The notes under the pieces: model-generated | What the model was told of the DNA's origin: nothing | The model's database searches: none | Seen by the model: the letters and a program-made list of their open reading frames with translations, nothing else | Part shown: positions 1 to 64,000 of the stretch, one piece after another | How positions within the stretch are numbered: the stretch's first letter is position 1 | Layout of the letters: every line of letters starts with the position of its first letter | Origin: Chrysemys picta bellii | Taxonomy: Eukaryota; Chordata; Testudines; Emydidae | Length of the DNA stretch: 64,000 bases | Assembly: GCF_011386835.1 (NCBI RefSeq) | Contig: NC_088798.1 | Coordinates: forward strand, 8,184,001-8,248,000 | Direction of reading: 5' to 3' | Program-made: the position numbers and the translations under genes

Positions 1-2559
1 CTAGCAGGAGGCACAGTGCCACAATAGCAGGTAGATGAAACAGGGGGAAGAGTTTGTCAAGAATTTAAGGGGGGGGGGGGGAAGAGAAAGAAAGAATTAA
101 ATAGAAAAAGGGCTTGGGGGGTAATTACAAGACAGGTATTTTTAATGCTTGCTGGCGGACGCCCCAACTCTTGTATTTAAATGGCTTTTTTAATTAAAAA
201 ACAGCAGGCTCTGAATGCTAATCTTTCTTAGCAGAAAGCTCCTGATGCTTCGCATGTTTCAGAAAGACTAAATCAATCAGGGAGAAGGCTAACTCCATCT
301 TGCATCTTTGTAACGTTTTGTTTCAGAACGGCCCAAAGTTTCTAAGCCTAAACCTGGGGCAATCCACACACACCCCTACAGAAATAGTAGGAAATGCTTA
401 AGTACTAAAGCAGTGAAATTCACAAAAATGCCCTGTGGTGTTTTTAGCTTCATTTTCTCTAGATCTGATCTGTCTTTTCTTGTTACTTCAAAATGTTTTT
501 CTAGCTAAAAATATCAATGGAGGGCTGCCAGGTTTAAATGTGCAGTCAGTTTGAGCCCCTAAGTTTGGAGTAGGGAATATTCCAATTGCTCCACTTTTTT
601 GCCTATGTAAATTATTTAACTTGCAGATCAGAAAGCAATGTTGTATGACACACTTGGGTTTTCCTTGGAATCTCAGCAGACACTTGAACAAAAAAAAAAA
701 AAGAGGTGGCAGAAAGTAACAGTCATGTCAACCATGTAGTACAAAAATAAATTGTTAGCAATTTTTTATGAACTGAGGCTTCCCAAATGTAAAGCAATTT
801 AGCACCATTTCAGTTCACGGTCTCTGTGGGTAAAGAGATTTAAAATGAAAATTCAACTTCATTCTATTCTGTGTCAAGAATTGTGTGTCACTTTGGTTCT
901 CTCTTACTGTATATTTCTATACAACATTGGAGACACGACTGCATCAGGTTACGGTACCAGAAGAGACTGCAGCCAGAAAAACAGAACATGAAAAACTCAG
1001 AGTATTGAAAATATTAAAAGGCTTTTATAATCTTGTACTAGTTGAACTCAAATGAATCGTATCTATATTTCCTTTTCTCGGGCCTGGGGATCCGGTGATT
1101 GATTTCAATGAGAGCAGGATCAGGCCCTTATTTCTGAGATGAGAGAAGATGAAATGAGATTCTCTACAGCATCTCCCTTGCAGGATTTGCATGAATGGTG
1201 ATATTCATGCCTGCAGGTGTACAAGGAACAATGGCTCACAAGCACAGCAAAGCCCCTTTCTTAGGCAAAGCAAGATTTTGACTCACCTCAGAGCTGGTGC
1301 CTATGGAACACAAATGTCCCGTTCAGGGCTCAGCTGTGGTATCTGCAGGCTACAGTAAACAGTGAAACCAGACTCCGGGTGCGGCAGCATTAGGGGACAC
1401 ACTAAATAATTAAGAATATTCCAGTGTATGGAAAGAAATTAGCAGATACAATGGGGATGGCTAAGAATAACGTTACTTCCCTTACTTGTAATTTTGTGTC
1501 CTCTGAATGGGAATCTTCTGCCCTGGTGGGCTTGGAACCTTGGCATTAGGTAGCCTCAACTCACCCCTCCCCGGTGCAGTCTGCCTTCCTGCTTCCTCTA
1601 GAGCACACCTGGGCAACTGCACTCATGTTGCTCCCAGCCTTCTGCCCCCAAGCTCAGAGGCAGAGGTTTCCCCAGCAGCTCCCTTTCCTCAGACGTGTTT
1701 GCTATCTTCTCCCTCACCCTTCAGCTTGGTCTCCATCTGGCCGGGCTTGGAGGCACATTTTGAGGAAGGCTGAAGACTCCCCTGGCCTAATGAGAGATCC
1801 CTAACTCCCCAAGTGGTTGAGTGGGACCCAGCAGATGAGACAAAAGAGTTCCCACTCCTCACACATTGACAATCCCCCATCATCCCCCATTGTGGTACAT
1901 GAGGCAGCAGAACACTGTGGAGAAATTATATATAGATATAAAAAAATGATACAGTCTCCACAGGCCTGTGCTGCCTCACGAACCACAATTTGATCTTAGA
2001 AAAGGCAGGTGTGGATTAGAATCCACTGAGGTTCCCCACTAGACAAGATCACTCAAAAAGCCACTGTTATTACTTACTTTGTGAGATCTTCCCCCACGCC
2101 TCAATTCCACAAGTCTGATGTCATCACGTTAAAAACACTCAGTAAGAATTGTCATTGGTGGAAGCCACACAAAAGTTACTGAGGATACTGCTCAACCTTG
2201 GAAACTGGATGTGCCTGCTCCAGGGTGGGTATGTTTTTTGAATCCAAGTCAGCCTTCAATGGTGCCAAGATGGGGGAAAGCCCCAGCGAGCCTCATGGCA
2301 AATTCTATGCAATATTAATTTTGCAGTAAGTAGATTTCTCATTAGTGAGAGAACACAAAACTACTTTGAAAATAAATGTTTTCTTTCCTTTCTAATTTTG
2401 TTTCATGACCTATGGTATAAGCCTTGGGTAAATTACAAGATAAGCAAACATTCAGACTTTTAAATAAACCTTTGTAGGCCACAAAAAGTTTGAGCGCACA
2501 GGCATATTAGATTAACCAAGCAAAACCAGATGTGTGTGACTGAATATGAACAACAATAG
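1..2559. other. Unique non-coding DNA
   Basis: I see no gene or clear transposable element here. A poly-G run lies near 70-81 and a poly-A run near 690-702. Around 1085-1130 is a short stretch of a dispersed amniote motif (ATTGATTTCAATG followed by AGCAGGATCAGGCCC). Open frames at 1507-1773 and 1574-1804 have no recognisable domain. Confidence 0.5.
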
Positions 2560-2830
2560 TGAGAAAGCAATAGAAAATGCTGATAATAGGCTCTCCGATA
2601 GCATCTTTCAGCCAAGGAACTCCAAGTCTTTCACAAACATTAATTACTTTAGCCTCCCAACACTGAGATAACTAGTTATCACCCCCATTTTATAGGCAGA
2701 GAAATGAGTGCCTAGAGGGACGACATGCCTAAATTCACTTATGTCAGTGGCAAAGTCCAAACTAGAATTAGATAATCTAGTTCTCAGACCTGTATTTCAA
2801 CCACAAGACTGTCCTTTATTCCTTATCTAT
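2560..2830. repeat. MIR/L2-like ancient SINE fragment
   Basis: The stretch has the order typical of MIR-type repeats: a size or position statement near 2600, CACCCCCATTTTATAGGCAGA near 2680, then GAAATGAGTGCCTAGAGGGACGAC and a degenerate region resembling the B-box side. Similarity is judged by eye, and divergence is high as expected of an old element. Confidence 0.5.
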
Positions 2831-5379
2831 TAGGTTTATGGTGTCTACTGTACTTCTCCATTTCTTCATTCCCTCCATACCAGTGCAGATCATGCTAATG
2901 CAAAAAGGCATGTCACACTGAAATACACCCGCTCCTCTTGTCACCAAGGAGTTAAATTTACTGTTCAGTTGTCTAATAGGTCACAAGAAAGACTGGATTA
3001 AAGTTCATCTCCTGTCCGAATTCCAAGCAGCTTTTCATTGTTAATCTAGCCACTGAATAGGCCAACGTTATAGCTATATCAGAGAGGCTTTCTAGTTTGA
3101 TTTGCTGTATCTATCGAACAACAACATGTGGCTCAAACAAGGTTGAGCAGCTTGCCGTCCACCTGTTTCTCAAGTGCAACGAAGCAGAAGAAAGCTTCTC
3201 TGACAATTTGAAAAGGAACTACCCCCAATTTAGAAGGAAATGATTGTGCACAGTCCAACCTGATGCCACTTAAACTACATCAGAGAGCAATCCTCCATCA
3301 CTTAGCGTTCCGTGTCTGTCAATCTTCCGATTTAAAATGATTTTAGGTAAAGTAGCAGCACAGCCACTATTCTGTATAAAATGGTTCTATTGAAAAATGT
3401 TTTATCTGTTACTCACGTCATTATCACAAAAAATCTTTGAGAGTAAAAGATGATTTTTTTTAAAAAAGACAGAGGATACATTTGGCAAATACATGCCTTC
3501 AGGTGTTCAGGAATCCGAGATTCCTCTTGGGAAACATACAGAACTAGTTCTATATTATGGAAGGAAATACCCATTTATTTATACCTGGCCTGACCTTGAC
3601 TGGCGATCAATGTAGTCTAGGAGATTTCCAAGGCGCCTATCAATGTGATATCTAAAGCGCTGAGTAAACATTATCAGGAGTAATATTTAGTTAATATTAA
3701 TTTATTAAACTCTAGCTCTTTCCAGGAGAGAATGCCCTTCTTGGCTGGATTTCAGCCCTTCTCTACCTGTTCTCTGGTCTAGAACTGCTTCAGGCCCAAC
3801 CCTTGGATAAAGCTTTTTCTTATAGCACTTCAGATACATACAAGTGTGGCTCTGCCGCGTGGTCCCTCGAGTCTCCTGGAGTACACGTCTGTACTCTGTG
3901 CCTCCTGCACTCCAGAAGACACCTACAAAAGCACATGGCATGACCACACTTGTATCTGTGAAGTCCCAATGAAGTCAATGAAAACTCAGGTCCCAATACA
4001 TTTTGAAGAATATAAAGACTATCTTGGTTGGAGCAGCCCCAAAAGGAAGACATGAGTGGATGTAGACCGCAGCAGGCAAGGAAAGGGCACAAACTATTCA
4101 TACGCCTAATAGTAATGGACGAAGCCAGACTCCTGGATGGTTAAATGTTGTACTGTCCCCTGCGATGCAGGATTCAAGAGGATGACGTGTGCAAAAGAGT
4201 ATGTGTTTGTAAATACATTTCCACAGGCCCACACCTACAAGGCCAAAGCATTGGACAGTATGTATCTCTTTATTGTAGCTGTACACAATATCACTAAGAA
4301 AAGCCAGATTCTCCGCTAACCTCAGTTTTCACTGAGCACAGCAGAGAGAGCGCGAGGCCGGTCAGGAACACATACAGCTTCCCAGTTCTCTGCCCTACCA
4401 CTTGCTCTGGTGCAGGTTCAAGTGCCCCGGAGGCTGCTCTAATTTGCACCAGCTGGCAATGGTCCAGAAAGGACTGCCCGTCAGCTCGTAATACGTCGGA
4501 CACCATGCCAGTCCTCCTCACCCCTTCCTACCCGAGTACATCCCCTTTCCTGGGAACACAGGAAGGGAGATGCAGGAGTTAGCTGGAGTTTCATGCCTGT
4601 TGGGGGAGCCCCAGCAGGGGAGATACTGATCCTCTGGCACGGCGTTTTGCCTTGGATTTCAGTAGTGGTCTATTCCTCTGGGTATATATTGTGCATCCTA
4701 CTGGGCAGAAAGGGCAGGCCCCAGAGTCATGGAACTACATAGAGCTGGAGCAGCAGGTGTTCTGCAACTCCCGGTGGACCGTGTGAGGGCATCAGACAAC
4801 GTTACCACTTCCTTTGATTCTTACCAACAGAACTAGTCTGATGGAGTGCTGCAAAAACTCCAGAGGCCCTGAATGCTAATCCAGTTTGCATTGTTTTGTA
4901 TTTTAAAAGGCCTCAGCATCCACTCTACCAAGACTTAAGAGCATCCACTATGTTTTAAGTGGGTGTTGTGCTTCCCTGATTGTTTCTTTGTGGATTCACC
5001 TTTAATAAAAGGTTTTATCTGTATGCTTTGTTTTCTCAGAGGTTCAGCAGCAACCAGCATTCAGAACCTGTCAGTTCAGCAACATTCCCACGACAGCACT
5101 GTGTTCCTTATGCTGTGCTGAGGCATCCATGCAAATGAGCTGAGCCCTCAAGGGTTTTTCCTCTCCTTCTATATTTATTTTAAAAGGACAGAATCACAAA
5201 ACCCACATACAAGATAGAGGCCCATAGGCATACAGTCATTTTTGCATTCAAGAGGTTTTAAAATACCACACACGTCACCAAGATGGACTTGATCTGAAAA
5301 TCAGTTTCTCACACACACACAAGTCCACGGCGTTCACAGGTGCAGAACGGAGAGCAGGATCTAGTCCTCCCTGTTTATT
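2831..5379. other. Unique non-coding DNA with one small inverted repeat
   Basis: No gene is recognised. An imperfect inverted repeat pairs about 3826-3849 (ACTTCAGATACATACAAGTG) with about 3942-3963 (CACACTTGTATCTGTGAAGT) across a spacer of about 95 bp. The 4320-4760 part is more GC-rich, but I see no exon or CpG island that I could defend. Confidence 0.4.
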
Positions 5380-5560
5380 TTGCTCTTATTTGGTGCCTTT
5401 CATCCAAAAAATCTTAAAGCGTTCTTCAAATGTTAATCAGCCTGCCTGTGAGATAGGGGCATCGTTTGTAAGACTGGGAAATGAAGCATAGGAGGGGGGA
5501 TGTGAATTGAACAAGATGACTGAGCAAGTGAGTGCTAGGGGTCAGAGGATGGAATCTCTC
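5380..5560. repeat. MIR/L2-like fragment
   Basis: It resembles the MIR layout: a 'cell count' segment (CTTAAAGCGTTCTTCAAATG), then GAGATAGGGGCATCGTTTG, a decayed GGGAAATGAAGCATAGG and the downstream AGTGCTAGGGGTCAGAGGATGG. It is strongly diverged, so the exact family is uncertain. Confidence 0.4.
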
Positions 5561-6382
5561 TGTTGGACTTCCTGAAAAACAGTTCCACGTCTTCTCCTTT
5601 GTTGAGTCCCACTCCGACAACCTCTGATGCCTCTTTGCCACATTGGACTCCCTCAAGCCCTCTCCCCCTTTGCCTCTGCCCAGGATCTTGCCAACTTTTG
5701 CAAGTAGGAGATACGCAGGAGCAGACATCAGCTTCCTTCAGCTCTTTCCTCCCTCCACTCTACATCCCCCAAGGACTTTTCCTCTTCTACCTCAGTCATC
5801 ACCCCCGAGACAACTCAATCTCCATTTTCAACCTCTCCACCTCAGCCCCGAGGCACATCTTCACGGGTGCTGAAATCCAGACGTTTTTGGAGCTTGCAAA
5901 CCATCCAAACAAACTGTTTTTCTTATGACTTATAACTTTCTTTCCAGATACCACAACATGCAGCAGAACCTGTAACTGACTTGCAATTGTCTCTCTCCAG
6001 ACAACCCATATCCTGCATCTGGGGGTTAGGCTAACCCTATGGTTCTATATGCTCCACCCACACTCACTCCCTCTCTTTGGGTTCTTTTGATGTCCTCTTG
6101 TACCTGGATGAAAATTATCAGTTGCACTGTCAAGAAAAGCCAAACTATTTTCTGACTAATGAGAAACAGTGAAAAGGCCTTGATAGATTCAAGGAATTCC
6201 TCGCAGCAGCTGAAAGTGGTTATCACTGTAGACCTATCTTTTCCCAGTTCATTTCAGATCATCAGCACTTGCAAGGAACCCATTCCCATACTGCACAATA
6301 AAGAATCGAAGACTCAAAACAAAATGCCCCAAACTTGGCATCACTTGGCCAAATTCCCCCCATAGACACAGTTTAACTGATT
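5561..6382. other. Pyrimidine-rich non-coding DNA
   Basis: The + strand from 5561 to about 5900 is C/T-rich, which leaves frames open by composition (121 aa at 5563-5928). It may be the decayed coding part of an L2-type LINE, but I cannot show a diagnostic motif. The rest is unremarkable. Confidence 0.35.
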
Positions 6383-6390
6383 TACTACAC

Positions 6391-6610
6391 CAGGGGTTTT
6401 CAGACTTTTGTACTGGTGACCCCTTTCACGCAGCAAGCCTCTGAGTGTGACCCCCCCTTATACATTAAAAATACTTTTAAATATATTTAACACCATTATA
6501 AATGCTGGCGGCAAAGCAGGGTTTGGGGTGGAGGCTGACGGCTTGCAGCCCCCCATGTAATAACCTTGTGACCCCCTGAGGGGTCCCGACCCCCAGTTTG
6601 AGAACCCCTG
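6391..6610. mobile_element. hAT-type MITE, 220 bp
   Basis: Ends are CAGGGGTTTTCAGAC and GTTTGAGAACCCCTG, an imperfect terminal inverted repeat of about 16 bp. A perfect 8-bp target duplication, TACTACAC, flanks it at 6383-6390 and 6611-6618. CAG...CTG ends with an 8-bp duplication are the hAT signature. There is no coding capacity, so it was moved by a transposase supplied elsewhere. Confidence 0.9.
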
Positions 6611-6618
6611 TACTACAC

Positions 6619-7474
6619 TGACTGATGAGTTGATTAACTTTAATTTTTCCACCTAATTCACACGGTCTCTCTTCCTTTGACACATAGGATAGAATTATCA
6701 CTATCTTTTTATTTGCCTGCTAGCCCTATTTACTTATATATTAGGGATATAATATCAACATACGACATTATAATATATTCTATATGACAGTAAAGAAGAT
6801 TCTCAGAATTCTATTAAATTCTCAAAGGCACTGGGAGCGTGGAAAGACATACCCAGATTTCCGCCAAGAAATCAAAGTGCCATATCCTAGCTCTTTTCCA
6901 ATTTGACCCACCCTCTAAATGAGTGCAAATGAAAGCAGCAAAAGCACCATTACTTCTGGCTCATATTCTGATGGTATTCCTGGGCCACTCTACTCAGATA
7001 TGAGCCCAAGTAAAGTGGGCAGTGGAGTACGCCTAGGAGCATATGCAGATTGGAGGAGGTAAGTGGTCAACCGGAGAAGCAATATCTTCATCCCTAAGCT
7101 CTTCCTCAAAAACGTATAACTGGCCAGAAGGGTGTGAACACATGGGATCAGGGTGCAATGCATCAGGAGTTCCCAATTAGCACCACAGGCTTTTCAGGCA
7201 TGTATACATGTCGCCTTAAACCACCGATCATACCACTATTCCTCTCTAAACTGGTATCAATATTAGTACCTGGCATAGCTGGAAGCTTCAAAGAGGTGCC
7301 CTAGAAAAATTAGATCAATATCACACCCCTCTATAAAACCTCTTCTGACTCCTAGGTATTTTGTCAAGCTAGTTTTATTTGAAAAATAAGCCTATTAACT
7401 GGCTTTCCCAGGGCTTCCCCCCTCATTTCTTACAGAAAAAGTGTGGGGAAGCTGCAGAAATACAGATATATTGG
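6619..7474. other. Unique non-coding DNA
   Basis: AT-rich sequence with no recognised gene or repeat. A TATA-rich tract lies near 6735-6785. Confidence 0.4.
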
Positions 7475-7625
7475 AGGGGGCGGTCATAGATTTTAAGTCC
7501 AGAAGGGACTATTAGATCATCTAGTCTGACCTGTAACCCAGATAATAGAATTTCACCCAGTTACCTCTGTACTGAGCCCAAGATATTCTACAGCCGGACC
7601 TTTTCCCTGTGGTCATAGGTCATAT
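7475..7625 (-). mobile_element. CR1 LINE 3'-end fragment, antisense
   Basis: The + strand reads GGTCATAGATTTTAAGTCCAG, AAGGGACTATTAGATCATCTAG and TCTGACCTGTAACCC. This is the reverse complement of the well-known CR1 3' untranslated end. Only about 150 bp remain, a typical 5'-truncated copy. Confidence 0.75.
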
Positions 7626-7657
7626 TTATTGCCAAATGTGACACACACTAATATCTG

Positions 7658-7743
7658 GTTTCAGAGTAGCAGCCGTGTTAGTCTGTATCCGCAAAAAGAA
7701 ATTTGTTAGTCTCTAAGGTGCCACAAGTACTCCTGTTCTTTTT
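7658..7743. mobile_element. Short SINE with internal inversion
   Basis: The first 43 bp are the SINE head in + orientation (GGTTTCAGAGTAGCAGCCGTG up to GCAAAAAGAA). The remainder, from about 7701, is the following SINE segment in reverse complement, ending CTCCTGTTCTTTTT. A 13-bp target duplication, ACACTAATATCTG, flanks it at 7645-7657 and 7744-7756, so both parts arrived together. The uninverted family member at 48543-48672 confirms the normal order. Confidence 0.85.
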
Positions 7744-7756
7744 ACACTAATATCTG

Positions 7757-8762
7757 TCCACTTATCCTGATGATAAAGTCTAACTGCAGCGCTGTGCAGC
7801 ACTGCTCCTGCCTCCTTGTACTGACTCAAGCCGCTTTTCATCTTCTCCTGCTGCTGCTGTCAGATTCAGGAAAGGCGGATCAGCGTGGAAGTCATGGTGA
7901 GGGGAGAACAATATCATCAGTTGCCTATCAAGTCACATGGATCTTCAGTTTAATCAAACACACCTCTAGAGGCCGGGATGTCATTAAACCCATGGTGGAT
8001 CTTGTAAAAGGGGCCACTAGAGTTACAAGGAGAATAAGGCAGAAAGAGCCTTCACAGAGAAATGGCCAGTGGGTCTGTGACAAAGAACAATTACTGTAAG
8101 GTTTTGGCGTGTGACAACACATTCAAAAAAAATCAAAGCAGCTTTCAGAACTGAACCTTACCCCCCTTCCCAGACCAGAGTTCAATTTCTTTTTTTTTTT
8201 TTAAATAATGGGAGCCTGTCCTCACCAAAATCGTACCTATAAGTCAGGCAGTTATATAAGTAACTGACTTGCTATTTGCCCATGCAACTACTCAGTTTGT
8301 GCATGCAATCATGGTCATTGCACATGCAATTGCATGCCTAACTTGGTTGGAAATCAGACCCTAAGTGTTCAAAATAGCTCTATGCCAGTTTTATTCAGTA
8401 TTCGCATCAGGAACAGGAAATCAGGCTATTTAAATACCTCAGGCCAAGTTGTGGCATTCAGCCCCCACGTGTGGGTTGGTGGGGAAATGCGCTGGCCTGG
8501 GGTACTTTGGGAAGGATTTGTGGCTCAACGCGCTAACACCCCTCCTCAGGCAGCCCAGTACACACAGACCACAGCATCCTTTGGGATGGCACAGCCTGCT
8601 CCAACCAGCGCAGCTGTCTGCTGCTCGAGCCGCTGTGGGAAGGGTGAGGAGGAGCCATGACCCGTCTCCTCCTCCCTGGGGTCCCACACATCTCCAGGCA
8701 GGGACTGTTCTCTTGTACAGGCGGGGCAAGGAGGAAGGGATCCTTGTATGTTCTTGGCCCCA
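7757..8762. other. Unique non-coding DNA
   Basis: No gene recognised. A 109-aa frame at 7770-8099 and frames near 8334-8660 lack family motifs. A poly-T run lies near 8191-8202. GC content rises from 8450 towards the MITE at 8771. Confidence 0.4.
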
Positions 8763-8770
8763 CCCACCCC

Positions 8771-9009
8771 CAGGGCTGGCTCCAGGCACCAGTGAAGTAA
8801 GCAGGTGCCTGGGGCGGCCAATAGAAAGGGGCGGCAGTCCATCCGTTGTTGGGGCGTCACATCCAGGTGTGCGGCGGCAATTCAACAGCGGGTCCTTCAG
8901 TCCTTCGCTTCGTCTTCGGCGGCCGCTCAATCGGGTTTCTCTTTCTTTTCTTTCCCCCCGCCCCCCTTCGCCACCGCTTGGGGTGGCAAAAAAGCTGGAG
9001 CCGGCCCTG
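8771..9009. mobile_element. hAT-type MITE, 239 bp
   Basis: Ends are CAGGGCTGGCTCCAGG and its near inverse GCTGGAGCCGGCCCTG. Flanks are CCCACCCC (8763-8770) and CCCACGCC (9010-9017), a 7-of-8 target duplication. The interior is GC-rich, and this keeps long overlapping frames open on both strands (191 and 216 aa). I read those frames as composition artefacts. Confidence 0.85.
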
Positions 9010-9404
9010 CCCACGCCATACCTGCATCACAGCCTGTCACAATCTAACCCTTCCTTTGTTCGGTGTATAAGCAGAGGAAGGTTCTCTGCCAGCTTTTGAA
9101 AACAGCTCACAGCAGCTGGACCGGAGATCTCCAAGAGCTAGATTGATAGAGAGAGTTAGGCACCTAACTGAACTTTAGACACCTAAGTGCAGAGCCTCAA
9201 AAACTTCTCCTCAGCTGTTGCCTAACCCCTAATTCCTACGTTTCCACCGATAAATCCCCCCGGTGCCTAAAAATCTGCCATTCAGCACAGGCACTTCAGC
9301 CCCAGTTCACACCGCAGCCTCAGCAGAATGCACAAGCTAGGCACTGCCTGGCCTATTTCAGCTGAGGGGCCCCATGCAGTATGCATGCTCAGTCCCAGGG
9401 ATTT

Positions 9405-9465
9405 GAGCAGGGGTCCCCACATCCAGGGAAATGACCTAACCACCGAGCTAGAGAGTCATTCTTAC
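9405..9465 (-). repeat. tRNA-like module (antisense)
   Basis: Read on the minus strand, it shows an A-box-like CTAGCTCGGTGGTTAG and, about 30 bp on, a B-box-like GCTCAAATCCC. It is a degenerate tRNA-derived unit, not a functional tRNA. Confidence 0.5.
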
Positions 9466-9540
9466 TGTTTCCCTGGCCCACTGACTGCTCAATTATTTAC
9501 ACAAAGTAGAGAAGCTTCAATGGGGTAAAGCGAGACACAC

Positions 9541-9607
9541 ATCCCACAGCTCAGTGGTTAGAGCACTCTGCGGAGAGGCAGGAGATGTGGGTTCGAATCC
9601 ATGCTCC
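9541..9607 (+). repeat. tRNA-like module with intact A and B boxes
   Basis: An A-box-like AGCTCAGTGGTTAG (9548-9561) and a perfect consensus B box GGTTCGAATCC (9590-9600) are spaced as in a tRNA gene. The D stem GCTC/GAGC is intact. The anticodon loop appears to be 6 nt, the T stem has mismatches, and the 5' and 3' acceptor strands do not pair. It is a tRNA-derived repeat or pseudogene, though the internal Pol III promoter could still be recognised. Confidence 0.65.
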
Positions 9608-9619
9608 GCATCCGGGGGG

Positions 9620-9685
9620 GGAGGGGAATTGATCCTATGCCTCCCACATCCTGGATAAGTGGTCTAACCTCTGGGCTAAGAGTAA
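9620..9685 (-). repeat. tRNA-like module facing the previous one
   Basis: On the minus strand it reads CTTAGCCCAGAGGTTAGACC (A-box side), then GGATCAATTCC (B-box side). It lies tail to tail with the + strand module at 9541-9607, so the two B boxes face each other about 25 bp apart. Confidence 0.5.
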
Positions 9686-10240
9686 AGGGAGGGAGTGGGG
9701 AAGAGCCGCATCCCCTCCTTCTTCAAAGCACCTAACGGCAGCCGAGGTCTGACAGCAGTGAATCCCACGCGGAAACAGGGTGCTGGAACTATTTTTATAA
9801 CAGCGGTGCTGAGAGCCGTTGAGCCAAAACTGTAAACGCTGCATATAAAAAAGAGAGAGACCACTTCAAGCCCGGGGGTACGGTGGCACACCCCTAGTTC
9901 CAACACCTATGGACAGCTTAGGTCGCATTCCTCGCCTTAGTATTTCCTCCTGGTTAGCTTAGGCAGCTCCACACTCCGTGGGCTGGCTCAATATGCTCCG
10001 TTCTTACCTACCCCTGCCTTGTGTGGAGAGCCTGGGTGCGTAACACAGGGTGACGTTCCATCAGGCACCAGGGCACCTAAAGTCAGCCTCAGCGTTGAAA
10101 TGCCTAAAACCTGTTGTGGCTCTGGGCTCAACTGTACAATTTTCCTAATGCCACACTGTTCATCCCGGTGCGCATAAGCCCTTTGAGCATAAACCAGATT
10201 GCGCCCACTAAGGTAAGTTTAGGAACAAAATCCCCCGTTT

Positions 10241-11440
10241 ATTTCTTGCATTGAATCAGGCCTTCTATGACTTATTACAAACCAATATTAAAATGTTCCA
10301 TTTAAAATGATCTTATTTTTCATCAGCAAAGCTTATTTATAACCAAAACAAATTCTTCTAGAACATTTCTTGTATTTAGGATAATTTAATGTTCTTCTAT
10401 TCATGATGGAAGGCAGCAAACGAATAAATTCCACATCACTTTACTTAAATATTTTAGGGCAAATCTTGAGCGATATGTTTTCATTTAGCTGAAAGCAACT
10501 TAATAGCAGCCTTTTCCTCTGCCACACTTAAAAAAAAAAAAAAAGTTTCTTTTTATTGCTCGTTAAAATAAATGGCATTTTTAATAAAGAGTGTCCCCAT
10601 AACATATATGATTTGGTCACATTATGAAATAAATGTCATGTGAGATTATACATTTCAAAGCAGACAGTTTATGTTGTTTTAGTTATTAAATTCAATCACT
10701 TTTACTTCCTTTTTTTCCCTGGAGGCAGGTATGGCTTTGATTAAAATGTGACCCCCCCCAAAAGTAAAATAAAGTGAGTATTTTCATTTTTTAATGTGTA
10801 TCTGCTTTCCCATAGGAAGTTAAACCAAAAAAAAAAACCCCAAAAAAACCGATCATCGTTTCCAACGGTAGAATTAAAATTTGTTTTTCTTTTGACTGAC
10901 ATTTTATTCCCAAGCGTAACATGCTACACTAATATGCTGTAGGGAACGCTAATTAGGTGTTACATTTTTAATCTGTAAAAGGGGCGTGGTAGAGGAGGAA
11001 CATTATTATAGTGAACTTTCTTCTACAGTCAAACCAATACAAGTCTATGCTGCATTACACTATTCTCAACTAGCACTTGCTAATCAACTGGTTTAATACC
11101 AGGCTAGCCTGGGGAGAAGGCTTCAAGATCTCCTGCCACCATGAAAGACACTTAGTCACATGGCCTGAAAAAAATCCCTCCTCCCCCAACTATTTTTGAT
11201 TTCCCTGAGGAGCTGGGCAAACAGTTGTAAAATCTCAATGTGTGAAGTGGAGGAATTGACATAGCTTGGATCTTTCCTAATTCCTCTTTAAAGGACCAGA
11301 TCTGAAGTTATTGATAGACTGTCATTTACTTCAATGGACACTGGATCAGGCCCTAACAGAGATGGGGATCCTGAAGGGTCTTGTTTTTATCCCTGCACCA
11401 CACTTCCTCATGACCTCTTGTTCTTGCTCTATTGTGAGGG
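10241..11440. other. AT-rich unique DNA
   Basis: No gene or obvious transposable element. Poly-A tracts lie near 10530-10545 and 10827-10850. The 10260-10520 part looks like ordinary complex sequence and could be conserved non-coding DNA, which cannot be judged from one genome. Confidence 0.4.
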
Positions 11441-11446
11441 AGTGTG

Positions 11447-12702
11447 TTAGACTGGTTCCTCCTGAGATGCCACCTGGGACTGAGGTACCACTGAGCCCTC
11501 GACCCACCAGCCTGGGCTCCCTTACACACTGCAGCTTGTCACAGCAATACAAAGCCCTCCAGCCTGCACTTTCATCAGTCTTCATACAGGTAGGGCCTTA
11601 CCCAGCTGCAGTTACATGCAGGCTCTCTGTCCAGCCCCTGCAATGAACCAACAATGGAAAGGCTACAGCTCAGGCAACTCCCAACTGCCCAGGCGCGCAC
11701 CCTGTCTGGAGTATAAACCCAAAATTATACCGTCTTGCGCTGCCCAGGGAACTGTACAGCATAAGCTCATAAAATTTGCCCCATCCCTCAATGTGGAGAG
11801 GAATACGCAACAGCCGATGCCCCAGAGTTAAGATTCACATACACTTCACACCAACACACTGGTTCAGATAAAGCAAAAACAAGGTTTATTCACTACAAAA
11901 GATAGCAAACAAATCAAAGCAGACTACCTAGCAAATAAACAAAAATGCAAACTAAACCTAATATACTAGATAGGGGGAGAATCTGCTAGTTCATATCCAG
12001 TCTAAGAGATGATACAGCCAGGCTGCAGATTCTTAAGGGACAAGCTGCACTTGCTATACAGCTTGGAATCCCCAGGTGTTTCATTCACAGGCTAGAAATC
12101 CCTTTAGCCTGGGTCCAGCACTTCCCTCAGTTCAGTCTTTGTTCTTCAGGTGTTTCCAGGAGTCTTCTTGTGTGGGGAGTGAAGAACACCAGATGTCATC
12201 ACTCCCTGCCTTATACAGATTTTGCACATGGGGGGAACCCTTTGTTTCAAAACTTGGTTCCTAGACCAATTTGTGGAAAAATACTGACATCCCAAGATGG
12301 AGTCCAGCATCACGTGGTCTGATCACATGTCCTTGTAGGGTCATAGCAGCCACTCTCACTGGCTGTTTGGAGTGTTCTCAGGAAAGCTCACCACAAGGTG
12401 GGAGATAAGCTTCTCCTAATGCCTATTGTTTTTTTTCTTAATGGCCCATTGCCCTGAATAGGCCCTTCCCTACCCACTATCTAGACTGAAAGCATCTTGT
12501 CTAGTGGGTATTACTCAACTGTAACTACATTTGAAATACAGCTACATAGTCAATATGAACTTCAGATACAAACATTCTATATGCACAAATAGAATAATCA
12601 TATTCAGCAAAGCATAACTTTTCCAATGACACCTCACATGACTTATCTTGCATAAAATACATCATAATTATGTTATCATATAACTATGGGGAGCAGCATC
12701 AC
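11447..12702 (-). mobile_element. LTR-like repeat, antisense
   Basis: About 1.26 kb resembling a long solo LTR that I recall as common in turtle genomes. On the minus strand an AATAAA sits opposite GGTTTATTCACTAC near 11882. The hexamer AGTGTG flanks it at 11441-11446 and 12703-12708, a candidate target duplication. No gag, pol or env frame is present. The LTR assignment is by layout and memory and needs a repeat-library match. Confidence 0.5.
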
Positions 12703-12905
12703 AGTGTGGTCTAGTGTTAAAGGGGCTAAGTCTCCTGAATTCTACTCCTAATGCTGCCACTGACTAATAGCATGCCCTTGGGCTAGTCACTCAGCCCAAT
12801 AGTTTGCTCAGCAGTAAACTGGGTATAAACACTTACTGGAGAGCTTCACAACAGTCTTGTGAGGTAGTAAGTACTCGGCGATCCTTGGATGAAAAGCAGT
12901 ATCAA
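12703..12905 (+). repeat. MIR-type SINE
   Basis: It has the typical MIR order: AGTGTGGTCTAGTGTTAAAG, a 'discrete symptom' segment CTGAATTCTACTCC, CTGCCACTGACTAATAGCATG, CCTTGGGCTAGTCACTCAG, and the tail with GTGAGGTAGTAAGTACTCGG. Near full length and old. Confidence 0.65.
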
Positions 12906-15764
12906 ATAGTAGAACATCATTGTTCACCTCCTCCTAGTGATCTGTGTTGCTGCATACCTTACCTTGGTGCAGCAACCTTGGCCCAGCGCCTCAAAGAGCA
13001 CTGAAATACCTTTGAGCATCTGGGCCTTGGAGACCAATGATCAATAACGAAGATTAGCTAGTAGGGGACAGAAGAACACAACGGGAAAGCTTTACCATAT
13101 CACTGATGTGCCATTCAAGACACCAGACCATGAAACTTGTGCCATACTGGCCTGGCTAGGGGATTGCCCATTAATTGTGTCAACTTGGTTACAGCAAATT
13201 TCCTATGTGTGTTTGTTCCTAAAACCCTAATTCCTCCTAATGCATTCGAATGATGCAAATGCTCTGTTACAATAAACCGCATTCCTATTAAAATCATTGA
13301 CGACATGGGGTTTGGTCTAATAGAGAAATTATTTTAAACTAAACATCACCATCTGTCAGCGCCCTAAAAAAAAAAAAGTGTGCGGTGATGCACGGCCGCA
13401 CAGTGAAATTTTAAAGCGCGTAGTGGCTTTTTGAGAATTAAACAAACACCTGAAGCTACTAGTGCTACCGCCTAGAACCAGCACTTCATTTTCGATTACG
13501 TGCAGTGACTTAAAGAGTGTTCTAGGCGCCGCCATCTGGGTTTCCCTTAATTATCAATGTGAAAAGCACATACAATATTTCACAACTCATTCAGAAAACA
13601 GTAGGACTAGGGCTGTGCATACTCCTTGTGTGGCATACGTCTGGGATCCTTTCGGCATACTTGCATAAATGATGTTCACGGTCATTTCTTTGAGAAGTTG
13701 TTCCCCAGCTTGCTAGGTACAAGATTGACACACTCTGCTGTTCAGTGGACAGCAAGCGGGTCACGTATAATCATGTAAAATTTGAAACTGCCTTTGACAA
13801 AGCCCATTTTCAATGGCTTGCTACTTTTATTTATTTATTTATTTTTTAAAGTGTCCTTTATTTTAGGTATTAGACGGATTGTGTAATTCTGTTCATCCGT
13901 CAGGAACATAGCAGAAAACAGGCTGATCAATAGACAGAAAAAGGATTACAGCAGGGGGAAAAGTGGGACTGAGATACTCAGAAGTGGGCGGAAAGTCAGA
14001 GCTTGTGCGTTCTGGAACTCAGACCAGGAAAAAATCTGGTCCACAATAGGAGGCACGAACCTCCACTTGTTTAAGCAATCAAAGGTTATTACGTAGTACT
14101 GGGGAACACCCGTTAGGACAAAGGCTGCAAACATCGTTGCAGAGGTAAAATCTATTAACCCTGAATAGTTATTACATTTGGAGGTAATCAGAATTTCCTG
14201 AACCGGGATGGAGTAAGAGGAATGCCATCTAGACAGCCCCACTTTGAGACTCTAGACAGCAGAGTGGTTAAAATGTTGTCACCCATAAATGCCTGTCTAC
14301 ACTAGTACTTCTACTATGGCTACCAATAGTAAGGCGGCACAGTTATCAACAGTAGTAAATTAAGGAAAAAATGCTAACAGAGGCAAAGCAAAAAAGCATC
14401 TAGCTCCAGGTCAGGGAATTGCAAGATACCCAAGTCATCTCCCATAATCTTGTTAAATTTTACAAGAAATATTCAGCATACTACTTTATATTAAATAGAA
14501 ATTTGATTACAAGAATTACCTGAAATGGGGCCTGAGCTGGAATGCCTGACTAGGATCAAGGAAACAAACTAACATGTATCAGGTCTGGAACAACTTTTGG
14601 ACGGCTGAACAACACATGGACAATAAATCCAGAAGGAAACTAATGCATCAGACTCATTCATTTCTGGGTTTGTCGTCTCCCTTCTCATCCCTGGTTCCCC
14701 ATGGGTGCATCCCCAACAAATTAAACCAGTTGGGGAAAGTTTAAGCATTGTAATCTCTTCCCTTTTTATTACAGTAACACTACTTTCCCCCACCCCCCAT
14801 CCAGAATTTATATCGAATGAGCTCCGGCACATGAGATAAGCACAACCAAATCATTTAATTCCACTATTAGCTCCACCCTTCCACCATCTTGGGTTGCACA
14901 TCGTGTTCATAGTGGTAGGAATAAAGAATTAAAAAGTAGAAAACAAAAGAAGGAAATCAAATTTATCACTCTCCTAGTCATCCTTATTCCTTTTTGTTAT
15001 AAATCAGTGATGCTGCATGCTCTCCTCAAGTTGTATACCCAAGCAACAATACCATTTGCAGTTAACCTTTGCAAATTAAAACAAGTTTAAAGCACCACTT
15101 GGTTCAGTGCTGTAGCTACGTTTACTTTTGATCTTGTTTACTCAAGCAATTCCCCCTCTGGAGCATCAAAGTTTGTGGTTAGTTTTTAAGTACTGTTAAT
15201 CTACATGATGAATACAACAAAGCTTATGAAAGAATCCCAAATGGACAAGCATGATAAGAGATAGGACAAAGAGTCTGGCAGAGTTCCAGGTCCATGCAAT
15301 ATTTTTGTGCCCAACCTCTTCAATTACAGTCACATATTAGTCTAGGAGTTTTAGCATCAAACTGTTCCAGTGGCTGTTGGGGAATATCCCTTTTTATGAA
15401 AAATGTTATGGTTTTAATTTCTTTACTGATATGAGAGACATTTACTGCAATACATTTCACCGTGACTATGCAGCCAGGAAATTAAACAAAAGAAGGAGAA
15501 ACTTCACTGAACAGTAGAGTTATGAAAAGATCTTCTTAAAGGGACATTGCCAAGTCAAAAGAAAATTATTACTAGCAAAATATTGGGGGTCATTAGTTTG
15601 TCACCAAGGGGTCTCAGATGTGGCGAATCTAGGGTAAGGGCTTTGGAGTTCCACATTATTTCTGCTCCTCCCATTCCTTCACACTGACTCTCTCTCAAGT
15701 GATTGGGACCAGCAGGGCATTTCAAGCACACTTCCCAACATCAGTGTGGTTGATGGATAATTTT
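12906..15764. other. Unique non-coding DNA
   Basis: No gene is recognised. The 13310-13700 part has a few CpG dinucleotides (GTGCGGTGATGCACGGCCGC at about 13380) and complex sequence, without an open coding pattern. Poly-A/T tracts occur near 13366 and 13828. Confidence 0.4.
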
Positions 15765-15810
15765 TTTATATTATATATACATACATATATACACACACAC
15801 ACACACCCCT
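15765..15810. repeat. TA/CA microsatellite
   Basis: A (TA)n-like tract passes into (CA)n, ending in CACACACACACACACCCC at the border of a CR1 fragment. This is the usual place for microsatellites next to LINE ends. Confidence 0.85.
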
Positions 15811-15985
15811 CATTGAAATGGAAGGGACCCTGAAAGGTCATCAAGTCCAGCCCCCTGCCTTTGCTAGCAGGACCAAGCACTGATTTTCCCCCAGACCTCT
15901 AAATGGCCCCCTCAAAGATTGAACTTACAACCCTGGGTTTAGCCGGCCAATGCTCAAACCACTGAGTTATCCCTCCCCTGATGGA
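15811..15985 (-). mobile_element. CR1 LINE 3'-end fragment, antisense
   Basis: The + strand shows GAAATGGAAGGGACCCTGAA, AGGTCATCAAGTCCAGCCCC, CAGGACCAAGCACTG and CCACTGAGTTATCCCTCCC, the reverse complement of a turtle-type CR1 3' end. Confidence 0.8.
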
Positions 15986-16564
15986 TGGGAGGTCTGTATT
16001 AGAGTTGGTTGGAAAACAGAATGTTCATCCCACAGAAAATGGATATGTCAACATTATTCCAATTCAACGTGAAAACTAAAGTCAAAATATTGATAGATTT
16101 GCAGAATGAAAATCCCCTAAAAGTTTCAAATTGGAACTGTCCAAAAGCCCCCCCCACAAAAAAAAAAAAAATGAGAACTGAAATGAAAAATATCAACATT
16201 TTTAACTGATTTTCCCCCTCCCCAATTTTATTTGGGGGGAGGGGCGGGCGGCGGCGAGGGTCAAACATGTATTTTTGGCACAAGGAAAGTGTCTAAGAAT
16301 TTGCTGAGATGTTTCTTCTACAGATTCTGGCCACTTTTTCTATTCTATATAGGGTCTTACATCATACTCACCACTTTAGTATCTGAATCCCTGCCAGTCT
16401 TGCATGAAGTGACTGGACTAATATCGGTCATGTGTTGGTTGTTCTCTCCCCCGGGGGGAAGTGTGTGCGTAATGGAGGGTCTTGTTTGGGTAGGCTTTTT
16501 TATTTTAATATATAGCAACATGTATATTTGCATGTTACAGAAGGCAAGATCATAAGAATGTGCC
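15986..16564. other. Unique non-coding DNA
   Basis: A poly-A run lies at about 16159-16171, and a purine-rich GC stretch (GGGGGGAGGGGCGGGCGGCG) near 16234. No gene recognised. Confidence 0.4.
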
Positions 16565-16825
16565 TTGCACTTGGAGCAGAAGGTAGCAAGATTTGTGATG
16601 GTCCTTAGCTCCTAGGAGAGTTCATTCCACACTTTTGGACCAGCCCAAGAAAGCTCTGTCTCCCACTCAAATAAGCTTTACCCATATTGTAGAAAGTCCC
16701 ATTATGTCGGAGAAGCAGAGCTGATGATCATGGTCTTCATCCTAGAGTTTTAGTTTATCTTTCCAATATCCTGGTCCCAGGCCATCGAGCATCTTGGCCT
16801 ATAAACAGGCATCTCAGCTGGAATC
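16565..16825. repeat. Possible interspersed repeat fragment
   Basis: The phrase order GAGAGTTCATTCCACACTTTTGGACCAGCCC ... GAAAGCTCTGTCTCC ... GGCCATCGAGCATCTTGGCC resembles a dispersed amniote repeat I have seen, but I cannot name the family or set its ends. Confidence 0.3.
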
Positions 16826-17274
16826 AGTGAGCATTTCTACTTAGAAACTAGTGAAACTATCTGGCCCAATGTTACTGATTTCTACTAGCAGAGCAGTTTG
16901 ATTAACGTTATATGTCTTAGACCAGAAAGTTGGGACTTCCAATTGATTTTGTGTTGATTTGGAAAAAAATAACTTGCTATTGATTGAAGTTTTTCTAATG
17001 AAGGAAGAATCAAACCCTGAGATGAAATGTCATTCCTGAACCTGAGATATGCAGAGTGGATTAAAAAGGAGAATTTTGCCTTTGGTTTGATGTTCAAATT
17101 AGATCACTAATTCAAACAGTCCTTTTGCGGTCTAATAAATTCAGATGAAAAGGGGAGATACATTCTCATACTCCTTTTGCTGCTTAATATATTCAGATGA
17201 GAAGACAAGATATATCAACAGAAGAATTAATTTATGCAGATCTTTCTCTAGTTTCATGATTTAAAATATCTTTT
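16826..17274. other. Unique non-coding DNA
   Basis: AT-rich; I see no gene or repeat. A pair of similar 25-bp segments (CTTTTGCGGTCTAATAAATTC near 17122 and CTTTTGCTGCTTAATATATTC near 17176) hints at a small old local duplication. Confidence 0.35.
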
Positions 17275-17575
17275 TAGATAAAAGTCCAGTAATACTCAGC
17301 ACTTTTCACCTTCAAAGTGTTTTGAAAATATTAACTAGTGAATCTGCACAGCAACAGAGTAAGGTTGGTAAGGAGGGTTACCTCCTTGTGAATCTGAACA
17401 GCACCTTGCAAAGTAGGGTTGGAATATTACTCTGTATAATGGAGATAATACAAGGCAGAGAGGTTAAGGGACTTCCCCATTAGGACACAATGAGTCAGTG
17501 TTAAAGCCAGGTTAGAATTAATGAATTCCTAGCTTCCAGTCCTGTAGTTGGACCGTAAACCATCCCATCATTGAG
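17275..17575 (+). repeat. MIR-type SINE
   Basis: It shows CAGCACTTTTCACCTTCAAAG, then ATGGAGATAATACAAGGCAGAGAGG, the core TTAAGGGACTTCCCCATTAGG and GTTAAAGCCAGGTTAGAATT. A small internal duplication (GTGAATCTGCACAGCA / GTGAATCTGAACAGCA near 17338 and 17388) lengthens it. Confidence 0.65.
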
Positions 17576-17799
17576 ATCTGTTCACTGCATATGATTTTTG
17601 TGCACTACATGTTGATGGTGCCACTTTGTTGTGTGATGAAAAAATATTAGTGACAAAATTGAATGTTAATGTTTTAGAAAGAAGGACTTCTACCAGTGTG
17701 GATGTTTAAAATGTCTGGCCAGTTTAAACCTGGGCCGCTCTTTTTGTTGTGTAGCCAATGATTAATGATGTATGATTAATCAACATGTTAGATCATATA

Positions 17800-18655
17800 T
17801 AGTCATTGTATGTTAATTCAAGTCAATTTGTAGGATTATAGAAGTAGAAGATTATTCCTGCTAAATACTGATCCATCATGTATTAGATATCCAAGTAAGA
17901 AAAGCTGGAACACAAGGCCTATAGGCTGAGCTCTGCAAGATCCTGCTTAAGCTATTTTAGGCCTTGGAGATAAGAAATGCTGACATAAGTGACCGGAAAA
18001 ATAACCTGAAGCCCCAAGATTATAGGAAAAGAGGTACCAAGTGGTAATATTGCAAAAATTACCCAGAAGATTAATTTTAAAAATCACAAAAATGCTGTAA
18101 AGGCGCATCTGTTTCCAACATGTGTCTTCACCGCAGGATACAGGCGGTGCATCAGTACTAATGAGAATAATGGGAACCCATAGGTATTGGATGCCTTATG
18201 TTTCTAGGGGACATTAGACCAATAAGGGACAAGAGAGTTGACATGTTCATGGACATGCACAGAAAACGTAGCTGTAGACAGAATCACATTATAAAAAGAG
18301 GGTGCCTACATTAGGTAAATTGAGCTCCCTATGGGAAACTCCAGCAGGCACCATCCCTCTACTGATGCTCAATCCATGAGAGACCCATCTGACCCTAACA
18401 CTATTGTTAAGGATGTGACTATGTGTGCATAGGTCTGTATAGAATTTCTATATGCTTGTGTACTCATAACTTTAATAAAACTTCTAAAACAGACTAGACC
18501 TTGTACTTGTGAATGTCTGTGTGAGCGCTACTCTTGGTCTTTGTGTGTTCCTAGAGACTAAATCTGAAGCAAGTAGCAGAGGTGACTTTCACTCTGTTAA
18601 GCTTGAAACTGTAGCCACCAGAGCCGAACCCACGGCGGCGTAGTACCACATTACT
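17800..18655 (+). mobile_element. Solo-LTR-like element
   Basis: The segment has LTR layout: a TATA box TATAAAAAG at 18290-18298 and a polyadenylation signal AATAAA at 18474-18479, followed by a T/G-rich stretch (CTTGGTCTTTGTGTGTTCC) and an end near GTAGTACCACA. The left end is approximate and no target duplication could be fixed. No retroviral coding sequence is attached. The left border of the tandem duplication falls inside it at 18234. Confidence 0.45.
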
Positions 18656-20585
18656 AAATTCACTTTAAATAAAATAAAAGGCTACAGTTGGCAAGCACAA
18701 CATGAAAATACAGAAAACGTTCCGAAACTGACGTTATTCTTCCATTTAAATACCCTTTAAAAAAAAAAAAAAAAAAAAAACCACCACACACACTGTCTGG
18801 AGGGACTAATGATGTTTGGAGTTTCAAATCACTGCACAATGTGGACCTCTGCAAGATGAAGCAAGCAATCATCCTATACAGCTGTAGCACGCTACAGACT
18901 GACATTCTAACAATGAATCTGACCCAGGGATGGGATTGCAAACTGCTCTGAACACAAGATTCCTCGTCTCAACCTTTCACATGGCTACCATCCTCAATGC
19001 ACAGAACTCCACCTCACCTCCTCCTTCAAGCTCCCCCTAAGCAGACAGCTGATGCAAAAAGAAGAACCAGCCAGGAACAGAAGCATATAGAACACTCATA
19101 AGGAGAGCAAGAATGGAAATGATAAACAGATTCACATCTTCTGATTAGCACCAAGGTTTATTTACACCGATGCATATCTTAGACAGATGACACAAACATG
19201 TAGTAGTAGCAGAACAGGGATTCCACAGTTTATTCACAGCCTCTCCTGCTGGCAATGTGATGTCATTGTTGTACTCAGGTCTAAATAGTTCTATGAGGCA
19301 ATGCTGGTAAGACATTCAGTAACAAAATGTCACTTTTCCCTTTAATTTCAGTTTTCTTACAGTATTACAAGCTTTTTGCCTTATAAAAAGAACTTTGGCA
19401 AAGTATCTAAATTACCAGCCATGAAACCTTAAGCGGACAATGAACACTCACCAAGAAGATGGAGCAGATGCTTAAGGTTGACAGCAGGGCCTGGGAAGAA
19501 GTATCCATGTGATACCACCAAGCACAGGCAGGAGAACAGACAGACATGGACGAACAGGCCAAAGTGGCAGGCATTTGGAAGATTTTAAAAGACAAAAGTA
19601 GCAATGGGCTGGCTATGTTACACAATGAGACAGAAGACTGACTACTGTTACAACAACATGGAGCTCAGTGGACAGGAGACCTATCAAAGATGCAGACCCA
19701 AGCTGGCAATCTTTGCAGGGCCCAACTGGGTCACATAGGGCCCAGAACAAAGCTATTAATATCACCATACCAAAGGCTTTAACCCTGAAATCCGTAGAGC
19801 AGTTTTCTACATCCATGTTATCGGAGTTCCCATAGAAGTAAGCTTGCGATGTAACTTTGACCAGCACACCCAGTATAACGGTGTTGCAGCAAATCACGTT
19901 TAAGCAGTGTATCTGGTAATTTACCTCTATAATGGTGTGGCTCAGAACAGAGTGATGAAATGCCGCTGAGGTGCACTGGGACAGGAAGCCACCTCACAGC
20001 GATAAAGAATATTTCTTGCTGACTCTTTTATGTATAAATCTTCCCATGGATGATAGTCAGCCTGCAGCATTGCTATACAAATAAGAATCACTTATTTTGA
20101 TTCAAGTGTTTAACATACAGATTGCTGGAAATCTAGAAGAGTAATGAAACCGTGTACACAGAGTGCCTCCTGCCCACAGACGAAGGAAGTACAGCCATAC
20201 TCATCCAGCAGCATCTGATATCACTGGTCGCTTGATACTCCTGTCCCACCTACAAGAAGCTGCAGGGATGAACAGAAATACCCTGAAATGGCTCAGGTCC
20301 TCTCTCTCGGAGGGCTGCTATGGACAACTGTTCCTCCACCGGCCAAGCTTTCAATTGCAGATTCCCCCAGAGCTCAGTCCTTTCCCCAACATAATTGGAG
20401 ATCCAGATGAAGTCATGGAAGAGACCGTGAAACATCAGACACTGAGGTGCCAAAAAATACACAGATAACAAAGCACAGTCTCTTAGCTCTCTCAAGGACT
20501 AACCAAAATCTGCACCTGGATGAAGTGCAGCTGGCTAATGGAGAACCTAGATAAGACTGCGGGAGGAAGAAAGAAGCATTTTGAA
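18656..20585. other. Unrecognised part of duplication unit, copy 1
   Basis: Neighbouring minus-strand frames at 19407-19625 (72 aa) and 19613-19897 (94 aa), and a + frame at 20163-20468 (101 aa), recur in copy 2 at 24979, 25185 and 25735. I recognise no family. The 19613 frame is hydrophobic in the middle, but none has coding signals beyond being open. A poly-A run lies at about 18759-18780. Confidence 0.4.
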
Positions 20586-20710
20586 AAACGTGTTTCTCCT
20601 ATATTATTGGTCTCATAATCAGAACTGATGCTCCACTGTGCTAGGTGCTCTATAAACAAATACACAAAAACATGGGATGTGCCCCAAAACCATTACAATC
20701 TAAGAAGCCA
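20586..20710 (-). mobile_element. L3/L2-like LINE 3' piece, antisense
   Basis: The stretch CTGTGCTAGGTGCTCTATAAAC ... GTGCCCCAAAACCATTACAATC is the reverse of the common 'GCCCAAAGAGCTTACAATC' class of L2/L3-like 3' segments. Short and old. Confidence 0.45.
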
Positions 20711-21099
20711 GGTGCTAGAGCCTTGCAGCGAGACCTGAATCCCACGGGTCCCTCAGAACCCACTGCCATAATAGCAGGAGCGGGTGGGAGTGGGTATTAA
20801 AAATTGTTCGGCGCAGGACTCTACCAAGTGGCATATGAAGGGTGGGGAGGTGGGGGAGATATAATGTATATATTTGCATTTTCTTTAATTTGCTTTGACA
20901 TATTAAAATATATAAAGAAGCAGATATTTTCAACTACCTTCTTCCCCCCCAAAGCCATTCATTGGACTAGAGTGAGCAAAACTCTGCTCCTCCCTGTTTG
21001 AAAGGTCTTGAAGGAGGGAAGAAACAATGACAATAATGAATCAAACTTTTTTTTTTTAAATGGACTTATCCCCACCTCAGAAATGTTTTCACATGTGTT

Positions 21100-21590
21100 T
21101 GGTTTCACTTTGAGGCAAAAATTCCTTTTAGCTCTTATTTTATCCAGATTGGCTCACTTAAGTTTACAGGGATGTCTCTTGTTCCTCATTCTCTTATTTT
21201 ATTCTTTGCTGACACTAAGCTCTCATATAGCAGCATACACAAGTAATGCCTTCTACCATCTCCAAGCGGCAAGGAGACTCCATTGCATCCTGGCAGATGA
21301 TGACCTGGCCTCCATTCTATATGCCTTTGTCACCTCTTGTCTGGACTACAGCAATGCAACATTCCTGGGCATGAAGACTTCAGAATGTATGAAATTCCAG
21401 CTAGTACAAAATACTGCAGCAAGTCTCCTCACCACCTCAGGATACCACAAACATCATACGCATCCTCAGCTTGTCACACTGGCTCCCCTTAGAATGGGGA
21501 GTGAAATTCAAGATCTCAGTCCTTATCTTCACAGTGCTCAATTATCTGGGCCCAGAATCCCGAAAAGATTCTCCAAACCTCTGGGATAAA
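21100..21590 (+). pseudogene. L2/CR1-superfamily reverse transcriptase C-terminal fragment
   Basis: The frame 21008-21589 (193 aa) contains the C-terminal thumb-side block of L2/L3-type LINE ORF2. It reads HLQAARRLHCIL, then YAFVTSCLDYSNATFLG (normally AFVTSRLDYCNSLL.G) and KFQLVQNTAASLLT (normally LQLVQNAAARLLT). The catalytic palm with its [FY]xDD motif is missing, and the true reading frame does not continue cleanly, so it is a dead 5'-truncated LINE piece. Copy 2 carries the same fragment at 26680-27163 with small changes. Confidence 0.8.
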
Positions 21591-21859
21591 GACCATTGTC
21601 AACAACTTTGGTCCTCTGACACAATGGAACTCTCTACAATAAGGGTAGCACCTGTGTGGGAGACAGAACTTTTTCAGGGCAGGTAAAAGACTGGAAAGAA
21701 CTCCAACAGGAACTAAGAACCACCTCAAACCGCATCACCTTCTGCTCTAAGTGCAAGGGACTTTTCTTTGACCTGCCTTAGCCAATGTAAACACACAGAA
21801 GCAATGTACTTTAAAAACAACAATCTCACACTCCTAGAAAATTTATATATATATATATC

Positions 21860-22985
21860 CCATCTCCAAACACAGAGCTCCATTCTTGGTCCTGTTGTCT
21901 TCTCACTCTGGGTAATCTCATCCACAAATACAAATTCAACTAAGATCTCTATGTGCTGACAACTCAGTTCTACCTGTTTACTCCAGACCTGTCTCCTGTC
22001 CCAAGTAAAAATCTCTGCTTGTCTCTCTGACAACCAGCTCAAGCTCAACTTGGCTATAACCGAGTTCTTAGTCTCTCTCCTGCAAGTCCTCCTCACTGCC
22101 GCTCTCAATTACTGTGGACAATACCTCCATCCTGCCTTTCACTCACGCCTGTTACCTGGGCATCATCTTTGACTCAGACCTCTCTGTAGCTTCTCACATT
22201 GAGAATGTGTCTAAATCTTGCCAATTCTTTCTGCATAATCTCCCTAAGGTACAGCCTTTCTTATCCTCCCACAACCCTAAACTTTTTGTCCAGCTCTCCT
22301 CATCCCACATGTAGATCACTGCAACATCATTTTCTCCAGCCTTAGCAAATGCAGACTTGTCCCACTAGTATCCATTCAGGATGTTGCTGCTACAATCATT
22401 CTTCTAGCCTGACACTTTGGCCATGTCACCCCCTCTCTTTGCATCCCGCCGCTGGCTCCCCCTTCAATATCACATCAAAACTTGCTTTTCACTTTCCAGA
22501 GCCTCCATGACTTATCCCTAACCTACGCATCATCTCTCATTCACTGTCAAGCTCGCCTTCAATCAGCCAGTGAGACCACTTGTTAATTTTTCAAACAAGC
22601 ACCTTCATGCCTTCTCCCATGCTGCCCCTCATGCTTGGGAGGAGCTCCGTATCAAACGGCCACAAAGTCACCTATTAGCCTCCTTCAAAACTCTGCTCAA
22701 AACTCTCCTTTGTTATAATGCCTAAAAAAAATAATCATCATAATAATGGTTAGGCTGCTGGTGTGCTGAGACACTGGCTAGCCATCCGACCATTGTCTCA
22801 TTGTACTTGCCCATGGGTCTGGCTGTGCCTATCTGTTGTCTCTCATCTTATACTTATATTAGGAGCTCTTTGGGGCAGGGACCATCTTTTTGTTTTGTGT
22901 TTGTACAGCACCTCGCACAATGGGGTCCTGGCCCATGACTGTGGTGCCAAGATGCTATGGGAATGCAAATAAAATCAATCAATCA
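21860..22985 (+). mobile_element. Decayed L2/L3-like LINE 3' end
   Basis: A second LINE piece. The decayed ORF2 shows SDNQLKLNLAITEFLV and then YLGIIFDSDLSVASHIENVS (normally LGVIFDSDLSFxxHI), followed by a frame-broken C-terminal region. The 3' untranslated tail reads TTGGGGCAGGGACCATC, TACAGCACCTCGCACAATGG and an (AATC)n terminus (AATCAATCAATC at about 22975). Stops and frameshifts throughout make it non-functional. The order suggests two LINE insertions of one clade side by side. Confidence 0.75.
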
Positions 22986-23534
22986 TAAAACACTCCATTG
23001 CACACCCAGTTCTTCCCCTGGGGAGAGGATGAGAGAGAGCCAACAAACCACATGTGATGAATGTCAGTCACATTGCTTAATGCATAACTGGAAGGTGCTC
23101 AAATACTACGATGAGAAGCACGATATGAGAAGTCCTGTAGAATAAATTTTGCATGCTCAGCTTTTCTTTGTGGTTCTCTTGCCATAAATAGCTCACATGC
23201 TGAGCCCTGGACATCAGAACCAGTTATATTGAGAGTGACAGTGTTGGCTAGGACTCCGGGGATTCTATTCACCTCTTAAAAAGAAAAAAGTAAACCAGAA
23301 ACTTTACCTTCCACTTGGACAGCTAAAAGGGACAGGGAGAAGGGACCACTCTTTAAATTCTCACTCACAAGGCAGGCTAATATTGTATTATTAGAAGTAT
23401 GAACAGATAGCTATCTGAAGAAACATTGAGCACCCAAGCAATGGTGATTAAGGTAAGATGCCAAACTTTAAAATCACATTTTGTTCACACCAATTATTAA
23501 AAATCATATATTGAACAGATATTAAAAATCAGAC

Positions 23535-23811
23535 CTAGGGTATGTCTTCACTACCCGCTGGATTGGCGGGCAGTGATCAATCCAGTGGGGATTGATTTAT
23601 TGTGGCTAGTCTAGACGCAATAAATCAACCCCCGAGCGCTCTCCTGTACTCCACTGCCATAAGAGGCGCAGGCGGAGTCAATGGGGGAGCAGCAGCAGTC
23701 AACTCACCGCAGTGAAGACACCACAGTAAGTCGATCTAAGTAAGTCGACTTCAGCTACGTTATTCACATAACTGAAGTTGCGTAACTTAGATCGACACCC
23801 CACCCACCCAA
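23535..23811. mobile_element. MITE truncated by the duplication boundary
   Basis: It starts CTAGGGTATGTCTTCAC and runs as the complete MITE at 29127-29426, but stops after GACACCCCACCCACCCA, where copy 2 begins. The missing right end is direct evidence that the duplication breakpoint cut the MITE. Confidence 0.85.
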
Positions 23812-24236
23812 AGAGTTGACATGTTCATGGACATGCACAGAAAACGTAGCTGTAGACAGAATCACATTATAAAAAGAGGGTGCCTACATTAGGTAAATTG
23901 AGCTCCCTATGGGAAACTCCAGCAGGCACCATCCCTCTACTGATGCTCAATCCATGAGAGACCCATCTGACCCTAACACTATTGTTAAGGATGTGACTAT
24001 GTGTGCATAGGTCTGTATAGAATTTCTATATGCTTGTGTACTCATAACTTTAATAAAACTTCTAAAACAGACTAGACCTTGTACTTGTGAATGTCTGTGT
24101 GAGCGCTACTCTTGGTCTTTGTGTGTTCCTAGAGACTAAATCTGAAGCAAGTTGCAGAGGTGACTTTCACTCTGTTAAGCTTGAAACTGTAGCCACCAGA
24201 GCCGAACCCACGGCAGCATAGTACCACATTACTAAA
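23812..24236 (+). mobile_element. LTR-like fragment, 5' truncated (copy 2)
   Basis: This is the right half of the LTR-like element of 17800-18655, cut at the duplication junction. Its promoter-like TATAAAAAG and AATAAA signals remain. Confidence 0.5.
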
Positions 24237-26160
24237 TTCACTTTAAATAAAATAAAAGGCTACAGTTGGCAAGCACAACATGAAAATACAGAAAACGTTC
24301 CGAAACTGACGTTATTCTTCCATTTAAATACCCTTTAAAAAAAGAAAAAAAACACACCACACACACTGTCTGGAGGGACTAATGATGTTTGGAGTTTCAA
24401 ATCACTGCACAATGCGGACCTCTGCAAGATGAAGCAAGCAATCATCCTATACAGCTGTAGCACGCTACAGACTGACATTCTAGCAATGAATCTGACCCAG
24501 GGATGGGATTGCAAACTGCTCTGAACACAAGATTCCTCGTCTCAACCTTTCACATGGCTACCATCCTCAATGCACAGAACTCCACCTCACCTCCTCCTTC
24601 AAGCTCCCCCTAAGCAGACAGCTGATGCAAAAAGAAGAACCAGCCAGGAACAGAAGCATATAGAACACTCATAAGGAGAGCAAGAATGGAAATGATAAAC
24701 AGATTCACATCTTCTGATTAGCACCAAGGTTTATTTACACCGATGCATATCTTAGACAGATGACACAAACATGTAGTAGTAGCAGAACAGGGATTCCACA
24801 GTTTATTCACAGCCTCTCCTGCTGGCAATGTGATGTCATTGTTGTACTCAGGTCTAAATAGTTCTATGAGGCAACGCTGGTAAGACATTCAGTAACAAAA
24901 AGTCACTTTTCCCTTTAATTTCAGTTTTCTTACAGTATTACAAGCTTTTTGCCCTATAAAAGAACTTTGGCAAAGTATCTAAATTACCAGCCATGAAACC
25001 TTAAGCGGACAATGAACACTCACCAAGAAGATGGAGCAGATGCTTAAGGTTGACAGCAGGGCCTGGGAAGAAGTATCCATGTGATACCACCAAGCACAGG
25101 CAGGAGAACAGACAGACATGGACGAACAGGCCAAAGTGGCAGGCATTTGGAAGATTTTAAAAGACAAAAGTAGCAATGGGCTGGCTATGTTACACAATGA
25201 GACAGAAGACTGACTACTGTTACAACAACATGGAGCTCAGTGGACAGGAGACCTATCAAAGATGCAGACCCAAGCTGGCAATCTTTGCAGGGCCCAACTG
25301 GGTCACATAGGGCCCAGAACAAAGCTATTAATATCACCATACCAAAGGCTTTAACCCTGAAATCCGTAGAGCAGTTTTCTACATCCATGTTATCGGAGTT
25401 CCCATAGAAGTAAGCTTGCGATGTAACTTTGACCAGCACACCCAGTATAACGGTGTTGCAGCAAATCACGTTTAAGCAGTGTATCTGGTAATTTACCTCT
25501 ATAATGGTGTGGCTCAGAACAGAGTGATGAAATGCCGCTGAGGTGCACTGGGACAGGAAGCCACCTCACAGCGATAAAGAATATTTCTTGCTGACTCTTT
25601 TATGTATAAATCTTCCCATGGATGATAGTCAGCCTGCAGCATTGCTATACAAATAAGAATCACTTATTTTGATTCAAGTGTTTAACATACAGATTGCTGG
25701 AAATCTAGAAGAGTAATGAAACCGTGTACACAGAGTGCCTCCTGCCCACAGACGAAGGAAGTACAGCCATACTCATCCAGCAGCATCTGATATCACTGGT
25801 CGCTTGATACTCCTGTCCCACCTACAAGAAGCTGCAGGGATGAACAGAAATACCCTGAAATGGCTCAGGTCCTCTCTCTCGGAGGGCTGCTATGGACAAC
25901 TGTTCCTCCACCGGCCAAGCTTTCAATTGCAGATTCCCCCAGAGCTCAGTCCTTTCCCCAACATAATTGGAGATCCAGATGAAGTCATGGAAGAGACAGT
26001 GAAACATCAGACACTGAGGTGCCAAAAAATACACAGATAACAGAGCACTGTCTCTTAGCTCTCTCAAGGACTAACCAAAATCTGCACCTGGATGAAGTGC
26101 AGCTGGCTAATGGAGAACCTAGATAAGACTGCGGGAGGAAGAAAGAAGCATTTTGAAAAA
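24237..26160. other. Unrecognised part of duplication unit, copy 2
   Basis: Counterpart of 18656-20585. The three open frames noted there recur at 24979-25197 and 25185-25469 (minus) and 25735-26040 (plus). The first two predicted products appear unchanged between copies, which reflects recent duplication, not selection. Confidence 0.4.
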
Positions 26161-26285
26161 ACGTGTTTCTCCTATATTATTGGTCTCATAATCAGAACTG
26201 ATGCTCCACTGTGCTAGGTGCTCTATAAACAAATACACAAAAACATGGGATGTGCCCCAAAACCATTACAATCTAAGAAGCCAGG
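26161..26285 (-). mobile_element. L3/L2-like LINE 3' piece, antisense (copy 2)
   Basis: Counterpart of 20586-20710 in the second duplication unit. Confidence 0.45.
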
Positions 26286-26679
26286 TGCTAGAACCTTGCA
26301 GCAAGACCTGAATCCCACGGGTCCCTCAGAACCCACTGCCATAATAGCAGGAGCGGGTGGGAGTGGGTATTAAAAATTGTTCGGCGCAGGACTCTACCAA
26401 GTGGCATATGAAGGGTGGGGAGGTGGGGGAGATATAATGTATATATTTGCATTTTCTTTAATTTGCTTTGACATATTAAAATATATAAAGAAGCAGATAT
26501 TTTCAACTACCTTCTTCCCCCCCAAAGCCATTCATTGGACTAGAGTGAGCAAAACTCTGCTCCTCCCTGTTTGAAAGGTCTTGAAGGAGGGAAGAAACAA
26601 TGACAATAATGAATCAAACTTTTTTTTTTTTAAATAGACTTATCCCCACCTCAGAAATGTTTTCACATGTGTTTGGTTT

Positions 26680-27163
26680 CACTTTGAGGCAAAAATTCCT
26701 TTTAGCTCTTATTTTATCTAGATCGGCTCACTTAAGTTTACAGGGATGTCTCTTGTTCCTCATTCTCTTATTTTATTCTTTGCTGACACTAAGCTCTCAT
26801 ATAGCAGCATACACAAGTAATGCCTTCTACCATCTCCAAGCGGCAAGGAGACTCCATTGCATCCTGGCAGATGATGACCTGGCCTCCATTATATATGCCT
26901 TTGTCACCTCTTGTCTGGACTACAGCAATGCAACATTCCTGGGCATGAAGACTTCAGAATGTATGAAATTCCAGCTAATACAAAATACTGCAGCAAGTCT
27001 CCTCACCACCTCAGGATACCACAAACATCATACGCATCCTCAGCTTGTCACACTGTCTCCCCTTAGAATACTGAGTGAAATTCAAGATCTCAGTCCTTAT
27101 CTTCACAGTGCTCAATTATCTGGGCCCAGAATCCCAAAAAGGTTCTCCAAACCTCTGGGATAA
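26680..27163 (+). pseudogene. LINE reverse transcriptase C-terminal fragment (copy 2)
   Basis: Counterpart of 21100-21590 in frame 26600-27163 (187 aa). It keeps AFVTSCLDYSNATFLG and QLIQNTAASLLT, with a few substitutions against copy 1 (for example Val to Ile in QLVQ). The palm domain is absent and it is non-functional. Confidence 0.8.
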
Positions 27164-27439
27164 AGACCATTGTCAACAACTTTGGTCCTCTGACACAATG
27201 GAACTCTCTACAATAAGGCTAGCACCTGTGTGGGAGACAGAACTTTTTCAGGGCAGGTAAAAGACTGGAAAGAACTCCAACAGGAACTAAGAACCACCTC
27301 AAACCGCATCACCTTCTGCTCTAAGTGCAAGGGACTTTTCTTTGACCTGCCTTTGCCAATGTAAACACACAGAAGCAATGTACTTTAAAAACAACAATCT
27401 CACACTCCTAGAAAAAAAAAATTATATATATATATATAT

Positions 27440-28585
27440 ATCCCCTCTCCAAACACAGAGCTCCATTCTTGGTCCTGTTGTCTTCTCACTCTGGGTAATC
27501 TTATCCACAAATACAAATTCAACTAAGATCTCTATATGCTGACAACTCAGTTCTACCTGTTTACTCCAGACCTGTCTCCTGTCCCAAGTAAAAATCTCTG
27601 CTTGTCTCTCTGACAACCAGCTCAAGCTCAACTTGGCTATAACCGAGTTCTTAGTCTCTCTCCTGCAAGTCCTCCTCACTGCCGCTCTCAATTACTGTGG
27701 ACAATACCACCATCCTGCCTTTCACTCACGCCTGTTACCTGGGCATCATCTTTGACTCAGACCTCTCTGTAGCTTCTCACATTGAAAATGTGTCTAAATC
27801 TTGCCAATTCTTTCTGCATAATCTCCCTAAGGTACAGCCTTTCTTATCCTCCCACAACCCTAAACTTTTTGTCCAGCTCTCCTCATCCCACATGTAGATC
27901 ACTGCAACATCATTTTCTCCAGCCTTAGCAAATGCAGACTTGTCCCACTCGTATCCATTCAGGATGTTGCTGCTACAATCATTCTTCTAGCCTGACACTT
28001 TGGCCATGTCACCCCCTCTCTTTGCATCCCGCCGCTGGCTCCCCCTTCAATATCACATCAAAACTTGCTTTTCACTTTCCAGAGCCTCCATGACTTATCC
28101 CTAACCTACGCATCATCTCTCATTCACTGTCACGCTCACCTTCAATCAGCCAGTGAGACCAGCCTCCATACCCACTTGTTAATTTTTCAAACAAGCATCT
28201 TCATGCCTTCTCCCATGCTGCCCCTCATGCTTGGGAGGAGCTCCGTATCAAACGGCCACAAAGTCACCTATTAACCTCCTTCAAAACTCTGCTCAAAACT
28301 CTCCTTTGTTATAATGCCTAAAAAAAAAAATAATCATCATAATAATGGTTAGGCTGCTGGTGTGCTGAGACACTGGCTAGCCATCTGACCATTGTCTCAT
28401 TGCACTTGCCCATGGGTCTGGCTGTGCCTATCTGTTGTCTCTCATCTTATACTTATATTTGGAGCTCTTTGGGGCAGGGACCATCTTTTTGTTTTGTGTT
28501 TGTACAGCACCTCGCACAATGGGGTCCTGGCCCATGACTGTGGTGCCTAGATGCTATGGGAATGCAAATAAAATCAATCAATCAT
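27440..28585 (+). mobile_element. Decayed L2/L3-like LINE 3' end (copy 2)
   Basis: Counterpart of 21860-22985, with the same FDSDLSVASHIENVS block, broken ORF2 end, CACCTCGCACAATGGGG tail and (AATC)n terminus. It has a longer TA tract at its start and about 13 extra bp near 28165. Confidence 0.75.
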
Positions 28586-29126
28586 AAAACACACCCAGTT
28601 CTTCCCCTGGGGAGAGGATGAGAGAGAGCCAACAAACCACATGTGATGAATGTCAGTCACATTGCTTAATGCATAACTGGAAGGTGCTCAAATACTACGA
28701 TGAGAAGCACGATATGAGAAGTCCTGTAGAATAAATTTTGCATGCTCAGCTTTTCTTTATGGTTCTCTTGCCATAAATAGCTCACATGCTGAGTCCTGGA
28801 CATCAGAACCAGTTATATTGAGAGTGACAGTGTTGGCTAGGACTCCGGGGATTCCATTCACCTCTTAAAAAGAAAAAAGTAAACCAGAAACTTTACCTTC
28901 CACTTGGACAGGGAGAAGGGACAGGGAGAAGGGACCACTCTTTAAATTCTCACTCACAAGGCAGGCTAATATTGTATTATTAGAAGTATGAACAGATAGC
29001 TATCTGAAGAAACATTGAGCACCCAAGTAATGGTGATTAAGGTAAGATGCCAAACTTTAAAAAAATCACATTTTGTTCACACCAATTATTAAAAATCATA
29101 TATTGAACAGATATTAAAAATCAGAC

Positions 29127-29426
29127 CTAGGGTATGTCTTCACTACCCGCTGGATTGGCGGGCAGTGATCAATCCAGTGGGGATTGATTTATTGTGGCTA
29201 GTCTAGACGCAATAAATCAACCCCCGAGCGCTCTCCTGTACTCCACTGCCATAAGAGGCGCAGGCGGAGTCAATGGGGGAGCAGCAGCAGTCAACTCACC
29301 GCAGTGAAGACACCACAGTAAGTCGATCTAAGTAAGTCGACTTCAGCTACGTTATTCACATAACTGAAGTTGCGTAACTTAGGTCGACACCCCACCCACC
29401 CACCCCCGGTGTAGACCAGGGCCTAG
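29127..29426. mobile_element. Complete MITE, about 300 bp
   Basis: Terminal inverted repeats are CTAGGGTATGTCTTCAC and GTGTAGACCAGGGCCTAG. This 'GTCTACAC' MITE family recurs at 44590-46475 and 50976-51409. No coding capacity; the superfamily is not certain from the ends alone. Confidence 0.7.
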
Positions 29427-30164
29427 AGATGAGCTCAAGCAAAGAATTACATGAGCATCGTATCTGAACTTCATAGCTAAGTCCGATCTCTGACTGGATG
29501 AATCAAAACTCCAAATTAAAGTACCCCTCATCCCGGGAAAGTTCAGATCAGAATCTAGACAGAAACATTCCAGCTCAGGCCTGTCTATAATTATAACCTT
29601 TTATTTCTACAGTCTTCTGTGTCTGGGCTGCTGAACCCAGTGTAAGGAAACTATCTGACAGGCACCATTTAAATGTTTGCTACATACTGAGCAGAGTGTA
29701 CCGAATGCTGTCGAAGGTTAGGCTATCAAAAGGATACTGTGTGCTCTGGGAGAAAAGTAATATCCGCTTTAGCTTTCAAACATTTTGGCTCTTTTTTTTA
29801 TTAAAAATATGTACAACAAAAACCTTACACTGTTGTCATATACAAAAGGAGATAACAAATGGCATATACAAAAGGAGATAACAAATGCTAAGAAGTGGAA
29901 ATCTGTCAGCTACGAATATCAAAAGGCTACATAGAGAGCCAAAGGCAATAAAGTTTTTCACCACATTTTTTTAAATAAGTAAGTGTTATAACTATATTCC
30001 TTCCACCAACAGTGTATTTATCACCCCGTGAAACACCATCCAAGTAATCACAGCATTTAAAAGGGGTCTGGTTTAAAAGGGACAATGGTGAGATACAATC
30101 ATATTTAAAAAAAAATTCCTCACTTATATTTGTATTATATTATTAAAATAGAGAAAGTTAAAAT
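29427..30164. other. Unique DNA with a short tandem duplication
   Basis: No gene recognised. A 26-bp unit (GGCATATACAAAAGGAGATA followed by ACAAAT) is present twice in a row at about 29837-29888, the first copy differing only at its start. Confidence 0.45.
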
Positions 30165-30390
30165 AAAACTATGCATTTATATAGAGCCTTTCACCTTCAA
30201 AGTGCTGTACAAATATTCATTCATCTTCAATACCCTATGAGGTAGAAAGAGTATTTGTCTCCAACGTATTCGTGGGGAAAATGACAGAGAGGTTGTGACA
30301 TGTCCAGGTCACTAAAGTCAATTCTAATCCCACATCTGTCAAAAAGGAGCTCCTAGTTCCCGGTATCTTTACACTAGACAATGTTACCCT
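30165..30390 (+). repeat. MIR-type SINE fragment
   Basis: It carries TATAGAGCCTTTCACCTTCAA, AGTGCTGTACAAATATTCAT, CCTATGAGGTAGAAAGAGTA and ACAGAGAGGTTGTGACATGTC, the order of a MIR or related CORE-SINE. Confidence 0.55.
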
Positions 30391-31040
30391 TCTCTCTGCA
30401 CTCATTTTCACCCCTCACACTGTTTTTATTCAATTTTTCACTTCTCCCAGCTGGGCAGTGAAATTAGACTGGTCAGTTTCAGACTCTGGTCACATAATAC
30501 ACAGCATCTCTGTATTAGAGTGAGCTTCTAAAGCAGCATGGCAATGTATTATGTAACTCAAAAAAACTGCTGTAATTTAATTTTTTAAATTAAAAAAAAA
30601 AAGTCATAGGGTTTCTAGCAGTAAATTTTTGGGATAGGAGGTTTGTTAAACATCTATATCCGGCGCCTAAACAAGCTTCTTTTAATTTCTACTACTAAAA
30701 GCAAGCATATGCTTTAAAGAGGTTATTTCAAGTAGAAGAGGATAAAGTGAGTCAATGGATCAGGCTCTCTCAGCGAGAGATTTAAGTTAATGTCTAGCTT
30801 CAGTCACAACTAAAGCAAGTTTGGTGGTCTCAATTTAGCACCTAGTGGGCATCTGTCCACTGTGCACAATTTATGGCAAAGCAGCAAGACATCAGAAGTG
30901 GAAAGCAGAGGTGTCTGTAGCTCAGAGTGTTAATAGGGACTGAGCTTGTTAGAGCGATTATCCTGTCTGTACAGGACTGGATATCTTTTTAAAAGATTGC
31001 TCTCCCCTCAGATTACCATACACACATCGCAATCAAACAT
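30391..31040. other. Unique non-coding DNA
   Basis: AT-rich, with a poly-A tract at about 30592-30602. I see no gene or repeat. Confidence 0.4.
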
Positions 31041-31300
31041 GGTTAGCAGACTCAGCTCAGAATTCTTGCCCATGGATGGCAGTACTATCCATTGGGAGTC
31101 TGGAGACGTGGGTTAATTGCTCTGTCACTAATGGACTCTGTGAGATGTGGCTAAGTGATTTGCCAACTACACCTCACTTTCTCCGTCTGCAAAATGGGGA
31201 TAACAATGCTTATCCATCTTTGGGGGATGGGGGAGGGAATAAACCAAAAACCACAACAAAGCCTTTGAGAGCTATGGGTGAAAAGTGCTAGATAGGTACC
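31041..31300 (+). repeat. MIR-type SINE
   Basis: It contains GGGAGTCTGGAGACGTGGG, CACTAATGGACTCTGTGAG, GGCTAAGTGATTTGCCAAC, TCACTTTCTCCGTCTGCAAA, ATGGGGATAACAATGCTTAT and CTTTGAGAGCTATGGGTG, a clear MIR core. Confidence 0.7.
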
Positions 31301-31830
31301 AAGTATCATTCCTGGGTTATTATTTTTACAGACGGGACAATGAAAAGGAAGTGATAATATATTTGTCCCCGGGTCCTCAGCTGAGCCTGATACGGAGCCT
31401 GCAACGTGCTTTATTTATCAAATCTCACAAAAGCTTGTGTGAAAGCAAACCAAAAAAGGCTGTGAAGTTGCAGAAGCAGCTATGAAAAATATTTCTCACT
31501 CTTTGCTCAGCTCCAAGTACAGTACTAATTTTTGACACCTATGAGAAACTACAGTTCACCAGCTCTTCTGAGGTACATTGCTTAGCTACAAACAATTTAT
31601 AATTTTACACTTCCTCAAGATCCTTTTCCAGTTAAGCCAGAGAATTAAACTTCTCAGAGAATTCATTCATAAGAACTACACTTTTTAAAAACAAATGAGA
31701 GAAGAGAGAGGAATGGATACTAGCTGTTTCAAGTCACCAGCATCTGATACCATGGAAACCTGGACAAATACAAAAGGTAATATCAAATTGGAGGGGTGGG
31801 GAACCTACAACACATCACTTTCCATCTTTA
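31301..31830. other. Unique non-coding DNA
   Basis: No gene or repeat recognised. Confidence 0.4.
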
Positions 31831-31838
31831 GACCCTTG

Positions 31839-33011
31839 TAGGGTGACCAGATCACCGGAGTGAAATATCAGGACACATTGGTTGAGCGGAGGGGGGGCGG
31901 GGGGGGGAGATGGACAGACAGACAGAGGTGCACAGCCCCAACCGGAGACAGAGGCACACTGGTCCGCCTGGCCCTGTGCTACCAGCATGCCCCTTCCTGT
32001 TGGGGGTGGGCCCATGCTGCGCCACACAGCTCCAATGCCCAGCACACCCTGGATCCACTGTGCCCAGAGCCCCCCTACAACTCTTCCACCACAAATGCAC
32101 AGTGCTGTGCGCACACACCCCACCAGCGCCCCCCTGCCCACAGCCCTACCACAGCTGCCCAGCACCTCACACAGAACTCCTCACTCGCTAGTTTCCCAAT
32201 ACACACAGATTTCCCTTCCCTCCCTCCCTCCTAGTGCCCTTCTCCATAGCCCTACCACCACAACTACACAATGCCCCACACAGACACCCCCCCCCCCCCG
32301 CCCAGTGCCCTGACACACACGGATCTCCCCCACTGCCCAGCACCTCCAACAAGCCCCCCCACTGTCTAGCATCCCAAAACACACAAACCTCCCCCACTGC
32401 CCAGCATCCTCCACACCCTCACAGCCCAGCACCCCACACACACCTCCCAGACACTCACTCCATCACACCCTGCCCCCTTTCCTGGCCGCACTCACCAGCC
32501 CTGCTGGGAGGTCTCTGGCTCCTAGGGTGAGAGCAGCGAGGGGAGTCTCCAGCCTCTCCACGTGCTGCGCCCGCCACAAGCATACCAATGGGAGATGCTG
32601 GAGCCGCGGAGCGGAGCTTGCAGGTGCTGGCAGCACGCAGAGCCCCCACACCCTACAGCCAGAGGGACCTGCCTGGGGGCGAGGTGGGGAGTCCCGGCGG
32701 TGCTCACCTGGGGCAGCTCCCGTCCCGGGAAGCATCCGGCAGGCTGGTCCCTCTGGTTCCTAGGGTCGCGGTTAAGGTGGGGGTGGGGGCGGAGTTCTCT
32801 CTCCCGGTCCCAGTGCCTGCAAGCCCCGCCCCTGCAGCACACGGCACTCCTACTGGCGGGCGGGCGCCGGGAGCTGCCGCAGGAAGCGGTGAGCGGCGAC
32901 ACCGTGCCTGCGGTCTGGACGGTCCCCGATATCAGGACAAAGGGCGTCCCGACCGATGTAAAGTCGAGACACGGGACAAATCCCCTAAAATTGGGACGTC
33001 TGGTCACCCTA
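31839..33011. mobile_element. hAT-type non-autonomous element, 1173 bp
   Basis: Terminal inverted repeats TAGGGTGACCAGA and TCTGGTCACCCTA are perfect over 13 bp, with an exact 8-bp target duplication GACCCTTG at 31831-31838 and 33012-33019. The left half is C/A-rich on the + strand and the right half is GC-rich with CpG and GGGGCGGAG-type GC boxes (about 32780-32800). Many overlapping frames stay open on both strands (up to 182 aa), which fits biased composition. No transposase motif is present. Confidence 0.9.
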
Positions 33012-33019
33012 GACCCTTG

Positions 33020-33965
33020 GGTCAGGTTCAGCTGCATAACGGAGAACGCTCTATTCTGAATTTCACCCAAATGTCATATTATCCAGGTCAGCTCAGGTAG
33101 GGCAAGACTAACCAGACAGACAAACTTAAAGCTCTAATACTCATGTGCAATATATATCCACTGGCAACTGCATTGCTTCAAATGCAAAACCAAGACGCCC
33201 CTTTATTAACACAGCGCTTCTCTTTGTCACAATGAAAATCATTTTTCAGCCTTGGCTGTGAAAGCCCCTTGCCAGTGCAGCAGGCCTCTTCCAAAAGCTC
33301 TCAACATTTATTTAGTGATCAACCCTCCAACCGGGCTACCTTAATCCTTTCCACTTTTCTGCCTGGGAAAGTTCAAAATGATCAGACAGGGAAATGGGCT
33401 ACGGAAATAATCCTGTTGGGTATGAGTGCGGGTGGAGGATGGGGACTAGAGGAGGAACAGGGAGGGGAGGTTTACAATGAAATCTAGCACCACACACAAA
33501 ATAAGACTTGCTTGTAATCGTTTACATTGGCACAAGCAAACCAGAACTAGAAATATGCCAATATAGTCAGTGAGCAGAAATACTCAGTGTCTATGTAGCA
33601 ATATTTGATCTGTAAATACAGCCACCATTCAAAATACAAACTCAAGACATTTTCCCACAAGGATGAATTCAAAAACAATGTTTCTCATGTGGCAGTCACC
33701 AACATGTATTTGCTTGAGCATCAAGCATGGATAGATTATTTAATATTGATTCCATCATATCACCAAGAGGGCCCAGTCAGGATCAGGGCCTGGTCCTAGG
33801 CACGTTGAGGCCAGAGCACAGAAAAGTTCTTAATCTACATTTCTTTCTTATGTTACCTTTGACCTCTAATTTCACTAAAACTGAATGTCATCAGTCAAGA
33901 GTATATGAAAATGCATATTGGGGTTGTAAGCAGTTGCACTCACCACTATAACACCCTCTGGCATT
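33020..33965. other. Unique non-coding DNA
   Basis: I see no gene or clear repeat. Confidence 0.4.
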
Positions 33966-33969
33966 AGAA

Positions 33970-34622
33970 TGGGGCCTTGCAGGGGTCTTCATCTCACCAC
34001 GTTGACCACTTCTCTGGCCCGGCAGTAGCCTGTCTCTGTCCTTGTCTTCCATAACCCAGGCCTCCAGCCAGGTAACCTCTTTCCAGTTCTGTCCCTTTCC
34101 AGGGTAACAAAAGAACTAAAGAATCTACACCAACATCTAAACAGAAGATCCTTCTGCAACCTCTCAGGCTACACTGAGGTCTCCTGCTCTTCATCCCTAT
34201 TCCCAGGGACGTCAGCATTCCTTCTTTGCTCTCCATAGGCTGAACACTGCCTCAGGGCTTTTCCCTTGGGGCCCTTCTTCCTAGCAGGTTTCCCCACTGC
34301 CTCTCCTCCCTGTGGACTCTGACAGTCTCTCCTAGGGCCCTCCCTGCTTCTCACTGGTCCTATCTCAGCCATCTCTGCACCCCCAGCTTTACCTAATCCT
34401 TATGGTTCTCTCAGTCTAGCTTCCTAGAAAGCAGGCATTCCTTGTAAATCTCTCCACCTCACTGAGCTCTGCTTCCTCTCTGTGAAATCTGCTCTGATCC
34501 TTGCCCAGCTGGGATCATTAATTGTAATTAAGTCCCTAGCTCAGGATCAGCTGGGGGAGGTGGTTAACTGCTACACCACAGGGACGGCTGAGCCCAGCTC
34601 CCCTGGCCTGCCAGCCTGTGAC
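33970..34622 (-). mobile_element. LTR-like block, antisense
   Basis: Read on the minus strand, it begins TGTCACAGGCTGGCAGGCC at 34622 and continues as a GC-rich 650-bp block resembling a turtle LTR-type repeat I recall. The left border near 33970 is a guess. No target duplication or coding sequence was found. Confidence 0.35.
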
Positions 34623-35484
34623 AAGGTCCTTAGACCAAGGAGGTGGCATTCAGTGATACCATGCAGAGATAATGTATTAGAAGCCAACAACCATCCCAAA
34701 GACTTTGAGGTTGTCTGGACTTACAAACCACTCAGGTCTAACTTGAACATGAGCCCATCATAAGTGGGCAACATTCTTCTGAGTTAGTTGTCATGGTTAC
34801 AAGGCTAACTGCACCTTCGACTCCACTGGTCTTTCAGAGTGCACCCTCCTCTCTCTAAAGCATGACCTTTTAACTGCTGTTTCCTTGTGATGTGTTAGTT
34901 CCCAGAATTGGAAAAACAGCTGTGTAACTTTGGCCAGAAGCTGGAATTAACATCTTCACAGCTAATAGAGCAAGTATTGGTTCTTAACCCTTAGCCTATT
35001 TATCAGAAAATGTTTTATCTGGATCCGTCATGTTGCCTTCCTGCTAATAGCTTGCTATTAAACGAAACCCCTATCTGCATACAGTATTCCTGTATAGTCG
35101 TACAATAAACATTTCCCATAACCTACTGCAATACAGTATTCATAAATCAATACAGAGCAGGCCCTTGCCCTTCATACCATGAGCAACTCAAGCATGAAAC
35201 AGCCCACTGTTACAGGGCGCTGAGCTTCTGTTAAGATATTAAACCAAAGTCCTGGCCACCTTGAGTCATTAAAAATCCCATAGCATATTTAGCAGGGGTA
35301 AGAGTATTTGCTACAGTGTCCTGGCTCTGTTCCAATTTAGACAATTAGACTTTATCTACTTAACGCTCCCTCAGTTTCTGGTGTAACTGGTATCCTTCAC
35401 TTCCTGGCCTAACCAGTGGTGCAATGGTAGAAACAGAGTTGTTAAATGGCCAATGTGAATTCTGTATCAGGTCACTGATCGGAG
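34623..35484. other. Unique non-coding DNA
   Basis: No gene recognised. Possibly old repeat remnants near 35240-35400 that I cannot classify. Confidence 0.35.
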
Positions 35485-35590
35485 TGTATGTAGAACACCA
35501 ACAGACCCCGGTTATCAGCAGGCAGGATTGAACCTGGGATCTCTGAAGCTTCGTGCATGAGCTAAAAGCCATAGGCCTGTTAGCTAAGAC
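35485..35590 (-). repeat. tRNA-derived SINE fragment, antisense
   Basis: On the minus strand it shows CTTTTAGCTCATGCACGAAG (A-box side), then AGATCCCAGGTTCAATCC (B box GGTTCAATCC). Spacing fits a tRNA-derived head; the body beyond it is decayed. Confidence 0.55.
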
Positions 35591-38500
35591 TGTAGTGCGG
35601 ACTCATTAATCTCTCTTCTTGCTAAGTGGTCTCAGCACCCCTAGATGGGACGGAAGACCACACCCAGGAGGTATGTGGGTTACATATGCAATAGAACAGC
35701 TGTCCTTTGGAAGGTTTTTTCCCAATGACATTATTCCTGGCAGGAGGGCTAGGAGAAGGATCATTTAACCATTATGGAAAGCAGTTCAGGTAGCTAGGTT
35801 CAGATGCAAATAAAGTAGTATTAAGTGAAGTATTAATCAGAAAATTGCTATCTTCACTCTGTGATTTTCGTTGTTGATTATAAGAAAATTAACAAATTAA
35901 TAAAAAAAAAACCCCAGAGCAATCATCATTCCATGTCGGTTTCTGTGCTGGTCCTACAGCAATGTGGTTGCCAAATGGACAAACAGGCAGTAGGGCCAAC
36001 ATTTACAGACTTGGGCATCTAACTACAAGAGGGAGTTGCCAAGGATCTCTGACAATCAGGACATTATCTAGGAAGTTAAATATGGATTTAGATGTCCAGC
36101 TTTGAAAATGCTGGCATACGTAACACCTAAGTAAAAGTATGTAGCGTGTGCCAGTTATCTGAAGGATTCAGGTTCTGGGCCATTTACTGAGAGGCTATTA
36201 GTAAGCGCTTGGCAGTGCAGAATAGGTGGTTTGTTTTAATTGCAAGGTCACTCAGACCATGAGCAGTTTTTTTGCTTGCCTGAGCAACTGTGTCAGTGAA
36301 TGGTAATTCAGAACAGCAGTAACCTGGACTGCACTCTGCTCAAAGTTTATATTCTCCATTCAGTACATCAGGAAATGAAATCTGAGAAGCTACCTACGTT
36401 TTGAGCCTGCATGCCTGAGTGGCAACACAAATATCTGAGTTTATTCAGTTATTACTCTACAGATCCACTGATAGCCATCAAATATAACCAAATATCAGTC
36501 TGCCTTCATTTTTCCCATTCATCTAGGACAGAATGAGAAAGCACTAGTTCATGTTCTTTGATTTGAATAGAAGAGAGAGAGCCTGCAGTAGATTATGAAG
36601 AATTAGCCATCAGGCAGAATTGAACACCAAAACTCCCAGTCTTGAAGGCCAGTATGTTCAGAACTTCAACCCCTTTTGTATTTAAATTTGCTGAAATCTA
36701 ATTTAAAAAGTGAAATGGGTATTATGTGGCATTTCTGAGCTGCGTGAACATTGTCTCCTCTACGTGTGTGATTCACTCTACTCTTAAAGTAAAACAGCGG
36801 TACTTAAAGAACCAAACTGTAAGCCGGGAGAATATTAAGATTGCTTCACTTATGATGGGAAAGACTGCAATTGCTTGGGTATGCGCTCCTGTTGATGTGC
36901 ATTTGTAACTCCCAAAGCTCTTTAAAAAGGTGAATGTTGCTCTGTGTATAAATGTGTTGCAGACATGATAGATGTCAAAATAGCATTTGCACTCTACAGG
37001 AGGGAAGAGAAAACATGTTTATGAGTGAAATGTTCTTTGCAACGCAGAACTCAAGTAAATGGACTGCATGGGCGGGCGGGGGGAATCTCTGGACAAAATC
37101 TTCCCCTCAAGGACACTCCACTGCTGATACTTTTGGTGTGAATCTTCAGCAACATACTTTAGAAGGCCACCCATTGCCTTTAATATGCCTTAAATTGGGC
37201 CTTTCATTACATTCAACACTTAGAGCACACTGTCTACCCCAGGCCCACACCCTACTGTGGGACGTACAGTTCACAGCGGGTAGGCCGGGTTGGTGCAGAA
37301 AGGATGTACACAAGCCCTGCAGATGGTCTAAAGAGCAGCTACCTACTTAGGATATGAACAGGATGCAATGGAGCTGTGCTGTCACGGAGGTGGAAGGGAT
37401 GGTGGAGGGACTGTGGGAAAGCAGAGCCACTGCAGAGAACCAAATCTATCTTGTGCCTCCTGAAGATTCCTTAGAGTCTGTGGAAATTTGCGGACAAGGA
37501 CCACAGACCATCTTATTCCAGGGTCAACAACCCTGCTCTCACTCCTCTTCCACGTCCCCCACCTCTCTTTGATGGGTTTTCCACTGGACAGGTGATCTGG
37601 TTATAACAGTTTTGCATCATATACAGGTCTGGCAGAATTTGATTTTTACATTTATTTTGAAGCATTTTTTTCTATTCTTAGCCATTTAAATTTTCACAGT
37701 TATGGGAAATTATGGGAGGAATCACACAATTATTTGATGAGTGTGTATTCTGAGATTCAAAAAGTTAAAAGCTTTATAACTGTTAAAACACAAATTGTCA
37801 ACATCAAAGGTCAAAATATGCAAAGTAAATATCCTTAAGCCAAAGCCTAATATGTTCACAAGGAGCATTTTTCTCTCTTTGCCTACTTGTAAATTTCGAT
37901 TGTCATGGATGGAAATATTTTTTCAGTTTGTGCAGGTATGGTGAAATTAACATTTACTGATATTTGCCAGTAAAAATCTAATTCTTCCAAGCCTAGTTAT
38001 GCAATGTACTGAGTTACTAGCACAACTAAGCTTCTCAAAAGAAAATGTCATTGGTTATTGAAAGTGACCCAATGTATTTAATACAGAGAAAACCCCTGAG
38101 CAACAAATAAGTATTCTCTTAATCAAGCCTTTCACTAAACAGGGAGAATTTTGTCAGTAATTACTTTGAGGGTCCTAGATTCCACTGGCACACAATATAT
38201 TGGGAGTTCTTTCTCATATGCAGATTAGGGAGGATAGCAGCCAATGAGATAGGCTCCAAAAGAAGAGTTTCTACTAACCTAACTCCATCCCTTCTACTGG
38301 TCTCTACTTAAAGTATTTCCCTTGGATTTGATTAGCAACCTATGTAGAATCCCGCTCATGCTTCTACAAACCCTTTTGGCTAGTCAAGAAGGCAGAGCCG
38401 TCACCAGTAACGTCTGGGACACAGAAAGGAATTAGCAGCAAGAAAAACCTGATTCCTGGTACCACACAGCAGACAGGATCTGGTTTAGCCCTCACCATTA

Positions 38501-38879
38501 AAACTTCAGGGAGGAAAATTTAAAATGTGCCATAGCTTCTCAGATCCCATAAACAGACACTTTCCCAACAACCCTTTAACAGGTTGTTACCAAGTTAAGC
38601 GAAACTGCGGAGCCAATGAACGGAACTAGGGATTCTTGGTGTGGGGAAGTTCTAATCGATTACTGGACAGAGAATGACACCTGCAGATACAAAGACATTG
38701 AGTCTGTAATGTCTGCAGTAATTATTCAGGGAGTGCAACCTAGATCCTTGCATAATCTCCTGAGTGTCACCTCATCACTCTAAGCCCAGGAGGTTTCAGT
38801 CACGTGAGCAGAGTAAGCCTTAATATAAAATGGACAGGGAAAGTCCGCAATTTTGTATGCCTATATTTCTCATATACAT
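35591..38879. other. Unique non-coding DNA
   Basis: About 3.3 kb without a recognisable gene. An A-rich tract lies near 35903-35914 and a G-run at 37073-37083. The 132-aa and 72-aa frames at 36952-37350 and 37354-37572 lack known motifs. The 36000-36150 part resembles a decayed 'lateral-flow' repeat containing CCTAAGTA, but weakly. Confidence 0.4.
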
Positions 38880-39500
38880 CGAGGCCCAAATCCACAAAAG
38901 GCCTTAGGTGCTAAGTCCCAGATTTAGACATCACTGCAATCCACAAAACCCTCATTTGGCTGCCACCTAACCTACAGACACCCAAATTCACTCAGTATCT
39001 ATATTTTCACTGTAAAAGTTCCCGTGTTTTTGCATCTGAACATGTGCATGGCTGCCTCAGGCAGGCATCCAGACACGTATCTCACATTTCAGACCCAGTG
39101 CAATCCTCAAACAAGGTGGAGAGGTGTTTCCCCACCTATCTCGCCAGCAAAGCCTGATCCTGGAGGCGTGCTCTGGGCACACCTAAACATGACACTTATA
39201 ACTTCTATCCCAGTGCTTAGGGTACTCCACAGGACTATAGAGTCGTTCTCACTCACTCTCTGGCCCAAGGCATATTTAATTATTTATACAAAATGGAATA
39301 GCGTTAATAGGAGAAATAGAGACCCACATCGGAATATCCCACATTCCAATCCCTTTTCAGCAGGCAGAGAGAGGAATTGAACTGGGATCTCCCACATCCC
39401 AGCCAGCAAGACAAAAGCAAAAATACTGCCCAAGACGGCAGATACTGTGGTATGCTGCCCCCTCCCAGTGAGGCACAAGAAGAACTGAGGGAACAATGGA
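38880..39500. repeat. Second copy of the tRNA-module composite repeat
   Basis: Shares blocks with 9125-10240: GGCCTTAGGTGCTAAGTCCC near its left end, ACTATAGAGTCGTTCTCACT, TGGCCCAAGGCATATTTAAT, and an antisense tRNA-like segment (GAATTGAACTGGGATCTCCC, the B-box side, at about 39373). More decayed than the first copy. Confidence 0.5.
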
Positions 39501-41024
39501 AAGTGTGAAGCTAGTCTAGTTGAAGGTACCTAATAGGAAAGCTTTTCATTGGCTGTTATCCTGAGTCATTTGCTACCTATCTGTTCTGTACCAGTGAAAT
39601 CTGGGACCCAGAATATGAGCTTTGGGAGAAGGGGAATTTTAAAAAAAGCCCAGTTGCAAACAAAAAGAAAATGCAAAAATATCAGCAGGCATCTAACAGT
39701 GAAACATTAATTGCATTTCTAAAGGCGGTGTCCATAATTAATTTTCTCATGTCCATACAAATAGGAATAAAGTACGAAGATGGTGATTTCACAATGTTTG
39801 TAAATTACTAAATTAATTAACAGCCTATCATTAGAGAGAAGTTGAAGGAAATTTAGAGGAACCTCATTTGACATTATTCAGAACTCTCAAAGGAAAGAAG
39901 AGACTTGTGAAAAAAAAAAGATTAATTGCAAGTTTTTCTCCTTTATCTTGGTCTCATTTCTGTTTACATACTTAAATCTGCTTCGTCCTTCAGAATTCTG
40001 GGAATAAAGATTTTCAATTAAATCATCTTGGAGGAGTCACTAGTTCCTCATCTTGTCTCTGAGGAGTAGTTAACTTGGAATCTAAAAATAACGTGGCAAA
40101 GTCATAAACAAAATGTGCTTCGTTCCTTCTAAAACAGCCCTTAATTTGTCAGGGCAGTAAATTGCAGCTACTGGTCTAGGGCAGGCAGGTTCCTCTTCTA
40201 ACATGTTTGATTTGTATCATTTTTCTGGGCTCTAGTTAGAGGGGTCCAAAAATGTGCATTAATTTAGCCAAATAAACGATTGGCTTTAGTTTCTCTCTTC
40301 TACCCCCCATGGAAAGGAATGTAACCATAATGATTCTGCATCTCTCTAGAGCAATTTACTGCTACCAGCACCCAGAGAAACTCCAAAGCTTAAAGGTGGC
40401 TCAGATGTTAACACAAATAATAAAACAATTGCTGCATCCTACTTGGTGTCTCACTTCAGTGTCTTCTGTTATAGCAAAGAGTCTGAAATCGTTGCTGTTT
40501 TTAGCCTGATTCAATTCTTTCAGGTACTTAGGTGGCTTAGTGGATCATTCTGCTTCATACAGAATGAACAGTAAAGTAAAAAGAAAGAACCTGCCCCGGT
40601 CTCATTTATGGCACACGTAAAACACTCAGTCAATTGGAAAGTGGCCTAGGAGGAGGTTTATGGCACTAGAAACAGGGCCCTATCCAGTGAGGCACATTAT
40701 ACATCAATTCCATAGCAAGGCCCTAATTTCTGTGACAGCTGCATTTGAATTAACGTGGCAGTGCTGTCTGAACACAAAATTATTTGATGATATTCAGTTT
40801 TACAGAGAAAAATCTAAAATGGCACCAAAAGTGAAACTATGACAAATGCACAGTTCATTCAAATACAAAAATCCATCCGTCCCAGAAGTTGAGATACCCC
40901 CAAGTTAATTAAGTTAAATACTTAGAGCCAGTCATGAACTCTTCTGCAATGTACTCAATCTGCGTAGCTCAGGTGAGTATGGCTAGGTAGGCTGGGAAAT
41001 ATGCCGGATAGCAAGGAAACTTAA
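39501..41024. other. Unique non-coding DNA
   Basis: AT-rich, with A-rich tracts near 39643 and 39910. No gene or repeat recognised. Confidence 0.4.
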
Positions 41025-41290
41025 GGAGCTCGATCTGTTTAGCGTCTCAAAAAGAAGATCGAGAGGTGACTTGATTGCAGTGTCTAAGTCCCTTCGATCG
41101 GGAGAAAATACCAGGTACTAAAGGGCTCTCTAATCTTGTGGAGAAAGGCAGGATAAGAACCAATGACTGGAAGTTAAAGCCAGGCTAATTCTAATTAGAA
41201 ATAAGGAACAATGTTTTAACCGTAAGGGGGCTTAGCCATTGGAACAAAAAACCTGCCTTCTCTTCCACTTTGGGAAAGACATGGAAGGGG
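41025..41290 (+). mobile_element. CR1 LINE 3'-untranslated fragment
   Basis: The + strand reads GATCTGTTTAGCGTCTCAAA, AGATCGAGAGGTGACTTGAT, GGCAGGATAAGAACCAATGA and TGGAAGTTAAAGCCAG, a diverged version of the CR1 segment also seen at 53440-53640. Confidence 0.7.
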
Positions 41291-41589
41291 AGTTACATGT
41301 GCTTGCATTGGTAGCAACGTAAGATGCTTTTTGCTTGCAGAGTGTCTGTTCCACCTCCCACTGATCACATGAAGGTGAGTCCCAGCATTGTCACTATCGA
41401 GGGGAGGGGAAGCGGACATCTACACAACCACCCCTTTTTCCTCTGCCCTGCCTCAGACCCCATCTGCTCAATTGTTTCTTCCCTTTCACAGTATGCAGTG
41501 GAATGGAGCGTATGCCCTTGACAAGCTATTAGTGACCTCAAGAGATGTAACTCTTATACATGTGCAGGACCAGATAAAGGGCCTTGTGC

Positions 41590-42510
41590 ACAAAACTGAA
41601 AACCCTAGTCCCGCCCTTCCCAGAGGCCCCACCCCCTTCCCCAAGGCCCCTGCCCCCTACATTCCCTCTCCCTCGGTGGCTCGCTATCCCCCACCCTCAT
41701 TCACTTTCACTGGGCTGGGGCAGGGGGTTAAGGTGCAGGAAGGGGTGATGCCTCTAACTGGGGATGTGGGCTCCAGGGTGGGGCCAGAAATGAGAGGTTC
41801 AGGGTGCGGGAGGGGGCTCTGGCCTGGGGCAGGGAGTTGGGGTGCAGGAGGGGGTGAGGGATCCATCTGGGGGTGTGGACTCTGGGGATGAGGAGTTTGG
41901 GGTGAAGGAAGGGGCTCCAGGCTGGGAGGTGGGGCCCAGGGATTCGGAATGTGGGAGGGGTCTGTGGGTTGAGGCAGGGGGTTGGAGTGCGGGAGGGGGT
42001 ATGGGCTCTGGGGTGGGCCCGGTGATGAGGGGTGGGCTCAGGGCTGGGGTGCAGGCTTACCACAGGCGACTCCCAGTCAGCTGTGCTGTGGGGCTAAGGC
42101 AGGCTCCCTGCTTCTCCTGGCACCGCGCTGCACCCCAGAAGCGGCCAGCAGGTCCAGCTCCTAGGTGGGGGGCCAGGAGACTCTGTGCGCTGCTGTCCCC
42201 AGCAGGCACCGCCCCCTCCAGATCCCATTGGCCACAGTTCCTGGCCAATGGGTGTGCGGAGTCGGTGCTCGGGGTGGGGACAGTGCGCAGAGCCCCGCCC
42301 TCCCCCCCCCCCGCCTAGGAGCCGGACCTGCTGATCGCTTCTGGGGTGCAGGGTGGTGCCAGGACAGGTAGGCACTAGCCTGCCTTAGCCCCGCAGCACT
42401 GCCAACCGGACGTTTAAAGGCCCGGTCAGCAGTGCTAACCGGAGCCACCGGGGTCCCTTTTCGACTGGACGATCCAGTCAAAAACTGGACGTCTGGCAAC
42501 ACGAGCTGAG
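41590..42510. repeat. GC-rich dispersed element with internal fold-back
   Basis: The left part (41700-42050) is built of degenerate G-rich units (GGGGTGCAGGAGGGGGTG-like). The right part has an inverted repeat of about 75 bp: 42093-42165 (GCTAAGGCAGG ... CTCCTAGG) against 42314-42389 (CCTAGGAGC ... CCTGCCTTAGC). Between the arms are paired CCAAT boxes in ATTGGCC...GGCCAATGG. The right border is CCAGTCAAAAACTGGACGTC. Overlapping frames (up to 167 aa) are composition artefacts. Confidence 0.55.
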
Positions 42511-42667
42511 AGCCCTAGCTCTTGGAATGATGATCACATCAGAGTCTAAGCTTTCATTTTAAAAAAAGGAATTTTCTAGCCCTTGTGGCTGAGAAATAGA
42601 AAATCTGGCAATGTGAACTGAGTTTAACTGACGCAACAATGTCTGCTAAATCTGCAAAGAGCCTACA

Positions 42668-42762
42668 GGTAAAATTTTCCTAACTGCTTAAGGAGCCTAA
42701 ACCCCACTTTAAAAAGTGAGTTAGGCCCACAGGAGCCTAAATCACCTTTGAAATTTTTCCTC
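42668..42762. mobile_element. Small palindromic MITE-like repeat
   Basis: AAGGAGCCTAAACCCCAC and AGGAGCCTAAATCACC, with inverted AAAATTTTCC/GAAATTTTTCC ends, resemble a short DNA-transposon relic that recurs in amniotes. No target duplication could be fixed. Confidence 0.4.
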
Positions 42763-44589
42763 TAGAACAACTGCTCTGAGATTATGTTAATCCCAAGAGC
42801 CATTTTTCTGTGGGTCCCTGCCACCACTGCAGCAGAGGACATGGTGTGTGGCAAGAGAGAAGACGACAGTGAGCCTGGCCTACTCACCCAGATACACTCC
42901 AGCAATGAGGGTGTGAGTGCTGGACGTCCACACCCTTCTGACAACCCCTCTCTCTTTGGAAGAGGAGGAGCCCTGGCCACTGCCATTGCAAATGGGGGAG
43001 GAGCCATGGGGCAGGGGGCAGAGCCATAGGGGTGGAACCTATGTGTGCCTAAGGCCCCAGGTTGTCTTAATCCAGCCTTGAACATACAGTATTCCAAAGT
43101 ACTGAAACTGCTGCATTAAAATAATCTATTTAGACATGTTCAAATGTAAAACCATTTTAACTGTTGACAAGCTGGAACTCTCAACTTCAAATATTATTTA
43201 TACTACATCCCTTAGCTAAAAAGATCAAATAAAACAGGCAAAGCAAATTGTAAATACAATACCTTTTTCAATTAAATTAGCATTCAATATATTTAAAAAA
43301 AAAAACAGGCAAATTCTCAATGAAATTTTAGCTTAAATAAGAAAGATCTAACCCTTTTTGACCATAATTTTCAATGTACTACTTTTTTGCTATTGAAATC
43401 ACACTGTGCAAGCTTCATGGATTTGATGCTTTGGGTTCTGGAACATTAGTAAGAGAGTACTGCCATCACATACTTCTTTCTAGTGCTCTTCCTTTACATT
43501 TCTCTCACTCACTGAGACTCCGACAAAGCAACTCACAGAGATATCATTATTACTTGGTAAGAAGCTCCGTCCAACACAACTAACACGTTTCTTCTTCTAG
43601 AGGCCCTAAATGTATAATAGCTCATTTTAAAGTGAAAGATACACAGTTACCAATGACCATACATTTCCTGTGTATATTTCATACTACCTGTAACATTGTT
43701 ACACCATAGCAAAAGTCAAGCTGTTTTTCATAGTCTTCATTGAATTTTCATGGTGTAATCTCTCAAGAATTTGAAATCAGATCAGATTGAAATTTATCAT
43801 AAAAACAAACAGCCTGATGTGTGTGGGTAGTTTTGTTTTTGATTGATTGGGATGTTTCGTTTTGTTTTATGAATGCTACAAATGGTTTCAGATAATAGGT
43901 GACAAGAACATGAAAGAATGTCACACACTTTAAGATTTAAGAAACCGTTTACTAAGTAGAAAAAACTTTCTAAATGTAAGGCTTTAAGCAAAAATTCTTT
44001 AAACTTTTAAATATTTTTCCATTTTTGGCTGTGTTTGTTAATTATCAAAGCTATAATAAGACCTTTGACTTGTCTTCGCCTCTACATTGAGTTATGCTAT
44101 GACATCACTGCAGGATCAATGGATGCCACAGTTGTGGGATTATGGTTTACATAATTTTCGTTTCCATAGTAACAGATTGGTGTCCCAAACAAAGGGCATG
44201 ACTTACTTGCAGGATTACACACATGTGGAAATTAGGTGGAAAATTCTTACTCACAATTATTTCTATTTGTGTTTTGCAAAGATACTAAAGCAAATGACCA
44301 GCCAAGTATATAAAAAATGAGTACAGTTATTCAAAAATGAATTTATGTCCAATTCATTGTCTTTTCATATTTAGGAAGCCTAAGATAGTGAAAAAAATCA
44401 TTTAAAATGTCAAACATAATAAAATTTAAAAATTATCCACTGCGCATGAAATATACAATAGTTGCATTTGGTAACATTTTTACTACCTCAACATTGTATG
44501 AACGATCACTTCACAATTCCACAATGCTGTTATGATGAAAAAATTACAATATCAATTAAGTTGATTGATGCTGTTATGACTTCATCAAG
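42763..44589. other. Unique non-coding DNA
   Basis: The 42800-43070 part is more GC-rich; the rest is AT-rich. No gene or clear repeat recognised. Confidence 0.4.
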
Positions 44590-44823
44590 TACACTCGAAG
44601 CACTGCAGCTGCATTACTGTAGCAGTGTAGTGTAGACACTACAGCGGTGGAAGGGATTCTTCCATCGCTGTAGTAAATCCACCTCACCGATAGGCGGTAG
44701 GTAGGTTAATGGTAGAAGTCTTCTGTCAACCTAGCAGCATCTAAACTAGGGCTTAGGTCGACTTAATTATATCACATGGGTTGTGAAAGTTTTCACAGCC
44801 CTGAGCGCTGTAGTTAAGAACGT

Positions 44824-46425
44824 AAGAACGGCCATGCAGGGTCAAACCAAAGGTCCATCTAGCCCCGTATCCTGTCTTCTGATAGTGACCAATGCCCGGT
44901 GCCCCAGAGGGAATGAACAGAACAGGTAATCATCAAGTGATCCATCCCCTGTTGCTCATTCCCACCTTATGGCAAACAGGGCTAGTGACACCATCCCTGC
45001 CCATCCTGACGGATGGACCATTGATGGACCTATTCTCCATGAACTTATCTAGTTCTTTTTTGAACCCTGTTATAGTCTTTGCCTTCACAACACCCTCTGG
45101 CAAGGAGTTCCACAGGTTGACTCTGCGTTTTGTGAAAAAAAAAAAATCCTTTGGTTTGTTTTAAACCTGCTGCCTATTAATTTTATTTGGTGACTCCTAG
45201 TTCATGTGTTATGAGGAGTAAATAACACTTCCTGTGATGGGGTGGACTAGGCCCTGAGGCCCCCTTGCTGGAGGCCTTGTGGCCCTGCCACATCCCGCCG
45301 CAGGAAACGGTAGAAGAGAGGTCCTCCAAGCTGCCTAGAGTGGCTTTGTGGGAAGCAGCCACTCAGGGCACAGCAAGTCCGTATAAGAAGAGCTGCAGGG
45401 CAAAAAGTGAGTTCAATTCCTTGCCAGAGCTGGAGAAGAGTGGATGGTGCTTTAGACTGGCTGCTGGGACTCCACAAGGACAAGGCTCTGAGATAAGGGT
45501 GAAGAATATGTGGGAGCTATGGGGAAGTGGACTAGGGAATTAGAGCAGCAATGCAGTCTATTTAAAGGGACATTGTGAATGGCTGCTATCTATAGCGTCC
45601 CTGGGCTGGGACCCAGAGTAGAGGACAGCCCTGGGCCCCCTGCCCCCCACCAGCCACTGGGAAAGTGGCCTGGACTTTAAGGCACCCCGGAAGGGGGACT
45701 GCAGCTGGGCGACTACAATTAAGAGCTGGGGCCAGAAAAGCTCTGAAAGGGCAAAGACACTGTCTCCAGGGAAGGAGCCTGGGGGCACTGCGCTATTCTG
45801 GAGTAGGGACAAAGAGAGAGAGACCCCTGTTGGACTTGTACCCCAAAAAGGGGTTTGTGTTGCTTTTATCTCACTGTGTATGACTCGGCAAGAGGGCTGA
45901 ATCAGCGAAGACCCACCACAAGCAGGTAGAGAGAGTGCAGACACATGCACTTGGCCGGGGGAGCTTGTGAGTACAACCCCACTACTTCCTTATTTACTTT
46001 CACCATACCAGCCACGATTTTATAGATCTCTATCACACCTTTCGCCCCCGCCCCCCTTAGTCGTCTCTTTTCCAAGCTGAAAAGTCCCATTCTTATTTAT
46101 CGCTCCTCATACGGAAGCTGTTCCATACCCCTCATCATTTTTGTTGCCCTTTTCTGAACCTTTTCCAATTCCAGTAGATCTTTTTTTGAGATGGGGCGAC
46201 CACATCTGCACGCAGTAGTCAAGATGGAGCATAGCATGGATTTATATAGAGGCAATATGACATTTTGTGTCTTATATCTCTCCCTTTCTTAATGATTGCC
46301 AACATTCTGTCTGCTTTTTTGACTGCCGCTGCACCTTGAGTGGATGTTTTCACAGAATTATCCACAATGAGTCCACGATCTCTTTCTTGAGTGGTAACAG
46401 TTAATTTAGACTCCATCATTTTACA
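44824..46425 (-). mobile_element. CR1 LINE, antisense, interrupted
   Basis: The + strand reads GTAAGAACGGCCATGCAGGG, CAAAGGTCCATCTAGCCCC and GAATGAACAGAACAGGTAATC, then TGAACCCTGTTATAGTCTTTG and AGGAGTTCCACAGGTTGACT. After the inner insertion come CTTATTTACTTTCACC, GTCGTCTCTTTTCCAAGCTG and CTTTCTTGAGTGGTAACAG. This is a 5'-truncated copy of about 850 bp interrupted at 45234-45983. Confidence 0.8.
45234..45983. mobile_element. Nested 750-bp element inside CR1
   Basis: It interrupts the CR1 at AATAACACTTCCT/CTTATTTAC and is flanked by ACTTCCT at 45227-45233 and 45984-45990. The ends GTGATGGGGT and AACCCCACT are partly inverse. I recall this as a common turtle repeat, but I cannot say whether it is an LTR or a TIR element. 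The frames inside (up to 130 aa) are not convincing genes. Confidence 0.75.
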
Positions 46426-46475
46426 GAGTAGTTAGAGTAATTAAGAAAACCCAACTTTGTAGTGTAGACCAGCCA

Positions 46476-48530
46476 AGGTCAATCGGAGGCATGAAAAAAG
46501 TGACAAATATACTCAGTTTCATATGAAATCTTTCATCAATCCATTCTGAGGAACCACACATTTCATTTTCCAGGATATTTCTGAAATAGGGCCACTCTCC
46601 CACTGAAAACTTGCAAATTTCTGCATATGGCCTATGTGAACAAATTTGAGTTTGACTTTTTTCATTCAAAAATAGTCTTGGGGGTTGAGAATTCCCCCCC
46701 CCCACACACACACACACAACATTGGACTTTTAAATATTTGAAAACCATGATTTCAGGATTTTTGCATTTTTAATCTTTTTTCACATATGCCTCTAATGAA
46801 AGTGATTTTTAATGTCTAAAAGAAACTAAACGTTTCCAATACAGAGCTAAATAGATCATAACATCAGAATAAGAAGGCCACATTACACTACAAAGAACTA
46901 GAAAGAAATTCAGCAAAAACCACACCCCCCCATGTTAAATGTATGCCATGGTTGATACAAGCCCAGCAAAGGAAGAAAATTCCAGTTGCCAGCTGGCACA
47001 TGGAGACTTGTAACCAGCCCTTGATAAGTGACAGAGTACCTAGCATTCTCCATCTGATGGCTTGATCCTGCCTACCCCACTGAAGTCAATAGGAGTTTTG
47101 CAATTGATTTTCATGGGAGTAGGATCAGACCAGGAGACAGAATTCCACGCCAAGTTACTTAAACTGGGTACGAGCAGGCTATAAAATAGCACAGCTTGTT
47201 CACTGCATCTCCACATTTAATTCTAGCCAATATTGGTGAATATTGTTACTGCCTGAGATTAACATTGTTTAGATACAATTGAGTTTAAGGCTAATGTGAC
47301 AGCATTAATTCAGAATGTCCTTGCTCTCCATTAATTTGTCAAGACAACCATTATTTTAAATAGTGATCTGTGCTTAATAGTTTTATTTTTAAAAGTCCAC
47401 ACATTTGGGCTGATCATAGTCTAATGATCTTGAAATCTCATCATTAAGTCCCACTGAAAAAGCCTGGACTTGATATAGCTCAATTTATTGCTACTTAGAA
47501 CTTCCGATAGGACAATAATCTACACTTAAGACAACAAAGGAGTAGCACAGTTATCCCGTCAGATACAGCATCAAAGTTGCAGTGCAATGAAATTACTTCC
47601 TGCAGGGGAACTGCACTTTCATTTGACAGTCAAGCTCCCTGGCTGTCCAGATGCAATATAACAAGCTGCTTCAATTGACAGTTGCTTTCACATGACTAAA
47701 TAAATACAAGAATTCTAGACTGACTGTATTAAAAAATCCTCCAGCTCCGTAAAGCATCACTAAAGCCAAACCTGCCTATAACAGGCAGATCTGACAAATG
47801 CTTTTTTCCCTGCTCTTTTTAATTGAGCTGAGAGGCATTTTGTATAAATGAGTGAGGTATTAAAATCTGTTTGGATTCTCTCCTTTAATACAATAGCTCA
47901 TTTCCCTTATAAAATCATTAATAGAAAATAAAGCCCTTTTTGTTAGCTCTAATCTTTCTCCTTTGCAAGAATGCCAGAGGCACTTTATTATGGATCAGGT
48001 CATGAATATTACTACTGTAATTTGTAATGTGTGGCAACAAAGAACTAAAATCATTTATGTAACAATAATACTCTGTTCCCCCTTTGAGAAAAGAAGGTAA
48101 ACAGTATGCATTGATCTCCAAGACAATATAAAACTTGGTCCCTTTGAAGTGTTTTTTCTTTTGATATTTACAAATCCAAGTTTACACTATCAAATGATAG
48201 CACAGCGCTACCCTTAGAATGTTAGAGCTGCCATGGAGTTTAATAAAATCCTATCATTTCAGGTCAAAATTCTGTAACTGTGTCAACTGTATCTGCTGGA
48301 GTGTTATAAAACATCAAGTATATATGGTGACTGGAAAAAGTTTGCAGGCACCAGCCTTGCAAAAACTAGAAATCAATATGGCAGACCCATACTGATGGTA
48401 CTAACACCACACAAAGATGGGCTGGATTAAGGAAGAGTTAAAACATTTACTAGATTGGTAGCTGCAATAGAAAAATATTGACATTAAATTTGCAGTAAAT
48501 CTAGCAATCAACATTCTAATTCAGAAAAAT
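46476..48530. other. Unique, partly enhancer-like non-coding DNA
   Basis: A C-run followed by (CA)n lies at about 46695-46718. The 47200-48060 part is AT-rich, complex and repeat-free, with many TAAT-type homeodomain cores. That is compatible with conserved non-coding DNA but not proof of it. Around 47050-47130 is a dispersed amniote motif (GATCCTGCCTACCCCACTGA then AGTCAATAGG). Confidence 0.4.
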
Positions 48531-48542
48531 TTGCCTCATTTA

Positions 48543-48672
48543 AAATATGCATCCGAAGAAGTGAGCTTTGGTCCACGAAAGTTTATGCTCTAATAAATTT
48601 ATTAGTCTCTAAGGTGCCACAAGTACTCCTGTTCTTTTTGCGGATACAGAGTAATACGGCTGCTACTCAAAC
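48543..48672 (-). mobile_element. SINE, full-length, minus orientation
   Basis: The + strand runs from ATGCATCCGAAGAAGTGAGC through CCACGAAAGTTTATGCTC and TCTCTAAGGTGCCACAAGTA to TTTTTGCGGATACAGAGTAA. The head, read on minus, starts near 48672. A 12-bp target duplication, TTGCCTCATTTA, lies at 48531-48542 and 48673-48684. It serves as the within-window reference for the rearranged copy at 7658-7743. Confidence 0.9.
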
Positions 48673-48684
48673 TTGCCTCATTTA

Positions 48685-50289
48685 GGAGTTCAAATGTATA
48701 TACTTTTTCATTGGTGGGTAATTCTGTAGAGTCACATGACCGCTTTGCCTACTTGAAACAGTAAAAGTAGGGAAAAGCCTATCTGTTCTTTATACTGTTT
48801 CAAAGGAAGAGGTAAAGAATGGATACTGATCAAAGGGATTGTTTGTACAGGATTACTGTTCACAATAAAGCCTTCTATTCCCTTAGTTTCAATTACAATG
48901 TGCATGAAACCAGTCCATTATTAGAAAAGCTTGTTTCCAGAAAAATGCATTGCATTAAAAATATAACACATTATTGGAAGGTACTGCCTTCAGAATGCCC
49001 AACTTATTTAATGTCAACCTCAACAAAACTTCAATTAGTTCTAATTTAACAGTAAATGCCAGCTGTACAATTTAACTCAACCCATGTTAGCTAGCTGTTC
49101 CCAGCGATACACAGTGTTTACTTTAGAAGTGAACCTCTTTGCACCATCCGGGTGCTTTAATGCATGCAGAAAGCTCCTTGGACCTAGGGTGGTAGACGCT
49201 GTAGGCACAGAGAGGTGGACTGAAATCTTCAGAGATCTTTTCTCTGAATAATTTTGAATTCTTGAGCAATGTGTAGAGGAGCGTCTGATGTGCTAAGTCT
49301 GTCTAGAAGAAGCTCTATTAGGATGCTGGTGCTGGTTATTCCTACAAAGTTTGAATCTCTGATTTTTGGGGAGACAGACTAGAGCCCTAATCTTTGATTC
49401 AGCACTAATCTACTTTTCCCAGGATTCATGAAATATTGCCTCAAATAAGCTTAGCCTATATTCATCTTTCAAGAAGAGTAGAATTATCATCACCTTATTA
49501 AAGAATGTTACAGTGGAATTATATTAGCAGTACAGTGTTTAACAGTTCCAGGAGTAGCAGGAAGGAGAGGGAGAGGGAACGACAGAAATTTTCTCTAAGC
49601 CTAAAGGGCTTTTTTAAAGATCAATTCATGAGTATTTGCCAGAAAAGTGGAACCCAGTTCACTAGTTGTTTCTCTAACTTTATCTCTATTTTGCTCTTTA
49701 ATAAAAAAAATAAAAATTGAAACATACGCTGATAGTAGAAACACAGTTCTTTCCTACCTAATACCCCAATTCAGGAAAGCATTTAAGTTCTGTCTGGAAC
49801 AGTGATGCTTTTAGGCTAATACTTAGTTCCATACCCTTTTCTGTGTAATTATAGCGCTTCTAAAGACAACAAAAGAACTGGAATGTTTGTTTGTATTTTA
49901 GAACTTTTTGAGAATTACATGAAATGGGCTCGACACTCCGAGTGTACGAATTATAAATACTTCAGCGCTGATCCAACAAAGCACTTAAATGAGTGCTGTT
50001 ATGGCACTATACCGCATTATTTTGGTTTATAATGCATCCACTGAACCATGCGTCATTTGTCTATTTAATTTTTCCTTAAAATCCCCTAGAAGAATCCCTG
50101 CAATTCTACTTTCAAATTATCCCAATACATATAGACAGTTTCAATAGGAATGAACAATATGGTGTAACCTATCAAGTGTTTAAAGGAAGAAGATAAGGAT
50201 TTGTAAGCATCCCAAAACTACCAAAAGCAGACTTTTTTGGGAAGGAAGGGGGTTAAACACTCAAATCAGTGAACTAATTGACTTATTGA
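48685..50289. other. Unique non-coding DNA
   Basis: No gene or repeat recognised. A purine-rich GAGAGGGAGAGGG tract lies near 49567. Confidence 0.4.
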
Positions 50290-50970
50290 TAACCAAGGTG
50301 GGTGTCTTTTATTGGACCAACTTCTGTTGGTGAGAGAGAAGCTTTCCAGTTACACAGAGTCTGGGAAAGGTTCTCAGGGTGTCACAGCTAAATACAAGAT
50401 CAAACAGATAGTTTAGCATAAGTAGTTAACACATATTCGAAGGGAACATTCAAGGTGAAGTGGCCCGTTAACACTCCTGCAGTCATATGACAAAAGGGGG
50501 GTTAGTGGGTTACAGAACAATCTGATAAAAGACAAAAAAAAACCCACCCACCCTATCATCTGTGGTGAATACTTTGCACAAAGTGATCACTCTATATCTG
50601 ACCTCTCAGTCCTCATACTCAACAGAAACCTGCACAACACATTGAAAATACAAGCCTGGGAGCTTAAATTCATAACTTTGCTAAACACTAAAAATCATGG
50701 GCTAAATAGATACTGTATTTATGGCTTATTACAATAATCTATAACCCACTAACCCCCATTAGCCCTATGACTATGGAGTGTTAAGGGACAACTTCACCTT
50801 GAATGGTCACATCAATATATACTAATTACTTATGCCAACCTATCTGTTCAACCTTGCATTTAACTGTCATACTTTCTTTTCCAGACCTGAGGAAGAACTC
50901 TATGTAGCTCAAAGGCTTCTCTCACCAACAGAAGTTGGTCCAATAAAAGGTATTACCTCACCCACCATGT
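50290..50970. mobile_element. DNA-transposon-like element with about 60-bp inverted ends
   Basis: The left end reads AAGGTGGGTGTCTTTTATTG, GACCAACTTCTGTTGGTGAG and AGAGAAGCTTTCC. The right end is the near inverse: GGCTTCTCTCACCAACAGAA, GTTGGTCCAATAAAAGGTAT, TACCTCACCCACC. The body has no coding capacity. Inside each arm the short palindrome ACCAACTTCTGTTGGT is itself self-complementary. Confidence 0.65.
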
Positions 50971-50975
50971 CTTTC

Positions 50976-51409
50976 TAAGGTCATGTCTTCACTACATAAG
51001 AATGGCCCTACTGGGTCAGACCAAGGGTCCATCTAGCCCAGTATCCTGTCTTCTGACAGTGTCAGGTGCCGCAGAGGGAATGAACAGAACAGGTAATCAA
51101 GTGATCCATCCCATCGCTCATTCCTAGCGAATAGCCATTGAGGGACCTATTTTGCATGAATTTATCTGCCGCAGCAGCGCTTTAATGTGGCTGTGTAGTT
51201 ACAGCACCAGCGCTGTGGGAGCTCTATTAAAAAAAAAAAACATCTCCATGAAGGGAGTAGTTACCAGCGCGGCTCCCAGTGCTGGTGCACTGTCTACACT
51301 GCCACTTTACAGCGCAGAAGTTTGCAACGCTTGGGGTGAGGGGAGTGTTTTTCCACACCTGAGTGAGAAAGTTACAGTGCTGTAAAGTGGCAGTGTAGAC
51401 AAGGCCTTA
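50976..51409. mobile_element. MITE with an inserted CR1 end
   Basis: Outer ends TAAGGTCATGTCTTCACTAC and GCAGTGTAGACAAGGCCTTA are inverted repeats (most of 20 bp match). If the TA is the target duplication, the superfamily would be Tc1/mariner-like; this is not certain. The sequence from 51168 to 51409 is MITE body. A CR1 3' end sits at 50996-51167. Confidence 0.7.
50996..51167 (-). mobile_element. CR1 3'-end fragment, antisense
   Basis: ATAAGAATGGCCCTACTGGG, TCAGACCAAGGGTCCATC and TAGCCCAGTATCCTGTCTTC give the familiar CR1 end, shared with the copy starting at 44824. Confidence 0.85.
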
Positions 51410-51878
51410 CACCCTGAGACTGACAGCTCCAACACTGCATACCTATTATTAATAACCACACTTTTGTAAATACAGTTTTATAGAAGTGCTATCAGTTAGA
51501 CACTATCTTCTAGATTGCTCAGTTGTTTATGGGTTTGCCGGATTTAAATTCTTTTCTTGATAGCATCTACTCCCAAATCCCTTGCATGAAACAAGACACA
51601 CTAGAAGACGTTGATTTCATCCAATTACAGTCATTAAGGGGTCATTTGGTCATGCCAAAAGCAAATATTTCTTTGATTTTTGTGCCATAAGCCTGACAGA
51701 CTCCAATCCAGAAAATAAGTTCTCTTGATGCTTAAGCTTGCGTTCAAATATTTCCATAGCCCATTTATGGACTCAATACAATTAGTACTAGAACTTATTT
51801 TTCTATTACACATTTTTCTTGCATACAGAATCTTTATATTCTCTATTAGTGTTTTATACATTCAGAAAAGAAATATAA
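51410..51878. other. Unique non-coding DNA
   Basis: I see no gene or repeat. Confidence 0.4.
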
Positions 51879-51892
51879 ATACTATTAAGAAT

Positions 51893-52113
51893 ATACAAAG
51901 TAACAGAGGGTCCTGTGGCACCTTTAAGACTAACAGAAGCATTGGGAGCATAAGCTTTCGTGGGTAAGAACCTCACTTCTTCAGATGCAAGTCTGAAGAA
52001 GTGAGGTTCTTACCCACGAAAGCTTATGCTCCCAATACTTCTGTTAGTCTTAAAGGTGCCACAGGACCCTCTGTTACTTTTTATAGATTCAGACTAACAT
52101 GGCTACCCCTCTG
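51893..52113. mobile_element. Snap-back SINE with 89-bp inverted arms
   Basis: Arms 51897-51985 and 51992-52080 are reverse complements with a single C/A mismatch (51940 against 52037), separated by the 6-nt loop TGCAAG. The right part continues to 52113 with the SINE head read on minus (CAGAGGGGTAGCCATG...). A 14-bp target duplication, ATACTATTAAGAAT, flanks the whole structure at 51879-51892 and 52114-52127, so it was inserted as one unit. Confidence 0.95.
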
Positions 52114-52127
52114 ATACTATTAAGAAT

Positions 52128-52726
52128 GTAGTGCTCCAAGAGAAATTGTAACACACCTTCTGAATAGGTTGCATAGACATAATACTTTCTATCTAAAAGT
52201 TTCCCTTATGTCTGAAAAGATCATCAATTGAGTTCCTGTTAGAAATGCTTACAAGTCATTCATATACTAAAACTTGGAGAAAAGTTTAGTTATTTTTTTT
52301 TAATTGAAAGTAATGGTGACCTAGTTGGTCAAGGTAAGTTTTAAGGGAGCACTGTCTAGCTGCTCTAGACCAAATATATTAAAATAGAAACAAAAGATCA
52401 TAAAAGCAAGCAAATTTATAGGCAGTTTCAGGAAAGAACACTGCAAAGTACAGTGAAACTGTCTTACAGTAAAGAGGTGTGGGTTTTTTTTTCTTCCCTT
52501 TTCCACCAGAACTTCACTTAAAGCAGAGGTTTACTATGGCTCAGATCCTGCATAGAGATTTGTCCATGTAGCATCCCACAGACTTCACTAGAAGAAAAAT
52601 GCAGGTCACTGTTTGCAGAATCACAACCTGTACAGAACTGCAGTCGGCATGTTGCAATGCATTGGAACAACCTCGGAGTTTCACTCTCCTTTGAAATTTC
52701 ACTATTTAATGGACTAGTGCATTAGT
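52128..52726. other. Unique non-coding DNA
   Basis: No gene recognised. Near 52530-52600 is a weak match to the dispersed 'CAGATCCTG' motif family. Confidence 0.4.
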
Positions 52727-53830
52727 TAATGGACTTGCCTATTTAGTAAGACTTTTGATACGATCTCACATGCCCTTCTCATAAGCAAACTAAGGAAATG
52801 TAGTCTGGACAAACCTACTATAAGGTGCGTGCAAATTGTATTCAGAGAGAAGTTAATGGTTCATAGTTAAGCTCAAAGGGCATATTGAGTGGGGATCTGC
52901 AGGGATCTCTGCTGAGTCTGGTTCTTTTCAATATCTTCATTAATGATTTAGATAATGGCAGAGTGTACATTATAAAGTTTGCAGATGATACAAAGCCAGG
53001 ACAGGTAGCAAGTGCTTTGGAGGACAGGATTAGAACTTAAAATGATTTTGACAAACTGGAGAAATGATCTGAAATAAATAGGATGAAATTCAATATGGAC
53101 AAATGCAAAGTATTACATTTCAGAAGGAATAATCAATTGCACAAATACAAAATGGGAAATGATTGTTTAGGAAGGAGTACTGCAGAAAAAGATTCTGGGG
53201 CTTATAGTGGATCACAAACTAAATATGAAACAATATAATACTGTTGCAAAAAAAGCCAACATCGTTCTGGGATGCATTAGCCGAAGTGTTGTAAGGAAGA
53301 TACAAGTAGTAATTTTTCCACTCTACTCAGCACTCATAAGGTTCTAGAATAGCGTCCAGTTCTGGGCACTTCAAAAAAGATGTGGAAAAATTGGAGATAA
53401 CCTAGAGAACAAAAAAGGTTTAAAGGCCTCGAAAACATGACCTATAGGGAAAGACTGAAAAAATTGGGTTTGTTTAGTCTGGAAAAGGGGGGGGGGAAAT
53501 GGAGAAGTCTTCAAGTAGGTAAAAGTTGTTATAAAGAGGAGCGTGATAAATTGTTCTCCTCCATTGTGGACAGGACAAGTAACGGACTTAGATTACAGCA
53601 AGGGAGGATTTAGGTTACACATTAGGTAAAACTTCCTAACTGCAGGAGTAGTTAAGCACTGGAACAAATTACCGAGGGAGGTGGTGGAATCTCAGTCACT
53701 GGAGGTTAAGATAAACACCTGTCAGGGATAGTCTTCTATTTAGATAATACTCAGCCTTGCCGCCGTGCAGGGGACTAGACTAGAGGACCTACCAAGGGCC
53801 CTTCCCGTCCTACATTTTTATGATTCTATA
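52727..53830 (+). mobile_element. CR1 LINE, 5'-truncated, with decayed ORF2 end
   Basis: Translation in pieces gives KTFDTISHALLISKLRKCSL, VLFNIFI-like NDLDNG, and KFADDTK, the palm with the catalytic Asp pair in FADDT. It continues with MKFNMDKCKVLHFRRNNQ. Stops and frame changes interrupt it several times. The 3' untranslated region contains GGAGGATTTAGGTTACACAT, TTAAGCACTGGAACAAATTA, GGGAGGTGGTGGAATCTC and ends near TTTTTATGATTCTATA. A poly-G run lies near 53485. It is a dead copy. Confidence 0.9.
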
Positions 53831-54429
53831 TCTGAAATCACTTAAAGCAGGTTACATATCTAGCCATTTTACAAAACTGCTTAAAAATACATCAACGTTT
53901 CAGAATGAGATCCACACTAAGTCAGTTCAATCGCATCAGCAAAAATGCCACACAAATCAAGACGACGACATAAGTAAAACACTAAGACTTTATTAAAAAT
54001 CCAAAATTTATTGCAAATTGTACTTTGCTTCCCTCCTTTCTTCATTTTTACATGATTTATTGATATCCATGATTTTTTCACAGATGTATTTGTTGACTTT
54101 GGAGAGTCTCTGTGCAATTTCAGTTTCATCCACAGTTTCTTGTGCTATTCTGTCATACAAACATTCTGGGGGAAAAAGTAAGAGAACAGCAGTTATTTTT
54201 AAGAAAAGAATTTAGCCCTGTGCTGGAAATCAGTACAGCAAATAAAACATGCTCAAGGTACTATAGAGCCAGCACTTCATTAGCAACTTGTATATTTTTG
54301 TAATTCAGTGTTCTATTGTACAATAAAAGGGTTCTCTGATTCATTGGTTTGGTCCCCCTTATCTGGCACAAGTTTAGGCTTGCCATGTTTGAATCTTTGT
54401 AGGGCACAAGCAGCTCACAAGTTATGACA
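53831..54429. other. Unique non-coding DNA
   Basis: Open frames on both strands (53917-54129 minus, 54018-54303 plus) overlap each other and lack family motifs. No splice-bounded exon is convincing. Confidence 0.35.
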
Positions 54430-54905
54430 TTTCTCTGGCCTCATGAGTAGAAATGGGGGTAAATCCAAACTCATATGGTGTCACTCCTACCCTTTCTGTC
54501 ATCAATGCCAACCTTAACCCCTTCATTTGTCCACAACTCCCAGAACAGTCTTAAAGCTTTCTTCCAGACGACATAGAACACCCTTACTGAAAATGATCTG
54601 TCAGGCCACTACCCTTTCCTCCTTCAAGTCACTTCTACCGTCACACCTACAAGACATTAGCCAAATAATAGTGGTTAGGAGGAGAAGCAGTAGGAGATAG
54701 GGGACATTTAGTTCACATTTTAAAAAAAATTATGTAGTATACATTAATATGGCTATATCGTGGTTATACATCTCTTCCCAACCATTTGTATTTTGTTGGT
54801 TTAATAGATTGGGGTGGAGATGATCTTGCTCTGGTTTTGTACAGTACTTTGCATATTGTGGGCTCTGTTCTACTGGAATATAAATACAAAATAATAAAAT
54901 AAAAT
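54430..54905 (+). mobile_element. L3/L2-like LINE 3' end
   Basis: The tail TTGTACAGTACTTTGCATAT then TGTGGGCTCTGTTCTACTGG and AATATAAATACAAAATAATA parallels the 3' end at 22900-22985. Upstream, ORF2-end-like sequence (CTTTCTTCCAGACGAC, CCTCCTTCAAGTCACTTCT) is decayed. Confidence 0.55.
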
Positions 54906-56438
54906 CAATGAGGTCAGTGGGAGCTGAGACCACTCTCTACTACCCGCAGATGGCACTTAGCAAGTTGCAGGATCAAATGTTTTTCTGCAATGAATTAGAG
55001 AGGTAGCACCCTACTTTCAGCTCCTTAAAATCAGGTGTGCATTTTGTTATGTTTTATAATTGAAATAATTTCTATTGTCGTGTAGGCTACGAGTAATAAA
55101 TAGCTTCCAAGATTGATTAAACAATCTCTGCTTTGCTTTGGCTAGTAATCAATTTTAGCAGCCATTTATTGCTTCATATTCTAGAAAGCTATAGAGATTA
55201 TTGCTTAATTAACAAGTTTTATAATGTTGCTAATGCATCGTATTAAAAGTTATGAAAATTAAGTATTATTCATGCTTTGCAGTTCATTTTGAAGCTGCTC
55301 AGAAGTTTTATAAAAGGTTATATTTTGCATTAACAAGGTGTATAACAGTGCTCGGGCATCAAACTTTTTATAACTTCTGTATAATATACTACACAGTAGG
55401 GATTTTTAAGCAGCAAGAGATGTTAGCCACCTTAAGGGCTAATTCTGTCTTTTTAAAATGTATTTTAAACAAACTATTCTGCGACTAGAAAATGGTGAAA
55501 ACATCTGAAACAATATGAATTTTATGGACTCTTCACTGGAAAATGTATTGGCTATTGTTAAATAAATAAAACCAATTGGCAGACAGACTAACGGATGTCA
55601 ATATGCAGCAAAATATTATTTGAAATAATGTGGCAAACAATGGGGGAATTAACTGTAACAGATTCATTGTGCTCAAGGCAGAATATTACATCACTATAGA
55701 AACTTCAGTAGTATAGCACTGAACTATTAGTAACAAATAGGGGGTTTCTGCCCAAGAGACCTGCCACATAAGTACAGACAATATTGTGACTTTACCACAG
55801 CCCTGAACAAGGGATGATGTGTAAGTTGTATCAATTCAAAAGTGGCCCTAGGAGTCACGGTGACTCAGACATACCCCATGAGCCACAATTCCTCCCTGCT
55901 TCCTTCCTGCCCGCACCCCAGAGGGCTATAAGGGGGAGTAATTTACTGCTGGTATAAGGCTGCTGGTTTAGCTACTGATCAGTGAGATGGGCTCCACCTA
56001 TTCCTTGTCGTCCAGCTATGTGGAGGGAGTAAGTAGACAAGTAGCCCCATTCTCTCCTACGCAACTGGATCTGAGATTCAGGTAGTCTGCACAGGTGTGT
56101 AAGAGAATTGTACTCCTTTGTTTAGGTGTACAGTCCAGGTCATTGGCCATGCACAGCAAGGCCCTACACTCAATGTCATGGCATCCCTGTGTCTGTATTG
56201 GGATAACTTTTGAACACTGAATCCAACCAATTTCAAAGTTTCAGGGACTGGTCTAGGCATCAATGGCAGTACCCTGTTGATTCTGGTGAAAACCAGAAAA
56301 GCCGGACTTGGAGGAAGATATCAGGCCCACAGACTGCCTGATGTTGCAAGCAGAAGAATCGCTCTGGCATCCCCCGATGCTGCCTACACTTATCACAGGC
56401 AGCAGGTAACTGGCTGCATGGGGAGATTGTCTACAGTG
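54906..56438. other. Unique non-coding DNA, possibly conserved in part
   Basis: 55050-55500 is AT-rich, complex and repeat-free with several TAAT/ATTA cores, so it is a candidate conserved non-coding element by appearance only. The remainder shows nothing recognisable. Confidence 0.4.
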
Positions 56439-57487
56439 CAGCAGTTCTCAGCGGGCCAAGCTGTGTGCTAACGGCCGCCAACGTGCCAGGATCACCAGCC
56501 TGCCCCGCATGGCAGGAGTCTGGGGTTAGCGCTGGTGGCTGGTCAGGGATCTGGGGCTCCCACCAGGGTGTGGGGCAGCCATGCGGTGGGGATCTGGACA
56601 GTGGCCGGCCCCATGAGCTCCAGGGGCTGGGGCAGCCGGCCCACCCCATGTTGCAGGGGCCGGGGCAGGCAGCCGGGTCCAGAAGTGAGGGCAGCCACGC
56701 GGCGGGGGTCCTGGGCAAACAGCCCCACAGCCCTGCATGGCGGTGGTCCAGGGTCAGGGCAGCTGCATGGGGGCCTGGCAGCTTGCTAGCCCCGTCAAGC
56801 CTTGTGGGGTCTGGGGTGGGCCACGGCAGCCATCCCCACAGCGGGGATCCAGGATGGGTGCAGCTGCGGTCCAGGGTTGGGGCAGCCATGTGGCTCCAGG
56901 TGGTGGGGGTCCAGGTCTGCCAGCCACTCACCCCCACAGGGCAGCTGTGTGGCAGGGGTCTGGAGTCAGGGCAGCCAACCCTGCCCTTCAGGGTCCAGGG
57001 TGGGCCTCAGCAGGCAGCTGGCCCTGCGACAGGGGTCTGGGGTCAGGGCAGCTAGCCCAGTGGTGGGGTCTGGGGGCTAGGCAGCAGGGGTCTGGAGTCA
57101 GGGCAGCTGGCCGTCCCGGCCTGCCCCACCCAGCCTCATGGTGGGCTGTGGTAGGCAGCTGGCCCCATGGCAAGGGTCTGGGCAGCCACACGGCTCCACA
57201 GGGTGGGGATCTGGGTCTGCCGGCCAGCCCCAAAGGGTCTGGGGCAGCCACGCAGCATGGGTCCAGGGTAGAAGCAGCCCTGCTGCAGGCATCTGGGGCA
57301 GGTTGCCAGCCCCACAGGGGCTGGGGCAGCCACACAGGTCTGGGGGCCAGGGCAGCCAACTGGCTCCACATGGTGGGGGGGTCCAAGCTCAGGGTCCGGG
57401 CTGCCGCTGCCCTGCCCCCTGCAGCCCAGATAACACATTGTGGGCCACATATGCGGCCCGCCGTGTGTAACAAGTTGAGAACCACTG
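56439..57487. mobile_element. GC-rich non-autonomous element with hAT-like ends
   Basis: The ends CAGCAGTTCTCAGC and GTTGAGAACCACTG are imperfect inverted repeats of the CAG...CTG type. The expected 8-bp target duplication is poor (CTACAGTG versus CTCTAGAA). The interior is a degenerate tandem array of GGGGTCTGGGGCAGCCA-like units of roughly 35-70 bp. Frames up to 272 aa (56737-57555) arise from the repeat and its composition; I do not regard them as genes. Confidence 0.6.
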
Positions 57488-58093
57488 CTCTAGAAATAAG
57501 AGAACTTTATAGGATACACTTTGAGGGATGTGTGGCAAAGGGAGAATGGTGGTAATGAGGGAAGCAATGATCTGAAGAGGTGGTGTGGGCAGGTCAAGCA
57601 AGGACCTAGAGTTGTGGTGGGGGAGAGATACTGTTTATAATGAACCCACAGTTTCTCCACAAATATCTGCCCTGGAAGGAGAAGGGACCCTGGTGTGTAA
57701 GTAAGTGATTCCCAAGCACAGTTTGAGGAGGAGGGTGCGAAGGAGGGTTCTGGTGGGTAAGGGTGTGAACTAACAGCAGATTAATATGCTGCTCTCTCTC
57801 ACCACAGACGCAATAGTGTATGACCCTCTAATAATCTTGCCCTAAGCCCATATGAAGGGAGTGCTGGTGGATGATAGGCAGGTTACCTACAGAAAAGAGC
57901 CTGATTTAGGTGCACCAACCAGGCTACAACTCTCAATTGGTAAATGAGTATTAGGTAGAGATCATGAATGAGAAAACAGGATTCTTGTTGCTTGAAGCTA
58001 TATTGCAATGGAAATTCCCCCTATCAAAAAAATCACTACACTAAAAACCAAAAACAATCCACACTCCATTAGTGATGTAGGTAGCATCTCTAT
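57488..58093. other. Unique non-coding DNA
   Basis: No gene or repeat recognised. Confidence 0.4.
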
Positions 58094-58260
58094 CTTTTTA
58101 TCAGGTATTTGGAGCAATCAAATTTTTGAATTGCTCCGCTCCAGCTCCACTCTGGCACCAATATTGACTGCTCCAGCTCCGCTCCAACTCCGCGCTCCGA
58201 CTCAAATTAATTTTTAACTAAATAAAAAGTGCATACTTTGTAATTTTGAAAACACATTTT

Positions 58261-58266
58261 TTTATT
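58261..58266 (-). promoter_or_regulatory. Polyadenylation signal of the transposase gene
   Basis: AATAAA on the minus strand, about 47 bp after the TGA stop at 58313 and still inside the element, so the transposon carries its own 3' end signal. Confidence 0.65.
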
Positions 58267-58312
58267 CAGACTTTTAAAACAATTTAAATGTCATCAATGA
58301 TACAAACTAGAA

Positions 58313-60595
58313 TCATTCATAATTCATTCTGTAAAAAATTATTGCCGCAATCAAGTCATCTTTCATAGCCTGCCGCAAATCATTTAAAATTAACTTTAAA
58401 GCCGAAAACAGTCGCTCTACACTAGCTTGAGTTGTTGTCATGCTTGAAGCAATTCTACAGGCAGCCTGAATGCGGTGTGGGTAGCTGTGAATGGCCTCAA
58501 AAACAGACTTAACTTTTAGCCTACCAATAGACTCCATCGCCTCACAATCTTCCCGAAAGTTTCTCTCAAATAATGCTTCATTACAATTATGAATCGCAGA
58601 AACTCGCTGGCGTCTTTCTTGTTTATCCAATTCCTTTTCGAAGTCGTCATCTTCTGAAGAATTGATGCTTGAATTATCTCCATTTCCCCGTGATGGCTGA
58701 AGACGTCTCACGGATGGACGCTCGAACAAGTTCAGAGGGGAGACGGAAGTTTGAGAACAGCCTGCTACTTCTGAAGGATGTTCAGAAACCGCAAATTCAA
58801 TTGTTGACTCCTTTTGTTGTGTTTCATTTTCTTCAACCTCTTTCGCTGAGTTCAAATATAGCAATAAATTTTGTTTTTCGAGTCGTCGAGCAATATCAAG
58901 GAGGCCTTCCTTTGCCTTTGGTATTTCCCTTGAGGTAAGAAGAATCCGATACCGTGGGTCAACATAAACTCCAGCAAGGAAATGAATATTGTCAAAAAGC
59001 TTCTCTTCGTGTTTCTGCATGGAGGACAGAATTCCTTCTGCAATTTGTCCACCATTTTCTTGCAAGAATTTTGACAGTTTTCGCCATTCCTTCATTAACA
59101 CTCCGGGGGTTACATCAACAGCTTGAAGATTCACAGTTGTTTGGTTTGGCTTTGCCAAGAGGTCTCGCAGGTTCTTCACTTCGTCCCATTCAGCTTTTGT
59201 TAACTTGAGTTCTCTTGTTCCAGCAGCAGCCATTTGTTCACAGTAAGACTGAAAAACGAGAAGCCGATCAATCATCACAAATGTTGAACCCCAGTGAGTC
59301 ACAGTATCCAATGATTGAGTTACTCCATGTAGATCAAGCAGAACGCTTTGAATACTTGGGGTTTGTAGTTTGACAACGACTTGTCGAATTTTTGCCAGAA
59401 ATTTCTTCGCGTGTTCTTTGTTCAGTCCATCCCAGATTGCCAACTGAAGAGTGTGAATACCACACCTCATCAGTTGGACTTTTGAGTCATCCTCATGAAG
59501 CCATGTTGGAAGTATGAGGGTAGGGTCATTAACCCATTGTGCAGCAGCATCCACATGGAGTTCGATTTCATTCATTCCTTTAGCTCCTTCATCAGGCAAC
59601 ATAGCTTCAGTTCTGTCCACATCCCTGTTCTCAGAGGTTGAAATGGTTTCATTGTCCTCGCTGAAATTTTTGACAGCACACGTCATGTTTGCTGCATTGT
59701 CAACGCAGATGCTCAGCACTTGCATTTCACTGATCCCAAATTTTTCTAAAATAGCTTTTACTTGACTTTTCACATACGAAGAATTGTGACACCCTTCAGT
59801 GTCGATTACGTCCAAGGTTTTTACCACAGCTTTATCTTTTCCTTCTTCATAGTACTGAGCATTGATTGCAAGGAAATTTCTGTTTCCACGGGTTGCTGCA
59901 TCCATTTTCAGGTAGCACAATTTTTGCTCCAAAGCTTTCTTGAGCTCTTTGCGACCAGACTCAGCTGTGCTGACAACTAAATGACGAACCGCATCGTGCC
60001 CCATCGAAACGCCAAGCTGCCGACCCATTTCACCTGCAATTTTTTGGAATCCTTTGTTCTTTAGCCTGAAGGTAGTGAGCGGTGTTGAACTCAAGCAAAC
60101 CATTTCCATCAGCCCTTCACGGAAAGTATTGGCATCCATGGTGACTGTAACCTTTGAGGACTTCAAACATGAGTCAAGTTTTGTTTGCTCAATTTTGGGT
60201 TTCTTTTCAGATGAAGCTCCGCAAAAAATCTTTTCTCCAGGAGTTTTCAAAGAGCCAGATGAACGTCGTTTAGCTGCGTCAGCTTTCTGTTTTGCCTCAT
60301 CTTCCTGGTTCTTTTTTGTAACCAGAGCCGCATAGTTTTCAGGATGGTTACGTTTTACATGCCGCCAAAGGTTGAAACTTTTCACGGCACTTGCTTCACT
60401 TGTCTTGAAGCTACATGGTTTGAGCTCGCCATTCACTTCCTTTTCCACCTTGCACGTTGCCGATTTCTTCTTTGCTTTTCCCAAAAGCCCAAATTTGGGC
60501 TTTTCAAATTCAAAAATAAAGACGTCATTGAGATCCTTTTCCGTAAATCGGCTATCAATCATGGGGGGCAGATTTGATTTTTTTGTTGAAGCCAT
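58313..60595 (-). CDS. hAT-family transposase with BED zinc finger (760 aa)
   Basis: This protein would cut out and reinsert the element in the nucleus. Residues are counted from the ATG at 60595, whose context GGCCATGG is a strong start. A BED-type finger uses Cys48, Cys61, His79 and His84 (CSFKT...FNLWRHVKRNH). The RNase H-like core shows Asp232 in KMDAATRGNRNFLAI and Asp299 in CVDNAANMT. The inserted helical domain has Cys378 and His381 (RCGIHTLQLAI) and Trp435 in THWGSTF. The third acidic residue is Glu727 in TQASVERLFSALKLILNDLR, within the C-terminal dimerisation region that ends RMNYE. All expected DDE and hAT landmarks are present, with no stop or frameshift. The frame stays open to about 60658 without an ATG, consistent with an upstream spliced exon. 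Activity is not shown, and domestication is less likely because the element ends are intact. Confidence 0.95.
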   Translation of the reverse strand: MASTKKSNLPPMIDSRFTEKDLNDVFIFEFEKPKFGLLGKAKKKSATCKVEKEVNGELKPCSFKTSEASAVKSFNLWRHVKRNHPENYAALVTKKNQEDEAKQKADAAKRRSSGSLKTPGEKIFCGASSEKKPKIEQTKLDSCLKSSKVTVTMDANTFREGLMEMVCLSSTPLTTFRLKNKGFQKIAGEMGRQLGVSMGHDAVRHLVVSTAESGRKELKKALEQKLCYLKMDAATRGNRNFLAINAQYYEEGKDKAVVKTLDVIDTEGCHNSSYVKSQVKAILEKFGISEMQVLSICVDNAANMTCAVKNFSEDNETISTSENRDVDRTEAMLPDEGAKGMNEIELHVDAAAQWVNDPTLILPTWLHEDDSKVQLMRCGIHTLQLAIWDGLNKEHAKKFLAKIRQVVVKLQTPSIQSVLLDLHGVTQSLDTVTHWGSTFVMIDRLLVFQSYCEQMAAAGTRELKLTKAEWDEVKNLRDLLAKPNQTTVNLQAVDVTPGVLMKEWRKLSKFLQENGGQIAEGILSSMQKHEEKLFDNIHFLAGVYVDPRYRILLTSREIPKAKEGLLDIARRLEKQNLLLYLNSAKEVEENETQQKESTIEFAVSEHPSEVAGCSQTSVSPLNLFERPSVRRLQPSRGNGDNSSINSSEDDDFEKELDKQERRQRVSAIHNCNEALFERNFREDCEAMESIGRLKVKSVFEAIHSYPHRIQAACRIASSMTTTQASVERLFSALKLILNDLRQAMKDDLIAAIIFYRMNYE

Positions 60596-60645
60596 GGCCA
60601 AATCTTCTTGTGCTGCTACCGCATCCAAATGTTTCTTGTTATGAT

Positions 60646-62239
60646 CTTCAAAAAGCAATGAACAAAAGCATTACATCTTTTTGTAATGTACCTGCTTGTG
60701 ATATCTTAACCAATTAAGGTACTTAGAATTTATTTTGGATTTTCTGGACAAAAATGATCGCATTTTCTTTTTACACAAATTAAAGTATATTTTAATATTT
60801 TAACATGTTTCTTGCAGTTTTAATGAAGTAATAAGTATTTTAATATACATAAATATTTATAAATTGCAAATTAGTTTTTCTTATGAAATTTTGCAGTAAA
60901 AATATTTGAAATATTTCCCACATTTTTAATATCTCAAGTGCTTTAATATAGATATGTCAATGAAATTTGGTATGTGCCATAGCATTAGTACATGCTATCG
61001 CTGTTCTACAACATTAATTGTTGGGAAGTAATGAGGCTACACGTTACAAGGTTAAAAATAAACTTTCACGGGAAAGTGGGTTCAAATTGCGAGCACAGTC
61101 CCTGTAACAGAGAGCAAATTTTAGGAAATATGTTTTTCCTTCAACACCCTGAATAGATTATACAAGATAGAGCAAACAACAGGTTCTATCTTGTATAATG
61201 TTTCCAGCCTGATGAAGGAAAAACATATTTCCAAAAATTTGCTCTTTTTACTAAAAAGGACTGTGCTTGCAGTTTGAATCTGCTTTCCCGTTACAGTCTA
61301 TTTCCAACGTCATGAACTGGGGGAGGGAGGGGGGAAGACTAGGCCAATTTTATTTAATATTTTTTAAATCTTCGACTATTTAACAGATACGACCCTAGCA
61401 TATGATTTAATGCTAAAACATGCATTAAAATGGTACTCAATGTATTTTGTATAATTAACCATTTCTGAGAAAACTGTTTAAAAATTTTAATCTGCTTAAA
61501 TGCTTAGAATGATGCAAACAATTTTACTTATTACTTATTTTTCAACTTTGGAACCATAAATTTTAAACGCAATAATAAATGACCACCAAAAATTAACAAC
61601 TTATTATGGAACATAATATTACCTCGTAGTCAGGGGCGGTCGACAACAAGCCTTTCTTGAAATATGAAATAAAAATGAGCAACCGCCAGTTTGGGACACC
61701 TATGGCTTAAATAATTTTGGATAATGTAATATGGTAGCACATACTAATGCTAAGACACAGACAATTTCATTACTTTATATTGAAGCGTTTTTGAGATATT
61801 CATCAGAAATTAACTTTTCATCACCTCCTTGAAGGGACTGTAGCTCCCTTAGGAAGAATTTTAGGACCCGTGTTCACAAAAACGTTTTTTCTTAAAATGA
61901 CGTAAGGATCCACCCCCAAAGTTGTGTTGGACATTTTCCAATCACTCTGGATATATCACAAAAATCACTCCTAATTTATGCAAAAATGTTTACTGTATAC
62001 TTATATGCCTGCTGAACGTGATTTTTTCAATAAATTTAAAATTACAAACAACAACACTACCAAAAGACCGTTGAACAGATGACATATAAATTAAGTCCAC
62101 CAGAGTGATACAGGAGCATGTACAAATGAACAAATGTACCGATAACGGGAGCCCGTGTGAGAAATGAGCTTAAGTGGTGAATATGTCTTGCGATATCTTA
62201 ATATAGCAATAAACAAAAACATTTTTTTTTGCAATATAC
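60646..62239 (-). other. Predicted transposase intron, 1594 bp, with a long hairpin
   Basis: AT-rich and without a convincing frame. An imperfect hairpin spans about 61067-61293: 61124-61143 pairs perfectly with 61213-61232 over 20 bp, and 61157-61170 pairs with 61186-61199 over 14 bp, with a 15-nt loop. A donor-like copy of the exon 1 end (TGATATCTTA, ACCTGCTTGTG on +) lies at about 60661-60709. Confidence 0.5.
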
Positions 62240-62273
62240 CTGTTTGTGGCATCTTAAATGTTGCGTCTTGCAT
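62240..62273 (-). CDS. Candidate first coding exon of the transposase
   Basis: On the minus strand an ATG at 62273 opens 11 codons and ends with ACAG at a GTATAT donor (62239). The best acceptor is TTTTTGAAG at 60646, before ATCATAAC. Joining 62240 to 60645 keeps frame with the transposase (G plus AT gives Asp) and would make a 788-aa product. A stop lies just upstream of the frame containing this ATG, so the exon could start there or be partly untranslated. This is inferred from splice-site grammar and frame only. Confidence 0.5.
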
Positions 62274-62766
62274 CACAATTTTCCGTAATCGCAGCACTCA
62301 GTGCATCTCGTTGATCAACCCTTACAAAAGAAGTATCAACACATACTAATCTAACTAATCTACACTAGTATGTACTCGCCTAACCTTGGCACAAGGGTTG
62401 GAGCAGTCTGCAGTATTGCCGGATGTCTGATATGTTTTATTAAAGAATCAGATAACTATCTCCAAAAAACATTGTAATTTTGTATCTGTACATTAAATCT
62501 TGATTTCGGCCGAAGTGAGAATAACTGACATATTACGTAAAGTGGTAACGTAGATGTTAATATCAATTGTTATACAATCTAAAACTTTTTGGCACCTTTA
62601 GGACTTTCTTGCTAAATATCATTCATTTTGGATTGAAAATGAAAAAAAAAACTGGAGCAGTCAAGATTTTCTGTGCTCCGGCTCTACTACAGCTCCGGGC
62701 AAAAACCTGCAGCTCCACTGCTCCGTGCTCCAGCTCCGGGCTCCGCTGCAAAGCTCTGCTTTTTAT

Positions 62767-64000
62767 ACTAAGCTCATCCATCCATCTATTCTGTCACTGC
62801 AGTATCTGGACATTTTATGCGTATTTAAAAATAAAACAAGTTTTCCCCCTCTCTCTTCCTTTCCAACTTGTTGGAGAAATAGCTGAATTAGTTTATAGTG
62901 CTAACTAACTTTTGAGGCAGAGAATCAGGAGGAAGTTTCTAGCTTCCTGCCTTGATTTCCCATACACTTCCCATCTCTTGTTTATAGGAATTATGCAACT
63001 TGTCAGGCCTGAAAGTGGACTATTGCAGCTCACACTTCTGGAGACTGATTAATCTCTGTAAAGGTCACTCATCACAGTGTGAAACCTTTGGGAGAGATGT
63101 AGGTAAATTCACAGGCAGCACACCCACAGTCTCTGCCCTAAAAGCCCATCATCTGTTTGCATTCTAGGTTAGCCTTCATACAGTGATTTAGTGGAGGGGA
63201 AAAAAACCCACTAAGTAATAGCCAACAAGCAGAACTACAAACCCTATAATCAGTTACCTATAAAAGTCTGCTTTAATCGTCTTTAGGAATAAATTACTTT
63301 TTTTAAGTGACCATTCTTTTCTCCTGTAGAGATTTACCCAATTATTGCTCGTAGAAGCTGGTGGGCGACAGTCATAGCTACTCAGTGATTTCATTACAAC
63401 CAAGATATTATGTAATACTACTTTACTACTGGTGCTATGGTAACACCATGAGTCACCCACCAGAAATGGAGCCCCTTTAGCAAGGCACTGAACATACAGA
63501 AGAAAGCATGGTCCCCTGCCCCAAAATTCTTATAATCCAATTGAAGTCCAAGGCACAAGAAATGAGTATAACTAATTACAGGAGTGAGTTGGGATGAGGG
63601 AATTGGAAATAAGATCATTTTACAACCTATATGTACAGAAATTATATTTCCTGCTTCCAAAATACAGCCACTTTTGATTGGAATACAGCCGCTATTTAAT
63701 ACAGCTCGCAGGAACCCTACATAGCAATTTAGAATAATATCCCACTGAAACGGCACAGGGAGCTTTAGGAGGCAGAATGCAGAGGCTAACACCCCAATCT
63801 TGATAAAAATTCCATGGGGAATTGGCTCAGTTTTAACTGAGAGAGCACTCTGTAGAACCAAAAGACGACTGTTAGAAGTGACAGTGTAAAATGCAAGCAT
63901 GATGATACAAAAAGATTGAACTTTATTAGTCACTTAAAATAAAGGACAAGCACTGTTTGACTCTTTCAGCACCTTGCACATGGGATGCTTGCTCGTGGTC
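62767..64000. other. Unique non-coding DNA
   Basis: No gene is recognised. About 63505-63550 (CCCCTGCCCCAAAATTCTTA, TAATCCAATTG) looks like a short antisense L3/L2-type fragment. The 171-aa minus frame at 63418-63933 lacks any family motif I know. Confidence 0.4.

What the first reader, a model, noticed from the sequence alone, without database searches (positions are those of the whole stretch)
58094..62766. Full-length hAT transposon with intact transposase and perfect target duplication
The 8-bp duplication CTTTTTAT is exact, the ends are CAG...CTG, and the 760-aa transposase keeps the BED finger, both core Asp residues and the C-terminal Glu without a stop. Most DNA transposons in this window are short non-autonomous relics, so an uninterrupted autonomous copy stands out. 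It suggests recent activity, perhaps after horizontal transfer.
Basis: partly seen in the sequence, partly recalled or inferred. Interest (0 to 1): 0.75.

Follow-up and report, generated by a model that had tools for sequence, protein, structure and literature searches.

The report
Old transposon kept inside turtle BEND5
A complete-looking jumping gene in a turtle genome turns out to be an old insertion inside the gene BEND5 whose protein has stayed readable while its relatives in the same genome decayed, so it was probably kept for some use rather than having jumped recently.

Summary
The anatomy is confirmed: a 4657-bp hAT element (58102-62758) with exact 8-bp duplications and an open transposase frame on the minus strand. 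Recent activity or transfer is not supported. The element lies in the last intron of BEND5, same strand (last BEND5 exon 54008-54165; preceding exon 646 bp past the window). Trachemys and Malaclemys proteins named 'BEND5 isoform X2' appear to be this same copy: they share 10 and 7 of 13 amino-acid changes that mark it in its own genome. Of 12 other loci examined there, one (C2) is open, ten carry 6-19 ORF lesions, one is a fragment with stops; on a star-like tree this copy is as diverged as the dead ones, 5 of 6 of which also have exact duplications. On its private branch non-coding and synonymous sites changed 2.7%, nonsynonymous 0.75%; 12.9 lesions were expected under neutrality, none is seen (P=2.5e-6). 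The frame was kept by selection while the rest decayed. Most likely it is a transposase-derived gene nested in BEND5. Rival: a lineage that stayed mobile until it entered BEND5 in an emydid ancestor. In other turtles, gene models join host exons to this transposase at its own splice acceptor.

The parts
58094..58101 (.). left target-site duplication CTTTTTAT
   Evidence: exact repeat of 62759-62766
58102..58115 (.). left terminal inverted repeat CAGGTATTTGGAGC (commonest form in other copies CAGGGATTTGGAGC)
58111..58198 (.). left subterminal cluster of GGAGC/GCTCC motifs (8 in the first 100 bp); likely transposase binding region by analogy with other hAT elements (recalled)
   Evidence: 16 motifs in the terminal 100 and 130 bp against at most 3 in 5000 single-base shuffles of the element
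58261..58266 (-). polyadenylation signal AATAAA, 46 nt after the stop codon
58313..60645 (-). transposase coding exon 2 (first exon base 60645; stop codon 58313-58315; ancestral start probably ATG of MASTKK, 760 aa); expected catalytic D 59900-59902, D 59699-59701, E 58415-58417
   Evidence: Hermes-like fold
60646..62239 (-). intron of the transposase gene, GT...AG, 1594 nt
   Evidence: donor CAG|GTATAT, acceptor TTTTTGAAG|ATC; the splice gives the N-terminus MQDATFKMPQTDHNKK of the Trachemys and Malaclemys proteins P0001 and P0002
61051..61308 (.). imperfect palindrome inside the intron; its self-inverse match is also seen in 9 of 12 other loci, so an old part of the element
62240..62273 (-). 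upstream exon MQDATFKMPQ(T); at its ATG, 7 other copies are readable: ACG or ACA in 4, ATA in 1, ATG in 2, so this start may not be ancestral
62654..62744 (.). right subterminal cluster of GGAGC/GCTCC motifs (8)
62745..62758 (.). right terminal inverted repeat (reads CAGAGCTTTGCAGC inward; commonest form in other copies CAGGGCTTTGGAGC)
62759..62766 (.). right target-site duplication CTTTTTAT
54008..54165 (-). last coding exon of BEND5 (ECLYDRIAQ...KYNLQ-stop), which places the element in the last BEND5 intron, same strand; the penultimate exon lies 646-859 bp beyond the window end
   Evidence: tblastn of Gopherus, Dermochelys and Chelonia BEND5, 52 of 52 residues; BEN domain hit; sequence

Best explanation
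The element is an old hAT insertion in the last intron of BEND5 on the BEND5 strand. It was already there before the window's species separated from Trachemys and Malaclemys (inferred from their proteins). Since it separated from its sister copies, its non-coding parts have changed at the rate of its dead siblings while its transposase frame was kept by purifying selection (shown for the whole private branch). The most likely reason is that the transposase serves the host as a gene nested in BEND5, made from the element's own exons or from BEND5 upstream exons spliced to the element's acceptor, and that it acts by binding the GGAGC-rich ends of the family's many short relatives through its N-terminal zinc-finger-like domain (both steps inferred, untested).
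For: Site: BEND5 exons on both sides, same strand. Shared insertion: P0001 and P0002 are named BEND5 isoform X2 of Trachemys and Malaclemys, start with the element's own exon, lie on contigs of 109.3 and 110.7 Mb against 110.9 Mb for the window's contig, and carry 10 and 7 of the 13 amino-acid changes private to the window copy in its own genome; 4 of those 7 occur in none of the six fusion proteins or the millipede protein compared. Selection: private changes 57/2132 non-coding, 13/481 synonymous, 13/1741 nonsynonymous; nonsynonymous against the rest, compared with 11 dead loci (one a fragment), Fisher P=5e-6, and 5e-12 to 1.3e-4 over four filter settings. Coding/non-coding rate ratio 0.47 (0.33-0.65) against 0.73-1.53 in ten dead copies. 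Changes by codon position 15/9/30 against 325/314/312 in dead copies. No ORF lesion where 12.9 are expected, P=2.5e-6; its coding length differences from other copies are 6 bp (against 11 of 11) and 3 bp (against 9 of 11), both in frame. Intron and ends change at ordinary rates.
Against: The private branch cannot be split into time before and after the insertion with the DNA at hand, so selection may have acted while the lineage still jumped; the coding tree sets the dead copies apart from the window and C2 copies (support 89), so part of that branch may belong to the dead copies' common stem. Since the split from Malaclemys the protein differs at 21 of 747 sites, against 12 of 750 for the open C2 gene between the same two species, a looser constraint, mostly on the Malaclemys branch. 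No BEND5-named transposase protein was listed for turtles other than Trachemys and Malaclemys (14 hits), though a very old essential gene should be wider. Nonsynonymous:synonymous alone is P=0.06 when CpG-type sites are dropped. The ratio interval of one dead copy (L036, 0.53-1.01) overlaps that of the window copy, as narrowly do three others with lower bounds of 0.61-0.65 (L033, L034, L040). Three of the 7 shared residues also occur in other proteins compared. Expression was not testable.
Confidence: 0.56

Rival explanations
1. Late survivor: this lineage stayed mobile after the others died, so its transposase was kept by selection for transposition; it entered BEND5 in an emydid ancestor and has since been neutral, still intact because turtle DNA changes slowly.
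For: All of the coding constraint could predate insertion; only emydid proteins are linked to BEND5; looser protein evolution since the Malaclemys split; expected catalytic residues all kept.
Against: A mobile lineage should leave close sister copies; no long match above 93% identity was found, in a search that gives lower bounds only. Its terminal repeats depart from the commonest form at three of 28 bases, one shared with a dead copy, weak evidence for a long stay. The window's own protein branch (0.0053) is close to that of the constrained C2 gene in the same genome (0.0058).
Confidence: 0.35
2. One reading: a recently active autonomous transposon, perhaps newly arrived by horizontal transfer.
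For: Exact duplications, complete length, open frame, expected catalytic residues; recent hAT transfers into turtles are published for another element, hAT-6_XT (PMC11008031, abstract and first part of section 5 seen).
Against: Apparently shared BEND5 insertion in other genera, no close copies, long non-coding branch, exact duplications also at 5 of 6 dead copies.
Confidence: 0.05
3. BEND5-transposase fusion (a form of the best explanation, not exclusive of it): BEND5 exons are spliced to the element acceptor and the product is a BEN-domain/hAT fusion protein.
For: Same strand; the BEND5 donor and the element acceptor are both phase 1, giving an in-frame junction; in 7 of 9 predicted turtle fusions host residues join at or next to this acceptor; predictors call the transposase an isoform of BEND5.
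Against: The listed Trachemys and Malaclemys isoforms begin with the element's own exon or with MASTKK, not with BEND5 residues.
Confidence: 0.15

Closest known systems
ZBED6 and other ZBED genes (domesticated hAT transposases; ZBED6 in ZC3H11A intron 1, ZBED1 in DHRSX intron 1, ZBED2 in CD96 intron 5; PMC3606216, passages seen)
   Same: hAT transposase gene sitting inside an intron of an unrelated host gene
   Different: here the whole element with ends, duplications, intron and complete expected triad is still recognisable, and the BEND5 copy was seen only in emydid turtles; relation to the ZBED clades was not tested
Host-transposase fusion genes by splicing capture (Cosby et al. 2021, not held; known here only through a passage of PMC8616336)
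   Same: in other turtles gene models join host residues (THAP, KRAB, C2H2 or acidic-repeat) to this transposase at its own acceptor
   Different: the window copy itself is not annotated as fused; only the phase fits
Hermes transposase (hAT)
   Different: 14% identity over the alignment; the model is of low confidence overall (pLDDT 63.5)
[quoted passage not shown]
   Same: hAT element reported from Malaclemys and Trachemys
   Different: reported under 1% divergence with insertions not shared between these two turtles; long matches of the family here are 81-93% identical and the BEND5 site appears shared. Sequences were not compared

Membership tests
hAT superfamily | 8-bp target-site duplication | tested here: met
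   exact in the window copy and in 5 of 6 other copies with both ends readable
hAT superfamily | short terminal inverted repeats with CAG...CTG ends and subterminal repeats | tested here: met
   14-bp repeats, 13 of 14 in three copies, 10 of 14 here; 16 GGAGC motifs at the ends
hAT superfamily | RNase H-like core with inserted domain and D, D, E residues | tested here: met
   12 of 12 Foldseek hits with E up to 0.001 are Hermes; D and E positions conserved in a millipede relative; triad assignment partly recalled
hAT superfamily | C-terminal dimerisation domain PF05699 | tested here: inconclusive
   19.5 bits against a cut-off of 21.4; the millipede relative passes with 21.9
hAT superfamily | N-terminal BED zinc finger | tested here: inconclusive
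   C..C..H..H pattern conserved, no Pfam BED match
domesticated transposase gene | same site in several species with intact frame | tested here: inconclusive
domesticated transposase gene | purifying selection on the frame | tested here: met
   holds for the whole private branch, not separately for the time after insertion
domesticated transposase gene | loss of mobility | tested here: inconclusive
   three terminal-repeat departures, expected catalytic residues kept
domesticated transposase gene | expression and host function | not testable with these tools
   only the existence of predicted isoforms X2 and X3
host-transposase fusion gene (window copy) | host exons spliced in frame to transposase | tested here: inconclusive
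   phase fits but listed isoforms start inside the element
recent horizontal transfer | near-identical copies within the host genome | tested here: not met
   no long match above 93% (counts are lower bounds), long terminal branches

The most novel reading that the evidence does not exclude
An entire autonomous-looking transposon, ends and expected catalytic triad included, has become a second gene inside BEND5 of emydid turtles, while sister copies were joined to host exons of at least three kinds (THAP-KRAB, KRAB-C2H2, acidic-repeat) through the same splice acceptor: one transposon family acting as a serial donor of host genes, in which catalysis-competent (window copy) and probably catalysis-dead (Natator fusion, second Asp to Asn) descendants coexist. 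How many separate captures these are is not known.
Probability: 0.4. Interest if true: 0.68.

Novelty: new member of a known kind. Interest (0 to 1): 0.5.

Why it matters
Intact frame, full length and exact target duplication are commonly read as signs of recent transposition. Here they fail as clocks: 5 of 6 dead siblings with readable ends have exact duplications too, and the intact frame is better explained by selection. If the copy is a host gene, emydid turtles offer a case in which the transposase, its ends, its dead siblings and its host-joined sisters are all still recognisable, so the steps from transposon to gene can be compared directly.

Tried and rejected
Recent insertion was rejected on copy divergence and the apparently shared site. 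The idea that the 'BEND5 isoform' N-terminus MQDATFKMPQ was a BEND5 exon was rejected: it lies inside the element. The exon-1 ATG as the ancestral start is doubted: of 7 readable other copies 4 have ACG or ACA, 1 ATA, 2 ATG. The intron palindrome as a late insertion was rejected: 9 of 12 other loci show it. Dating in years was not attempted: none of the 12 passages of PMC9995274 shown gave a turtle yearly rate. Sequence search of solved structures gave no significant match (one hit, E 0.77). The host exons of the C2 open gene and further BEND5 exons could not be located in the window's genome because the genome search did not complete (and later repeats). Literature: the searches (BEND5, transposase, turtle, two of three; 281 papers, 10 listed; turtle, domesticated transposase, hAT; 1 paper; host-transposase fusion, turtle; 1 paper) listed no paper on this locus; most subscription papers are not held, and of the listed papers I read only those cited.
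Full report
What is there. The window holds a hAT element at 58102-62758 (4657 bp) between exact copies of CTTTTTAT. Its ends begin CAG and end CTG; the terminal 100 and 130 bp hold 16 GGAGC/GCTCC motifs, where 5000 single-base shuffles of the element gave at most 3. The transposase is on the minus strand. Besides the long frame there is an upstream exon at 62273-62240 and a 1594-nt GT-AG intron; splicing it gives the beginning of two database proteins, MQDATFKMPQTDHNKK. An AATAAA lies 46 nt after the stop.

Where it sits. The BEN-domain exon of BEND5 lies 646-859 bp beyond the end of the window, minus strand, and the last BEND5 exon is in the window at 54165-54008, 52 of 52 residues identical to tortoise and sea-turtle BEND5. 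The element is therefore in the last BEND5 intron and reads in the same direction. BEND5's donor and the element's acceptor are both phase 1, so an in-frame BEND5-transposase junction is possible; the listed isoforms do not show it.

Same insertion in other turtles. A protein search (14 hits, 7,994 candidates scored) returned first the proteins called BEND5 isoform X2 or X3 of Trachemys and X2 of Malaclemys, 97-98% identical. X2 starts inside the element. Of 13 amino-acid changes that set the window copy apart from the other copies in its own genome, Trachemys shares 10 and Malaclemys 7; 4 of the 7 occur in none of the six fusion proteins or the millipede protein compared, 3 do. The three form one clade (support 87). 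Their contigs are 109.3 and 110.7 Mb, the window's is 110.9 Mb. I take this as one orthologous insertion; the DNA of the other species was not available. PMC11008031 (first part of section 5) puts the Trachemys-Malaclemys split at 14.5-16 million years.

The family in this genome. The transposase search gave 43 match rows in a 2.37-Gb genome; I examined 12 further loci. One, on C2, is also open; ten carry 6-19 stops or frameshifts each, and one is a fragment with stops. No long match exceeds 93% DNA identity (94.7% at most counting aligned bases only; the search gives lower bounds). The tree of the window copy and 11 others (fragment left out) is star-like in the non-coding part, with short, weakly supported inner branches; non-coding terminal branches of dead copies are 2.6-6.0%, the window copy's 4.9%. 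In the coding part the dead copies group apart from the window and C2 copies (support 89). Five of six dead copies with both ends readable have exact 8-bp duplications, so that feature does not show youth here. Twenty-four rows are short relatives keeping the right-hand 80-90 bp, two of them with the left end adjoining (40 of 953 candidates scored).

Selection. Counting changes private to the window copy gives 57/2132 non-coding, 13/481 synonymous and 13/1741 nonsynonymous; 11 pooled dead loci show 366 nonsynonymous and 124 synonymous. Nonsynonymous against all other changes differs from the dead loci with P=5e-6, and from 5e-12 to 1.3e-4 over four filter settings; nonsynonymous against synonymous alone is P=0.01, 4e-5, 0.005 and, without CpG-type sites, 0.06. 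The coding/non-coding ratio is 0.47 (0.33-0.65) for the window copy, 0.54 (0.39-0.78) for the C2 copy and 0.73-1.53 for ten dead copies; the interval of one dead copy (0.53-1.01) overlaps clearly and three more touch it (lower bounds 0.61-0.65). From the dead copies' lesion rate 12.9 lesions would be expected in the window frame; none is seen (Poisson P=2.5e-6), and its length differences are 6 bp (against 11 of 11 copies) and 3 bp (against 9 of 11). The intron and ends show ordinary rates: intron 45/1482, left 100 bp 2/92, right 130 bp 2/122. The terminal repeats depart from the commonest form at three of 28 bases, one shared with a dead copy.

What this does not settle. The private branch may include time when this lineage still transposed. 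Since the split from Malaclemys the BEND5 copy differs at 21 of 747 residues, the C2 gene at 12 of 750; the excess is mainly on the Malaclemys branch, while the window's own branch (0.0053) is close to that of its C2 gene (0.0058). No BEND5-named transposase was listed for other turtles. Hence 0.56 for a kept host gene and 0.35 for a late survivor.

Sister captures. Nine predicted turtle proteins carry foreign residues before the transposase part. In seven (Malaclemys, Mauremys, Gopherus, Caretta, Macrochelys, Natator, Dermochelys) they join at or next to the element's acceptor (before NKK); in two (Lepidochelys KRAB, Chelonia Wnt-2) they join further inside. Natator and Dermochelys have THAP and KRAB, Macrochelys KRAB plus C2H2 fingers, Malaclemys no Pfam match. 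Three (Malaclemys, Mauremys, Gopherus) have Lys in place of the internal start Met, Natator and Caretta Arg, Dermochelys and Macrochelys keep Met; Natator has Asn for the second expected catalytic Asp. These are automatic gene models. The pattern matches published transposase capture by alternative splicing (PMC8616336, passage). The host exons could not be located in the window's genome because the search did not complete.

Verdict. It is an old hAT copy in BEND5 whose protein has been protected from decay; a nested, transposase-derived gene is the best reading, of the same kind as ZBED genes in introns (PMC3606216, passages).

Noticed in passing
P0004-P0009 and P0011; own genome C2:1164737-1167052 (+): Predicted turtle proteins in which host residues (THAP, KRAB, C2H2 fingers or an acidic-repeat gene) are joined to this transposase at or next to its own splice acceptor; the window genome holds an open copy on C2 close to the Malaclemys one (12 of 750 residues differ).
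   Followed up: partly
P0007 (Natator), residue 299 counted from MAS: Second expected catalytic Asp replaced by Asn in a THAP-KRAB-hAT fusion model, suggesting a DNA-binding rather than cutting role.
   Followed up: no
P0015 (Lepidochelys, KRAB) and P0016 (Chelonia, Wnt-2): Two further gene models join foreign residues to this transposase at points other than the acceptor; they may be annotation artefacts.
   Followed up: no
window 61051-61308: Imperfect 258-bp palindrome in the transposase intron, seen in 9 of 12 other loci; purpose unknown.
   Followed up: partly
G000:C8:73098838-73098989 and G000:C8:69762587-69762742: About 150-bp relatives made of the two ends of the family side by side; 24 rows keep the right end, from a search that scored 40 of 953 candidates.
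   Followed up: no
window 56342-57555: Two long overlapping open frames (237 and 288 aa, stop to stop) in G+C-rich, repetitive-looking sequence between the BEND5 last exon and the element; not looked into beyond one short tandem repeat.
   Followed up: no
P0012 (Chamberlinius hualienensis): The only close non-turtle relative found is a millipede protein at 54% identity; an ancient transfer between arthropods and turtles is possible but untested.
   Followed up: no
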